Source of the DNA: Holtermannia corniformis
Lineage: Eukaryota; Basidiomycota; Tremellomycetes; Holtermanniales
DNA: 64,000 nt
Reading direction: 5' to 3'
Assembly: GCA_001599935.1 (NCBI GenBank)
Contig: BCIJ01000022.1
Span: 135,798-199,797 of the forward strand
The notes beneath the pieces were generated by a model. It did not search any database. It saw nothing but the letters and a program-made list of their open reading frames with translations, and was not told where the DNA came from. The position numbers were made by a program, and so were the translations under genes. Positions 1 through 64,000 of this stretch are shown here, one piece after another. The stretch's first letter is position 1. Each line of letters opens with the position of its first letter.

Positions 1-614
1 CCTCGGCGCCTTGACTACATCCTCGCCGCGGCAGACGTGTCTTGGCTACATCCTCGCCGGATGTAGTGTTCGCCGGATGCGGCGTCGTGCCGGCTTGCCG
101 AAGGGATGGCTGGCTGAGTGGCGTATTCCAACACAGCGCGGTCCGACGCCGTCGATCGTTGGCTCTGAGGCGCAACCAGAGTCGTCGTTGGCGCTACTGA
201 CTCATTCCGAGCAAAGTCGTGGTTCTGCACCGAGTCAATGACAGCAGTTTGCGATTCAAGCGTAGCAGCCATTGTTTGTGATGCGTGCGAGGATGCACCA
301 CCTGCCGCCGGTAGCTGCATTTATGCGCTCACTTGGTGGCCACCTTTTTGCATGGCGCATAGTACAGAGCGACAGAGAAACAAGCTTGATTAGCTTTGTA
401 TCCTTTCATCCGAGCTAGTCATTTGACACGGAAGCTCACCTGCAGTTGCCATGCCTAGCACCGGTCATTTAGTGACTCCTTTGATCATGAGCATGGACAC
501 TCCTTGCATGACTGGACCAGATCATGAGTTTGGAAAGTGACGGTCGAATTGCTGGCGATGCTGAACTCTACTAGTCATTTATGCTGCATATAGTCTGACA
601 AAAGAGCATCACGA
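1..614. other. Left-edge non-coding stretch
   Basis: No gene is recognised in the first 614 bases, which lie downstream of the BRO1 stop codon. The only structure seen is at the very start. A 14-base word beginning ctacatcctcg occurs at 15-28 and again at 46-59. The second copy forms a perfect 8-bp hairpin with what follows (46-53 pairs with 59-66, 5-base loop). Short frames on both strands match nothing I know. Confidence 0.4.
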
Positions 615-3600
615 TCACCGCGGCTGATAGCCTTGCTGTCCATACCCTTGTCCATAAGGCGTTTGGTGAGTCGGCTGGGAGGTTGGAGCCGCATATCCAC
701 CCGGGCCGGTTGGCGGTGGTCCGTAGCCGGCCGGCATTTGTGGAGGCGGATGTGACGGGTACTGCTGCTGAGGCTGATAGAGCTGCTGTGGCTGGTAAGG
801 GTTCGAAGTAGCACCATAAGCCGGCTGAGCTGCAGGCGACGCGTAGTGTTGTGTCGGCTGAGGCGGAGGCGGAGGGTAGGCTCCATGGGCGGGTGGTGGT
901 GCCGGATACGATGGGTGGTGCGGCGCGGGTGGCGGGGGAGGGAATTGAGTTGGACGAGCCGGAGGTGGAGGATATGGACTCCGTGACGGTAACGAATACT
1001 GCACAGGATACTGCGGCTGCTGTCGAGGCTGATGCTGTAACGCAGAAGGCGAGGGCGAGGGCGCGTATGAATTCGTTTGCTGAGTGTACGGCTGCGTCGG
1101 GCGCGGAGCAGGCTGCGGAGGTGGCGTTGGATCCAGCGAGAATGCTGACGGCAGGCCGGAGCCCAAAGAGCTGAAATCGTACGGTGAAGCAGATTGCTGT
1201 GGCCTCGCCGGTGGAGGGGCGGGATACGGCGACTGGCTCTGCTGAGGAGGCGACTGTGCAGACGACGAGTGACCAGAGTACGGCGATTGTGGAGGCTGCG
1301 ATGGGTACTGCGTACGATTGATGGATGACGCAGGCGGCACAGGGTAAGGCGATTGCGAGGGCGCAGCTGAGGAAGCGGTCGAGTTGTATGGCGAGTTCGT
1401 GCTGCCAAGACCTAAGCCGCCCATCTGCGTCTCCAAGCCGCGTGTCGGAGATGTTGGCGAAGCGATCCGGGACCGGTTCTCCAGGTCTTTGACGAGCTTC
1501 TCGCGTTCATCGTTGCGCGTTGCCACGAATGACCGGACCTCTCGACGGAGCGTGTCGACGTGATGGCTCAGACTACCGTAGAACTCTAACCCTTTGCTGC
1601 ATCCTTGTCAGCGTTGCGGAGATTCACGAATACCAAACGTACCCAAGACCCGTGCGGACTTCGCCATAGCCTTCCGCAGCCTTGACAAGCCGCCGCTCCC
1701 ACTCGACAACGCGCCTCTCACGGTCTCTACCGACACGACCACGCTCCCTCATCCCTTTGCCCCGCTCGATCGCCTTGACCGTCTTTTCGAGGTCCTGCAG
1801 AAGGTTCTCGGAGGCCGACACAGCGGCACCAATGCGACCTTGGTACGGTCGGAATTTCTCCAGCTCATCTGCGAATAGTTGAGGTTCGACGTTCTGGGTG
1901 CGGCGGTTGAGCAAAAGCAGATTCGACACGTCGTCCGTTTGGATCTGCCAAGTGTTAGTCTGGGATCACTATAGGCGATCGACCAACCTTCTCTTTGAGA
2001 TCTTTAAGCACTTCATCACGCTCCTTGCGAATCTTGCCAAGCCTGTCGAGTTTCTTCCGCAAGCTCTCGATCCCGACGCGAACTTCTTCCCGCTCGCGCT
2101 CATCAATTCCATTGCCTGCCATTCCGCCATCGTCCAGATCAAGGAGGCTGGCCGCAGGCTGGCTTGATTGTTGGCCGTTCGCAACGGCCGCAGCCTGAGC
2201 CGACACTGCAGCTTCACCCTGGGCAAGGAGAGCAATGTCGGATCGTATCGACTCCCATAGACTGATGACATGCTGGTTGGTGGCAGCCGCCTGTGACAGT
2301 GAAGATTGATTGTTCTGCAGGTTTGTCCGAAAATGCCGAGTGAGAGGCGCTGATGGCTGCTGGGTCCACATGTGCGAGTGCTTGGCCTGCAGCGTTTCAG
2401 TGCGTGGCTTGGAAACAACTTCGACAGACTCACCCGCATGCGTTCGCATTCGCGACTTTCCTGCTCGAGCTCTCGTGCAATTTCACTCATCTCTCGCTCG
2501 CACCGCCCTCGTTCGTCTTCAAGACGGTTGAGCAAGCTTTGCACCGCGTCGCCGCGCTCCCCGCGTTCAATCTCGAGCGCCCAGCGTCTCAAGCCATCGC
2601 TTGCACCAGTTCCATCCGACGCTTCCGCAGGGTCGACGATGGCAGCCCACTTGGTGAGGTTCTGTGGCAGGCCGAGGTGCTCAAGACTGGCACGGACTTG
2701 ACCCTCTGCCAAGTCGACGCGCTCGACCTCTGCGCGGACAAGCTTGGCCTTTTCCTCGGAATACAACGACGCGCTCTCGTGCACGGCCATGGGGATCAAG
2801 CGGCCAAAGATGTCCGGCCCGATGAGCTTGGACACATCTGGGTTGCCATAGATTTCCTGGATAGTGATAGGTGTCGCGGCGGAGAGCTTTTCGATTGCGG
2901 GCAGACTCGACTCGCTCGGCAGGATCTCGTGATAAATCAGATCGTTGTCCTTGCTCGCTTGCGTCTTCTGCTCGAGACAAAGAGCTTGGTGAGCCTTTGT
3001 GATCTCGGCGAGGGCGATTGCTGCATCGTGAGGAAGCGTGGTCGTCGCCTGGGACGAGAAAATGTAGGTAAAGGATTGGGCGTGGCGCGATGCCTCGACA
3101 GCGAGCGAATGTGCCAGCGTCATACGAACCAGACCGGCCCCGTGATTTCCACTTGCGTTGTCTGCAACGGCGCGGTAGTATTGTGCGAGCGAGGGGAACA
3201 GCTTGGCCTTGATTTGCAGGACTGAAAGCCACGAGCGGTCGAGGATCGACTTTCCCTGGAAATCCTTTGCTTCTTCAACGAGCGCCGTGTACATTCCTGC
3301 CACTTGGCTGGCGAGTCGCGCGACCAGTGACGCAGCCTTCTTCTCCTGCACGACCTTTTCGACAAAGATTTCGCTCGCCTGGGCAAGGGTGATTCCAATT
3401 AACAGGTGGACGACTTCGCGAGAGAGATCGGTCGAAGGCGCATGCAGGAAGTTTTCGTTGATATAGGTCAACATCCCAGCAGATGCACGCGAGTGATGGT
3501 ATGCCCGCTTGAGGCCTTCGGGGTCCGAGCGCGATGATTCTGCCGCAAGCGAGGAAAGGATCGAGGCAATGAGGTGGATGATGGAAGCCTTTTCGAACGC

Positions 3601-4007
3601 CAAAGATGTTTGAGTGGTGATCTTGTCGGTGAATGCATCGTGCCTGCAATCATCGTCAAGCTAGGTATGCGAGCGTGAGCGGTACTCACCAAGGAAAGGA
3701 CACCTTGATCTCGGAGAACCGCAGCTCGAGCAGCTCGAGCTGACCAAAGTACTTGTACAGCAGGTCGCGCGCTGTATTCTGTCAGTCACTGCTGTCCACC
3801 CCACACCATCCGCTCACCTGTGTGGTCTGATCCAGCACCGCGGACCGCGTCCTGCCTACAGCGCTGCAAGACCGAGCATTCCTCGGCGTACTGATCCGGG
3901 GCCTCGCCGTACGACTGCGCAATCACCTGGCGGATCGGGGTCGTCCAGTCGACATCCTCTGTGACCTTCTTTGGGATACTGATCAGTGGTGACTGCTGGG
4001 ATGCCAT
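615..4007 (-). CDS. BRO1: BRO1-domain ESCRT-associated protein (Bro1/ALIX family)
   Basis: Bro1/ALIX proteins bind the ESCRT-III subunit Snf7 on endosomes and recruit the Doa4 deubiquitinase during multivesicular-body sorting. The ATG at 4007 opens a Bro1 domain (motifs [16 protein letters not shown] and YAEEC). Its second exon reads [19 protein letters not shown], followed by [21 protein letters not shown] coiled V-domain follows, rich in Glu/Arg/Leu ([37 protein letters not shown]). The C-terminal roughly 270 residues are a Pro/Gln/Tyr-rich tail, as expected for Bro1 and ALIX. I see five short introns (for example 3779-3817, 39 nt). The product is about 1,050 residues, normal for the family. 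The paralogue Rim20/PalA shares this architecture. The long Pro-rich tail makes me prefer Bro1, but I cannot exclude Rim20. Confidence 0.88.
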
Positions 4008-4279
4008 GATGCCAGTGATGGCGTAGCGTGTGGATGCAGCAGCAATCCTCATGCTCGGTGGTGAGCAGCCGGTGGCAAGGGGTTGGTGGCACAAAGGCAT
4101 GTGGCACCTGCTCCTGCCTTGCGCTTCCTTTGCTTGGAGCCCACCGTCACGTCCTCTCCGTGCCCGATCCGCTGCCTTCTGACTCACGGGGTACCCCGTC
4201 CCAACTTCGATCGACACTTTGACTGAGCCCAAAGTCCGCTCTAGCCTGCGGGTACAAAGAGCACCCATCGGCCACAGTG

Positions 4280-4638
4280 ATGGACACCCCAACCATGTCT
4301 GGCCCAACCATGCCTAGCGACCTTGAAGAAGACGGTATTCTGAACTGGTACTCTATGCCGCACCGCGACACGACCAATAAGTGCTTTTGCCCGTGCGGTG
4401 ACACACAGTCTCATGGGCAGAACGCCACCAAAACGAACTGGGTGACGGGCCCGAACGACACAAAGAAACCGATCGCGTACCGCATGTGCGACCGCTGTCA
4501 GGTATGTACGATTGAGCTCGATGGCCATTGCCGAGTGACGTATTGACTGTTACGCAGTCACGATTCACCTGCGTCAAGTCAGTCCAGTACCTGCTTGAGA
4601 CGTCCACAGGTGACGGTTGCCTGGGCCAAAAGCCATGA
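4280..4638 (+). CDS. Small Cys-rich protein of unknown function
   Basis: A two-exon gene of exactly 100 codons lies in the gap between BRO1 and the FLVCR-like transporter. Exon 1 is 4280-4501. The intron is 4502-4557 (GTATGT...ACGCAG, 56 nt). Exon 2 is 4558-4638 and ends in TGA. The protein has no signal peptide or membrane segment. It has Asn/Thr-rich stretches and six Cys, with CFCPC near residue 36 and CDRC near residue 71, so it may bind a metal. I do not recognise the family. The clean intron and frame favour a real gene. It would be transcribed divergently from BRO1, sharing a roughly 270-bp spacer. Confidence 0.5.
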
Positions 4639-4740
4639 TTACATAGTACTGGCAGTCGCTTAGTGAGCATCTGAGCTCTAGACTACGTGATGATGATGTT
4701 TGGACCTTGATACAATCTCGACTTGGCGAGAGACCTATGC

Positions 4741-6587
4741 CTACTCCCCCAAAGATCCCGTCTTCCACTGCTCATCGCCTCGCCGCCTTCTCTGCTCTCC
4801 CTTCAGCCCCAAGACAGCCAGCGCCGCTGCTCCGACCCAAACACTCAAGAAGACCATACCGCGCCGAAGATTGCCCGGTGGACCCCAAGGATCCGCATCG
4901 GCCGCTTTGAGCTGATCCAACACCAGAATGAACGTCACGCTGAAGACGTTTCCCGCGAACCACAGGAGCGCAGATGAAGGTTCGGGCGAGCGCGAGACTT
5001 CGACTGCGAGTTCGAGAGCGACAGGGAGGAGGGTGAACATGCCGCTACCGATCAAGATGAGGAGGACGACGATGCTGGGCACGTTGTCTGGCTTGACTGT
5101 AGGTGTCAGAGTAGCGCTCGTGTACGAGGGGAAGACTGACTTTGCCAGATCAATGCGATGAAGCACGCCCAGATGATGGGTAGGATGACTTTGGTGCTGA
5201 GCGCAAGGCGCATCTTGAGTGCCTTGTCAAAGAGCTATATGCGAGTCAGCAGATGCTTCGCCTCGAGGCGGATTGAATGATGACGAACAGGACTTGACAC
5301 GCCCGCCGCGATGATGCCCGCGCCGATCAGCCCCGCACCCATGTTACCGGCTGCGTCGGCAGAGTAGCCGTACGGTATGAACAACTGGTTGATGTACGTT
5401 GCGAACGTTGAGAACCTGCCGAGCGGGATCAGCACCCAGGGAGGCGCTCTGTTGCGCAACGTACACCCCGACCACGACTCCGAACGCAAATACGATGATC
5501 CATAGATCGATGCGTTCACGTCGGGTCATGACGCGCACTTGATCGGCATCTGTAAAGTCTGCATCGGTATCGGGTAACGTTGGTGCCGAGCTGAACAGCA
5601 GCCGCAGGGAGTGTGAAAACGGCGGTGTCGGAAGCGATGCAGAGTGAGCTGTATGAACGTCAGCAGATGGTGTCGTTGACGATTGTGTAGCGTACACGGA
5701 GGTGTTGGCGGTTTGTTGCCCACGAACACGACAACGAGGCTGGCGACGGATGTAAAGATCGCAATGACGAGGATCTGCACCGTCTCAGTATACGGCAGCC
5801 AACGAGACTCGAGCACTCACGCAGAAGGGCACTTTGTCGGCCGTCGGTGCCATGAGCGGCGTAATGACCTGACCTATCGCACCACCTAGCGGCGCGCCGA
5901 TCGACACGACCATGGTCCCAACCATCCGTCCGTTCTCATCAAACCACGCCTGGCTGTATTTGGGCCCCATGACCAGCCCGATCGGTTGACTGCTGCCCAC
6001 CAGCGCCTGGGCGAGGATCAAGAGCACGTACTTGTGCCCCCAACCCGTGATACCACTCGCCGTCGCGGCGTACCGTAGCCAGCTTGCGAGCAGGATCAAG
6101 AACGTGCTGAGCACCATGAGGTTGCGTATTGAGACCCGGGTGGAGATGTACGGGATGAAGAGGCAGGAAGGGAGGAAGAGCACATTGACAATGTTGGACA
6201 GCCAGTTGATGGCGGACAGCGGGAGGTTGTCGAAATACCGCGAGACCTCGGGCGCGATCGCTGCGGCCCAGATCCACGAGATGCCATTGAGAAGGTTAAT
6301 GATGAGCTGCAGTCAGTGACGTCTTGTCCAGGCCACAGGCTGCTCACAATCGCAATTAGGCCGACCCATCGTCGCTTGTACACCCTGAACACCACTTTTG
6401 ATTCCACAACCACGGCATCAACCTCCAGCAGGTCCTTTCTGTCTGCGCTCCTCTCCATCTCGAAGGCCGAGGCGTCCCTCGACAACAACGGGAGTGCGAC
6501 GGCGTCATCTTCCCTCATGGTGGTTGAGCTAGCGATAGCGGGCACCGTGCTACGTGCATCCTTGTCCTCGGCTGCAATCGTAGCCAT
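4741..6587 (-). CDS. MFS transporter, FLVCR/DIRC2-like
   Basis: A polytopic membrane protein of the major facilitator superfamily. A soluble N-tail of about 65 residues precedes YKRRWVGLIAI, which starts TM1. Family-typical segments follow: ISWIWAAAIAPEVSRYFD, AINWLSNIVNVLFLPSCLF, SWLRYAATASG, KYSQAWFDENGRMVG and GAPLGGAIGQVI. This order (W-x-PIA, INWL, WLR, WF-x-ENER-like) is that of the FLVCR/DIRC2 branch, whose animal members move haem or choline. The substrate in fungi is not established. The C-terminal half is spread over several small exons (FATYINQLFIPYGYS; IVVLLILIGSGMFTLLP). Translating across the intron near 5.6 kb works only if the acceptor just before SAPTLPDTDADF is used, making that intron about 105 nt. 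Confidence 0.78.
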
Positions 6588-6856
6588 CCTTTGCAGCCCT
6601 TGTCAGCCCACCAGCCACGTTTGATCAGCACTCAAGTGGACATGCCGACAGGGAAAGGTGCAAAGGCTGGCGATTGCTGACCGTGCCTGAGTTTGTCGAT
6701 CAATCTCAACTCGCGTGGCGGTCGGCCCCGACTGATTCCTGATAACTTTCCGAGCGGCTGGTCATGTGCAGCATCTCAGTATAGCATGTACCTGGCTGCC
6801 TGACTGTACTCGTGATATCGTCGTCATTCGGTACTCTGCGAGCCCCGACTTGGGTC

Positions 6857-7507
6857 TCACTCGTCGTCCATTGCGTCGCCCGCCTTTTTGCCTTTCTTGA
6901 CTGGCGGAGCGGCCGCTTCCTTGACGGCCAACGAGTTTGCAGCGTGCTCGCGGATCGTAGCCCACGGGTTGGCCGCAAAGGATAGATGTTTGAGGATAGC
7001 CGGTAACCGCTGCTGGGAGGCCTTGCTACCGTCGACGAATCAGCAAACACCCAGTCGCCCGCAGGACAGCACCCACATCTGTTTCCGCCGTTGCCTCTCA
7101 TCCAGAGGCTTGCCTTTGCCCTCGCCAATCTTTTTCACCTCGACGACAGCGCCCGCTTCCGGTTTCTTGGCTTTACCGCCCCCGCGCTGACGACGCTCCG
7201 ACCTCGGTCGCCGCTCGTCTTCCCGTTGCGCTGGCTCGGAATAGTCACCCTGCTCGCCCGTCACGTTCTCGAGTGCACTGGCGACGCTGTCTAGTTGCCC
7301 GCCTGCGAGGAGTTCTCGCGCCTTTCGCTTCTGACGCTTTGTGTGCGAACGGGAGTATGGGTGCATGGGCTCGAGTGCGGTCACACCTATGGAATCGTGT
7401 CAGCCGTCTGTGACTGAAACGTTCGATGATCGAGAGAACGGTGACGCACTGTTTGTGCGCGCAACCATCTTTGCTCGTTTCGAAGTACTTGGTTCTGCCA
7501 CGGGCAT
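6857..7507 (-). CDS. SLX9: SLX9-like ribosome biogenesis protein
   Basis: A small basic protein with the features of fungal Slx9, a nucleolar factor for 40S pre-rRNA processing and export. In order they are a short basic N-terminus (STSKRAKMVARTN), PYSRSHTKRQKRKARELLAGG, IGEGKGKPLDERQRRKQM, and a C-terminal LPAILKHLSFAANPWATIRE followed by a Lys-rich tail ending DDE. The assignment rests on this motif order rather than a search. I chose the ATG at 7507 because it reads directly into the conserved part. Three exons are joined by introns of about 60 nt. The roughly 240 bases upstream also contain open frames with possible splice sites, so an extra 5' exon starting near 7751 (MAVSRTKAPRR) is possible. 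It lies head-to-tail with the transporter gene. Confidence 0.6.
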
Positions 7508-8035
7508 CTCGGGAGTCTATCCTAAATCAGCCATCTCTCGCTGAGGGGGATACAAAGCAAAGAGCCAAGCAAGACGCACATGCGTTGGCACCCATAGCTC
7601 GCTGCCCATCTCCTCCGGGTGCGCGCTCAACACTCGTTTCGAGGATGACGCGACGGGCACAGCAGCCGCATGCCGTCTTGGGGCCTTTGTTCGGGATACT
7701 TGAGGCTGTCGACAGTCAGGCAAGTACACGCAATGTTTTAGCACCTGCCATGGTCTTGCTTAGCTGTCGAGTAGTGACTGCAGTTTGCAGGTTGGCATGA
7801 CACGGAAGAATTAGCGATGTACCGCCACGTGGCTCAACATGGATCACGGGGTTAATCCGGTGTAATCCCGAAACGCCGAGCCGCCGGGTGGTGGGGGTTT
7901 GGCAGCCAACTTTGAGATGACCAGTGCGTTCAGGGCCGCGCCGCGCGAGACTCAACACGGGCAGCGCATCTGCAGCGGTATCACCAGCATCGACAAGCCA
8001 AAGGGGCACCCCACCTTGTCAACCCATCACTCGCA
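7508..8035. other. Divergent promoter region SLX9 / ENT3
   Basis: About 530 bases separate the probable SLX9 start from the ENT3 ATG on the other strand. The SLX9-proximal half is partly open on the minus strand and could be a 5' exon or 5' UTR (possible ATG at 7751). Nothing else is recognised. Confidence 0.35.
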
Positions 8036-11000
8036 ATGGACAAGATCGAAGGTACGTCCCGTCCAGTCCCACCTTCCCATCTGCAAACATGTTGATCACC
8101 CCGGTCAGACCTCGCCAAGCAGGCGTCTCAGCTTACGTTCTACGACTTGAAGTCGTACTACAACCAAGCCAAGAACATGGTCTTGAACGTGAGCGAGATG
8201 GAGGCCAAAGTGCGCGAGGCAACAAACGAGGACGCGTGGTGCGTTGGCGGGTGAGCTGGACGGAAGGAAGGAGGGCTGATGGCGTACAGGGGTGCATCCT
8301 CGACGTTGATGCAAGAGATTGCACAAGGGTCAGTCGCGCTACTCTCGAGTGCAGAATGAGAACGGTTTGGACTGATGGGACGTGACAATAGCACACACCA
8401 CTTGTGGGTACCTCGACTCACCGTCGATCATACGCTCTGACGCGCACACCACAGCCAGCACTTTAACGAAATCATGCCAACCATCTACTCGCGCTTCATG
8501 GAAAAAGAAGCCAGAGAATGGCGCCAGATCTACAAGGTCGGTCCGTGTTCACGTTTGTGCTGTCCACCGAGTCGCTTGCGAGTCTGGTCTAAAGGGCTGC
8601 GTACTCGCCGTTGCGGATCAGCTAAATAAGGGGTCCTCAAGTTCATCACTCATGGACTCGAGGGTACTCTGGACAAAGCTGAACTGTGTCGCGCGTGCCA
8701 GCCCAGCGATGTGAAGGTGGTCGCGGTACTTGTCAATCATCATGCTGCATGCGGTCCGCAAGGCCTCCAGTGCAAAGTCCTGTTGCATCCATGGCTTGAA
8801 CAGATGTCGTTGCGTCAGAGCAGCAGCAGCACTGGTGCTGAACCGTGTTTCGTACATGACATGTAGCTGCAACTGGCCGAAAAGAAGACATGCTCGTCTT
8901 TCTCATAGATGGCGCTCAAGCTAGGTCGGCATGTACTTTATCACACGCGCTTGCACCTCCTGCACCAAATCCGCTTCCCTACCCGCCGTTGCTGGGTAGG
9001 TAATGCCGGTAAGCGTGCTGGAGCGCGTCACTGCCCACCCGCAGACGACCAGTCTGTCCTTGTTCATAGCTGTCCGCCGCACATAGGATGATACAGCCGC
9101 ATAGCTCAGCTACTTGGGCCAATGGCGCGCGGACAGCGAGCACGCCCTCTTCTCTGCCGCTCGATCGTTGGATCAGCTGCTCGCAACGCTGCAGCTCGCG
9201 CTGTCACATGTGCACTGTTTAGCGCCGTTGACGCCTATCGCGCCGAAGCTGCTTCCGATTCGACAGCTGCTGTCAGACTCTGCAGTGGCGCGTCGGGTGG
9301 AACACCTGTTGTCGGTCCGCTTGTCTCTGTCTGTGCTGACCGAGCTGTGGGCGATGAGGCTGCGGGCCTGCGCGCTGGAGATGATAGTGCTGCTAGACAG
9401 GCCCATGACCCATTAGTGGGCACAAGGGAACTTGCTCTGCGAGCACTGTTGTTGTCCAGCATTCTCACGGATGCGACGCTCAGCTATGAACACAAGCTTT
9501 GGGCGTGCTCAACGCACTTTGGACATAGCGTTTGTCAACCTGTTTCAAGTTACACGAAGTGATTGCGAATGACACTTCAGAGGCTGCTGTATCGGTCAAC
9601 TCTGCTGGATAGCAGCAACGTCGATTGTGCGAAGCAGCTGGCTCCTTCGACATGCCAGGCGGGAAAGATCGCGTTGAACAGCTATGCCTTGCGACGGCGG
9701 TTGCCAACGCGCTACGGGCCTTTGCAGCTGGCTACGCCTTCATCCCGCCTGATTCACTTTGTCCAGCATTGCCCATCTGGATGTATCCGAGCGGATGCCT
9801 CTTCTGTGGACGCAGCTCGTGGCGACCTCCCGGCCTGGGTTTGCTGTCCAGCTGTCCAGCAGGCTGTAGATGCGTAGTGTATGATGTTCCCATCTCCTTG
9901 GCGATACCCATCAGCGTCAACAGTTGCAACCACTCGACGGCTGCGAGTATCAGATTGTATAATGGGTGGCTTGGGCGTATTGCCTAGCCTCGATTCATGA
10001 TATTCCAGAACCGCCAGATGCTCGGCAATGGTTGGACGGGTCGTGATCCTTCAAGTCCGCAAAGCATCGAGGCTTCGTGTACACCACTACTGCCGAGCAC
10101 CTGGAGGCTCTCGGGTACGATGAATCAGGGCTAGGTAGCACGGTTATCCCGTCCAGGATCCAATCTGTATCCTTTTTGTCGTTGATGGTTCATGCCCAGA
10201 GCGGCTGTATGCCGAGCGAAGGCCGGCTGACTGGCCTGTGCGTCCCGTATGTAACTATAGGAAGACATGCCTATCATCACAGCGAAGGAGCAGGCCATTG
10301 AGGAATTTGCCCCGAGGCAAGTGCCGCCCTAGTAATGAACCAACCGTCTTGGATCAGTTGGTACTGCTGTCGGTCGTGGTCTGCGAGACCACACGCGTAT
10401 CCCAACCCAGGTGTTGGCGTCTGCTGGCCACATCACAATGCGATGGTGAATAGAGCGCAACCATGATAGCGATCGCGATCGATCTGTGCCAAGATCAGCT
10501 AGATGCGTGCATTACTCTTCGACCATCCAGGCCGTTGCGTGCGCACCCCATCAGCTGGTGCCGTGGTCTTCAGCGCGCGTCATCATTGGCCTATAGCCGC
10601 GTCGGCTGAACGACTTCACTGGGCGTCGAATGTCTTCAGTGTTCAGCCTCCTCTCATATGTCTGGCCGAGACTGACACCTCCCAGGCTTTGACGCTGCTC
10701 GAATACCTCGTAAAGCACGGTTCGGAGCGAGTCGTCGATGACGCTCGGTCGCACATTTCGACCGTCAAGATGTTGCGGAGCTTCCACTATATTGATGAGA
10801 AGGGCAAGGACCAAGGAATCAATGGTGCGTTGGGGACTGCAGCGTCGGGGCCTATGGGTCATGGCTGTCTAGCTTTGCTCTCCGCCGGGCTGACACCGTA
10901 CAGTCCGCAACCGTGCCAAAGAAATCGCCGAGCTCTTGTCCGACGTCGACCGGATCCGACAGGAACGGCGCAAGGCCAAGGCGAACCGGAACAAGTATGG

Positions 11001-11998
11001 CGGTACGGGCAATGACTCTGGCGGATTGAGCTTTACCAGTGGTGGGAGCCGATACGGTGGGTTCGGGAGTGAGACGCTCGGCGGGGCCAGTGCGGGCGGT
11101 GGTGGCGGGTATGAGCCGGATTCAGGTGCGTGGTCAATGATTGACGCTCAAATGGCGCGTGCCACTCGCTGACACGCACGGCAGAGTACCGACGTGGCGG
11201 TTCGTCTTCGTTTCGCGATACCCAGCGATCAGCGACGTTTGACGAGTACGAGGGCGCCGACGACTTTGACGAAGCGCCACCACGGCGTTCGACCGGTTCG
11301 TCGCGACCGCCAAAGCCTGTGCCGAAGACTTCACCAGCTGCCAAGGCTGAGCCGCCAAAGCCCAAGGCACCCGAGGTTGACTTGTTCAGCTTTGGCGATG
11401 ACGAGGACGAGGTGAAGCCCGGGCCGCTGCTGGCTGGTGGTGACGGTGACGGTGAGTGTGACGCTGGACAATGGAGCGCGTGCTGATGACGGGTTTAGAC
11501 GACTTTGACGATTTCCAAGAGGCACCGTCACTCGCGCCGGCTGCTGCTGCCAGCGCCGCCCGGCCAGCCATTTCGTCCAACGCAGGTCTTTTCGACCTTT
11601 TGGACGCCAATCCTCCTCAAGCTGCTCCTGCTCCCGCTCCCGTCGCTGCCAAGCCACCTGCGTACACTTCGACGCCCTCCTACAGTTCATACGGCCAACC
11701 ACTGCAAGCGCAATCCTTGGCCCGGCCAGCCGTCACCTCGCCCGCCCCGGCCCCGGCCCCAGCAGCTGCGCCGGCCAAAAGCGGCTCGAGCGGATTCGAC
11801 GATCTCTGGCTCGGTGCCGTCGGGGGCACAGCAGCCAAGCCGGCTCCAGTGACCAACAAGACGATCAAGGACTTGGAAAAGGAAAAGGCCATGGCGAGTT
11901 TGTGGGGTCCGTCGACAGCGGTGGCCAAGCCATCGCAGCCTGCGCTGCCGAGCGGAGCCGGCGGGTTCGGGAATGGGAATGACGACTTGCTGCTGTGA
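8036..11998 (+). CDS. ENT3: ENTH-domain clathrin adaptor, Ent3/epsinR type
   Basis: Epsin-like adaptors bind phosphoinositides through the ENTH domain and link cargo (SNAREs) to clathrin and AP-1/GGA at the Golgi and endosome. Nine exons (16, 130, 39, 12, 82, 139, 222, 267 and 500 nt) sum to 1407 nt, or 468 residues. ENTH residues about 10-150 include SEMEAKVREATNEDAWG, SSTLMQEIAQGTHHFQHFNE, YSRFMEKEAREWRQIYK, LTLLEYLVKHGSERVVDDA, HYIDEKGKDQGINVRNRAKE and LLSDVDRIRQERRKAK. The tail has acidic/Phe adaptor-type motifs (EVDLFSFGDDEDE, DDDFDDFQEA, GFDDLWLG), as expected for clathrin-box and gamma-ear ligands. The striking oddity is a 2149-nt intron (8537-10685) between QIYK and ALTLLEYL, in the middle of the ENTH domain. 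The other introns are about 45-80 nt. Confidence 0.9.
8537..10685 (+). other. Unusually long intron (2149 nt) inside ENT3
   Basis: The donor is AAG|GTCGGT at 8536/8537 and the acceptor is CTCCCAG|GCT at 10685/10686, with GACTGAC as a likely branch site about 15 nt upstream. The flanking exons join in phase 0 and rebuild an uninterrupted ENTH domain. Inside there are only short open frames on both strands. The longest is about 146 codons (9122-9562, +), which is expected by chance at this GC. A minus-strand frame at 8618-8872 looks protein-like but has no supported start. I found no transposase, reverse transcriptase or clear terminal repeat. Confidence 0.8.
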
Positions 11999-12148
11999 GC
12001 GCGAGGATGGATGATCTAGCATAGAAGGACGAGGAGGTGATGTTTGTTGAACGGGATGAATTCACGTTGTGCACGAGCCGAGCGGGAGCTTTCTGCGCTC
12101 AACCGTCGACAACTGCACTCGATCTCGTGTATCATTCGCAAGCAACAA

Positions 12149-13060
12149 TGGCTTACTATCAGCAGCCACAGGCATCAACATCGTATGCGCCAGCTGCAAG
12201 CTCGTACCAGATCCTGCTGAGCAACCTGCCGTCCGACGTCGGCGCCGGCGACCTTTGCGTGCGTCGCTCGCGTCGAGATCGGTAGGTGCTAACGATCCAA
12301 CAGGAGCTCTTCCAGCATGCGATCCCAGGCGCACCCGTACAAGACGTCACAATCTTCCACAACGGTGCGCTTGTGCGGTGCCGAAAGACTACACGGCTGA
12401 CGAGGCTCAGACCGCGGGGTTTCGCTAGGCTATGCGCTGGCGTCGTTTGAGACGCTCGAGCAGGCTCAGGCCGCTCTGGAGCGCTACCACGGGATCTCTA
12501 TTGATCGCGGTGAGTGAGCGTATGCGGGCATAGCACGGCTGATAGCTCTCAGCGGCGCCTCTTCAGATCCAACATCTGCTCGCGCCCGGTTCAGGCCCAA
12601 TCGCCTCGACAGGTCCAGCCTTGACTCCCGTTGCGGCACCGGCACCGGCACCTGTACGAGCCCAACCGCGCCCGCAGACACAGAGCCTGCTGGCTCGACT
12701 CGGACCCCGAGCCGGAGGTGTTCACCACCCGCCTCCGACGCTCCCTCTAGCCCGTCGGCACAGTAGTGGTGGGATCCCAAAGAATTTCGCACAGTTGTCA
12801 CCGGTTGAGAAGCGTGCGGTGTGAGTCTGTCACTGGCGACGTGGCGATCACTGATCACGCGGTCTAGGTTGGCGGCTCGTCAAGCTGCCGCTGCGGCCAT
12901 GCCGAGACCGAAACCAAAGGCCAAGGCCAAGGGTGGACAAGCGCCCGGTGCGGCCCTGTTGGCCCGCCTGGGACCGAGCCAGACTCACGCACAGCGGACC
13001 AAAGCGACCAAACAGCGCATCAAGGCCAACTCGAGCCGGATGGACGTCGATGCGTCGTAG
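12149..13060 (+). CDS. RRM-domain RNA-binding protein
   Basis: A single RNA-recognition motif begins near residue 20. Beta-1/RNP2 reads YQILLSNLPSDVG, followed by ELFQHAIPGAPVQDVTIFHN. RNP1-like GVSLGYALASF and ETLEQAQAALERYHG close the domain. The rest is Pro/Ala/Gln-rich with a repeated SLLARLGP / ALLARLGP motif, a basic stretch (PRPKPKAKAKGG) and a Lys-rich end. This resembles the Aly/REF and FOP/Chtop class of mRNA-export RRM proteins, though the similarity is architectural only. Five exons are joined by introns of about 45 nt with good branch sites (GCTAAC). The gene starts only 150 bp after ENT3 ends, and its 3' end faces the double-RING gene 56 bp away. Confidence 0.75.
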
Positions 13061-13116
13061 ATGTAAACAAGGGATGCATGGCTATTGCTACATTTCACAA
13101 GACAATCGTTATTCGT

Positions 13117-14712
13117 TTACTCGCCGTGGATCCAGCCTTCATGGCGACAAGCCATACACCGGACCCAGACCCTGTCGTTGCCCAGTGTCTGATCCGGATC
13201 CCAATAGCCGCCACTGCGCGCCGCCATCTCGAGACAAGCGCGATGCCATCGATGGCCGCACGCCAACCGCGTAAACCTAGCTTCACCCTCGGGCTCTCGT
13301 TCTCGTTCTCGCTCACGCGCGGGGAAATAGCCCTGTTCAGCATGATAGATCGGGACCGTCGCGACTCGACTGTGACTGCGCGCAGAGACATCTTCGGGCG
13401 TATCGAGATCGCACGGCGCGAGATCACAGATCGGGCCATCGCACCGCCAGCCCAGAGTGCGCTCTTTCAGATCGAGCCATTGATCGAGCGTCAGCAGTTT
13501 GCGTGGCGGTGGTGGTTTGGCCGCGGGTCCGGGTCGGTCGGTGGGGAACGGGAATGTAAAGGTGAATGCTGGCGTGGGTTGTGCAGAGGCTGGAGGATGA
13601 TCGACGAGGATGGGCGTTGACGTCGAGTTGTCGCTGGGCACATTGGCCGAGGGTCCGGCTCCTGATGGCGGCGGCGCACCAGGAGGTCCCGGGATCCCCA
13701 ACGCAGCCTGTACCAACCTCGTAAACGTCATCATCATCGGGGGCCGAGCCTCTTCCCTCGCTGGCGCTTGCGCTGGCTCGGGCAGCATCGTTCCCGGACT
13801 CGTATGGATCGGAGCGCCCAAGATCACATTCGCAAACGCATCGGGAGCAGGCGGGGTACCAGGACGGGAATACGGCGTCGTGCGTGGCGTCGAGGTCCCA
13901 GAGGTGGTTGCTAATGGTCTGAACGGGCGATTCGGGTTGGGATCGAGGTTGGGGTTGGTGCGTGCGGGAGGGTCGTGGTTGGACAGCGTGTTGAGGGGAT
14001 CGAGGTGCATTCGGCAGGTTGGGCTGTGATGTTAGTGAATCGAGTGAAATAACAAGGGGACGCACCATGTGAGATGCGAACTAAACCATGGTTCAAGACA
14101 ATCGGCGTGAAACAGGTGATTGCACGGTAGAGCCTTGATTGCGCCCGCCTCGGCTTTGACCGCCACGCCCTCGAGACAGATCCCACAGTTCCACGCCTCG
14201 CCGCTCTCGGCCTCCCACACGGCATCGACCCTGCGCATGAGCCGTTCCTCGACATTCGGCAAGGACGCCAGGAGCTCTTTCGCTTTGGCCGGGTTGGACG
14301 CTGAGCGCGCGTCGGCGGGGATCCCACCGAACGGGATGTTGAAGAAGAGGAGGAGATCGGGCCCTGCGCCTGCGCCTGCGCGTGGAGGCCCCTGCTCCCG
14401 GTCCAGTCCAGCAGAAGGCGAATCAGGACGGAACTCGAAATGGAAAAAGGGGCCAGGCTGATGGTGCGGTGGTGGTGGTCGTCCTTGATCTGGATGTTGG
14501 ACCGGATCGGCGGTCGGTCCGGACTCGGGGTTGGGATGGGCTGCTTGCGTGTGGAATGGTTCTGTGGGTGCGAAAGGGAGGATGAAGGAGAAGACGGGTG
14601 GACGGGGTGGTGGTGCTGGATCGGGCGGCGGCGACGAAGCGGGTGGATCCGGCGGACGATCCGATACGGGCGCATCGCCTTGCGCCTGGTTTCCAGATCC
14701 TGTGTGGTCCAT
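13117..14712 (-). CDS. Double RING-finger protein, putative E3 ubiquitin ligase
   Basis: The N-terminal roughly 150 residues are Pro-rich and low-complexity. A canonical RING-H2 follows: CGICLEG, then LPCNHLFHADCLEPWF, then CPTC, the last created by splicing out an intron at about 14035-14077. A second Pro/Ser/Thr-rich linker leads to another Cys/His cluster near the C-terminus: WRCDGPICDLAPC, then LACGHRWHRACLEMAA, then RCMAC. This reads as a divergent second RING-H2. RING-H2 domains bind E2 enzymes, so ubiquitin ligase activity is the expected role. No membrane segment is visible. The ATG at 14712 directly follows an acceptor-like CAG, so a 5' UTR intron is possible. Confidence 0.72.
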
Positions 14713-15167
14713 CCTGATCACTGGGACTGATGTCAGCTCTGCTCGTACGGTCGAGACTGGGCGATGCAACAGACCTCGTGTTTCAACTTGTGCTCGTGCT
14801 GACTGATCGACCTGAGAGAGAAAGGACGGGTTCGGGTGTGGATGCCGAGTGCGACGGTGTGATAGGTAGTGTACGTCTGCGTGTACTGTGCTGTGCTGAG
14901 CTGTCGGTGCTGCCGTGTACGGGTGATGGTGCTACGCCGAGGTTGTAGCTGGTCGCCACCACTGCCGAGTTCCGTCACGTTCTAAATCCACCGCGATCTG
15001 GTGATATAGGCTTGCTCCGACCTCCACTTTGTTCTTGCTTGCACCCTGTAGCTGTATGCTAGCGAGAAAAGGCGCCAGAAACAGCCACAGGCTTGCGGTT
15101 CACACGCCTATCTTGTCAACCGAGCTTGCACCCACCGCACCTTCCCCTCCGCCGCAACGCAGCCAGC
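14713..15167. other. Divergent promoter region, double-RING / CGI121
   Basis: 455 bases between divergent start codons. A CAG acceptor lies right before the minus-strand ATG, with a likely 5' UTR intron upstream of it. No other element is recognised. Confidence 0.35.
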
Positions 15168-18100
15168 ATGGAGTCGTACACGCTCCCTCACATCCCCCAG
15201 TCGCTCGCAAGGATCCACATTGTACAATTCGATAACGTCCGCAACGCGCCCGAGATCCGGAAACGGCTGATTGCAGCTTCGGTCGCGCCGGACGATCAGC
15301 CAGGCGAGGATCTGCGCGCGCAGGTCGACGCCGCTTTCCTCGAGGGGAACATGGTGAGTGGTCGTATACTGTATGTGGGAGCTCTAGGACGCGAAGCTGC
15401 CTGTGTTGTTTCGAATGGAGCACCCGGCACTGGGCTCGAGCCCTGCGTCGACAGCTACATCCAGCTGGCTTGCGCGATAAAGCTTGCCTGGGTTCAAGCT
15501 CGGTGATAGCTTCTGCTACCGAGCTGCGCACAGACGTCGTATCGTCCTCGTGTACGGCTTGGTTCGCGCTACCGTTTCCCGCAGTCAAAGCTTTCACTCT
15601 AGCTTTGTCCTTGCGGGTAGACAGAGCCATTACGGTCTAGTGGTTCACCAGGCAAGCGGATGGTAGTCTTGGACGATCCCCGTCTAGGCTGCTGCGCTCA
15701 TTTGCTTGACCATGTCAGCATTAGAGTCATACGCACTCCCGTACTTTCGCAACCTAGTGGCTACAACGACTGAAGCCTGCGATCCGGCGCGCTTTCTGGC
15801 TTCCTACAAAAGACTGGTCAATGCCAGGCTTTCACGCAGCCAGCGTCTGGTGGCGTGGAAGCCGTTTCAAGCTGTTGGCGTCTGGAATACCCCTGCGTCA
15901 GAGTGTCCGCCAGTTGCGCCGAATACCGCAAGTACAGCTCAGACTGTGTAAGGCGCTGCTGGATCCCAGCAGCGCCCAATGCTTGACGGTAGCTGGCACT
16001 GTGATCAGTCGCATGGCAAACCTTTTGCGCTTGCGTGGAGTCGGGAGCATGTGATACATGATACATGATGCAGCTCCCGGCCAACTGCTAGCTTCTAGGT
16101 CTTCCGGACCGAGTCGACGACCACTCGACCAAGGTGTAGGATCGGCTGCGCGACGCTCCAGCTCTACTGCTGCAGTATGCCATGCCAAGTGTCGACAGCT
16201 GGAGGCTGTAGATAGCTACCGTGGTATCTGCAACGGTAGGTCGGCGCAGCAACCGAACGATCAGCAGTATCGCAAGGTAGTGTGGTACATACGCGGTGCA
16301 TGTCAGATGATGCCATCAGGCGAAGTGTCGTTGTGGCCCAGCGGACCGATCTGTGCCATGATCGCCACCGCATCATGACACATACGCCCCGGTGCGCGCC
16401 TAACATGCCCAGTCAGAACCAGCCTTTCGATCACGGTATCATCACCGCGTTCAAAGTTTATCAACGTCGATGATCGGTCAAGCGGGCTGGTCTGACTTGC
16501 AGGATCCTCCGTGCGGGACCCAACTAGCTGCACAGACGTACCCGCTTGGCCAGTGCACCACGTTAGCTGGCTTTGAACACTGCAATGGTGCCTCTAAAGG
16601 CTGACATGTGGCTGGTCATGTTGGGCGCATCTGCTCGTGTGTCATGCCAACGAACGTGTGGTGTCGCACCGAGCAAGACATGCCACTGGTTATATACTCG
16701 AACTGGCTTGGCGAGGTTAGATAGCATGGTGGTGTGGATGGTCACGCAAGTGCAACTGCTTGCGACGTCTTCGATCTGACCGTCAGCTGATCTGATGATC
16801 GCGAAGCGAGTCTTGAGTGACGCATCATCGGGCACAACTGCCGCAAGTCATCCCGTCTCCAACTCGAGAGTTGCAGAGGAGCTATTGATGATCCAGCTGC
16901 TGACGCAAGCGACCGGATATCGTTCGCAAGCCGTTGGGTTTGGTAAACAAGAGTGATCCTCGCAGCTATTGCACCTCACTATGTAGCTGGTCATGAGCTA
17001 CGGCAGTGGAAGCGAGGATGCGATTATCGCTTTCCAGTCAGACCGGATGCGTCCTGCGGCTTGACAAGGTAGGCGCGTCGCGTGCTTTGACTTGCAAGCA
17101 GACTGATTCCCTGCTCATCGAGTTACTGCAATGCGCCCCGTGCGGTAATGGTTATGGATATCAGCCTTGACATGCGCTGGCTTGCAGCAGCCTGTGCATC
17201 TGCTGATCGGCCCTGGTATCATGGAACGCAAAACATGTGGCCATCACTTTATTGAAGCGTCGTTGCTAGACGGTGGCGCTCGATAGCAGTGCACATGAGT
17301 TGCCGACTTGGCAATGACCGAGTGTGGATCAAGTCGGCAGTGTCGCCGTGTCTCGACGTTGGTGCGCCGACGTCTCGATCATACTTGACCGGCCTCCCTC
17401 CTGCAGCTCAACGCTTGCGATGCCAAAGCTCAACAAAATATGGGTTACGGCCCTCACTGGCATATCGAGACAAGGATCCGCCTTGAGCATGGCTGCCCAG
17501 AGCATGACTGCCCAGAGCATGACTGACTCGAGTCGTGAGACCCAAGGCACCTCTTCCGAAGGTAGTCTTGGCATAGGCCTGTGCCTCTTGCGTACTTTTC
17601 TTCGCGGCTGCGTCGGCGTGCGTATCGGACCTGCCTGTGACCGATCGGGAAAGTCGTGCTGGATGTTATTCCAGATATCATTGCGTCGTCGTACACATCT
17701 GCTAATTGCTGGCTGTCAACGTCTCATGAAGTCGGTTGTGATCGGCGTACATCGGACTGCAGGAACGGTGTCGCATCTCGATCGGTGCTCGTGATGATGC
17801 AATTGGTTGCGATTGCGTTACATTTGCTGAGAAACCCCAAGCGTGTCAGCTGGCGTCAGCTGTCGCGTGTTGGTCTGACAGCAGGCGCGGTTGAGCTGCT
17901 GCCAACCACTTTCCCACCTCATAATCAGTGAGTTTGCTGACATCAATCCCACAGCTCGCGAGCAGAGGACAATTACTGATCGCGATCCACCAAGCGCTCC
18001 TTGCGTGGTCTGGCGGGCGCGGGATCACCAAGACGGTGCACAGTGAGATCATGCACTGCTTGAGCATCGGTAACAACGTGTGTACGGCTTGGGATGCCGA

Positions 18101-18476
18101 ACGAGATCGGTTGCTGACTCTTGCAGATCACCGAGTCGATCAAGCGGCACGGTTTGTCAGACAGCACCACGTCGCTCGTCGCTGTGCACGTTACCGACGT
18201 GGCATCACCAACATCGACGTCCGAGGCTGCATACAAACTCTTTGCAAACGTCGTCGATGGCGACCTCGTACCACTGCTTGGACCCGACCGTGCTCTCGAC
18301 TGGAAGCGAATAGACAAGGTCAGTCGTATGCGCGCGAGTCGTGATCACGGTCTTTCAACACCCCGCAGATCTACAAGCTGAACGACCTCAAGCCGGTATC
18401 GCACGAGTCGCTGCTAGAGGACAAAGTGAGGGTCATCCAGACGAGTATCGCGATCAAGTCGGGAGCGGCGTTGTAG
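15168..18476 (+). CDS. CGI121: KEOPS complex subunit Cgi121
   Basis: Cgi121 (human TPRKB) is the small regulatory subunit of KEOPS. It binds the Bud32 kinase and brings tRNA to the complex for t6A37 modification. Four exons (186, 123, 192 and 108 nt) sum to 609 nt, or 202 residues, the usual size. Motifs: IHIVQFDNVRNAPEIRKRLI, then after the first intron QLLIAIHQALLAW, TKTVHSEIMHCLS, ITESIKRHGLSDSTTSLVAV and SLLEDKVRVIQTSIAIKS. The first intron (15354-17954) is 2601 nt. The other two are 49 and 50 nt. Because the long intron falls between two conserved blocks, automated annotation could easily split or lose this gene. Confidence 0.85.
15354..17954 (+). other. Unusually long intron (2601 nt) inside CGI121
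   Basis: The donor is ATG|GTGAGTGG (15353/15354) and the acceptor is ATCCCACAG|CTC (17954/17955), with a CTGAC branch sequence just upstream. A second copy of GTGAGT lies 27 nt before the acceptor (17928-17933). The last stretch of the insert therefore looks like a shortened normal intron, with donor, CTGAC and CACAG. The intron carries a three-copy 15-bp tandem repeat at about 17486-17530 and a gatacat duplication near 16051-16067. No coding potential beyond chance open frames was found. Confidence 0.78.
17486..17530. repeat. Three-copy 15-bp tandem repeat
   Basis: The unit agcatgactgcccag occurs as one copy with a single mismatch (17486-17500), one perfect copy (17501-17515) and a third copy diverging after 10 bases (from 17516). 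It lies within the long CGI121 intron. Confidence 0.7.
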
Positions 18477-18611
18477 CGTATGAGATTCTAGCTCGAGCAC
18501 GCGGCGGGTGCCTGCCACGTTGCGAAATGAATTGTTGCGACTCAGGCACGGCGCCATTCCAACGTCTGCGGGAAGCCTGGTCGAGCGAGTGGACAGGCTC
18601 AAGCGGACAGC

Positions 18612-20008
18612 ATGAGCGAGGCAAGCCGGGGCCGAGGTGGGCGTCGGGCCCTCGTTGGCGCCGCGATGGCGAGTTACCAGCGGCTGAAGAGCAGCCGGTT
18701 TGGTGTCGTGATCCTCAAAGGAGGACTGGCTTTCGCCCAGGTCGGTCTGGTCCAGGTCATGGTCTGGTGCTGATGGGACGATCCGTAGGTATCGGTGCTG
18801 ATCACGATGCTGATCCTGGCATCTGTACGACATGACGGTCGGCGCCAACTCGATCCCAGCCCCGCGTGCGGCCACACGCACCTGTTCATGGTCTGGATGA
18901 TCGTCAATGCCGTACGCTTGAGCGTATGCTGGGGCGTCAGTCTGTGGGTCGTGCATCGCGCCGCGAGGGCGTCGGTGAGCGAGCTGGTAGAGGCGGACGA
19001 GGTGCCGAGACATCATAGAGAGATGACGGGCTCGAGCTTTAGTTCGAGCTCGACGTTACTGGGCACGCCGATCGACAACTCTAGCTGTACGGTCGAGATG
19101 GCCTTGGCTGTGCCCAATGGAGGTGCGGAATGGTGCAACAAGCCGGTCGCGCGGGAGGATATCATAGAGCTTGCGTCTTTGCCTCGGCGCGCGGAGCAGC
19201 AACGACCGGGCCCGACGCCTCTGTCTGTACCGGCATCCCAAGCCGAACCCTCTTCTCAACCAAGCGATCCCACAAGTCCCGAGCTGGCATCCCGACTCGA
19301 CCGCGTCGCACCGCACCTTTCAACCGTGCTCGCGATCGTCTCCCTGACACTGTTCATCACCGGCAACATCCTGACACTGCGTCCGCTCCCCGCACGCGAC
19401 TCTACGACATGCAAGTCGGCCAGCCCGTATCTCTGGTGGGGCGTCATGAGCGTCACGGCCGTCGGTTGGTTCCTGTTAGCGCAGGTGGTGGTGCTCGTTG
19501 GCGTCGTAGGGATCGGAGGCAGTGCTGTGACTGTGAGTCGTGTGTGAACCCAAGTTGGTCAAGGCGCTGATGCTGCAGGCGCTGCTGAGAGCGCTGAGTT
19601 TGCTACCTGCTTTGCCCGTGCCGGAACCACCGAGAGAACCGCCTCCTGCACCGTTATCGCTCCGGGCGCTGAAAGAGCTCAAGCTTGCGCGCTACGTCCC
19701 AGCCGAATCGGGACTAGAGTCCGCGGCGGGACTGAGCGAGAGTATCGTGCTCTCGCGCGATCACGCGAGCTGCCTGGTGTGCTTGACCGACTATATCCCA
19801 GACGAGCTGGTACGCGTGCTGCCGTGCCAACACGCCTTTCATGTCCGTCTCTCGGTCTTGTCCTGGTCGATATGCGCTGATGCTCTGGCAGCCTACATGC
19901 ATCGACCCGTGGCTCGCCGGCAGCTCTGCGCGCTGTCCGGCCTGCAACACTCCGGTCGTCGTCGGCCTCGGACGTGTTTCATCCCATGAGCTTGAACCGT
20001 TGTCTTGA
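18612..20008 (+). CDS. Four-TM RING-H2 membrane protein, putative E3 ligase
   Basis: Four exons (129, 744, 264 and 117 nt) sum to 1254 nt, or 417 residues. Hydrophobic segments lie near residues 30-60 (FGVVILKGGLAFAQ then VSVLITMLILA), 75-105 (LFMVWMIVNAVRLSVCWGV), 225-245 (VLAIVSLTLFITGNILTL) and 260-290 (GVMSVTAVGWFLLAQVVVLV). A C-terminal RING-H2 is complete after splicing: CLVCLTDY, LPCQHAFH, PTCIDPWL, CPAC. A membrane-anchored ubiquitin ligase is the expected role; its target is unknown. I started at 18612 because this frame reads straight into TM1 and the exon lengths then add up. A later in-frame Met at 18666 is also possible. It begins 135 bp downstream of CGI121. Confidence 0.75.
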
Positions 20009-20594
20009 ATCTTTGTACAGTCATGGATCGCGCTCCCGGTGCACCCTCGTTCTCGCGTGGTCAGCGTGAACCCCCGTTTGTTTACAATCTCCCGTTTGCA
20101 TTCGTGGCAGTGGCACTGTGCTCGTCTTGACATGGCCCATTGGGTGGACCGCACCGGTTTTACTGTACCACTGCGAGCTCCACCGTCGCGACCTCGTCGT
20201 CACGATCGAGTGCATCCGAGAGAGAGTGGACAGACGATAGGTGAGTTTGCAACGGGCCGTAGACGCTGTGCACCGACGGCCACTCGGGTTGCTCGTTCAG
20301 GCAACCGACCGTTTGAGTGCAAAAACAAAGGGGTCCTCTGCCAACTTGCTCTCGCTCGGCTCTCGTTGGCAACTGTGCAACTGTAGAGCACGGCAGACTA
20401 GACGCCAGCACGGCGCTGACACTGCTCTCTCTCGTTCTTCCCTTGCCGACCTGCCACACCCTCCTTTGACTCGCCGACACACGGCCTCGCCCCTTCAGCC
20501 TACCCCTCACTGAACATCCACGACCACCCGTCAACCACTCTCGTTCCTTTCAGCGTACACTCGACTACAACCGGAGCCCAGCTTGACGGCACCA
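20009..20594. other. Upstream region of the membrane-protein gene at 20.6 kb
   Basis: 586 bases with no supported gene. The part nearest the start codon (about 20400-20590) is pyrimidine-rich on the plus strand (many CTCTC, CCTT and CCAC runs), which is common just upstream of fungal transcription starts. Confidence 0.35.
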
Positions 20595-22501
20595 ATGGTC
20601 GAGCACATCAACATTGGCCGGATCGGTCTGGCTGGAGGCGTAAAGAGGCATGACCACGCCAAGCGGGGTGAGTCGGCCCTGTGAGGGGTGTATGTCGGTG
20701 TGACCGCGAGATCACGCTGGTACCGTCGACTGCATCCTGCCGCCATCCACTGCTCAAACTGACCGTCCCAGCGTGCGACCTCGCCTCTGGCGGTCTGTAC
20801 AAGTACCCGGCCGCAACCGACACGGTCGACGCCTCGAAGAAAATCACCATCACCTGGGACTCGACGTGCCCCATCACATCGTCAAACGTCGACATCTACC
20901 TCTACCAGCCCTCTTCCAGCAGCGGCTACATCCATGGCTGGTCTGCCGTCCCGTTCAGCGCCGGTACTTACGACGTTACGTTTGAGCCGAAATGGTGGAA
21001 CTCGACAACCGAGGCCACGCTTCAGCTCTCGATCCTCGAAGCCGGTGCTTCGAGCTTCATGACGAGCTCGCCCGCAGGCCCAGTGTTCAAAGTCACTTAC
21101 CCGGCTAGTGCGCTTGCCGCGCTCACCTCGACTTCGGTCGCGTCTGGGGCATCGGCCGCCGCGACGTCGGCAGAGCCAGTGTTCCAACAGTACTCGAACC
21201 CGAAACCTTCCGGTCTCCCCGCAGGCTCTCTTGCTGCCGCCATTGTCGTACCCGTCTTGGCCGTTCTCATCGCCATTGGCGTCTACGTCCGGTTCGCACG
21301 CATGAAGGAGGCCGAGAAGCGCAAGCGCTGGTCGGCCGCGATCGATCGTCGCATGTCGACGATTTCCCAAGACTGGCGCTCGGCTTCGGTCCACGGCAGC
21401 ATCAACCCGGGTGCTGCCGGTGGTCGGCCATCGATGCAGTCGAACCGTCAGACCCGCGCTTCATCCTACATGGGTCGCACCTCATCCACCTATGCCGTTG
21501 AGAACAACATGGCTGGCACCGGTGCCGGTGGACGGACCCGCGGTGGTCTGCGGCCCGACGGGTCCGCACCCGAGATGCGCCAGATCAACACGGACCCGAC
21601 GATGCGCAACTCGCTCTTTGCGCCCGGCGAGCGCGTCTCGCGCGTCTCGTTTGCTGAAAACGCTCGCACGTCGCGCGTCTCGTTCGGTGACGCTCTGCGT
21701 CCGACAATGTCCAACCTGTCCGGCAGCGCCGGTGCCGCCGTCGGCTCAAAGGGTCCTGCCTCGCGATCGGCAACCAACCTGACGACGCCGGAACGCCTGC
21801 GCTCCTCGATCCTCAACCGCAACTCGTCGGCTATCGACGATGACGACCTGGCCGTTGTTTCCCCTAGCCAGGCCGCCGGTCCGTTTACGTATGACGACAA
21901 GGACGTGCGCAGGCTCAGTATGAAGGGCAAGACTGGTAAGAAGATTGCGCGCAAGAGCGTCGGAGACTGGGAAGGCCGCGCCAGCGTCGATGACTTTAGG
22001 AACGCAGAGGGGGTCCGTGGCAGCGTTGATGAGCTGCGCGAGATGGAGGCTGTGATGCGTGAGTGGTCTGTGTGTATCACTGAATCAATGCTCATCTGTC
22101 AATCACTAGTCATGCGCCGCTCAAAGGCCATGTCGCAGTACTCGATCCCGGCCGAACCTTCGCCACCTCCCTCTGGTTCGGCGTACTCTGCCGCCGACGA
22201 CACGAACCAGATGGAAGAGCTCGCTCTCCCTGCTCAGCCCGCGACCGCCATGCGCCCATCATCACCCATGGGCATGGCCCTCCCCTCGGCCTCACTCTCG
22301 CCCGACGAAATGCTAGCCGCGTACGCCGCCGCTCGCCGCAACGGTCCCGTCGGCGCCGCACTCGAGCCCGCCGCCCAGACCGACGCATCCAGGCTCTCTG
22401 TAGCGTCCAACAACCCGTTCCGCGCATCAATGCTCTCACAGGGTAACTCTGAAGCAAGCTACTACTCGACCGATACCCCCGGTACCGGCAAAGCTCAGTG
22501 A
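20595..22501 (+). CDS. Single-pass membrane protein with Kre9/Knh1-like ectodomain
   Basis: Three exons (73, 1287 and 392 nt) sum to 1752 nt, or 583 residues. Residues about 30-130 form an extracellular-type domain (KITITWDSTC, VDIYLYQP, GTYDVTFEPKWWNSTTEATL, GPVFKVTY) resembling the Ser-Thr-rich Kre9/Knh1-like domain. A Ser/Ala-rich stalk leads to one TM segment (AAAIVVPVLAVLIAIGVYV). The basic juxtamembrane motif KRKRWSAAIDRRMSTISQDW follows, then a long Ser/Arg-rich cytoplasmic tail with repeated RVSRVSF-like phosphosite motifs. I recall this arrangement from uncharacterised basidiomycete proteins; no function is established. The second intron (22059-22109, 51 nt) is in frame and stop-free, so it could be missed. 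The short first exon from 20595 lacks a typical signal peptide and is the least certain part. Confidence 0.7.
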
Positions 22502-22935
22502 CCAGTGTCTTTTTCTCCACCATTTGTTCTTATAGTGTTTTCTTTTTCCCGTTTCTGAAAGAGTCCCCCCTGGGGCGGGGCTCGTCCGCTCGTTTGGCTT
22601 GGTTTGGCTCGGCGTTTGGCTGGTGGGCGGGCGGGGCCGAATGCTGCGAGATGCATCTGTATTTGCTCTTACCTTGGTACAGCCGGATGATCGGCTGTTT
22701 GCCTGTGATTTTGCTGCTCATAGCGGCGACACTGCGTCTCGCCGTGTTATGGTAATGATCCCTTGCAACACACTAGCCTGGCACGGTAACAGGTGCATGA
22801 TTCACTATCAACTAGGCAATACAAGGCGTCTATCCGGTCGTATGATACAAACAGAACCACGGCGGAAAGTCTATAAGTTTGCACAGCTGTGGCGGACCCG
22901 CGACAATCAACGAGCCTTGCAGGCTTCTTCGATGC
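22502..22935. other. Convergent 3' intergenic region
   Basis: 434 bases between two convergent genes. T-rich tracts just after the plus-strand stop (for example tctttttctcc and ttttctttttcc, 22507-22550) are typical of fungal 3' UTRs. No gene is supported. Confidence 0.4.
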
Positions 22936-23387
22936 CTAGCCTAGCGTCAGCGACTGGACGAGAACGGTTAGAGCCGACGCACGAGTGTACTCTGTCATGG
23001 CAAGCACGACTTCTTCGCCCGGGAACAGGCCTTGGAGTTCTTCATCGACGCACTGGGCGCAGGCTTCTACATGCCATCCTCAGCATGGTGATCTCACTGC
23101 GAGAGAGAGAGACGTACGGGTCGCGGCGAGTCCGAGTTGAGAGCACAGCGCCTCCTCTTCAGACCTTGCGCCCGTCACTTGTTGGACCCCGCATAGGGCT
23201 TCGCATGCTGGTGGGTGGGAGGCGGCGCGGGCTCGTGCAAACACGGCGCGGTGGTTGGCATATGATGGGAGGGGTGCTGCATTGATGGATCAGTGAGGTG
23301 GTGGCCTGCGCTGCGCGGTGCACACTTACATGCCAGAGTGGCAGGCAGACTCAAGCTGAGAACGGCGAGGACGAGAGTGAGCTTCAT
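22936..23387 (-). CDS. Small secreted cysteine-containing protein
   Basis: Starts with a clear signal peptide (MKLTLVLAVLSLSLPATLA). Two introns, 23277-23329 (53 nt) and 23067-23117 (51 nt), must be removed. The mature part is then an open chain of about 95 residues with five Cys: CEALC, ALCSQLG and a CAQC pair, ending LVQSLTLG. Cys pairs spaced like this occur in fungal small secreted proteins. I do not recognise the family and would not call it an effector without further data. The conservative reading of both splice sites gives one uninterrupted frame, which supports the model. Confidence 0.6.
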
Positions 23388-23584
23388 TGCAAGTGTAAAG
23401 AGAAGAGTCGACGAGACGGTGGTGCAGACGCCCTCACCACCGGTCATTACAGCTCAAGTGGCCGACCGCAGCGCTGTTCATTGTTGTCTTGCATGGGGTG
23501 GGATCGAACCATCGTAATCTGTGCCTGTGCGCTAGCTTGATCCGCGAGCCAAAGCCTAACGGTGAGCGCGTGTCCGAACACGAG

Positions 23585-24424
23585 CTAGCATGACGGATGG
23601 GGCGTGGCCGCAGCGAGCCGTTGGTTCATCAGTCTACGGTAAAGCTTTGGCTCTGCTCCGGCACAGGCAGCGGAACGCGCACCGCCGTGGCGGCGCGATG
23701 GTGTGGCTGCCGACCGATCCCGAGCAGCCAGGCGGCACTGGTCAGACGTCAGCGTCAGTGGCGTGTGGGCTTGCAAGCTTAAGACTGAGACTTGCCGCCA
23801 GAGGAAGAGGACGGCCGTGATCCCGACGTTACCCCAGATCAGTGTCGTCCAGTGTGTGGGCGAGCTGAAGAGCGAGTAGGGCAGCGGGAGCAATGTCAGG
23901 GCGATGCTAAAGTTCATCAGTATGTCTGAGGCAGATGCCGCACTGTGGGCGATAGGCTGGGATGCAGGAGACGTACTGCGAGAGCTAAACGGGACTGCGT
24001 CAGCCCGCTTGAACGATTCTGTCGTATCACGCTCACATCCGCAATCGCCAAGGGAACGAGCAGAGCTCGAATCACCTTTTCCTGTGTCGCAGCCTGGTGC
24101 GCTAGCTCCGTCTTGACGAGCCGAAACATGGACAGCGAGATCAAGGCAAGCAGGAAAAAGCAGTTGCCTAGACCACCGACGATCATCTGACCGCGGACCG
24201 ACTTGCCAAAGCTCTCCGAGAGTCGTTCCCTATGCGACGGGAGGAGCTCGAGAGCGTACGCGTCTGGTGTGAACACTGCCTTGGCGGCGCCGAGCAATGT
24301 CAATGACTGTGACAGGAGTCCTCAGCTTGTGCACCGTGACAGAGCAAAGTAGTCTTACCGGCTCGACGATCCAGAAGAAGTAGTAGTATACGTTTGGCAG
24401 TGGATCTCTGATAGACTTGGACAT
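23585..24424 (-). CDS. Four-TM membrane protein, DUF7704-like
   Basis: The N-terminus RDPLPNVYYYFFWIVEP matches the start of the fungal DUF7704 family (LP-x2-Y-x-FF-x-IEP). After an intron of about 50 nt, SLTLLGAAKAVFTPD and a segment with MIVGGLGNCFFLLALISLSM follow. A further exon contains EKVIRALLVPLAIADV, then IALTLLPLPYSLFS and HWTTLIWGNVGITAVLFLW. The last, WGN-x-G-x-T-containing helix is characteristic of the family. No function is known. The 3' end is uncertain. The frame runs to a stop at 23585, but a final intron is likely and another reading there (WLLGIGRQP) looks more like the family's usual end. Confidence 0.6.
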
Positions 24425-25561
24425 GGTGTGCGGGGACTTGAGCTGACAACAATGTCAACTCGGGCGCCGTGATCGTGGTGACTGAGTGACGTAACGGCGA
24501 TCCTCGGCTTCATGTGTACAACCTGAAGGATGTTGGCGAGATCGAGCTGTACATAGCTGTTGAGGATAGAGCAAACATGCAGATGCATCCCTCCCAGTGG
24601 CCAAGAGCCGTCCTGGACACGTTTGATGCCAAAGGACCCAGCCCGCTCTTGACCATATGCTTTCCCATGACCTGGATCATGAACGCATGGACGGCTGCTT
24701 GCCATAGACCATCGGCATGGCGACATTGTCGGGTGAAAGCACCGAGTACGACTTGACGAGAGCACTCTGCTCGGTGATAAGGTCCAACGGCGCGCGACCG
24801 CCACCAGAGCTTGGCTGGAGCGATTGTTGCCTCTCCCGGCCCACCACCCCGCACAAGCTCTGACTTTGCGAGCCAAGAGACTGCATCGATCAGATCGACT
24901 GTCCGATCAGCATCTCTTCTGCTGCTTTGACCCGAACAGATGTCAATCGTCAGAGCTCATTCTCACGCGGCGACGCCACCGTCTCAGACGCGTCCGGCCG
25001 CCAAGAGCCATCATGACCGCTGCATTCCTTGATATGTAGATTGGGCAAGCAAGCATCGCAAAAACAAGGTGCAGGACACTCGGCTCAACAGCGAGCAGGT
25101 AGACACGTAGACGCACCGCACCGCATCGTATCGCCAGCATACGCGTCTCAAACGCACGGCCCTCCTTTCGACTACTGCTAGCTTGCGACTGGTGCCCTGC
25201 GCTTGCGCTGTCGACGCAGACGTTGCAGCACCGCGTCCACACGGTCTCTTGACGGCGCCCAGGCCGCTGCGCGGATCCCTACGCTCATCTCACCGCCGAC
25301 ATCGCCGGACGAACCAAACAATAGCACACGGTATAAAGGCTTGGCAGGCCCCTTTCCTCGCAGCATCCCTTTGTTGATTCTGTGACCTCTGCTCCGTTGA
25401 CCATTACCTCCCTTGCCGTCTTCACCGCCACTGCATCGCGACCGACGCAGACCCGACACTCGTTACTGTGACATACATCACTGCTGCTGGCACGACTTGG
25501 CTATAAAGGTGCCTGCGTCAAGATTCTCGGCCCTGCTCAACACGGCACCAAGCGTTCTAGA
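24425..25561. other. Long divergent intergenic region with TATA elements
   Basis: 1.1 kb between the divergently transcribed DUF7704-like gene and the GH105 gene. Open frames exist on both strands but none resembles a known protein. TATAAA boxes lie on the plus strand at 25332-25337 and 25502-25507; the second is 60 bp before the GH105 ATG. Confidence 0.4.
25502..25507 (+). promoter_or_regulatory. TATA box upstream of the GH105 gene
   Basis: TATAAA in the context ggctataaaggtgcc, 55-60 bp upstream of the ATG at 25562. A second box in the near-identical context ggtataaaggcttgg lies at 25332-25337. Strong TATA boxes suggest a regulated secreted-enzyme promoter (inference). Confidence 0.5.
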
Positions 25562-27117
25562 ATGCTCACCACCGCGCACTTGCTTGCCCTCCTCTCTCTT
25601 CTCGCCACAGCTCTCGCGCTGCCCTCGGCCAATGTGCACCACGCTCGAGCAGGTGCCGGTCGCCAACAGGCGCACTCGAGGCGTTCAACGGCCGTCCAGG
25701 GCAATGTGACGCTCGGGTTCGCGTCGATTGCGACGAAACCGACGTTCCTGCGCACATCGACATACTACATCCCCAACGACATTCCCGACGCCACGATCGA
25801 ACAGGTCTTGCGCAACGCAGAGAGCATCTCGAAGCACTCGTGGGAGCGCGGCGCGTACCACCAAGCCTGGCTCACGTTCTACCGGGACGACTTGACAGAG
25901 TTCGGTGGCAACTTTCCATTCACCAGTCCTGACGGCGTCGAAGCCCCGCTCGACCTGCTGCAGGCTGCCAAGATTGCGATTGAGCAGTACGACTGGACCG
26001 GTGTCGGCGGCGACGTCAACCCGAAACCGTTGATCAACGGCGACGGCGCGCTCGGAGACCCGCTGGCAATCGCGCCGAGCACCCATTTGCTCTCCATTTT
26101 CGCCCAGAACGCTACGGCAAAGTCATCGCTTGACCTCCGCAACGGCAGCGACTACACCTGGGCCGTTGACAACCAGCTCCAATACGCTCGCAACGGCGTC
26201 ACCAGTGACAATGGAACCATCAGCCAGCGCGAAGGCTACTTTGAGATCTGGGCAGACGAAGCGTTCATGCTCCCGCCTGCGTTTGCCTGTGAGTTGAACC
26301 AGTGACAGTTGAGTTCGAGGGCAAGACTGACGCTCACCAGACATTGGCGCCGCTCGTGGAGACGCCGAGCTTGTCGAGCTCGGCATTCAGCAGATCTACC
26401 TTGAAGCCTCGGTGCTGTTCAACACGGATGCCAACATCCTTCGCCACGTCTCCTCTTGGGACCTCAAGCTGTGGAGCACCGGTAACGGCTGGTGGCTATA
26501 CGGTGCTGCTCGGATCGTGAGTGGCTCATCAGATTTCGCATCGCCGCACTGACGCCGTGTGCAGCTCGCCGTCGCTCAGAACTCTGGCGTGGCCCTCAGC
26601 GCCGAGGCCAAGCGTCAGGTCGAAGAGATCAAGGCTTACACGACCAAGCTCTTCACCGCCATCTTTGACACGATTGATGTGAGTCGCTCTCTTCCGTTGG
26701 TTGCAACCGGAAAAGCACTGACCTGGCAGGACGAGGACAACCTGATCCCCAACTACATGTTGAACGACGACGAGAAGGAAAACACGCCCGAATCGTCGGG
26801 CTCGGCCATCATTACCGCCGCCTTCTACCGCCACTATGCGCTTTGGGCCTCGACCGAGTTTCCCCCTTCCCTCGCCGTGTCCGCCGCACGTGTTTACAGC
26901 GGTGTCGCCAAGAAGATCGATGGCTCCGGATGGGTGCTCCAGGTCAGTATCTTTGCTACCTTGCTGCACCGGCTGATCCCTCGTCCAGGTCGTCGACCCA
27001 ATGGGCACCAACGGCTTCATCGTCCCTGGCGGCCGTGACGACACGTACACGCACTCGCCCGAAGCCCAGAGTTTCACAGCAATGATGTACGCTGCACGCC
27101 ACGCTGCGCGCATCTGA
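25562..27117 (+). CDS. Secreted GH105-like glycoside hydrolase (unsaturated rhamnogalacturonyl hydrolase family)
   Basis: Five exons (727, 176, 114, 213 and 129 nt) sum to 1359 nt, or 452 residues. The signal peptide is residues 1-19 (LLALLSLLATALALP). The catalytic domain shows the six-hairpin helical-barrel signatures of GH105: EGYFEIWADEAFMLPPAFA, then YIGAARGDAELVELGI, then LWSTGNGWWLYGAARIL and, near the C-terminus, THSPEAQSFTAMMYAARHA. Family members remove unsaturated uronyl residues from pectin or ulvan fragments, with Asp and His residues in these blocks at the active site. N-glycosylation sequons (NVT, NAT, NGS, NGT) fit secretion. The exact substrate cannot be read from sequence. 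The fold assignment is firmer than the enzyme name. Confidence 0.75.
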
Positions 27118-27351
27118 TCGCCATCTCTCTTGCGTCTTTCTTGCCTGCCTTGCAGAACATTTGTTTGATTTCTCCCCTCTATATTCTTCCTTTCGCATTG
27201 TACCACGCACAGACATACCTTTGGACCTAGACGGGCAGGGGAGGCAGGACCAACAGCGGCGTATGGCCGGGTCATACGGAGATGCTATATCAACAATGAT
27301 GTACATGTACGCTTAGATGATCGCTCTGGTCGCTTGGACGGCTTGAGGGGC

Positions 27352-28484
27352 TTATGTCTTTACAATGTCGGCAAACAGCTTCTTCTTCATCGCGGCCCAC
27401 TTGTCCATGCATTGCTGTGCTGGTTAGCCGTCGAAACCTTGGCGAGATGCTTACTTTCTTGCTGCGCGGGGAAGACGGAAGCACGGTATTGACAGCTGTG
27501 GTGACGGAGTCCCAAGCTTTGCCAGCGCCGTGTTGAAGGTGGGCATTGAGGATTGCCGTCTCTTGTATCGCAGGCCAGGCTGTTGCCCCGCCGCCCTTGG
27601 TGCCGGTCAATGGGAGTTCCTTGCGTATACTGTGCCACTTGTCCTGGCATTGCTACAATCGAGTATCAACGTCTGTCTGGACCAAAAGCAGCGCACTATA
27701 CCTTCTGACTCCTCTCGGGTCCACCTTGCGCATTGACAGCTTTTATGATCGGGGCCCAGTTTCGAGTGGCTCGGCGTGAGCCACCCTCGTGCAGCATCGC
27801 ATACCACATCGCCCTCTCCTGCCTAAACGTCCACGCTTGCGGCGCTGCACGGTCAGACTTGACGCCTGCTTCACGAGGGGCAACGTCATCGAGACGAATT
27901 CGCTTGACCTGTGTGGTCTTGTACGTTGCCGTGCGCTTGCGAGACTGCACAGTCGGTTTGATCGATGCCATTGATTCCGACTCCGATGTCGATGAGTCGG
28001 AACCGTCGCTGTCAGACGAAGACGCAGACGAAGCACTATCGTTATCGACGACAATGATCTCTGGCTGCTTGACCAGCTGCGCGCCAGGCGGAGGATTGTA
28101 CTCAATCTTGGTCGATGGATATGCCGCGACCTCGACATCGTCCCACTCGGTCTCGGTGATCACTGGCTCAGGCTGCATCTGCTGCGAGTGCCACAGCATG
28201 GATTGGACAAGGTCCGGATCACGAGTGTCGAGCACGAACGGTGGGTGCTCGGATCGACCGAGGAAGCAGAGAGGTCCCATACGAGGCGTCTGAGCCGTGC
28301 GAAGCTTGGCAAGTAGACGCTCGCGCTTGCTGGCGATAGCTGAGCGGCAGTCGGGAGTGGGGGTGACGGGCGTGCGGAGGGCTTCGACGCGTGAGACGTT
28401 GCGAGCAGTGTGAGAAGTCGGTGTTGGTGCTGGACTGGGATAAGGTTGCAGCGGCCGCTGCGCTGGATTGACAGGCGAGGCCAT
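27352..28484 (-). CDS. Protein with two Myb/SANT-like domains
   Basis: The N-terminal half is low-complexity, with a Ser/Asp-rich acidic stretch (SASSASSSDSDGSDSS) and a basic patch (KRTATYKTTQVKRIR). Two tandem Myb/SANT-like modules follow. The first starts AWTFRQERAMWYAMLHEG and ends, after splicing, QCQDKWHSIRKEL. The second starts TAWPAIQETAILNAHL and ends QCMDKWAAMKKKL, just before the stop. In each, an intron falls exactly before the third-helix motif QC-x-DKW, suggesting duplication of an exon pair. The expected role is DNA binding and transcriptional regulation; no target is suggested. The ATG at 28484 is the first of the frame. Confidence 0.72.
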
Positions 28485-28646
28485 GGTGCTGACTGAGCAA
28501 GGAAGCTGTGCAAGGTCATCAACTGCTGCACATCGCGCACGATGCTACGCGGGCGATTGCACATCCCGGCGATGCAAAGGACCTTGCACAGACTCGAGCG
28601 GTGTTTCAGGACGTGACTAGGTAGATGTTTCATGCACGTCCATGTG

Positions 28647-31600
28647 CTATGTACGATGCGACTCCCGCTCCGAGTCTGATCCTCTCCGCTCCATCGCGTC
28701 CTCTACGCCGCGCACGACCTCGTCCTGCGGCACGGTCACGACCTCGCCATCGTCCATCAAGCGCTCCAACATGCCATCCTTGACATGCACATCGTGGCTG
28801 ACCCCGGGCCCAAGAGGTTCATCTTCCGTCGCAGCGGCGATCAGGGCTGGATCGGGCGGGGAGATCGCCTCGCCGAAGCGCGCAATGTGCGCAGCCGGAT
28901 GTGCAAATCCAGATCCCGAGCCCGAGCTATCTCGCGGGCTCGTGCTCGATGGCATCTTTGTAATCTCCTGGAACGTCGGCGAGTGCGCTGGCGGGAGGTC
29001 CTCGCCGTCGTCGTCACCGCCTGCCATGCTCCAGCTGCTCGTGGGCGTTGGCGTGCTCTGATCGTCCTCCTCGAAACTCAAGTCGGGTACGACGATCGAC
29101 GGCCCATCGGTATCGTCGTCGTCATCGCCAGCTGGTTGCACCGTAGCCGACCAAGCAGATGAGGAGCCAACGGTCGACTGGAATTCCCGATCGAACTCTT
29201 GCTCGGCCCAATCGACCGGTGTCAAGGGGTTGGCACCGCCCAGGTTGAGGTCGCCAGGTGAGAAAGAATCCCCAAAGGGATCCTCGGCTGCGGCAGCGTC
29301 GGCCGCAGACGCAAAGTCGCCCCATAGCTCGTCCTGCGCATGGTCAGCCCGGTGCCAAGCATACTCTGCAACCCACATCGTCGATTGCACCTCCACTGCC
29401 CGACTGGCCAGAGAACGGGGCAAACTCATCCTTGAGCCAGATCAGTGTCGTTCACGGTGTCACAGCAAGTCACTCACATCAAACCCGCTCGTGGATCGCC
29501 GTCGAATGGTACCCGACGAGCTCGCCGACGGTCCATTCTCGATCCACTCGCCGTCATCGTCGTCAGTGTCATCATCGTCTGATGACTCCATGTTCCGGCC
29601 AGCACCCGCAGACATTTGCTGAGCAAGATATCGCGAAAACTGGTGAGATGTCAGCGCAACCGGTCGACAAGTCAAAAGGACGCACGGCACCAACCTGCTC
29701 GTTATCGCTTCCGCTATCCTCGTCCTCTGCCTGCGCTTGGCCAAAGCCAAAGCCGTGCGAGAAGGCCGTCGTGGCCGATGTCCGTGTCAGCGGCTCGCCA
29801 ATGTTGGCATTCGCAGCCGTTTCGGCCACGTCTTCACCGTCGCTATCACTCTCGGTCGCGGCGCCGGTCGTGGCCGCCGGTTGCATCGGTTTACCGCCGG
29901 CAAGCGGCTGCGAGTCTTTGTTCTTTGCGTCGACCAGCGGGCCGTTGACAAAAGCCTCCCATTCGGATTGGACGAACGAGCCGGAGATGATCGCAAACAG
30001 TTCGGGAGGACACCGCTCGAGAAACTTGACAGCTTCTTCGGCAATCAGGTTGACGTGGCCCATGAGGGCAAGGCGTGGTGTCTTGGGCCGAGCACTGAGG
30101 ACTGTCAGTGCGACATTAGCAAGGTGGTGGGACCTACACCAAGGCATCGTTCGCCCGTTGCGCATCCAGTAATCGCTGGATGAGTTTGGCCTGGTTGAAC
30201 AAGACGATCACCAGCTCGCGGTTGAAGCCAGGGCCGATGCGACCATTGAAGATTTGCTGGATAAAGTCGAACACGGCGTGATGCAAAAAGTTGTTGTTGG
30301 GATGATTGAAGAATAGGCCCTATCGCGGGTCAGCACAAGCTCACGCTGGGCGGACGGCTCACAATCATACTCTCGACTACGCCGTGCTGGATGTAGACTT
30401 GTTTGAGCGTGTCACCGGGCGCCAACTCTTCGGTTGGTGGCGAAGCGGCCGGCAGGGCTTCGAGCTCGGCCTTTGCCGAATCCGACATGATCGAGGGCGG
30501 AGCAGTGGTGGCAGCGACGGCGGCATGGCTGACCGACGCCATGTCCGACGCACCCTCTCTACCCTCGCCAGCGTCTTGATCGCGCACGTCTGTCAGCCGC
30601 GCGACATCGGCTTGCGACGGTGGCGGAGGAGGCGGGACGTCTGACGCGGCGGTATCCGGTCGCGACAAATCAGCAACCGACGACGTCGGCGTGATCTCCA
30701 TCGCTGACGATTCGTCCTCGTCCAGCATGCCTTCGTCGGCGCTATCGACCTCGTCGGACTCGTCGAGCGAGCAATCGGTCGACGCGCTACTGACGGGGAG
30801 CTCGCGCGCTTCCGACAGCTCGTCGGCTGCGCCGGCATCCTTGCCATCGCCATTGTTATCGTCCATGATCTCGCTCAGCTTTTCGAGAGCGTCAAGACCG
30901 CCGGTGAGGATCCCCTGGTTGTCATAGATTGGTCCCGAGCCAGGCGAGCGGTTGAGGATGGACATGTTGGAGCAGTGCAAGAGCTCTGCGTAGAGCTCGA
31001 CGATGCGGAATCGTTCCAGCGTGAGCGGATTCGGGTTGAACGTCGTCGCGGAGCGTGCCTGTCGGCCGTGTCAGCGCAAACCGATCACTAACACGCTGAC
31101 TGACTGCGGATCGAGGATTTCGGATAAGATCCTGGAGGCCCTGTATCCGGCCACTGAGGCCATAGAGCAGGTGCCCCAAGTGGACGATGCCCATCTGACT
31201 GCTAATCTCCTGCATGGCGGCCTCCATGCTCTCGCGCTGCTGTTGATCGACCGCGTCGCTCGATGGGTCTTGTTCGTTCGCGCCGTCCGCATTGCGCTCA
31301 TCCCGCTCCTGCTGCTCCTGTTGCTGCCGTTGCTGCTGCTGCATGCCGACGCTCATGAGGCGATTTCGGAGCGTGTGGAACAGGTGAGGCTCCGAGTAGT
31401 CTGAATTGTTGCGCCGGATGAGCTCGATCAAGATCTGGGTAATGTTGCAGAGGGATGAAGTGGCCGAGAGGATTGATGGAAGGGGGTGGACGACGTGAGG
31501 ATCAAACGGTTCTGTTGTGGATTGTGGGTTTGGCGATGCTTGGGGTGTGGATTGCGCTTGGTCCGAGGTGTCGGCGTTTGGTGGTACCGGCTCATCGACG

Positions 31601-32985
31601 TCCATGTCGACATCGACCATGCTGTCCTTGTCCGACGCCGGTGGCTCACTGACGGCCAAAGTCGTCGTCGGGCGCTCGTCCGAGAGCTCGGACTGATCGA
31701 GCATGTACGCGACCAGTGTCGAGATCGACTGCTTGCTCACGAGCTCGCGCACCAGCCGGTTATCCCGCACACCCTGCTTGGTCGGTTGCTGGGGCTGACC
31801 CGGGCCTGCCGTCTGTTCGGCCAGGTTGCCGCCGTTGGGGTTGAAAGGCGTTGGCGCGCAAATGTTGATGATTGTCTTGATGAGATCGGCGACCACGCCT
31901 TGGATCGCGGGCGATCGCTGGGGTGAGAGCAGGGCGAGGAGGCGTGGGATCAGCTGTTGTTCAGACAGCCACTGTGACAGGGTCAGTTGGCACTTGTGAT
32001 GACGGGGTGATAGACTTGCCTGGATGACGCCATGCACGCCGGCCTCTTCGGTCGAGACGATGCGGATCAGCATGTCTTGCACTGCCGGACTCTCTATCCG
32101 GGCGACGATGCGCTCGACGATATCTGGCAGAGTCCGGATGAAGCGCATCATCTGAGCGATCAGCACGGCCTGATGACAGCTAGCGGGCACTCACATCCTC
32201 TGGTTTCTTGGCGAGGAAGCCGCCGTTGACGCGGACCCAGTTACCCCTGATGATCTCTCGCCGACGATCACGCTCCTCATCCATGTCGGACCAATACTGG
32301 TCACGCGCTCGTTCGCGCTGATCCCGATGGCGGTGCTCGCGCTCTGGTTCAGCTTGGGCCGGACTGGATGGACCGTCGAGCGGAGGGAGGACGGCATCCC
32401 AAAAGGGGCGCAGTAGCGCGTCGGCATGCGTCACGGCCGTCTCGGTGATGACCCACAAGTCGCAAGTGAGGATCTCGGTCGACGTCAAAGGGAATCTAAG
32501 GTCTAGTCAGCCCACTGGGGTCGAATCTGGTCATCCATCACCGACTTGACGCGGTGCTTTGTCTGATCTGCGGCCTCTTGCTGATGATTCATCATCTCTT
32601 GGCCGAACCCTCCCCAGAACCCGAGCTTTGGATCAGTAGGAGTGTGCTCGTTCGCCTTGTCGTCTGCTGCGACCTCGGCGGGTATCAGAGGCGGCGAGCC
32701 CGGGGCCGGACGGGGCACGCCAACGAGCGTCGCGCGCGCCTGGTTGACGGCGACGAGATCCGCGTGCGCGGCCTGGGTGTCGAGCTCGTCGAGGTCGGAC
32801 GTGACCCATGTCAGAAGAGACTTTATCGCATCCTCGCGCGCGAGGTAGTTTATGAGCTTTGCGTTTTGCGCCTTGAGCTCGCTCAGGATGTCGGCTTCGT
32901 CGAGGAGCTCCTCGACGGACGCGGGCGGCTGGCGCGTCAGGAGCGAGTCGAGGTTTGAGCTGCTGAACCCAAACTTCCAGAGCAT
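28647..32985 (-). CDS. SAPS-domain Sit4/PP6 phosphatase-associated protein
   Basis: SAPS proteins (yeast Sap155/185/190, fission yeast Ekc1) are regulatory partners of the PP6/Sit4 phosphatase. The start MLWKFGFSSSNLDSLL followed by EELLDEADILSELKAQNAKL and EDAIKSLLTWV is the family hallmark. Further blocks, each in its own exon, include LIAQMMRFIRTLPDIVERI, WLSEQQLIPRLLALLSP, GVVADLIKTIINI, NNFLHHAVFDFIQQIFNG, LVIVLFNQAKLIQRLLDAQR and PRLALMGHVNLIAEEAVKFL. Between and after these the protein is acidic and Ser-rich, ending in a disordered roughly 260-residue tail. About 1,300 residues overall, slightly longer than yeast homologues. A Gln-rich insertion (QQQQRQQQEQQ) lies mid-domain. Confidence 0.88.
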
Positions 32986-33934
32986 GGTGCGCGTACGCTG
33001 TTGCGCTCGGTGCGCGCCGTCTTGCAGAGCGGTGGCCGACGATGCGGGAAAAGGTTGTCGAGCGAGCACTGGTCAGATCCGGCGGGCCTAGTGGGCGGGG
33101 CGAGTTAGGCGGGCGCGGTTAGGTAATAGGCTTTCCTGGTAGGGAGTTAGGCGGGCGATACTTGGGTGATAGGCCTGCGTGGTAGCAAGTGTTAGGCGGG
33201 CGCACCAGATGATAGGCCTAGGTCACGCGCCAACAGGCCCGCTGCGAGCCCCAAGTGGCAGCGGTGGGATCCAGATGGTGTACTTGCATCTGTACACAGT
33301 GTAGGGTGGGCTTCAGACGCCAGCTTGCGGATGCGATGCATAGCCCATTCCCAACTTGAACTGCACTCGCGGTGCATCCCATACTGCGGTGCACTCTACA
33401 CCAGAGTTGAGCTAGTTATGCGACTCTGATACAGCTGTCTCTTGCACTGGACACGACTGGACTCGCTCCCCTGTCGACATCTCTTGCTCGCTTGCTCTCC
33501 AGCAGAGCTCACTGTCAGCCCTCTCGCCGCGGTGGTCTTGACAGTGAGCAAGAGCACGCCCGGCCACGTCATTCGCCGTCGCCGCCATGAGTCTTGAGCC
33601 GAGCCTGCCTACCCTCGCCATCGCCTCGAGGCTCGCACTCTGCCTCGACACACGCCCTCGCTCGCCCACCACTTCCTCCCCATCTCATCTCCGGCTCGTC
33701 GTTCTCGCATCTCTCTGGCTCTGTTTGGTTATATTCCCGCAAAAACTCGAGCACGCCCGGACCGGCTCATTCCACCGCACGCACTCCGTCCCGCACTGCT
33801 ATCACGCCCACCGTTTGGCCGCACGCTCACGACACGACCTGTCAGTAGCTCGCTATCTGGCCGGGTTGGACCAAGGCTGACAGTCGGCCGGATCCTTTGA
33901 CAGTTTACGCTAGTCGACCAAACTCACCACTTCA
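32986..33934. other. Divergent intergenic region SAPS / PUB1
   Basis: 949 bases between divergent start codons. It contains a degenerate tandem repeat at 33104-33230. The last roughly 350 bases before the PUB1-like start are C/T-rich on the plus strand and include a stop-free stretch (33587-33880), probably 5' leader rather than gene. Confidence 0.4.
33104..33230. repeat. Degenerate ~43-bp tandem repeat, three copies
   Basis: The 12-mer gttaggcgggcg recurs exactly at 33104-33115, 33146-33157 and 33191-33202 (spacing 42 and 45). Each copy is followed by a variant of gataggc and then ggtag. It sits in the SAPS/PUB1 divergent promoter region, outside any coding frame I support. Confidence 0.75.
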
Positions 33935-35513
33935 ATGCAGTCCCCAGCGCTCATCGTCGGACCAAACGGGGAGCCGCCCGTGAGTCGAGTCCGCAATAGC
34001 CGCTGCGTTCGTACTGACATTGCGCAGAAAAAGGCACACCTCTACGTCGGCAACCTGAGCCCCCGTGTGACCGACTACAGTCCGTCTCGGATCCCACCCG
34101 GCCACTCGGACTGACCACGCACAGTGCTCACCGAGATCTTTGCCGTCGCCGGGCCCGTAGCCAACGCCAAGATCATCGTCGACCGCAACTTTCAGCACGG
34201 CGGGCTCAACTATGGCTTTGTAGAGTACACCGACATGCGCGCCGCAGAGCAGGCGCTCGCGACCCTCAACGGCCGCAAGATCTTTGACACCGAGATCCGC
34301 GTCAACTGGGCCTACCAGGGACAGCAGAACAAGGAGGACACGCAGAGCCACTTTCACGTCTTTGTCGGCGACCTCAGCCCCGAAGTCAACGACGAGGTGC
34401 TCACAAAGGCCTTTGGCGCGTTTGGCAGCCTGAGCGAGGCACGCGTCATGTGGGACATGAACTCGGGCAAGAGCAGAGGCTATGGCTTCTTGTCCTTCAG
34501 GTCAGTGCACGCTCGGCACTAGAGGCCTCGCTGACGTCACGCAAGAGAAAAGTCGGACGCCGAGCAGGCCATCGCGACCATGAATGGCGAGTGGCTCGGC
34601 TCGCGTGCCATCCGTGTCAACTGGGCAAACCAAAAGACGCAGACGGGCGGCGCCCCGAGCGCGTTCACCGCGTTCAGTAACGGTCCTAGCACCAGTGGTC
34701 CTCCCGCTGTCTCACGCCCCGGGGCATCCCCGTTGGTCGGCTTGCCTGGTGCACCGGCCCCCGTCAGCTTTTCCGGCGGCACACTCGACTACGACACGGT
34801 CGCCAACCAAACGCCAGCATACAACACGACCGTCTACGTCGGCAATCTGATCCCCTATACGACCCAGGCCGACTTGATCCCGCTCTTCCAGGTATGTAAA
34901 TCTACAGCGCCACGACGACGCTGACCCGTCCAGGCGTACGGCTACATTGTCGAGATCCGGATGCAGGCTGATCGCGGGTTCGCCTTTGTCAAGCTCGACA
35001 CGCACCCGAATGCAGCCATGGCGATTGTCAGCCTGCAAAACCACCAGATCCACGGCCGCCCGATCAAGTGCTCGTGGGGTAAAGACCGGCAAGCCGGTGA
35101 CGGGCCGGGTCAGTCTGCGGTCATGCAGCCTCAACCGGGTGGGCCGGCTTACCCAGGAATGGTACGCTCCGTGACGGTAGCAGCTCGCGCGTGCTGACAA
35201 CGCAGATGTATGGCTTGCCGCACGCCAGTGCCTATGCTCAATATGCTGCGTACCCGGGCCCTGGCGCGTACGCAGCTCAACATGGCGCCGGCATCCCCGG
35301 TCAGCCAGGAGGAGCCGCCTTCCAACCGGGCCAGCCGGCCGCCGCGGACCCCAACGCTGCCGTGGCTCAACAAGCATGGGACCCAACCGCATACTACCAA
35401 CAAACAGCTTGGCCAGGCTACTATCGTGAGTCGCGCCGCGCGATCGCAGCTCTGACCTCGACCTAGCCGCCACCGCCACCGCCGACCCAGCTCAAGCCCA
35501 AAGCCAGCAATAG
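33935..35513 (+). CDS. PUB1: Three-RRM RNA-binding protein, Pub1/TIA-1 family
   Basis: Pub1/TIA proteins bind U-rich RNA and control mRNA stability and stress-granule formation. RRM1: HLYVGNLSPRVTDYMLTEIF with RNP1-type NYGFVEY. RRM2: HVFVGDLSPEVNDEVL with GYGFLSF. RRM3: TVYVGNLIPYTTQADLIPLF with RGFAFVKL. A Gln/Pro/Tyr/Ala-rich tail (YYQQTAWPGYY) ends QAQSQQ at a TAG. The order and spacing of the three RRMs, with INWA/VNWA at the end of RRM1 and RRM2 (RVNWAYQG, RVNWANQK), are diagnostic. Six introns of about 40-50 nt interrupt the gene. The product is about 434 residues, normal for the family. The ATG at 33935 gives a short leader before RRM1. Confidence 0.9.
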
Positions 35514-35685
35514 ACGTCTGTTCGCTTCGTTTCCGTCTGTCCGTCCATCATCATTGCAGCTTTCGTCTCGTAGCAAGTCCAGTCTGTTTGTGTTCCGGGT
35601 TCCAGCCTTTGTTCTGCATTACATGCCTGCTGCACGTGCTCGGCGACTTTATGCAAGCGTCAAACGTCTCGCACCCAACTGAGCC

Positions 35686-36391
35686 ATGGAGACGTATCAA
35701 CAGTTTCAACAGTCTGTCGAGCGCTTGATTGAAAAATATGAGCGGACGAGAGAGGATCGGGCGTTTGAAGCGGTTGCCGCTGTGAATCGCGGCTGGGCAT
35801 GGATTGAGCACCCCGTATGTGCACGCTTTGGCTCGCACGACCGCCGTCTGATAGAAACAGCTCGTAGCGGGTCATGGGTACGCTACAAAGACCTGCCATC
35901 TCGACTCGCAGCCGCTAGATCAAGGAGAGCTGGAAGACGGGATGATCGAGCAAGAGGACGATGCCGCCGTCCATGTCGCCAAAGACACCATCCATGTTCA
36001 GTGGGATCTCGTCTTCTCAAGGACGTTTCTCGTGCCGATGCTCTGCTTCCAAGTCTGGAACCGCTGTGAGCGTCATCAACGATCCGTATACTGGAGCTGA
36101 CCGACAGCTGGGACCGTGTTGGACCTCGACGAGATCCTGGCCTGTGGGATCCTGAAAACTCCAGGCCGGCCCAGCAAGACGGCTGTACTACTACCCGATG
36201 GCTCCATCTTCCCACTCGTCCAGCAAATCGAGCACCCGACGACGAATCGGCTCGTGTGGTCCATCCACCCATGCCACGTCCGCGATGCCGTTCAAGCTAT
36301 CCTCGGGCCGGGACACGACTCAACCACACCACTCGAGTGGCTGGAAACGTGGTTGATGCTGACATGTACCCTCGTCAATCTACGCGGTTGA
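35686..36391 (+). CDS. ATG10: Autophagy E2-like enzyme Atg10
   Basis: Atg10 conjugates the ubiquitin-like Atg12 to Atg5. Three exons give about 205 residues. The helical N-terminus METYQQFQQSVERLIEKY leads, after the first intron, into an E2-like core: IHVQWDLVFSRTFLVPMLCF, then TVLDLDEILACGI and FPLVQQIEHPTTNRLVWSIH. The catalytic Cys lies in the HPCHVRDAV motif, followed by LEWLETWLMLTCTLVNLRG at the C-terminus. W-x-E-W-like, HP and HPC positions match the family. The first intron must be spliced to frame LVAGHGYATKTCHLD; other frames give stops or no homology. It starts 172 bp after the PUB1-like gene. Confidence 0.85.
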
Positions 36392-36426
36392 ACGTCGGAT
36401 TCTCAATCGGCTCGTTGGACGTGGTG

Positions 36427-36431
36427 TATAA
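36427..36431 (+). promoter_or_regulatory. TATA element upstream of secreted-protein gene
   Basis: TATAA in gtgtataagtgcc, 106-110 bp before the ATG at 36537, within the 145-bp spacer after ATG10. Confidence 0.4.
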
Positions 36432-36536
36432 GTGCCCAGGTGTCACCTTGGGGATCCAACACCAACCCACCTGGTTTCCATTCGCCTTCTGTACACTCAC
36501 AGTAACCTACACTCTTTCGATACACCGAAAAACGGA

Positions 36537-37543
36537 ATGCAGCTCTCGCTCACCCAACTACTCCCTCTCGTCCTCTTCCTCGCGACCTCCAACGTTGCGT
36601 TGGGTGCGCCGGTCAAGACTACCGAGCTTGACAACGCGATTAAGAGTGTCGATACGCCCAAGAACATTCATCAGGGATGCAAGCCTGGGGACAGCTTCTG
36701 CAAGAGTGCGTCATGAGCTCTCTAACGACGCCGACTGATCGTTGTAGACGTCATCAATGGCGATGTGTATCACACCGGTAATGAGTTTGAGGGTCATGTT
36801 GGGCGTCAAGCCGGGATCGCTGGTAACACTGGTGTATGCCACTGCGGCCTGGTCACCTCGCGTGCTGACTTGGCCGACAGGGCAAAATCCTAAAGATTGA
36901 AGGCCAGACGGACGCAGCGAACACTGTGCAAACGAACGGTCAAACACTCAAGCACGACCTACAAGGCCGCGATGCGCGCACCAGCAATCACCCCGAAACG
37001 CACGGGCACAACACTGATGGAGCCGATGTCAAGGCCGGGCTCGACTACGATGCCAATCGTCACGGCAAGCACAGCAAGACCAAGACTGTCAAGATTGGCG
37101 CGCGTGCACAGAAACACGATGACTTGCCGACGGCTCGTGTCGAGCTTGAAAGATTTGGCAACAAGCAGAAGCCAAAAGGCGACGAGGTCGTTCACTTGAA
37201 CTCGGAGCACTTGATCCACCGCGAGTTGATCGGTCCGGACGTCAAGAAGCTTGGTCGCGAAGCGTGAGTTGGCCTTGCTTGCATCTCGACGTGGCTTGAT
37301 ACCCGTAGGTACCCTGAGAAGGGCTACAAAGACACTGGTAAACAGCTAGAGACGCAGGGATCGGCCGTGCAGGCGGCAGGCAACGGCGTCCACGATGTGA
37401 GTGTCCAGCTGGTACACGGATGTCACTCAGACTGGCAGGTCACTGTTGAAGCGCACCGCCAGTTCAACGTCTTTGGCGACGGTTACAAGTACCACGACGG
37501 TCCTACCGCCGACGGCATCAACCACCTCGCCAAGGGCGTCTGA
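36537..37543 (+). CDS. Secreted protein of unknown function
   Basis: Begins with a signal peptide (SLTQLLPLVLFLATSNVALG). The mature chain of about 240 residues is strongly hydrophilic, rich in His, Asn, Lys, Asp and Gly (THGHNTDGADVKAGLDYD; SKTKTVKIGARAQKHDD), and has two early Cys. It lacks membrane segments and recognisable domains. Five exons are joined by introns of about 45-70 nt. The second intron is best read as ending ...TTGAAG|GCC; the nearer CAG acceptor shifts the frame. It ends ADGINHLAKGV and a TGA, only 105 bp from the convergent threonine aldolase gene. I do not recognise it. Confidence 0.6.
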
Positions 37544-37648
37544 GCCGCTGCAGTGTCCTTGTCCAGTTACTCTACCGCACATGCAACGCATTGCAGATTC
37601 GCTCCGCTGTACAAATGTCTACCAGCTGCATACAACCATGGCTCTAGC

Positions 37649-39271
37649 CTAGACTGTGCCGTACCCGAGCTGCGTCCGAACCCGATCGCCACTCACGTCC
37701 ACGCCACTGCGTTTCGCTTCGGCTTGGACCTTGTCGCCCTTGCCCTGCTCGACCTCGGCCTTGAGTTCCGCAACGACGCTGATCAGATCCTCGACGGCTT
37801 CTGGTGTCGTTTGGTGATGCACCACGAGACGCGCGTACTTGAGCGTGATGGGCTGTGGGAGAGCGCGACACCGCGCGACAATGACTTCAAGGGGGACACT
37901 GATCGGCTTGGGGTCGAAGAAGACCTGTTTGCCACTTAGCTACGTCGACGGATAGAGTCGAGACGCACCATGCATGTGTCGACTGGCGCTAGGATCTTGC
38001 AGCCGAGCTCGGCCAGACCGCTCGCGAGACGGTTGGCAAGCTGATGAGTGCCGTCGAGCCGCGGAAAGTGATGCGTCAAAGCGTAGTGTGCAGCCGCGGC
38101 CAGCGAGCCGCTCTGGCGGATACCGCCGCCGAAAGCTTTACGAAAGTGCGTTGCCTTTTTGATGAAAGCCGCCGGCCCGACGAGCACGCTGCCAAGGTCA
38201 GACGTGGACTCGTAGTGAATCATGGGGCTCACCTTCCGATCGGTGCGCCGATACCCTTTGACAGGCACAGCGACATGGTGTCGAAGGGAGCAACCAGTTC
38301 CGTCAATCTATATGCGTGTCAACGGGTGCCACAGGGGACTACAGTCACTTACACCTCCTGCAGCGCCTCCTCACCGCTCACGCCGCGTCGCGCACACTCG
38401 GCCGCCGCAACGTTCCAGATCCGCGCGCCATCACAGTGCAGCGCGATATCGTGCTTCTTGACTTCAGTCGAGATCTTGACAATCTCATCTTGCGGGAAGA
38501 CCATCCCACTCAGTGTGTTTTCGAGGCACACGAGACGTGTCGGCGCGGTGTGGATGTCGTCGCCGAGGGTGAGGTTGGGAAGGATATCATCGTCGAGGGT
38601 GAGGTGGCGGCCTGGGTTGCGTCAGTCGGCTGTGTGATAGATGACGACAATGACTGACCGTTGGCAGGGACAAGAGCGTGTGTCGTGGCCTGGCTGAACA
38701 TGGCGATACCCCCAGCTGGATGACGTGAGCGAGACGTGTGGCTCTTGCATCGATACGTACCCTCAAGCTTGTGCACATGCGCCCGATGGTCAGTGATCAC
38801 ACTGTGCGGCGGGTTGATCAAGTGGGTTCGGATGGCCAGCTCTGCGAGCGGATGAGCTATGCACTGTACAAGACGCGACGTACGGTTGCTCATCGTTCCG
38901 GAAACCACAAACAGCCCTGCCTCTTTGCCCGTGAGTTTGGCGACCCGCGCCTCCAACGCAGCTGTCTCCGAGTCTTCATGGTACACGTCGTCGCCTCGGG
39001 ACGCACTCAGCCCGGCCAACAGCTGTCCATCGCTGGGCACCGTCAATGTGTCACCTTGCAAAGTCAGCACTCGTAGGGCCGCAACTGGACAGCACCCACT
39101 TCGGAAGTCTCTAGAGATACGAGCGAGCGTATCCACGTTCTTCTGGCCGCCGACCTCTACGGTGACATCCAGTGTTCGCGCAGTTGAGATTGGCATTGCT
39201 GTCACCGAAGCAAAGGTTCGTTGCAAGTTGGGTATTGACCGTGTTATCGTACCGAGGCGGCGCAGCAGCAT
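37649..39271 (-). CDS. GLY1: L-threonine aldolase (low-specificity, PLP-dependent)
   Basis: Cleaves threonine to glycine and acetaldehyde. The PLP-lysine motif is clear: FDTMSLCLSKGIGAPIGSVL. Other family blocks are RDFR then SDTLTVPS (joined by splicing near 39090), GDDVYHEDSETAALEARVAK, FVVSGTMSN, ITDHRAHVHKLEG, CLENTLSG, ALHCDGARIWN and GGGIRQSGSLAAAAHYAL. The N-terminus MLLRRLGTITRSIPNLQRTF is basic and amphipathic and could target mitochondria; a second Met follows in AMPIST. Six or so short introns. The reading frame ends VRTQLGYGTV. Length and motifs are those of a complete enzyme. Confidence 0.88.
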
Positions 39272-39593
39272 GACTGATAGACCGATGAGTTACGGCTCCG
39301 TTGCTGGCTTATCACGCGTGGAAGCCCGTTCCGACGTATATTTCCGGTCTTGTGCGCCTGTGACCCAAAGGACGTCCTTTCTGATGACTTTCCCCGAGCG
39401 CAGACTGGATGATGGCCAATCGTCCTCTGTCAGCGTGTGACCTGTACGCGCATGCATGCATCATCAATGAAAACCTAGGCTTCATTTGCCATCGAGCGTC
39501 CATCATTTGCCATCCGGTTGCTAGGCGACGGCATCGTCCGCCCACCACGTGCAATCGGGTCCTGGCCGGGCGAGGCTTGTGCCGGGAGTCGAG
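39272..39593. other. Spacer between GLY1 and NAD kinase
   Basis: About 320 bases between two minus-strand genes, upstream of the aldolase. The duplicated word catttgccatc (39482-39512) is the only structure seen. Confidence 0.35.
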
Positions 39594-41198
39594 TCAGAGC
39601 ATGCCGTGGCCGGCGAGGCTGTTGTTCTTAAAGCCAGTGTTGAACTGCAGCAGCGTGCTCGTCCTGTCAGCGACATGATGGTTTGTCACGCTCAGACCCA
39701 CTTGATGTCGCGCACCCAGCTGTCCTCGCCACTGCTGGTGCTACGCGTGCCGAGTTCGATCCCACCGCGCATCACGCAGGGGATGGGGAACGGAGAAGCG
39801 CGGACTACGACACTTTCACCCGCACGCAGCGAACACACTTCTCGACCGTCCATCGAGAGATCAGACGGAGCGCGGGACGAGGCCGAGATCTACCCCATCA
39901 TCAGTAGACCCCGGAATTCAGGCACCTGACCCACTTTGAGCTGGACTTCGCCTGAGCTAGGCAGCATCAGCGTTCGAAAGCTGAGACTGCGCGGTGCGAT
40001 TGGCGTCAAGAGAAAGCAGTCGAGCTGAGGGTGGGCGATCGGTCCGCCAGCCGAAAGCGAGTACGCGGTGGACCCTGTAGGTGTCGAGAGCAGCAGGCCG
40101 TCGGCCTTTGCTAGGATCAGCAACGGATCAGCACTAGGCCCCCTGACTGACGACTGCTTCAGTAAGGTGTTGACCGTTGAAGTAGGCGTCCACGACTGTC
40201 AGATGCGGATGCCGCCCTCGGTGCAGTGCGACCTCGTTCATCACCTGCCAGCCTGTGCGCATCAGGTGACGTCGGTTGGTTTGACAGCACTCACCATTTC
40301 CAGGACACCTTGACACCGTTTGACCATCCTCGCCACGAACCTCGCATGCCAACCGCAATCGTTCGAGAATCTCGAGCCCCGCCCCTGTGGTCGGTCGCAG
40401 AGTATGCGCCAGTACATGTTCCATGTGTTCAATGTTGAAAGGTAACAGGAAGCCCAGGGTACCGAGGGAGAAGGACAGAACCGGAGGGACAGCGCCAGAG
40501 TCGAACAGCGAGGATACGTGTAGGATTGTGCCGTCGCCGCCGATCGTCACGATCAGGTCTGTTTCTGACTCGAGTAGATGTGTATCATCTATCGACATGA
40601 GCATCATGATCAATCTAATGTTACCAACATACCGGGACTGACGACGATCAGATCTGGGTACTCGTTCCCGAACTCTTGCGCCGTGTCTGCCTCGACAATC
40701 AACCGTGTTTCAGGATACAGCTCTCTCATATGCCTGCACGACATCAGTCCACCTCATCCGAGCGGCGAGCAAGTACACACGCTAGCATCCGTGCCATTGC
40801 ATGAAGAGTGCGCTGATCATTCTGTTTCTTGACTAGCAGCAGTGTACGCGGTGAAGTCGTCCATGTCTGCCTCGGTCTCCTGCGGTAATTGGCGACGCGA
40901 ACAATGTGTGTCACCGTAGTGCGTACCACAAAGACCCAGACGCAACCCCTTGCACGCTGACTGGCTTCAATCTCGGTTTCCTGCACAGGCTGCTGTCAGC
41001 CCGGCACTGCAAGACTCGACAACGCACTCGGTCTGTGCTCGTTGTGCGACATCCTTCAGTCGGTGCACTGCTCTTCGAGAACCATGCACGGGGCAAGCCC
41101 TGGCTATAGACCTTTGCAGAGGATTCAGAGCACTCCGTAAGCTCATTCGATTGCTTCGTTGGCTTGAGGGAGACGACGTACAGTCCATCAACTTTCAT
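39594..41198 (-). CDS. NAD(H) kinase, Utr1/Pos5 family
   Basis: Phosphorylates NAD(H) to NADP(H). The nucleotide-binding GGDGT motif is present ([16 protein letters not shown]), followed by [34 protein letters not shown], the second signature [20 protein letters not shown] and the C-terminal strand region ([12 protein letters not shown], then [10 protein letters not shown]). The N-terminal part ([40 protein letters not shown]) is spread over small exons. I start at the ATG at 41198 ([15 protein letters not shown]). There is no clear mitochondrial presequence, so I cannot tell the cytosolic Utr1 type from the mitochondrial Pos5 type. It ends SLAGHGML and a TGA. Confidence 0.85.
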
Positions 41199-41582
41199 GC
41201 CAATCACATCGGGATTCTGCTAGAGTCTTGCTAGAGTGATGAACGAGAGGAGCTTGTGTTAGCGTGACGCTACATGTTTGTTAACAGCCTGCGTTTTTTG
41301 GCATTTCGGGCAGTTTCGCCCAAATCGCCCATCCGGCTTCGCACTTTGTTCAATCGCAAGGCTCACCCACCATCTTCCCCTTCTTCCTCATATTTGTCTG
41401 CGCTCCGTTTCAGCCGCCTACGAGTTGTACTTTATGGCCTGCTGGAGCCACGTCCTGCGTCATGCATCACGTGTGCCGGTGCGGGTGGGCGCTTCAGCAC
41501 GACGCCAGAGTGTGCTCGGATCGTGCCAATACTCTACAAGTGCATCAAGCTATATACAAAGGACTGTTCGTTTCGACGTGAC
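41199..41582. other. Upstream region of NAD kinase
   Basis: 384 bases between the TauD stop and the NAD kinase start (both minus strand). No element recognised beyond ordinary promoter-like sequence. Confidence 0.3.
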
Positions 41583-42934
41583 TCAAGCCGTGACACGCGC
41601 TGGGATCGGACGTTCGGCTTGAGGGGTGATGCGGAGGCCATGGCGACGGCCCCTGGAGGAGCCCTCCGAGTCAAAGTCGACAATGGCAGAATGCGCCGTG
41701 ATTCGGTTGTCCCAAAGCACGACGGATCGAGGCTGCCACCGCACGCGCGTCTGGAAGTCGATCCCCTGGGCGATGTGTGTACTGCCGGTCGTCAATATCA
41801 CACTTCACGGAAGCGAACGGAAACGCACTAGAGCAAGTTGAGGATCGCATCCGACTCGTCCGTCTTGAGGCCGACGATCCGGCGCGAGAATTGCTTGTTG
41901 ACAAACAGAGCTTTCTGACCGGTGAGGGGGTGAACGCGGACCAAGGGGTGCACATTCTCGACAGGCTCGCGCTTGACGACGCCACCTCGGTTCCCGCGAC
42001 GAGAGAATTCGGCTTGTTCGACGCCAGAGTGCACGACATACAAGGTCTCGAGATACTCGCGGAACGAAGGTGAGAGGCGGTTGTAGGCCTCTGCGCGGTG
42101 TCAGCAACTACATGTGCGTCTAGGTATTGCCAACGTACCGACTTGCGAGACGTAGGCGGTATCACCACCCGACGGCGGCGAGTCAAAGAGGAACAGGGTG
42201 GTGAGCCCTGGAGGCTGCTCCTCGTATGTCACGTCAGAGTGCCAGACCGACGACGTGAGCTTGTCGGATGTCTCAAAGTTGAACGACGCCTTGCCGTCGC
42301 GGTACACGAGGTGGAACTCGGGGTGGCCCTTTGGCTGTCCAGAAGTCGGGTGCACATGCAGGCGACCGAAGAAGCTGTATCATCGTCAGTATGCCTATTG
42401 TACCCCACGGCAAGACTCACCGGCCCCAGTCCTTGAGCCATTCCGGCCCCTGATCTTGGAACTCTTGGTCGCGGAAGACGACGAGACCGCGCTGAGCGAC
42501 GAAAAGGGCGAGCTGTTGCTTTTCGCGGTCGTTGAGCTTGTGCAGCTGAACGCCCTCGATCTCAGTGCCTAGCTTGGGGGCAAGCTACGGTGTGGGATCA
42601 GGCTCCAGCCCCTCATGTCGTCGCGCAAGCGTAAACACACCTCGGCAACTCTTGTCGCGTGCTCGAGAAACTTGCGAGGCTCGGGGTCTTTCAGAGCCTG
42701 CGCTCCTGGGTCGACATGCTCGAACGGCGTCAACGGCGGCAGCTTGAAGTCTTGGTCAAAGTGCGGGAGATATTCCTTGTACGGGTACTCGGCCTCAGCC
42801 TCGACGTCGCCGTCTGGCTGGTCGGCGGCATCGGGCGACCAGACCTTTTGGCTGGTTCCATCTTCAGCACCACGGAGCTTGAGCGTAGCAAGCGGCTGGG
42901 TGATGGCCTCTGTCAGTGTCGACGTGGTAGACAT
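41583..42934 (-). CDS. TauD/TfdA family Fe(II)/2-oxoglutarate dioxygenase
   Basis: The family includes taurine and sulfonate/alkyl-sulfate dioxygenases. Fungal members are often induced in sulfur limitation (family knowledge). Motifs: LAPKLGTEIEGVQLHKLND and RGLVVFRDQEF, then the HxD iron-binding pair in SSVWHSDVTYEEQPPGLT. SPPSGGDTAYVSQV and HPLTGQKALFVN follow. After a last intron the distal His and the 2-oxoglutarate Arg lie in WDNRITAHSAIVDF and RRHGLRITPQAE. All metal ligands are present, so it should be active. About 380 residues. The final exon is separated by an intron whose acceptor is ...GGCAG|TACACAC. It lies 360 bp from a permease gene. Confidence 0.85.
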
Positions 42935-43294
42935 TGCAGCCGTGTCAGGATGTTTGTTCGAGATGTCTGCTCATATACAACTTCATTCGCACTTCTCGCC
43001 TCCACTCTGCGCTTGGGTGCTGAAAGACAATGTGGCATTCGCAAGATGGCGACATTGCCGAGGCGAGCTGGACGGCGCGAATGCCAATGCAGTGCGCAAT
43101 CCTCGGCCAAGTGCGAGAGCGGGGCGTCATGACAAGCACGCCATTATGCATCATCCACACGTGGCGCCAGGTCGGCGTCCGGGCTAGGTGTGGCAGTATG
43201 TCTTCATCTGTCTGGCATGATTCCGCAGCGAGGCTTAGTACAATGTACATACATCGCTGCTGTGGGTCATAGCGATCGTCTATCGTCTTCTCGC
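42935..43294. other. Spacer between TauD gene and permease
   Basis: 360 bases between two minus-strand genes, upstream of the dioxygenase. No supported gene or element. Confidence 0.3.
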
Positions 43295-45709
43295 CTATGT
43301 AGCAAATTTGAAATCGAGACGCTTGTTGCCCTCATCCGTCGTGTTCTTGGCATAGTCCTCTCGTTCTGCCTTGCTCATCGCATTCCACTTGCGCTCCTTG
43401 TAGGCGTTGCGTACGCGGTAGTAGACGTATGTACCGGGGTACAGAATCCCCAAGTTGAAAGCGATGACACCCAACAGAGCCTTGTTGCCCTTGTAGTAGC
43501 GCGGCTTGTCACTGGCTTGATAGACTAGAAGCTGTGAGCGTTCAACGGTCAACTCGAGTACCTATAGCCTACCATTGGAGCCGATTATCGATGAGACCTG
43601 AACAAACATGTTGTACTACGAGGGTGAGCGTCTGTTGCTTCGGGTGAACGGGCACGTACCACCGAAGCAGAGACTGTCCGCGTCCGCACCGACCCACTGT
43701 TTCGTGAGCACCACCCGACTTGGATGGCGTGCACGCTGAGCAATCAGCTCCTGCCTAGAAGGATGAATTTGACCTGGACTCACTAGGGGAAACTGAGCAG
43801 AACGGTGGCGATTGCAAAGTATTCCCAGCCGCTGATTGGATCCTTGACCGTGACCTAGCACCATTCAGCTCTAGACGCGCTTCGAATGCAGTAGAGCTTA
43901 CCAGGGCGATGAAACAAGGTAGAAACCATATGTTCTCCGACATGGCAACGAAGGACCGGTTGTCGACCGCCTCGGAGAGCACCGTGACAGCCAGAAGCAG
44001 AATCATGGCAATGACCGTGTACGGCACAGAGAGCAGGTTGGACATCACGGTCGAAAAGCCGAGATCTTTGAATGAGAGCTGGAGGTAATTCTTGATTGGG
44101 ACACCGGGAATACCGTACAGCAGAGCGATGAGATACAGCGGGCACAGGTCGTAGTCGGTCAGCGACTTGAAGATCATCTTGATCGTGAGTGCTTGACGGT
44201 TGTGCTGTTTGCAATCAGTCCGCGTGCAAGATGATGCGCAGTGGGCGCACCATACCACTCTTGGTCCAGTCGTCACGGAGCACACGGTTGACTATGATCT
44301 TGACTTGGCGTTCGATAAAGTAGCCCTTTTTGAAGAGCTTGGTCTTGGTCTGCGACGGTGAAGCGGGCATGAGGAAGAAGGCAGCAATGCCAATAAGAAC
44401 TGACCGAGCGTCAGCTGGTGCAGGTAAAGCCGAGACGAGTCACTCACGGGTGAAAAGACCTTCAATGCCGAACATGAATCGCCAGCTGAGTACAAGTCAG
44501 CTCGGAGTAGTGGGCTCGCAGCCATCGCCACCGACTTACCCTGCATAACCACCGATGCCACGCATCTTGAGGATACCGACCGCAAGGAACCCAGTCACAA
44601 GGTCGGCTGAAATGCATTGTCAGGGGCGTTTCGGGTGGCATCTCTTGCTTACCAAAGTAGTTGGTGCACCAAAAGAGGGCGAGTCGCACGGGAAGGACGT
44701 TCTTCGGGTAAAAGTAGGATAGGTACAGAATGCAGTCGGGGATGAAGCCGCCTTGGAACGCAGCGCTTTGCGCAGAATGGCATTAGCCTCGACTGCATTC
44801 AAGTGGTTCTCAGCTCACATCACGAATCGAAAGGCGAGGAAAGAGGCACGCCCGTTCATGAAGGCTTGAGCTGCTGCCACTAGAGCCGATGTCAGTGCGC
44901 GCACTGGGAAAATAACGACTCGAGACATACGTAAAGAGAAGATGCAGATCTGCATCGGGATCCAGACATCGGGGCCGAGACGCTTCGATACCAGTTGCGA
45001 CGGTAGCTCGGCCAACTAAATCTTGCATCAGCTCGTGTCCTCTCACCTAGTCGTAGCCTTCCAGTCAAGTGACTCACGAGAAAACCAAGCTTGGAAAGTG
45101 TGTTTCCTAGGTTGTAGTCGGCTTGGGTGATTTTGAGATCCGCGAGGATGCCATCAGCCGTTGCGTTGGCCATGTTCGCGCGGTCTATGTCCAAAGCGAG
45201 AAACATGACGACGACCCATGTCTGCGACGTCAGCTACAGCAAGTCTTCACCAAAGACCACTTGCAAAGATACGCCAGTCGACGATGCGTGTCACGCTTTT
45301 CTCCTCGCGCCACGTCCACCGAAAGTTGGGATCGAATGCGTCGTAGTTTTCCCAAGAGACAGGCGGGTAGTAGCTCTCTGCGCCAGACTCATCGAACACA
45401 CTCGGCTGCGTGGCGATCTAGTACGGGATCAGACTCGCGCGTTGCCTTCACCATATCACTCACGGTATCCAGATCATAGACGGCAGAGCGCTTGCGAAGA
45501 CGGAGCTTTCCCAGCAAGATACGCACGAGCGTCTCGTCACCATTGGCGGTCGCACGATCGGCAAGAGGCGGAAGGTTTTCAAGGTGCTTGCGAGACTTGT
45601 CATCCAAGTCTGTCTCGTACTCGCTGCTGGCCGCGCTGCCATCTTGCGGCATTGCTGCAGCTTCAATTGCGGCTGCTGCGTGGCCCACAGGAAGTGCGGG
45701 TTGAGCCAT
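43295..45709 (-). CDS. MFS permease, Dal5-type anion:cation symporter family
   Basis: The long cytosolic N-terminus ends in RIVDWRIFAWIVVMFLALDI, where TM1 begins, followed by DRANMANATADGI, a hallmark of the ACS/Dal5 family. Further blocks: TQADYNLGNTLSKLGFL, LAELPSQLVSKRLGPD, SAAFQGGFIPDCILYLSYFY, GGYAGWRFMFGIEGLFT and the loop LTDYDLCPLYLIALLYGIP. Near the end come VHAIQVGWCSRNSGSVRTRT and IGSNVYQASDKPRYYKGN. About ten short introns. Relatives carry allantoate, nicotinate, pantothenate, sulfonates and related anions. With a TauD dioxygenase as its neighbour, a sulfonate substrate is tempting but only inference. Confidence 0.85.
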
Positions 45710-46724
45710 CTTATCGATAGATCTAACCCTGTGTGAGATTATTTGCTACTTGGAATGATGCATGTATGGCGTATCACTGAGAGCTCGGTATAAGACGTAG
45801 TACGAGAGTCCAAAAGCACTGCGATTGACGCCATTCAAGCAATATCATCAGGCAAGCCACCAGACATTGTCGCTTGGCTTCAAGGCCCGCGCTATTTCCA
45901 CTGCACTGTTAGCCTGTGATTGCCAGCACGAAGCCTAGCGCAACTGCCACAACGTCGCTGGTTACCACGTGAGTCGCGCGTTGGTGACGGGCGCAGTCTG
46001 AATGGCGTGAGAAGGTGTGCGCTGCGCTAGTCTCGAGAATTCGGAGTGAAGTAGCGTCGAACCTATTTGACGAGCGTGGGCCACCGCACTTACACTTGAT
46101 AACAGTGACAGGACGATCAAGGTGTGATCGTTTGCGTGCGTGACCGGTGATTCGAAATCGCCAATGTGGCACTTTGAATCGCTCGAGAGAACGCAAGCTG
46201 CTTCGACAGCCGCGAGTCTGAGCGATAGAGTGATATAACCCCCACGTTTGCCATTCTGCGCAGGGTGTGACAGGGAGGTGCGAGAAGCAGCTTCCGGTGA
46301 GCATCGTAAACGGCTACACATGATGAGGTCGTTAGGGTTCGAGTCCGTAAGGCGCGATGCAGCATATATACTTCCCTATATACAATGCATCGGCTGACCC
46401 GAATACTTAGTACATAGCACTGTAGCTGTGTTCTGTTCGGAGTGGATGTCGGGCCAGGGTACAGCAGTGGCATGCTGAAGCCGAGCATGGTCTACGAGCG
46501 ATTATCGTCAATCTTCTCGTTCGAGCTCTCGCTGAACACAAGTTGCGGACTTATGAACCGCGGGGGCTGACAAAGCGCCGAGGATCATTGGTGAAGTCCT
46601 CATACCAGCTCCGCTTGCGTCGGTTCACGTGATCAGATCGGCGCACAGGTGGAGGTCGCTCACTCCGTCCAACGAAGCTCATCTGCAGCAAGCCGATACA
46701 TCCATCCCATCCATCCCATCCATC
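45710..46724. other. Divergent intergenic region, permease / SDR
   Basis: 1,015 bases between divergent start codons. A tRNA B-box-like word (ggttcgagtcc, 46337-46347) occurs, but no tRNA fold could be built around it. Immediately before the SDR start codon is a run of catccc/catc units (about 46701-46724). No gene is supported. Confidence 0.4.
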
Positions 46725-47981
46725 ATGTCGGACCAAAAAATCCAAGCTGTACTGCTCCTCGGTGCCACCGGGTACATTGGCGGCACTGTCCTGCAAAAGG
46801 TCCGTGCGGCTCCGAGCTAGCCAAGGTCGTGCTGACTTATACCCGTAGCTACTTGAGCAATCCCCAGCACCTCCAGTTACCATCCTCACCCGCGATGCCG
46901 CAAAGGAAGAGGGCTTCAAGAAGTTCTCGCCCAATATTTCGGTCGTGGTTGGCTCGATGAGTGACAGCGCTCTCTTGACCGACCTTGCATCCAAGCACGA
47001 CGTGATTGTCAACTGTGCCAACGCAGACGATGTCGAGGCCAATGCCGCTCTGCTACAAGGTGCCAAGAAACGCAAGGCGGAGACGACGCACCGCGTGCTG
47101 TACATTCACACGAGTGGCACGGGTGTGCTCGGAGACAAGGCAGAGGGCCTGTACGAGACTGACAAGGTTGGTCGCCAGTCATGTGTTCTCTGGTGTTGAC
47201 CTCTGTAGATTTACACTGATCTGCGCGCTACCGAGGGCAAGACGTTGAGTATCGACTCGTTGCCCGACTCGGCACTGCACCGGAATGTCGACCTTGCCAT
47301 CCTAGCCGCCGACGAAGCGTCCTACATCAAGTCGTATATCGTACTACCATCCACCATCTACGGCATCTCCGAGGGCCCGCTGTTCGATGCCAAGCTTGCC
47401 AACGCCAACTCGATCCAGGTCCCGATCCTGATCCGCGCTGCGCTCGACCGCAAGCGTGCGGGAACCGTCGGGGATGGTAGGTTGCATGTTGGATGACCAA
47501 CACGGGCAGCTGAAACCGTCAGGGCGCAACCTGTGGCCAAACGTGCACATTGCGGATCTCGGCAACCTGTACGAGATCATCTACCAGCACGCTCTCGTCG
47601 GCGACATTGGGCACGGCCGTCAGGGCTATTACTTTGGCGAGTCTGGCGAGCACAGTCTGTGAGTCATCAACCCACCTTGGTCAGCCCGCTGATGACTTCA
47701 GCTTCGGCCTGAACCAAGCGATCGGCAATGCGCTCGTCCACGCAGGGATCGCCAACAAAGCGCAGCCGACCCCGTTCTCGTCCGACGAGATCAACAAGTA
47801 CTTTGCCGGAAGTACCTACCTTGGCTGCAACTCTCGCGCGCGCGCCGATCACAGCCGACAAATCGGCTGGAAGCCTCACTACGGCGAGGCCGGTCTGTTC
47901 GAGAGCATCCCAAAAGAAGTCGAGAGCATCATCGCGCGGCACGGTACGACATTCGTCCCCAAGCAGGGCGACAAGCTCTAA
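46725..47981 (+). CDS. SDR-fold NAD(P)-binding protein, NmrA/epimerase-like
   Basis: The N-terminal Rossmann signature AVLLLGATGYIGGTV is followed, after an intron of about 50 nt, by an atypical-SDR core: VTILTRDAAKEEGFKKF, VVVGSMSDSALLTDLASKHD, VIVNCANADDVEAN, LYIHTSGTGVLG, LAILAADEASYIKSYIVLPS, TIYGISEGPLFDAKLANANS, then WPNVHIADLGNLYEIIY. The Ser/Tyr-type catalytic residues are not obvious in the usual YxxxK spacing, as in many NmrA-like or epimerase-like proteins. It may therefore be regulatory or act on an unknown substrate. Five exons; about 340 residues; ends FVPKQGDKL. Confidence 0.75.
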
Positions 47982-48108
47982 CCGGCTCTTCAAGCGCAAG
48001 TGATGTATCCGTGTATCACCGCATGTAACAAGACTGCATCATGGTCGTGTCCACTAAACCCCCCAAAACGTTGACCGAAAGCCCAAATCTATCCCGACCC
48101 GCTGGCTT

Positions 48109-48367
48109 CTACTTTCTGGCCCCCGAGACCCGTGGCACGAGGTTTCGCGCTGTGACGGCGTCAGATGTACGACTGAGCGTCGGCAAGCCCGCACTCACTT
48201 CTAGAAGGGTCATACAGGCTCGCAGGCGCCCGCAGCCGCATCCCGCGCCTCAATCGCTCCGCATTCGAAGCGCCGCCAATCGCGTTGATCGGTGTCGGGA
48301 AAGCCGCCACGAGCAGCATTGCGCACATGAGGGTGGTGATGAGGGTCAAGACGTTGAAGCCGCGCAT
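48109..48367 (-). CDS. Short secreted peptide
   Basis: Starts with a signal peptide (MRGFNVLTLITTLMCAMLLV, then AAFPTPINA). The short basic tail includes AERLRRGMRLRAPASLYDPS. An intron (GTGAGTGCGG...GTCACAG) joins a second exon encoding TRNLVPRVSGARK and a TAG. The short Arg/Pro-rich mature peptide after a signal sequence is a type seen in many basidiomycete genomes without known function. Without the intron the frame ends at 48161. Either way the protein is under 85 residues. Confidence is limited by its size. Confidence 0.5.
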
Positions 48368-48711
48368 AGTGTGTGTGTGTGGGGGGGAGTGTGGGAGGAA
48401 CGAAAGAGCGAGCGAGCTGCCTAAGTACAAAGTCATCAGCGCGTGCCTGAAGACTGTTTATCGATCCCATCCATTGGGTGTGGCGTCTGGCGTTCGGTGC
48501 TTTTCGGTGATTGGGTACGTGTGCGCGTCTGTGGGGTAGGCTACGTGTTGTGAATATGTATGTATGGACTGTAGACTGGCGCGCGTGGTTGGCTGGACTG
48601 TATGTAGGTCGGAGTCGTGCTCTCTCTCATAAAGTCGAGCATCAATCAGTACCCAACTTGGCTGCTTGTCGACGCAACTGGCAAAGTCATCCAGCTATGT
48701 ATGTACTCGTG
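48368..48711. other. Spacer with TG and G tracts
   Basis: 344 bases between two minus-strand genes. Directly upstream of the secreted peptide is a gtgtgtgtgtgt run (48369-48380) followed by seven G (48381-48387). No gene seen. Confidence 0.4.
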
Positions 48712-50775
48712 CTAAATCTCCTTCCAGCCGCCATCGAACCCCCTGCCGCCCAGACCGGCACTGACGAGGCCGAGCGTGAACACGGTGACATGGGCCGAGA
48801 CGGCGATGCCAAACTATTGCAGTGTGAGCTCGGGTTGACAAGATGGCAGAGAGCAGCGTACCCCTCGATAGAGCTGTTTGACGCCCTGGAACCATCCTCC
48901 CTCTTGTTTCTCTGTCAAGCCTCGTTTGCGCGGCACGGCCGTTTCTTCCGTCGCGATGCGCCAGAGCGCTTCGACGATGCCGACGTACTGCCTCTCTCGG
49001 ACACGGACGACGGTGCGTCCCGCGTCGCCGCGACGGCGCTGGACTTGTAAGCGCCTGCGCACCGTCTCGATCGGGAGCATGATGAGCGAGGTCGCGATCC
49101 CGAATGCGAGATCGCACGATGCGTACGTGAGTGGGGCGAGGTCGGGGCTGATGTGCAGTTTGCGCTCGATCACGAGTGGGATCGAGAGCGTGATGAGCGG
49201 CCGGAGAGTGTGTTCGAGCAGGGTCGGGAGGAGCAGGGATGGGTGCAGGTAGAGACCTGTGAAGCCGCCTTGGTCTTGGAGAGCTTGCTGGAGGAGCGTG
49301 TAGGATGATACGCTCGAGAGGGGGGCAAGGATTAACCGGGTCCGGAGGAGTTCGAGCGGGGATAGCAGGAAGAGCGTCGTGAGATGCGATGCGACTTGGA
49401 GAGCGAGAGGCAGCGCTGGGTCCGGGTGCGATGCGAGGGGCAGGTCGGGCGCACTCAGGATCCCGGCCGTTCCGGGGCTCAACGGCACGAGCGAGGTGAT
49501 GGTGCTGTGCAGGTGTGGTTGCAGGCTTGTGAACAGTAGGTTGTGCACCGTGCTCAACAGCTGGCCTTTCCAGAGCGCTGTCAGGCCCTCGGTGGGGGAA
49601 TAGCGCACGCGGCGGATCATGCCCCAGACGCCGTTGGATCGTGAGACTTCATAGTCGTCCTTGAGAGTCCAGTTGGGGTGTACTGCACGTAGCGAGCGTT
49701 AGCGGGATGTATAGCGGAGCCAGGGGGTAAGTAGTGCGACATTGACGGCGTGGCAGTGACGCGGCGGTCTTTGCCACGCCGCTGGCCCGCACGCTCGCTC
49801 ACCGCCAGCAAGCCACTCACAGTCTGGCAGATAGCCCTCGGCATCCTCTTTGCCAACGACGATGCCCTGCTCGCCCAACGCCTCGGGCGCGCCAAACGTC
49901 GTTGTGGGCGCCGAGAGCCGGTCGGAAAAGTACAAGTCTGCTTCTTCTGGGTTGGAGAGCTATAAGGTGTCGGCGAGGGTCCATGTGTTCACCTAGGGTA
50001 TGGCACTCACCGTCTCGAGCTGGTCCCCATCCTCCTTGACGTCGCCCGCCTCGTCTCGCTGCGGGCCGTGATCGAGCCCTAGAGCGTGCGCGACTCTCCT
50101 CCTGGGCCTGTACTCGACCTGCAGCAGCGTGCCTCCCACTTCAAACGGCTGGCCGATCAACGCGGTAAAGTACTCTGCTGCAAACAGTTTCAAGAACCCA
50201 GAGGCGATGCCGGCCCCGAGACCGAGTTGGAGGTCATCCGACGAAGCGGTTGGGATTGGACGGAATGGCGGCGGCGGGGTCGTGGACGGTGGTGATGAAG
50301 TGCTGTGGGAGGGTTGTGGGACCGAGGGGGGCAGGAAGAGCCAGTCTTCCTGCGGCGGCGCTGGCGGGTGCGTGTGTGAGCTGAGCACGAGGTTGGTCGG
50401 GTCGAGCACGTACTGTAAAGCCCTCGGACGGATGTCGGCCGTGTGGAAGGGAGATCGGATGACATGGTATGCTCTGAGCGGTCCACTGCGAGTCGAGCGT
50501 GCAGCCTGGGACCAGCGGCGGTCAGCTTGAGATCTCAACGTTGCTTTGTTGCCACCGACTGGGAGAGTGGATTGCACGGCCGTTTGGACGGATTTCGGCT
50601 GGAGCTGGCGGCGAGCGGGATGCAGCGTCGCACTGGCTATGGTCCCCACTGGATCGCTGTCGTCGCTGTCGTCTTGTCGAGGATGTATACCGTCTTGCAC
50701 ACTCTGTACTGGTGCTATTGCAGGCGGCGTATCAAACGAGCCACGATAGAACCCCTCGCGCACCTTGCTGTCCAC
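48712..50775 (-). CDS. UGO1: Mitochondrial fusion protein Ugo1 (SLC25A46-like)
   Basis: Ugo1 is a modified carrier-fold protein of the mitochondrial outer membrane that links Fzo1 and Mgm1 during fusion. Features: an N-terminal GPLRAYHVIRSPFHTADIRP leading to ALQYVLDPTNLVL, then an acidic/Pro-rich loop. GIASGFLKLFAAEYFTALIG and QPFEVGGTLLQVEYRPRRR follow. After two introns come EGLTALWKGQLLSTVHNLLF and SPLELLRTRLILAPLS. Near the end are MLPIETVRRRLQVQRR and GWFQGVKQLYRG. The degenerate P-x-[DE]-x2-[RK] repeats (PFEV, PLELLRTR, PIETVRRR) are as expected. The 3' end is firm. The 5' end is not: no in-frame ATG lies in the first exon shown, so the true start is probably in an upstream exon. Confidence 0.75.
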
Positions 50776-51039
50776 GTCACTGCCACGTCATTACCCCGTA
50801 GATCGCGCCATTCTTGTTACTTTGGATTGTCATTCTCTGCTCTCTCTCTGTTCTGCTCTCTGTGCATCTCTCAGAGGGAACACGCGAACACGCTATACGC
50901 AAGCGCGCACAGCCTCTCCATTCACTCCAAGCCGTCTCACACCATCCTCGACCGCAATCACACCATCGAGCCTCACAACGGAGCCTCACAACCCCGTCGG
51001 CACAAAGCCCACCGTCTCTTATCACACCCACTCACCGCC

Positions 51040-54000
51040 ATGACCGACACTCCATCCGGCTACTCGTCCCTCGCGACATCAATCTACAGCTCGGCCTCGC
51101 CCTCGACCTCGTCCGCAGCGGACCGCAAGGCCAACTGGCGGTTCTCAACTCTGTGCGCCGCCGTCGACGGTAAAGATCAGTATGGCGCTTCGTCGACCCC
51201 GATCTACCAGACTGCCACATTCAAGGGCGGACCGGGGCAGGAGTATGATTATACACGGAGTGGGAACCCGACGCGCGGGGGGCTCGGTGAGTTGCGCTTG
51301 GGCGCGCGGTTCAGATTACGGTGGCGATGGTTCATCGGGTCATTTGACGATGCGTGGGCTGGGTGGTGGCACAGTCATGGACGTGCACTGCTTGGCCTCG
51401 ACCGCGACCCAACCTGTTCTGCTCATCGCCACCCTCATGCACACTCGGCTCGACCCGTAGCCCCGCCGCTCATCTCACAATGCTCGCTCGCTAACGCTCA
51501 CTCGCTAGAAACCCACCTCGCACGCCTCTACAGCGCAACCCAAGCCTTTGCCGTCTCAACCGGCATGACCGCGCTCGACCTCATCCTCCGCCTCGTGAAA
51601 CCAAACGAGATTGTGCTAGCAGGCGACGACCTGTACGGCGGCACGAACCGCCTGTTGGGCTACCTCGGCACCCATGGCGGTGTCCAAGTCGTGCATGTGG
51701 ATACGGCGAGGGTTGACCAGGTTGAAAAGGCGTTGAAGCAGGGCGGTGCGCGGTGAGTTGGCTTGCGTCGGTCGGACTTGATCTCCTGGGTGGTTCTCGA
51801 TTCGCTGGGCTGTATCCTGTCTCGCTCGAAGCGGTGTGCTCTGGACTAGGATTGCCTGGTCGGCATCAAGACCCGCGCTTTCTACCGGGCCACACAGCGA
51901 GCGCAGCTAGCGTCTAAGCCGTCCAGCCGCGACCACGCACACGAAGCTAGGAAAGCTGACGGTCCCTATTGGGTATGCTCGTTGGAACGAATCTGAAACT
52001 TGGCAATCGAGCGCGCTCATCAGCCTTGCCAGGCTCGCCCGATCTGTCACCGCGTGCGCGCGCTCGATGAACGATGCGTGTCAGCCTCATCTATAGGTCG
52101 TATCAAGATCAGCGTGTCAGCGTGCGGTCTGTACTGAGTCAATGAGTAGTCTGCTGTCTCCTGGCACGCCCACACGCCAACGCCGTCTGCATGCTCTGCT
52201 TGTCATGGACAAGAGGCAGCTAGTTCCGGCTCGGCCCTTACAGGCCTTTGCTGCTTCAGCGCTACGTCAGGCCCGGGCAAGCTTGTGACACCTGCCTTTT
52301 CGAACGCGCAAAATTGACATGTGACGACTTGCGCTACGCGAGTGAGGCGAACCTAGTATAAGCTTCAAGTTTGTTGTAGCCATTGGTCGCCACTGAGGCG
52401 GCATGGCGCTGCTCCCTAGGGCATTTTCATTTGTTTCATCGTCTTATCACGGTCTAGTCGCTCATCAACAGATCGCCCAGCGGACACGCGCTATCGCTGC
52501 TATCCCACAAAGCGGATGAACGCTTGCGCGAACCGACGTGCGTCGGTGAGACTGCCAAAGCTGCATGCAGCTAGGGGGAGGACATGGCCGCGTCGCGTGG
52601 CGATACGCTGTATGCCCACGGCGCCCACGACGGCTTGAATTTGGGCGTTGCACTCGATCAGTGTGGCTCTCGCCATCAGCATCATTCTGACTGGCTGCTT
52701 CTTGGACCTGTCTGTTTTACGTACAGCGGCTAGGCAGTTTGCCCCCTCGTGCGCTGAGATGGAGCTCAGTCGCTGCTCAGAACTCGGCGACCCAATCGCT
52801 ATGATGGCTCTGGCTCGTCCGCCTATCTCATGCTGACACTTGGGCACAGCATCTCGATGGTTCTTCTCGAGTCGCCGACCAACCCATTGCTCAAGATTGC
52901 TGATATCGAGGGTATCTCCAAGCTCGTCAAGGCAGCGTCACCCGTACGTTGGTGCTCTGCATACAGTCTTATACTGATCAACGCCAGGACGCACTCGTCG
53001 TTGTCGACAACACGATGATGTCGCCATACTTGCAACAACCGCTCAAAATCGGGGCCGACATTGTCTACGACTCGGGCACAAAGTACCTGAGCGGCCACCA
53101 CGACCTCATGGCTGGTATCGTCGCCGTCGCGCGCGAGGATGTCGCCAAGAAACTTGCATTCCTCGTCAACAGTGTCGGCAACGGTCTCGCCCCGTTCGAC
53201 TCTTTCTTGCTCTTGCGTGGGCTCAAGACGCTCTCGCTTCGTCTGGATCGCCAGTCGGCTACCACCAACCTGGTGGCCGCCTACCTTGACGCACTCAAGT
53301 TCAAGGTCAACTTTCCGGGCTTGCCGCAGCACCCTGCGCGGGACATCCACTGGAAGCAGGCGACGGGTGCTGGGGCCGTGCTCAGCTTTGAGACGGGCGA
53401 CAAGGAGCTCAGCGAGCGGATCGTTGGCGGGACCCGGCTCTGGGGGATCAGTGTCAGCTTTGGCGCTGTCAACAGTTTGATCAGCATGCCCTGCCTCATG
53501 TCGTGAGTTAGTCGGTAGTTGCGACCATAAGCTGACCCCTGCAGCCACGCTTCCATCTCGGCCGCCGTCCGGGCCGAGCGTGGTCTGCCAGAGAATCTCA
53601 TCCGACTATGCGTAGGTATCGAGGACCCGCGCGACCTGATCGACGACCTCGAGCACGCTCTCGTCGCTGCCGGTGCCATCACCCCCAAGATTGACGGCTA
53701 CATCTCACCGACTGTCCCTCTTGAGCAGCTGTACGACACCGACCCGCAACTCTGGGTCCTCGAACGCGCAAACGGGTTCGAGCGGTACAACCTTTCTGCC
53801 GCTGCGATCGAGCACCGACTGCAACAAGGGTCTGGCGTCGGCACCGAATCCAACGTCAATGAAAACGACACCGGCGACATCCTCGTCTCGGCGCCAGGCA
53901 AGGTCATTCTCTTTGGAGAGCACGCGGTCGTGCATGGGGTGGTGCGTGATTAATCTATCCTTCTGCTGGGTTGTACATCTAGCGAGATGAGAACAGTGCC

Positions 54001-55476
54001 AATAACAATGCTTTTCCCGCTTCCCTCTCCACCTCGATCGCGCACGACAGACTGCCATTGCCGCCGCTGTCAACCTCCGATGCTACGGCTTGCTTTCGAG
54101 TCGCGCCGACGCCGTCGTCGGCTTGGAGTTGGGCGATATCGGGTTCGAAGGCGAATGGGCGATCGACGCGTTGCCGTGGGACAAGGTGCCAAAGGGCGAG
54201 GACGCAACGGGGACCGAGCTGCACCCACCACTGATCAAGGCGCTCGAAGCGCTTGTGATTGATCATGCGCTCGCGCCGGAGCCTGCCAAGGACGAGAAGC
54301 GCAGCAAGGTCGCAGCGATCGCGTTCTTGTACCTGTACATGCTCATCGCCGGTACCAACGCCCAAGCGTCAGTGTCTACCGAGATTGTATACACGAGGCT
54401 GATGATCCCAGGCCCGGCGTCACGTTTGCTGCCCGGTCAGCGCTGCCGATCGGCGCCGGTCTCGGTTCCTCGGCTTCGTTTTCGACGTGTATTGCCGCCT
54501 CGTTGCTCGCCAAGCACGTCAAGGTCAACACGGACGCTGCCAGCGTGTCTCTGGCGCACACCGACGTGGTCGATGCCCACGCCTTCCTCGCGGAAAAGGT
54601 CATGCACGGTAACCCGAGCGGGATCGATAATGCCGTCGCTGTGCGCGGCGGTGCCGTTGTCTTTGCGAGGGCTATGGCTGGCAAGCAGGGCAAACTTGAG
54701 AGTGTGACGGGGTGAGTTCGCTGCGTACATCTGCCAACGCTTACGACTGACGCGCATCAGGTTCAAGTCGATTCGCCTGCTGTTGACCGACTCGCGGATC
54801 CCTCGCGACACCAAAACGCTGGTCGCTGGCGTGACGGCGCTCAAGCTCGCAGAGCCAGAGCTCGTCGATGGCATCTTGCAGTCTATCCAGGATATCTCGG
54901 ACCACGTGCATGGCTCGTTGGCGGATGTGTCGTTGGAGCGTACCGAGCTGATCACGCGGTTGGAGGTCGGTTAAGCGCATAGTGATCTCAGGGAATGATC
55001 TGACAGCCACAGCGCATGATCGACGAGAACCACGGTCACCTCGTCTCGCTTGGGGTCTCGCACCCTGCTCTCGAGGCGATCCGCGCAAAGACTGCGCTTG
55101 ATCCGTTCGGCCTCAAGACCAAGCTGACGGGTGCGGGTGGCGGCGGTTGCGCCGTGACGTTGATTCCGGATGGTGCGTGATGATGGTTGCGAGACGGAGA
55201 GCACACTGACGCAACGTAGATTTCTCCGAGGAATCGCTTCAGGTGCTGATCGCTGACCTGACGCGGTCAGGCTACCACCCCTACCTTACATCCGTCGGTG
55301 GTGCTGGTCTCGGAATCCACCGTCCACCCCTGCAGAACCCGAACGAGAGCGAGGACATTCAAGCTGAAGGCGGCGACGAGACGTTCCACGTCTCGTTGCG
55401 CATGGGCTTTGCTTCTGTACCCAAGGAGCGCCTGGAAGAGTGGGCGACCAGCCGCAGCGGCTGGGTGTACACATAG
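51040..55476 (+). CDS. Cystathionine beta-lyase - mevalonate kinase fusion protein
   Basis: Ten exons (247, 244, 94, 515, 397, 317, 300, 205, 160 and 257 nt) sum to 2736 nt, or 911 residues, in one frame. Residues 1 to about 416 are a complete fungal cystathionine beta-lyase (PLP enzyme, cystathionine to homocysteine). Motifs include DQYGASSTPIYQTATFKGG, YDYTRSGNPTR, VSTGMTALDLILRL, PLP Lys227 in DSGTKYLSGHHDLMAG, and RLWGISVSFGAVNSLISMPC. A linker of about 60 residues (PLEQLYDTDPQLWVLERANG ...) carries no stop and no Met. Residues about 477-911 are a complete mevalonate kinase (GHMP): SAPGKVILFGEHAVVHG, LPIGAGLGSSASFS, HGNPSGIDNAVAVRGG and KLTGAGGGGCAVTLI. One exon (53545-53941) encodes the end of the lyase, the linker and the start of the kinase. 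Introns include 1097 nt (51753-52849) and 222 nt (51287-51508, in frame and stop-free). The frame is also open upstream of 51040, into UGO1 antisense, so a longer N-terminus is formally possible. Confidence 0.85.
51753..52849 (+). other. Unusually long intron (1097 nt) in the lyase part of the fusion gene
   Basis: Donor GCGCG|GTGAGTTGG (51752/51753), branch GCTGACAC, acceptor TGGGCACAG|CATC (52849/52850). Splicing joins EKALKQGGAR to ISMVLLESPTNPLLKI in phase 2, as the lyase family requires. No recognisable coding sequence or terminal repeat was found inside. Confidence 0.82.
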
Positions 55477-55616
55477 CCTGCTGCCCGGTTGCCTCATCTA
55501 CGATTGTATGGATATGTAATGACGTGTTGCGTGCATCACGTTTGCCACCAAGCTTTCAGAAAGTTGACGCACGCTCGTTGTCGACTAGACATTCTCCAAG
55601 ACTGCAACCGCGCGAG

Positions 55617-57642
55617 ATGGAGTACACGCCAGACGAGTATGGCCAGCAGAGCTTCATCCTCTGCGCAGACTGTGGGACAGTCATCTCGTCGGCCAACGGC
55701 GCTGGGCTGTGTGAGTCGCCTGGTGTAGATGATCGCTGCGGCTGATCGACTGTGCAGGCGTCGGCTGTCTGAGAAATTCGTTAGTATAGTAAAATATTGA
55801 TAGTGACGATTGCTTACACGCACAGCGTCGATATCACCGAGGGGATCCCGAAAGAGTCGTCGATCCAGTTCTGTCGAGGTCAGTCAGCACTGAACACTTG
55901 TCGGTGCGTTCAGCTGAGATTCGTAGGGTGTGAGCGCTTCCTGTCGCCGCCTACAAACTGGGTCAACTGTCAACCCGAGTCTCGCGAGCTGCTCGGTAAG
56001 CACGCACACGCGTCGGCACCGTAGCTCACGTTGGTAGCCATCTGCTTGAAGAAGCTCGCCCGTCCCCTCCTCAAAGTCCGCTTGATCGACGCCTCGTTCA
56101 TCTGGACGGAACCTCACTCGAAGCGGATCAAAGTCAAGCTCACGATTCAGAAGGAGGTCTTGGCGAACACGGTGCTGCAGCAGACCTTTGTCTTGACGCT
56201 CGTTGTCCAAGGCGCTCAATGCCCAAGCTGCACAAAGCTCGCCGCCAAGAACACATGGAAGGCGACGGTTCAGGTTCGGCAAAAGGTGACCCACAAGCGC
56301 ACATTCTTGTTCCTCGAGCAGTTGATTCTCAAGCACAATGCTCACAAGTGGGTTGGCTCACTTTGCAGGACGACAGCTGACCTTTGTCAGGGACACGACC
56401 AGCATCAGTGAGAAGCGCGACGGCTTGGACTTTTTCTATGCCGAGCGGAATCAAGCGATCAAAATGGTCGAGTTCTTGGCTGGTATCGTCCCTGTCCGGT
56501 ACGTATCGACTCGACGCAAAACTCTTGCTGAGCACCTCGCAGGTCAAAGGGCTCCGAGCAACTCATCTCGTCCGATTCGCACAACGGCACGTCGAGCTAC
56601 AAGTTTACCTACTCGGTAGAGATTGTCCCGATCTGTAAAGACGACTTGGTGGTTGTGCCCCGTGCACTCGCTCGCGCCTGGGGCAACATCACGTACGTCA
56701 ACAGACATCAGGCAAATCGCTGACCCGCACAGCCCTTTGACCATCTGCTCGAGGATCGGCAACTCGATGCACTTGCTCGACCCCATGTCCCTGCAGCAGG
56801 CCGACGTGACGTCTTCAGTGTACTGGCGCAGCCCGTTCGACCCTCTCGCAAGCGTCTCTGACCTCGTCGAGTTCATCATCCTCGACGTTGAGCCCTCAGG
56901 TCCCACGCGCGGCAAATTCGTGCTGGCCGATGCACAGGTCACGCGCTCTACGACGTCGGGTGGCACAATGATGGACGAGGACGGAGCCGGCAGCGACGGC
57001 ATCTACCACACTCGCACCCATCTCGGTGCTATTCTCCAACCGGGCGACACGGTCCTCGGGTACCACCTTACAAAGTCCAACTTCAACAACGAAGACTTTG
57101 AGGCGCTCGACCAGGCGCGGATCCCGGACGTCATCCTCGTGAAAAAGACGTACCCGAACCGGAGGAAGAAGGCCAAGCCGAGGAACTGGAAGTTGCGATC
57201 GATTGCCAAGGAGGCAGAGGACACGGCGGGCATGACGGACCCAACGCAGCTTGGGCGCGGTGCGCTCGGTCGTCGTGGTGGTGTCGATCAGCAAAAGGTC
57301 GAGCGCGACTACGAGCTCTTCCTGCGCGATCTCGAAGAGGACAAGGAGATGCGGGCGGCGATCAACCTGTACCGAGCGCCTACGGACGCCACTATGGCGA
57401 CTGGGAACGCGGGCTCAGGCATGAAGGGCGGCAAGCGGAGGGGAGCGAACAAGATGGACGTCGAAGGCGGTGCTGGCGCCGACTCGGACTCGGACATGGA
57501 CACGGACGGCGACGCCGACGAGAGTGACGCCGAGACCGAAGAGGACTTTCCCAACGTCGAGATGGACGAGCTGCTCGAGCACATGGAGGAGCTCGAGATC
57601 CAGCCCGAGACGTACGTCGACCCGGACGACGAAGAGCTTTGA
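55617..57642 (+). CDS. NMD3: 60S ribosomal export adaptor Nmd3
   Basis: Nmd3 binds the nascent 60S subunit and recruits Crm1 for nuclear export. The N-terminal zinc-binding Cys pairs are built across two introns: ILCADCGTVI, LCVGCLRNSVDITEGIP, and then FCRGCERFLSPPTNW. The conserved core follows: LLKVRLIDASFIWTEPHSKR, KVKLTIQKEVLANTVLQQTF, CPSCTKLAAKNTWKATVQVR, FFYAERNQAIKMVEFLAGIV, then FTYSVEIVPICKDDLVVVP. The C-terminus is acidic (DSDSDMDTDGDADESD; EMDELLEHMEELEIQ), resembling the region carrying the nuclear export signal. Seven introns of about 40-50 nt; about 570 residues. Its stop is only 32 bp from that of the convergent mitochondrial gene, so the 3' UTRs must overlap. Confidence 0.9.
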
Positions 57643-57674
57643 GCAGTGTACGAGAGCATGCAGCACATTATCCA

Positions 57675-58745
57675 TTATTGCGCCTTGATTGCTTTGGCTG
57701 CCTCTATCCGCTTCGCCTTGAGCTCGGCAAACGGGTCATGCTCGTGGATCTGATCGCGCAGCTTCCAGTTTTGGCCGTAGCCTGGAAGGAGACGCTCGAG
57801 GACGTAGTACTCCTTTACGCGCGATGATCGGGTTTGCGCAACGCGGCCCTTGGGCTTGTACGATAGAGCCTGGAATGTCAGCTAGGTGAGCTACTGTATG
57901 AATTGTGTCACACGCACTTGCTCCGTGTCGAACGCTACGACGGCCTGCGCCGCGCCGACTTCGTCGTTGATTTGCGTAGCAGCCACGCTCAGCAACCGCG
58001 GTTTCCGCACAACCTTCATCAGACTCCATTCAAGCTGATCACCCGGCCGGCGCTCCTTGATCCGTTTCCGCGCCACATCGAGCGCGGCACCTTTACTAGC
58101 CTGTCCCAAGGCCGCGAGGTCGCCACTGCGGCGGTCAGCGCGGGGTTCGAGGGGTGAGGATAGACTGACGAGGCCTGACTTTGGTTGAACAGGATGTACT
58201 GGTGCAACGCGGTGTCGAGGATATCCCGCGCGCGGTATTGGTGGTATAGCCGAGGAAAGAAGTCGAGCGAGCGCTGCCATCTGGTCAACCCTGCCCGAGC
58301 TCGGGTGTAATCGTCGATCAAGCCGAGTCTGCGCATGTCGTCAGTGCTGTTGGAATGAATTGTGAAACGCAAGCGCTACGCACGATTTTTTGGTGAACCA
58401 CCATCGTTTACTTCGAGTCCAGTAGTATCTGACCGACTCTTTGAACCCGGCATCGAGTAACGCCGAGGCCGAGAACCGAGGGTCGACGGCTTTCGGCTCT
58501 GCATCGCATGAGCGACCAGTGATTGGATATGGAGTGAGAGACTCACGGAGCAGAGATAGCGTCTGACTCTTTGGGTCCAAGCCGGGTGCCATCCTCGCTT
58601 GCTTCTTCTGCTCTTCGAGCATCTTGTCGACCGACTGCGCCGTGGTCCGACCACGATCGCTGCTGGCGAAACGAGGTTGAAAGATGACAGGAGCACGCAA
58701 GACTCTCCGTGAGGAGCCCTGAAGGACCGAGAGTGTGAACGACAT
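57675..58745 (-). CDS. Mitochondrial Tim44-like protein, mL45/Mba1-like
   Basis: The ATG at 58745 starts SFTLSVLQGSSRRVLRAP, a basic presequence-like N-terminus. Then come TAQSVDKMLEEQKKQARMAP, ALLDAGFKESVRYYWTRS, the Tim44/mL45-type block RAGLTRWQRSLDFFPRLY with ILDTALHQYILFNQ, and KERRPGDQLEWSLMKVVRKP followed by RLLSVAATQIN and AVVAFDTEQ. The C-terminus has VLERLLPGYGQNWKLRDQIH. Family members bind the mitoribosome at the inner membrane and help insert mtDNA-encoded proteins. The assignment is by motif pattern (RxxDxLDxA-like block, VAFDTEQ strand), not by search. Five exons; stop at 57675. Confidence 0.65.
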
Positions 58746-58849
58746 GGTCTTTGAGAAGAGATGGACGTTGTCGACCAAAGCCAACTTGGTCAACTTTCGT
58801 AAACTGAGGGGAGCACGCAGATGACCCGTCTTGTCCTCGACATGATCCA

Positions 58850-61312
58850 TCACCGCTTGAGCGTACTACCGATCCCAGCAGATGCCTCCTCTGCCGGCGC
58901 ATCGTCACCAGCCTCGACCGAAGCATCAGAGTCTCTCGGTACCGCATGCGCCGCAATCTTTGCCGCCCGCCGCGCCTTGTGCTTGCTGTATGCTCCCCTG
59001 CGGGGTTCTTGAGGCGCATACGGCAGCCCGCTCGCCCAGGACGGACCAGACGTAGGTACAGGTACAGGCGTCTGAGCTTGCGACGCGTAGAAGCCATACC
59101 AGTACCCGGCCCACCACTGCGCCTGCATACTCCGCTGCAGCGCCTCGTCTCTGCTCAACGAAGAGCTAGAGGCCACAGGAGCATACGCAGCGGGGTAGGC
59201 GCCTGATGTTCCCGGCTCATACGTAAAAGGTTCACCGTAGGATGCACCCGGCTCGGGGATCTCGTACTCGTCTTCCTCTTCCAGCTCGTACTCTTCTTGC
59301 GGCACATGCGAGGGTGACTGTGGGGTAAAGGTGGGCGATGCGGGGGGCTCGACGCGTTGTTTCTTGCTAGATGCCGAGGGCACGGGTGTGCCTTGTTCCC
59401 CGTCGGCCTTGCGCTTACTGATACGGGCCCGGTCAGCGTGTGCCGCGGCGGTCGCGTTCGGATCAGAGGGGTAGAATGGCATCGTAGGGCTCGCAGAGTA
59501 CCACCTGAAGTACGTCAGACCAGGTGTGAGCTAACGTCGAGGTCAAAGCATGGTCTGCTGAGGATCACGAGCAAGCTATGTGACCGCTGTCATGGTTTTC
59601 GTTCGCAGTGCGCCTGTCATATCCACTCGAGTACTAAATGTAGAACGGCAATGTACACCTCGATCATTGTCTGACGGTGGCGTAGTTACGCCCACGAATA
59701 GACGGGAGCCACTGCTGCACATGATCGCGCAGATGGCTGACTGCCCGGTCGCTCGACCTATACCGATCCGCGCTTCGCGACGGTTGAAATCAGCAGGCGG
59801 GTGCGTATGTACATTGAGCGACCTCCGGCGCAACATCAAGCCTGCCACGGCCCGCAGCGTGCAGCGATACGAGCGCCATCTTCGATCTCTCAGGTGTAAC
59901 GAATCACCGCCTGCGATCGTGTCTTGCAGCACAGACTTGAGCAGGCCAATTCTGCGCAACCGATTTGGAGCCTCTTCAGGCTTTCCCAGCCTTGCCATCG
60001 GTCAAGGCTGATTGAGGAAAAAGGCTGCCCTCAGCGCGCAATGCAGACCGCATGGCTGACGGCCATTCGATCAATCGCTTGGACGTAGCGTTGGGCCCTG
60101 ACCAGATGATGCGAATGCGATCCGTAGCTGGCACGGCGCCGGCGCCGCAACGCTTGCTGCGTGTCAACAGACTCGAGCCGGTCGAACGACAGCGCTCTAT
60201 GATACACGCCGCAGCTCTAGAGCTGTCAGAGGTCCAGAGTCCGCCACGGCGGCAATGCTGCGGTGATCCAGACGATGCGTTCAGGGCGAGCCAAACGGAC
60301 AGCTTTGGACCAGAGTGCCAGGGACATTGAAGCTACGAGCGCCAAGTAGTGCGTCGCCGATCGTTCAGCTGATCGTATGCGCAAGATCGTGTGTGATAGA
60401 TAGACCATCACGGAGCAGAGGCGAATCGCGTAAACCCACAGTGACGCGCCAGTCGATCCATTATCGGCTGAACCCCGTTGATCGGAAACGCCAGAGAGAG
60501 AACAGCTATGACCCCGCTGCTAGCCGTCACCTTCTCAAGAGCAATTCCGTGATTGCGGTTTAGCTCGGCTGCTTTTGCGTAGACTGGTGGCTTGGTAGCC
60601 ACTGAGCTCAACGAAGAACAGTAGAGCCTGACTCGGTGACCTGGCGCAGGCCCGCAGCTCGAGATCGCAACTCGAAAGAGATGCCTCGTACGAGCAGTAC
60701 GTTCCGTCAGTCTGATCGTACCCCAACTTTGGCTCGTTTGCTGGAACTCGGATTCGAGCTCAGTTTTCGTTGGTGAGCTTGAACGGATTCCGACTGGTCG
60801 AGTATGATTCTGCCGACCGATAGGCAGCTCGTGCTTTGGACGCCATCTGGCACGTCGAAGCCCTGTTCGGTCGCGGCCTCACACCGGAACGAGAGCCAGC
60901 CTAAACAAGACGGTATGGACTGCCAAGACTCACTCTGAAGCGCCGTTCTTGGCGCCAGGGAGGGCACGGCCGACCGCGAGCGCTGCCGTCGTCTTGTCAA
61001 GCCAACTCCCTGGACCCGGGTGATGCAACTGTGCTGGCAGTCAGCAACAGGGTCATCATCGTCAGTCAGACTGACGTGGAATTCCTCCTTTGCAGCCTCC
61101 CAGCCTCGGATCAGGATCGAGTCGTCCCATTCCTTACCGCCACCGAGGTGGATCACGGCTGGCTCGGTAGGCTCGACGGCCTCGGCGTGGATCCCGTGCA
61201 TGGCGAGTTCTTCCTGGTTGATGGTCTGATTCACGTCAGCGCTCTCTGGGTGTGAAGGTGGACGAGCTGGGTGTAGAGAAGGGTGACGTACTGCGACTTT
61301 GACTTTGGACAT
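58850..61312 (-). CDS. SMN1: Survival motor neuron (SMN)-like protein
   Basis: SMN oligomers assemble the Sm core on spliceosomal snRNAs. The N-terminal Gemin2-binding helix is present: KEWDDSILIRGWEAAKEEFH, continuing after a 47-nt intron into LHHPGPGSWLDKTTAAL. About 1.7 kb downstream on the same strand, the C-terminal exon has the oligomerising YG box (MQAQWWAGYWYGFYASQAQ) after MPFYPSDPNATAAAHADRAR and a Lys/Pro/acidic middle region. I join the two halves into one gene because SMN needs both and no other gene lies between. The ATG at 61312 gives MSKVKVA, then an intron with GTACGT donor and AATCAG acceptor. The exon(s) around 60.75-60.95 kb are not resolved. A long intron of about 1217 nt (59505-60721) separates them from the YG-box exon. 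No Tudor domain was seen. Confidence 0.62.
59505..60721 (-). other. Probable long intron (~1217 nt) in the SMN gene
   Basis: The acceptor is well supported: TCTGACGTACTTCAG|GTGGTAC at 59505/59504, joining WYSASPTMPFYPSD. The donor is provisional (TTGGG|GTACGATC at 60721). The interval contains only short open frames on both strands (up to about 143 codons, 59580-60011), with no recognisable product and no terminal repeats. Confidence 0.5.
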
Positions 61313-61783
61313 TGCGCTGCTGTTGCTGCCTGAGGGCGGTTGCTTTACTGGTTTGACTAAGTCTGACGCCTGGTGCTAGCAAGCATCTAGCAATTTTGTC
61401 ATGGTGCTACACAGCTTAGCAGGCTGTTAGCATCTTGCTAGCAAGTCAGGCAAATCTGGATAAAGTCGAAAGAATAAAATCGCCAGTAATTGCGCGTGCC
61501 AACCCGGTTCGAGTGTTGGTGTTGAACAAGTGCACCGCGATTCACCGTCCAAGCGGCGAGCAGTCCTAGTACAGCGCGGTACAGACGGGCACACTACAGA
61601 GCACAGCCATCAAACAGTACACGACCCTCCCACAGCAGGCAGCACAGCCAAGTCTCGCAAAGGACACGCCAGGTCAGTCACCACCGCATCCCTCGACCTC
61701 GACCCGCACGCGTCCAGCCCTTGTTTGGTTCGCAAAGTCGATCCGTGCTCATGTGATACAGCTGCCGGTGCACGTCTAGCACA
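61313..61783. other. Divergent promoter region SMN / STH1
   Basis: 471 bases between divergent start codons. A cluster of short repeats of the word gctagcaa / ctagcaa (about 61375-61445: ggtgctagcaagcatctagcaa ... cttgctagcaag) is visible, including near-palindromic ttgctagcaa. No gene is supported. Confidence 0.4.
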
Positions 61784-64000
61784 ATGGCGACGCCTCAGCC
61801 TCAGGCGGTGGGACCGGCCCAGCCACAGCAGGCTCAGGCCCAGCTCTCGCACGCCAATCGCCAGGCCATCTTGGCTGGCATGACCGGGCCAAAACTGCAA
61901 CAGATTATGCAGGTTGGTTCTTCGTGACGAATGTACGGCGTCCGTGTTGCTGATCCGCGTCACAGCGTGTTCAGACGCTGCGCAATGGCGGGCAGACCGA
62001 GCAGACGAACCCAGAACTCAACCACCTCATGACGATCATGCGCATCGTCAGCCAGGCCCAGCAGCAGTCAGTTGGACCCAGTGGGCTTGGGCGTCGTAGA
62101 TACTGATACTAGGCCCTAGACGACAGCAGAGTGCGGCATCTCCCACGGCGGTCAGTGCGCCCTCGCCTGCTCCGCAAACCAACGGCGCAAACGGGACCGC
62201 TGCGCCCTCACCAGCACCACCACCACCAGCGGCCACACCGGCACCCTCGACGCCAATCGCCATGACGCCGCCTCAGACGGCCCAGCTCCGAACCCAGCTC
62301 CACGCATATCAGATGCTCAACCGCAACGCGCCCGTTCCCCCCTTCCTCCAACAAGCCGTCCAGGGCAACCAGCCCCCAAACGTCGGCTCGCAAGCACCGA
62401 CCACCAACGGTGTTCAGCAGAAAGTCGTCGAGCGCACCGTCGAGAGCGTCATGGTCGACCAAGCGGCGTCGACCGGCGCAGACGCCGAGACGCCCGAAGC
62501 GTACGCGCTCGAATACGACGCAAAGTCGATCATCTACCCGTACAACGCCTACACCTCGCCCTCGTTCTATCTCGACCGCCAGCCCAAGACGGACGACGAG
62601 TACATTCACTCGAAATTCCAGCGGCTCATCATCCCAAACCTGACGCCGACGGGGCTCGATCCCTACCTACTGCTCGAAGAGCGCAACCGGTTCATCCAGA
62701 CGCGGATCGACTGGCGCGTAAAGGAGCTCGAATCGCTCGATGCCGCCTCGGGAGCCGGTCCGGCTGGCGCTCAACCCGTCCCTGGCCTCACCGACCAGAA
62801 ATCGGCCGCACCAAACAGCACGCTCGCGACGCGCGCACGGATCGAGCTCATGCAGCTCCGTTTGCTTGAAAAGCAAAAACTGCTGCGCGAAGACGTCGTG
62901 CGCGCAATGCACTCTGCGTCGCAGATCCCGACGGACCGTTCCCAGTTTCGCCGGTTCCGGACCCACTCTCTGCGCGACGCGCGCGCGACCGAGAATGCAG
63001 AACGCAAGCAGCGCAACGATCGCGAACTCAAGGGCAAGAAGCGCCATCTGGCGTACATCGACGGTATCTGCCAGCATGGGCGCGACCTGGTCGCGAATGG
63101 CGAGAGCAACCCTCGGGGTGCGACGGCGGACCGTGCGCGACGGCTCGGCAGGAGCGTGCTGAAATTCCACGCGGATACGGAAAAGGAGGAACAGAAGCGG
63201 ATCGAGCGCTTGTCGAAAGAGCGTCTCAAGGCGCTCAAGGCCGACGACGAAGAGGGCTACCTGAAACTCATCGACGAAGCAAAGGACACGCGCATCACGC
63301 ACCTGCTAAAGCAGACGGACGCGTTTCTGGATTCCCTCGCCGCCGCCGTGGTCGAACAGCAAAACGACGACGTTCATCGCGATCACGCCCCGATCGCAGT
63401 GTACGAGACGGAACAGGGACCGGCGAGCGAGGCCACGTTTGGCGCGCGCAGAGCCGATGGCGAAGAAGAGGGCGCAGAGGCAAAGGAGGGCAAGGTCGAC
63501 TACTATGCGGTCGCTCACCGGATCCAGGAGAAGATTACGAGACAGGCTAGTATCCTCACTGGCGGCACACTCAAGGACTACCAGGTCAAGGGTCTGCAGT
63601 GGATGATTAGTCTATACAACAATAGGCTCAATGGCATCCTGGCCGATGAGATGGTCCGTCGCGTAGGGATCACAGGCTTGGCTGACGCTCGACTAGGGTC
63701 TCGGCAAGACGATCCAGACGCTATCCTTGATCACGTTCCTGATCGAAAGCAAGCGCCAAAACGGCCCTTTCCTCGTCATTGTCCCGCTCTCGACGCTGAC
63801 CAACTGGACGCTCGAGTTTGAGCGCTGGGCTCCTGCCGTGCGCACCGTCATCCTCAAAGGCTCACCCGCGCAACGCAAGGAAATCTACCCGCGCCTCCGC
63901 GCCGTCGATTTCCAAGTGTGCTTGACCACGTACGAGTACATCATCAAGGAGCGCCCGCTGCTCGCAAAGATCAAGTGGGTCCACATGATCATTGACGAGG
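61784..64000 (+). CDS. STH1: SWI/SNF-family chromatin remodelling ATPase, Sth1/Snf2 (5' part)
   Basis: ATP-dependent remodeller subunit of RSC or SWI/SNF. The Gln/Pro/Ala-rich N-terminus precedes a QLQ-like motif ([20 protein letters not shown]), then [20 protein letters not shown]. The HSA region follows ([40 protein letters not shown]). The post-HSA block has [20 protein letters not shown]. The helicase core opens with [28 protein letters not shown], then [17 protein letters not shown] after an intron of about 47 nt (Walker A), and [13 protein letters not shown]. The window stops inside the DExx motif (MIIDE). Start ATG at 61784. Sth1 and Snf2 cannot be told apart from this part. Confidence 0.88.

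Follow-up and report, generated by a model that had tools for sequence, protein, structure and literature searches.

Within the window, the whole stretch of 64,000 nucleotides from Holtermannia corniformis that was analysed, positions 51040-55476 of the plus strand hold a ten-exon gene model in which cystathionine beta-lyase (CBL) sequence is followed, in frame, by mevalonate kinase (MVK) sequence. The splice model, rebuilt from GT/AG sites, yields 2736 nt of spliced sequence comprising 911 codons and a stop, with no internal stops, in agreement with an earlier note on this DNA that had read ten exons and 911 codons in one frame. Exon 1 (51040-51286) carries the start codon, an N-terminal extension and the beginning of the CBL domain, as placed by PF01053. 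It is followed by intron 1 (51287-51508, 222 nt), exon 2 (51509-51752), the unusually long intron 2 (51753-52849, 1097 nt), of which a genome search found no second copy elsewhere, and exon 3 (52850-52943). Exons 2 and 3 were assigned to the lyase domain through an ascomycete CBL match, and exon 4 (52988-53502) continues that domain and includes, in the alignment, Lys227 within the motif YDSGTKY. Exon 5 (53545-53941) is the junction exon, where the lyase C-terminus, a spacer and the start of the MVK (SAPGKVILFGEHAVVHGV) lie in a single frame. The kinase extends through exon 6 (54051-54367), assigned by a match to an MVK structure, exon 7 (54412-54711), which holds the MVK GHMP motif GAGLGSSAS identified with Pfam and the sequence NPSGIDN seen in the alignment, exon 8 (54761-54965), with PRDTK aligned, and exon 9 (55013-55172), where Pfam places the C-terminal GHMP domain with its KLTGAGGGGC sequence. 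Exon 10 (55220-55476) provides the end of the MVK, a C-terminal tail and the stop codon; all ten exons lie on the plus strand.

Each of the nine introns starts with GT and ends with AG. A match to CTRAY begins 13-18 nt before the end of eight of them, and when all nine were checked for this motif it was absent from intron 5 (53942-54050). Exons 6 and 7, and likewise exons 8 and 9, can also be joined at other in-frame splice sites, with an effect of a few residues located away from the fusion point. No Rfam match at gathering thresholds was obtained between 50500 and 56000, and four crude upstream motif patterns gave no match in 50701-51039, a result that does not imply absence of control.

Pfam places PF01053 at residues 45-406, PF00288 at 602-684 and PF08544 at 769-831 of the predicted protein. 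The CBL half exceeds the cut-off of the NCBIfam model for eukaryotic CBL, TIGR01329 (514.9 vs 487.5 bits), and its closest solved structure by sequence is Arabidopsis CBL 1ibj (E 3.4e-109). Similarly, the closest solved structure by sequence for the MVK half is mammalian MVK 1kvk (E 1.3e-63). The MVK model TIGR00549 reaches at best 62 bits on a single exon, to be read against a cut-off of 163.05 bits that is meant for whole proteins, and the 25 families listed, of 49, for the whole 911-residue protein do not include it. Twelve catalytic or motif residues were checked, and none of them varies across the 121 aligned proteins. In the CBL half these are K227, Y125, R73, D202 and R387, of which Lys227 is presumably the PLP lysine and the remaining four are taken, from knowledge of the family, to be other PLP-site residues. 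In the MVK half they comprise K486, H493, S624, E666, D677, T722 and G813, which we take to be GHMP motif or catalytic positions (SAPGK, GLGSS, Glu, Asp, Thr and GAGGGG). This invariance suggests, at the level of sequence, that both active sites have stayed functional. For the Kwoniella relative P0001, an AlphaFold2 model built from 82 sequences (mean pLDDT 79.3, pTM 0.52) retrieved CBL 1ibj first and MVK 2r3v second in a fold search of the PDB; at this pTM the relative placement of the two domains is not defined.

The junction exon reads from the CBL C-terminus (RLCVGIEDPRDLIDDLEHAL) into SAPGKVILFGEHAVVHGV in one frame. It contains no in-frame ATG, and the closest in-frame stop upstream lies at 53528, within intron 4; thus the earlier statement that the lyase reads into the kinase ATP loop without a stop or a Met held when the exon was examined. 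Measured between GIED and SAPGK, the spacer is 57-128 residues long in 119 of the 121 aligned rows, the remaining two not matching the pattern, and a Met occurs within it in 24 of the 121 fused proteins. Its mean majority-residue frequency over the 121 rows is 0.26, against 0.83 for the CBL and 0.70 for the MVK. Several of ten separate CBLs have, as judged by eye, a C-terminal tail similar to the start of the spacer. In 26 of the 121 rows, the window's protein among them, the spacer has an additional segment in which a Trp is invariant. In the P0001 model the region of this segment is helical (residues 425-434 and 436-444, block pLDDT 85-94), and residues 453-473, which follow it, have pLDDT under 50. 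The spacer looks like an ancestral lyase tail with added residues; its length varies, and part of it appears disordered.

Of 7993 candidates scored in a full-length search, 1069 reached E <= 0.001, and 120 of those were listed. These 120 relatives are 878-962 aa long, share 52-64% identity with the fusion and align over 91-100% of it, every one of them, which places the junction far beyond chance. Precomputed annotation records PF01053 together with a GHMP domain in 119 of the 120, and the exception, P0001, keeps the MVK residues checked. The search for proteins carrying both domains that the earlier note had proposed thus found the fusion spanned by the 120 relatives listed of 1069. An organism name accompanies 112 of the 120, all of them basidiomycetes as far as could be recognised from names, presumably from Tremellomycetes, Agaricomycetes, Dacrymycetes, Microbotryomycetes and Bartheletia. 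Ustilaginomycotina, rusts and Wallemiomycotina were not recognised by name among the 120 listed of 1069, which we take to say nothing on whether they carry the fusion.

Searches with the separate halves led to the same proteins. Among the 120 listed of 3969 matches to the MVK half, 45 are closer to the fused proteins than to a 16-protein panel of separate kinases. The ATP loop is visible in 25 of these 45, where it is preceded by the lyase C-terminus in 22 and the row starts in the spacer in three (P0127, P0140 and P0169); the other 20 start within the kinase and are uninformative on fusion. P0140 was considered as a free-standing kinase with its own Met and rejected, as its head resembles the spacer of P0141. 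For the CBL half (120 listed of 7176 matches), the first 16 lyase-length matches minus a Verticillium row left 15 basidiomycete-like rows, and 13 of these include the spacer and the start of the MVK. Several of the 13 end just past VVHGV, the site of the next intron in the window's gene, and P0247 and P0255 end at SLISMPCLMS, which corresponds to the end of exon 4. No free-standing basidiomycete kinase or lyase was found among the decidable fused-like rows of the 120 listed of 3969 (MVK) or at the top of the 120 listed of 7176 (CBL). The ascomycete and Mucoromycota rows present CBL and MVK as separate proteins.

Quick maximum-likelihood trees, unrooted, were built for each half from 20 separate and 25 fused rows, all hand-chosen, the fused ones being the window's protein and 24 of the 120 listed relatives. 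In both the MVK and the CBL tree the fused rows, including the window's protein, are split from the separate rows by one branch (99% SH-aLRT); in the CBL tree the fused group adjoins a long branch (P0346), a point flagged by a tool warning. A single branch for both halves fits one old fusion event, and a single origin early in Basidiomycota is probable, as far as these trees can indicate.

The rest of the genome was searched in six frames, exon by exon, a procedure that a very intron-rich copy could escape. Four loci exceed the GHMP_N cut-off, the fusion gene and three others. The latter fit models of homoserine kinase (thrB, 169.1 vs 168.25 bits), phosphomevalonate kinase (ERG8, a fragment below cut-off, 127.4 vs 376.95) and diphosphomevalonate decarboxylase (MVD, 267.7 vs 171.35). 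A Komagataella MVK query gave three genome matches, all within the fusion locus, and TIGR00549 scored best genome-wide at the same locus, with weak matches at the phosphomevalonate kinase (31 bits) and homoserine kinase (18.5 bits) loci. The earlier note had asked whether a separate MVK gene exists; with the GHMP_N and TIGR00549 profiles and the Komagataella query, applied exon-wise in six frames, none was found. An ascomycete CBL query matched the fusion locus at 64% identity and, next best, a locus on C4 at 45%, where gamma-synthase models outscore CBL (197.5 vs 113.7 bits). Fragments at C1:1769 and on C17 fit best to homocysteine synthase and BesB/gamma-synthase-like models. Apart from a faint signal at C1:403736, which at 24.8 bits stays below the cut-off, the PF01053 loci examined leave the fusion gene as the only clear CBL found in the genome.

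That two adjacent genes in the same frame were misread as one, each producing its own lyase or kinase transcript, is improbable to the point of being negligible. Although ascomycete and Mucoromycota rows show lyase and kinase as two proteins and a spacer Met is present in about a fifth of the aligned fused proteins (24 of 121), the lack of an interdomain stop, the lack of an in-frame ATG in exon 5 and the conserved junction in the 120 listed relatives of 1069 led to its rejection. The in-frame stop within intron 4 also stands against it, as does a fused unigene described from Pleurocybella mycelia in the accessible part of PMC3720577 (2013). Quite improbable as well is a single translated chain that is then cut, or an alternatively spliced transcript, giving separate enzymes in the cell. 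The variable length of the spacer and its low-confidence segment at residues 453-473 of the P0001 model would suit such processing, but protein-level evidence of it was not found in the open-access literature searched.

Selection for metabolic coupling, with homocysteine and SAM supply matched to sterol demand because a methionine-supply enzyme came under sterol control or because a lyase tetramer gathers the kinase, is unlikely. A tetrameric lyase is presumed in this reading. A specific form of the proposal, in which an SREBP-driven kinase half would obligatorily raise the lyase half, so linking homocysteine/SAM supply to sterol demand, and the lyase tetramer and the kinase would dock through the lineage-specific spacer, is similarly doubtful. 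In its favour, one reading frame imposes joint, obligate 1:1 expression of both halves, and the fusion has been kept in what are, from the names of the relatives listed, presumably Agaricomycotina and Pucciniomycotina. According to the portion of PMC9810662 available, SREBP targets g3941, a 'mevalonate kinase' of Ganoderma lingzhi whose expression rises on SREBP overexpression, and the available text of PMC3342255 says that G. lucidum has no MVK other than the fusion; should g3941 be the fused gene, the lyase would be under sterol control. Against coupling, the pTM of 0.52 corresponds to no defined domain arrangement, and the conservation of the spacer lies far below that of either enzyme. In addition, the CBL and MVK reactions share, to our knowledge, no substrate, product or intermediate, which makes channelling between the two sites unlikely.

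The gene is thus very probably an ordinary basidiomycete copy of the fusion known as metC-MVK, specifying one chain with two predicted independent enzymes and retained in a genome with no other gene found for either. One mRNA would be translated into one 911-residue chain, whose N-terminal PLP domain is predicted to convert cystathionine to homocysteine and whose C-terminal GHMP domain is predicted to phosphorylate mevalonate, with the two sites most likely independent of each other. The fusion would be kept for want of a second copy, since a search of the genome found none for either enzyme. We infer that each half is genuinely active, independently of the other, and that the fusion persists through a ratchet and not through selection for coordination.

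Many relatives of about 900 residues are named only 'cystathionine beta-lyase', so that the basidiomycete MVK is easily overlooked in annotation. In Ustilago, as stated in the accessible part of PMC7396576, MVK is the only enzyme of the pathway without a KEGG prediction, and the fusion may well be the cause of this missing prediction. The arrangement is also relevant to isoprenoid engineering in basidiomycetes because interference with one half can also affect the other.

The earlier note knew of no described fusion of this pair, a claim contradicted by PMC3342255, PMC3468542, PMC3720577 and PMC4129116, to judge from their available text. The CBL-MVK fusion is already known from publications of 2012, and it is common to many basidiomycetes. 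As given in the portion of PMC3342255 (2012) available, it was named metC-MVK and recorded, L. bicolor excepted, in 12 basidiomycetes, where it is the only MVK homologue and averages about 886 aa; a 16-residue insertion within the MVK is noted in seven species. The available text of PMC3468542 (2012), a survey of 81 fungal genomes, describes STR3 orthologues with a C-terminal MVK region in all basidiomycetes examined except Postia placenta, with no separate MVK in basidiomycetes and with separate, unclustered CBL and MVK genes in ascomycetes, and leaves the significance of the extra region to be determined. The fusion is also reported in Lignosus, at 918 aa, in the accessible part of PMC4129116 (2014). 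A biochemical or activity test of the fusion or of either half was not found in the open-access literature searched.

The window's protein has its CBL N-terminal and its MVK C-terminal in one frame, and its 911 codons agree with the roughly 886-918 aa expected of metC-MVK. With the metC-MVK of basidiomycetes, as presented in the available portions of PMC3342255, PMC4129116 and PMC3720577, it shares the order CBL then MVK, a length of about 900 residues and the status of sole MVK found and sole good CBL match. Nothing essential differs; the metC-MVK literature consulted makes no mention of the spacer insertion that 26 of the 121 rows show here. The basidiomycete STR3 with a C-terminal MVK region, as it appears in the accessible text of PMC3468542, displays the same architecture. 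The separate Str3 (CBL) and Erg12 (MVK) of ascomycetes and Mucoromycota contain the same domains as the fusion. In contrast, they are two proteins, from which both trees set the fused rows apart.

The spacer separating the cystathionine beta-lyase and mevalonate kinase halves of the fusion protein contains an insertion at about residues 420-464, encoded within the exon at 53545-53941. This insertion, with its invariant Trp, is present in 26 of the 121 fused proteins formed by the relatives listed and the window's own, which is itself among the 26, and is predicted to be helical in the AlphaFold2 model of the Kwoniella relative P0001. Intron 2 of the fusion gene (51753-52849) extends over 1097 nt, in contrast to 42-222 nt for the remaining eight introns; a genome search found no second copy of it, and it displays no Rfam match at gathering thresholds.

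Upstream of the fusion gene, its presumed 5' leader includes 1.9 copies of a 13-nt repeat unit (50968-50992); an open frame of 264 codons on the opposite strand (49993-50787, minus) has no Pfam match at E <= 0.01. Downstream, a single open frame on the plus strand (56025-56411) matches PF04981 with an E of 9.1e-34, a sequence match that fits NMD3; the start codon of this NMD3-like gene, judged by eye, probably lies near 55617.

Among the matches listed (P0001-P0120), many bifunctional proteins are named 'cystathionine beta-lyase' alone in public databases and a few are labelled solely 'mevalonate kinase', single-enzyme names that thus hide the second enzyme.
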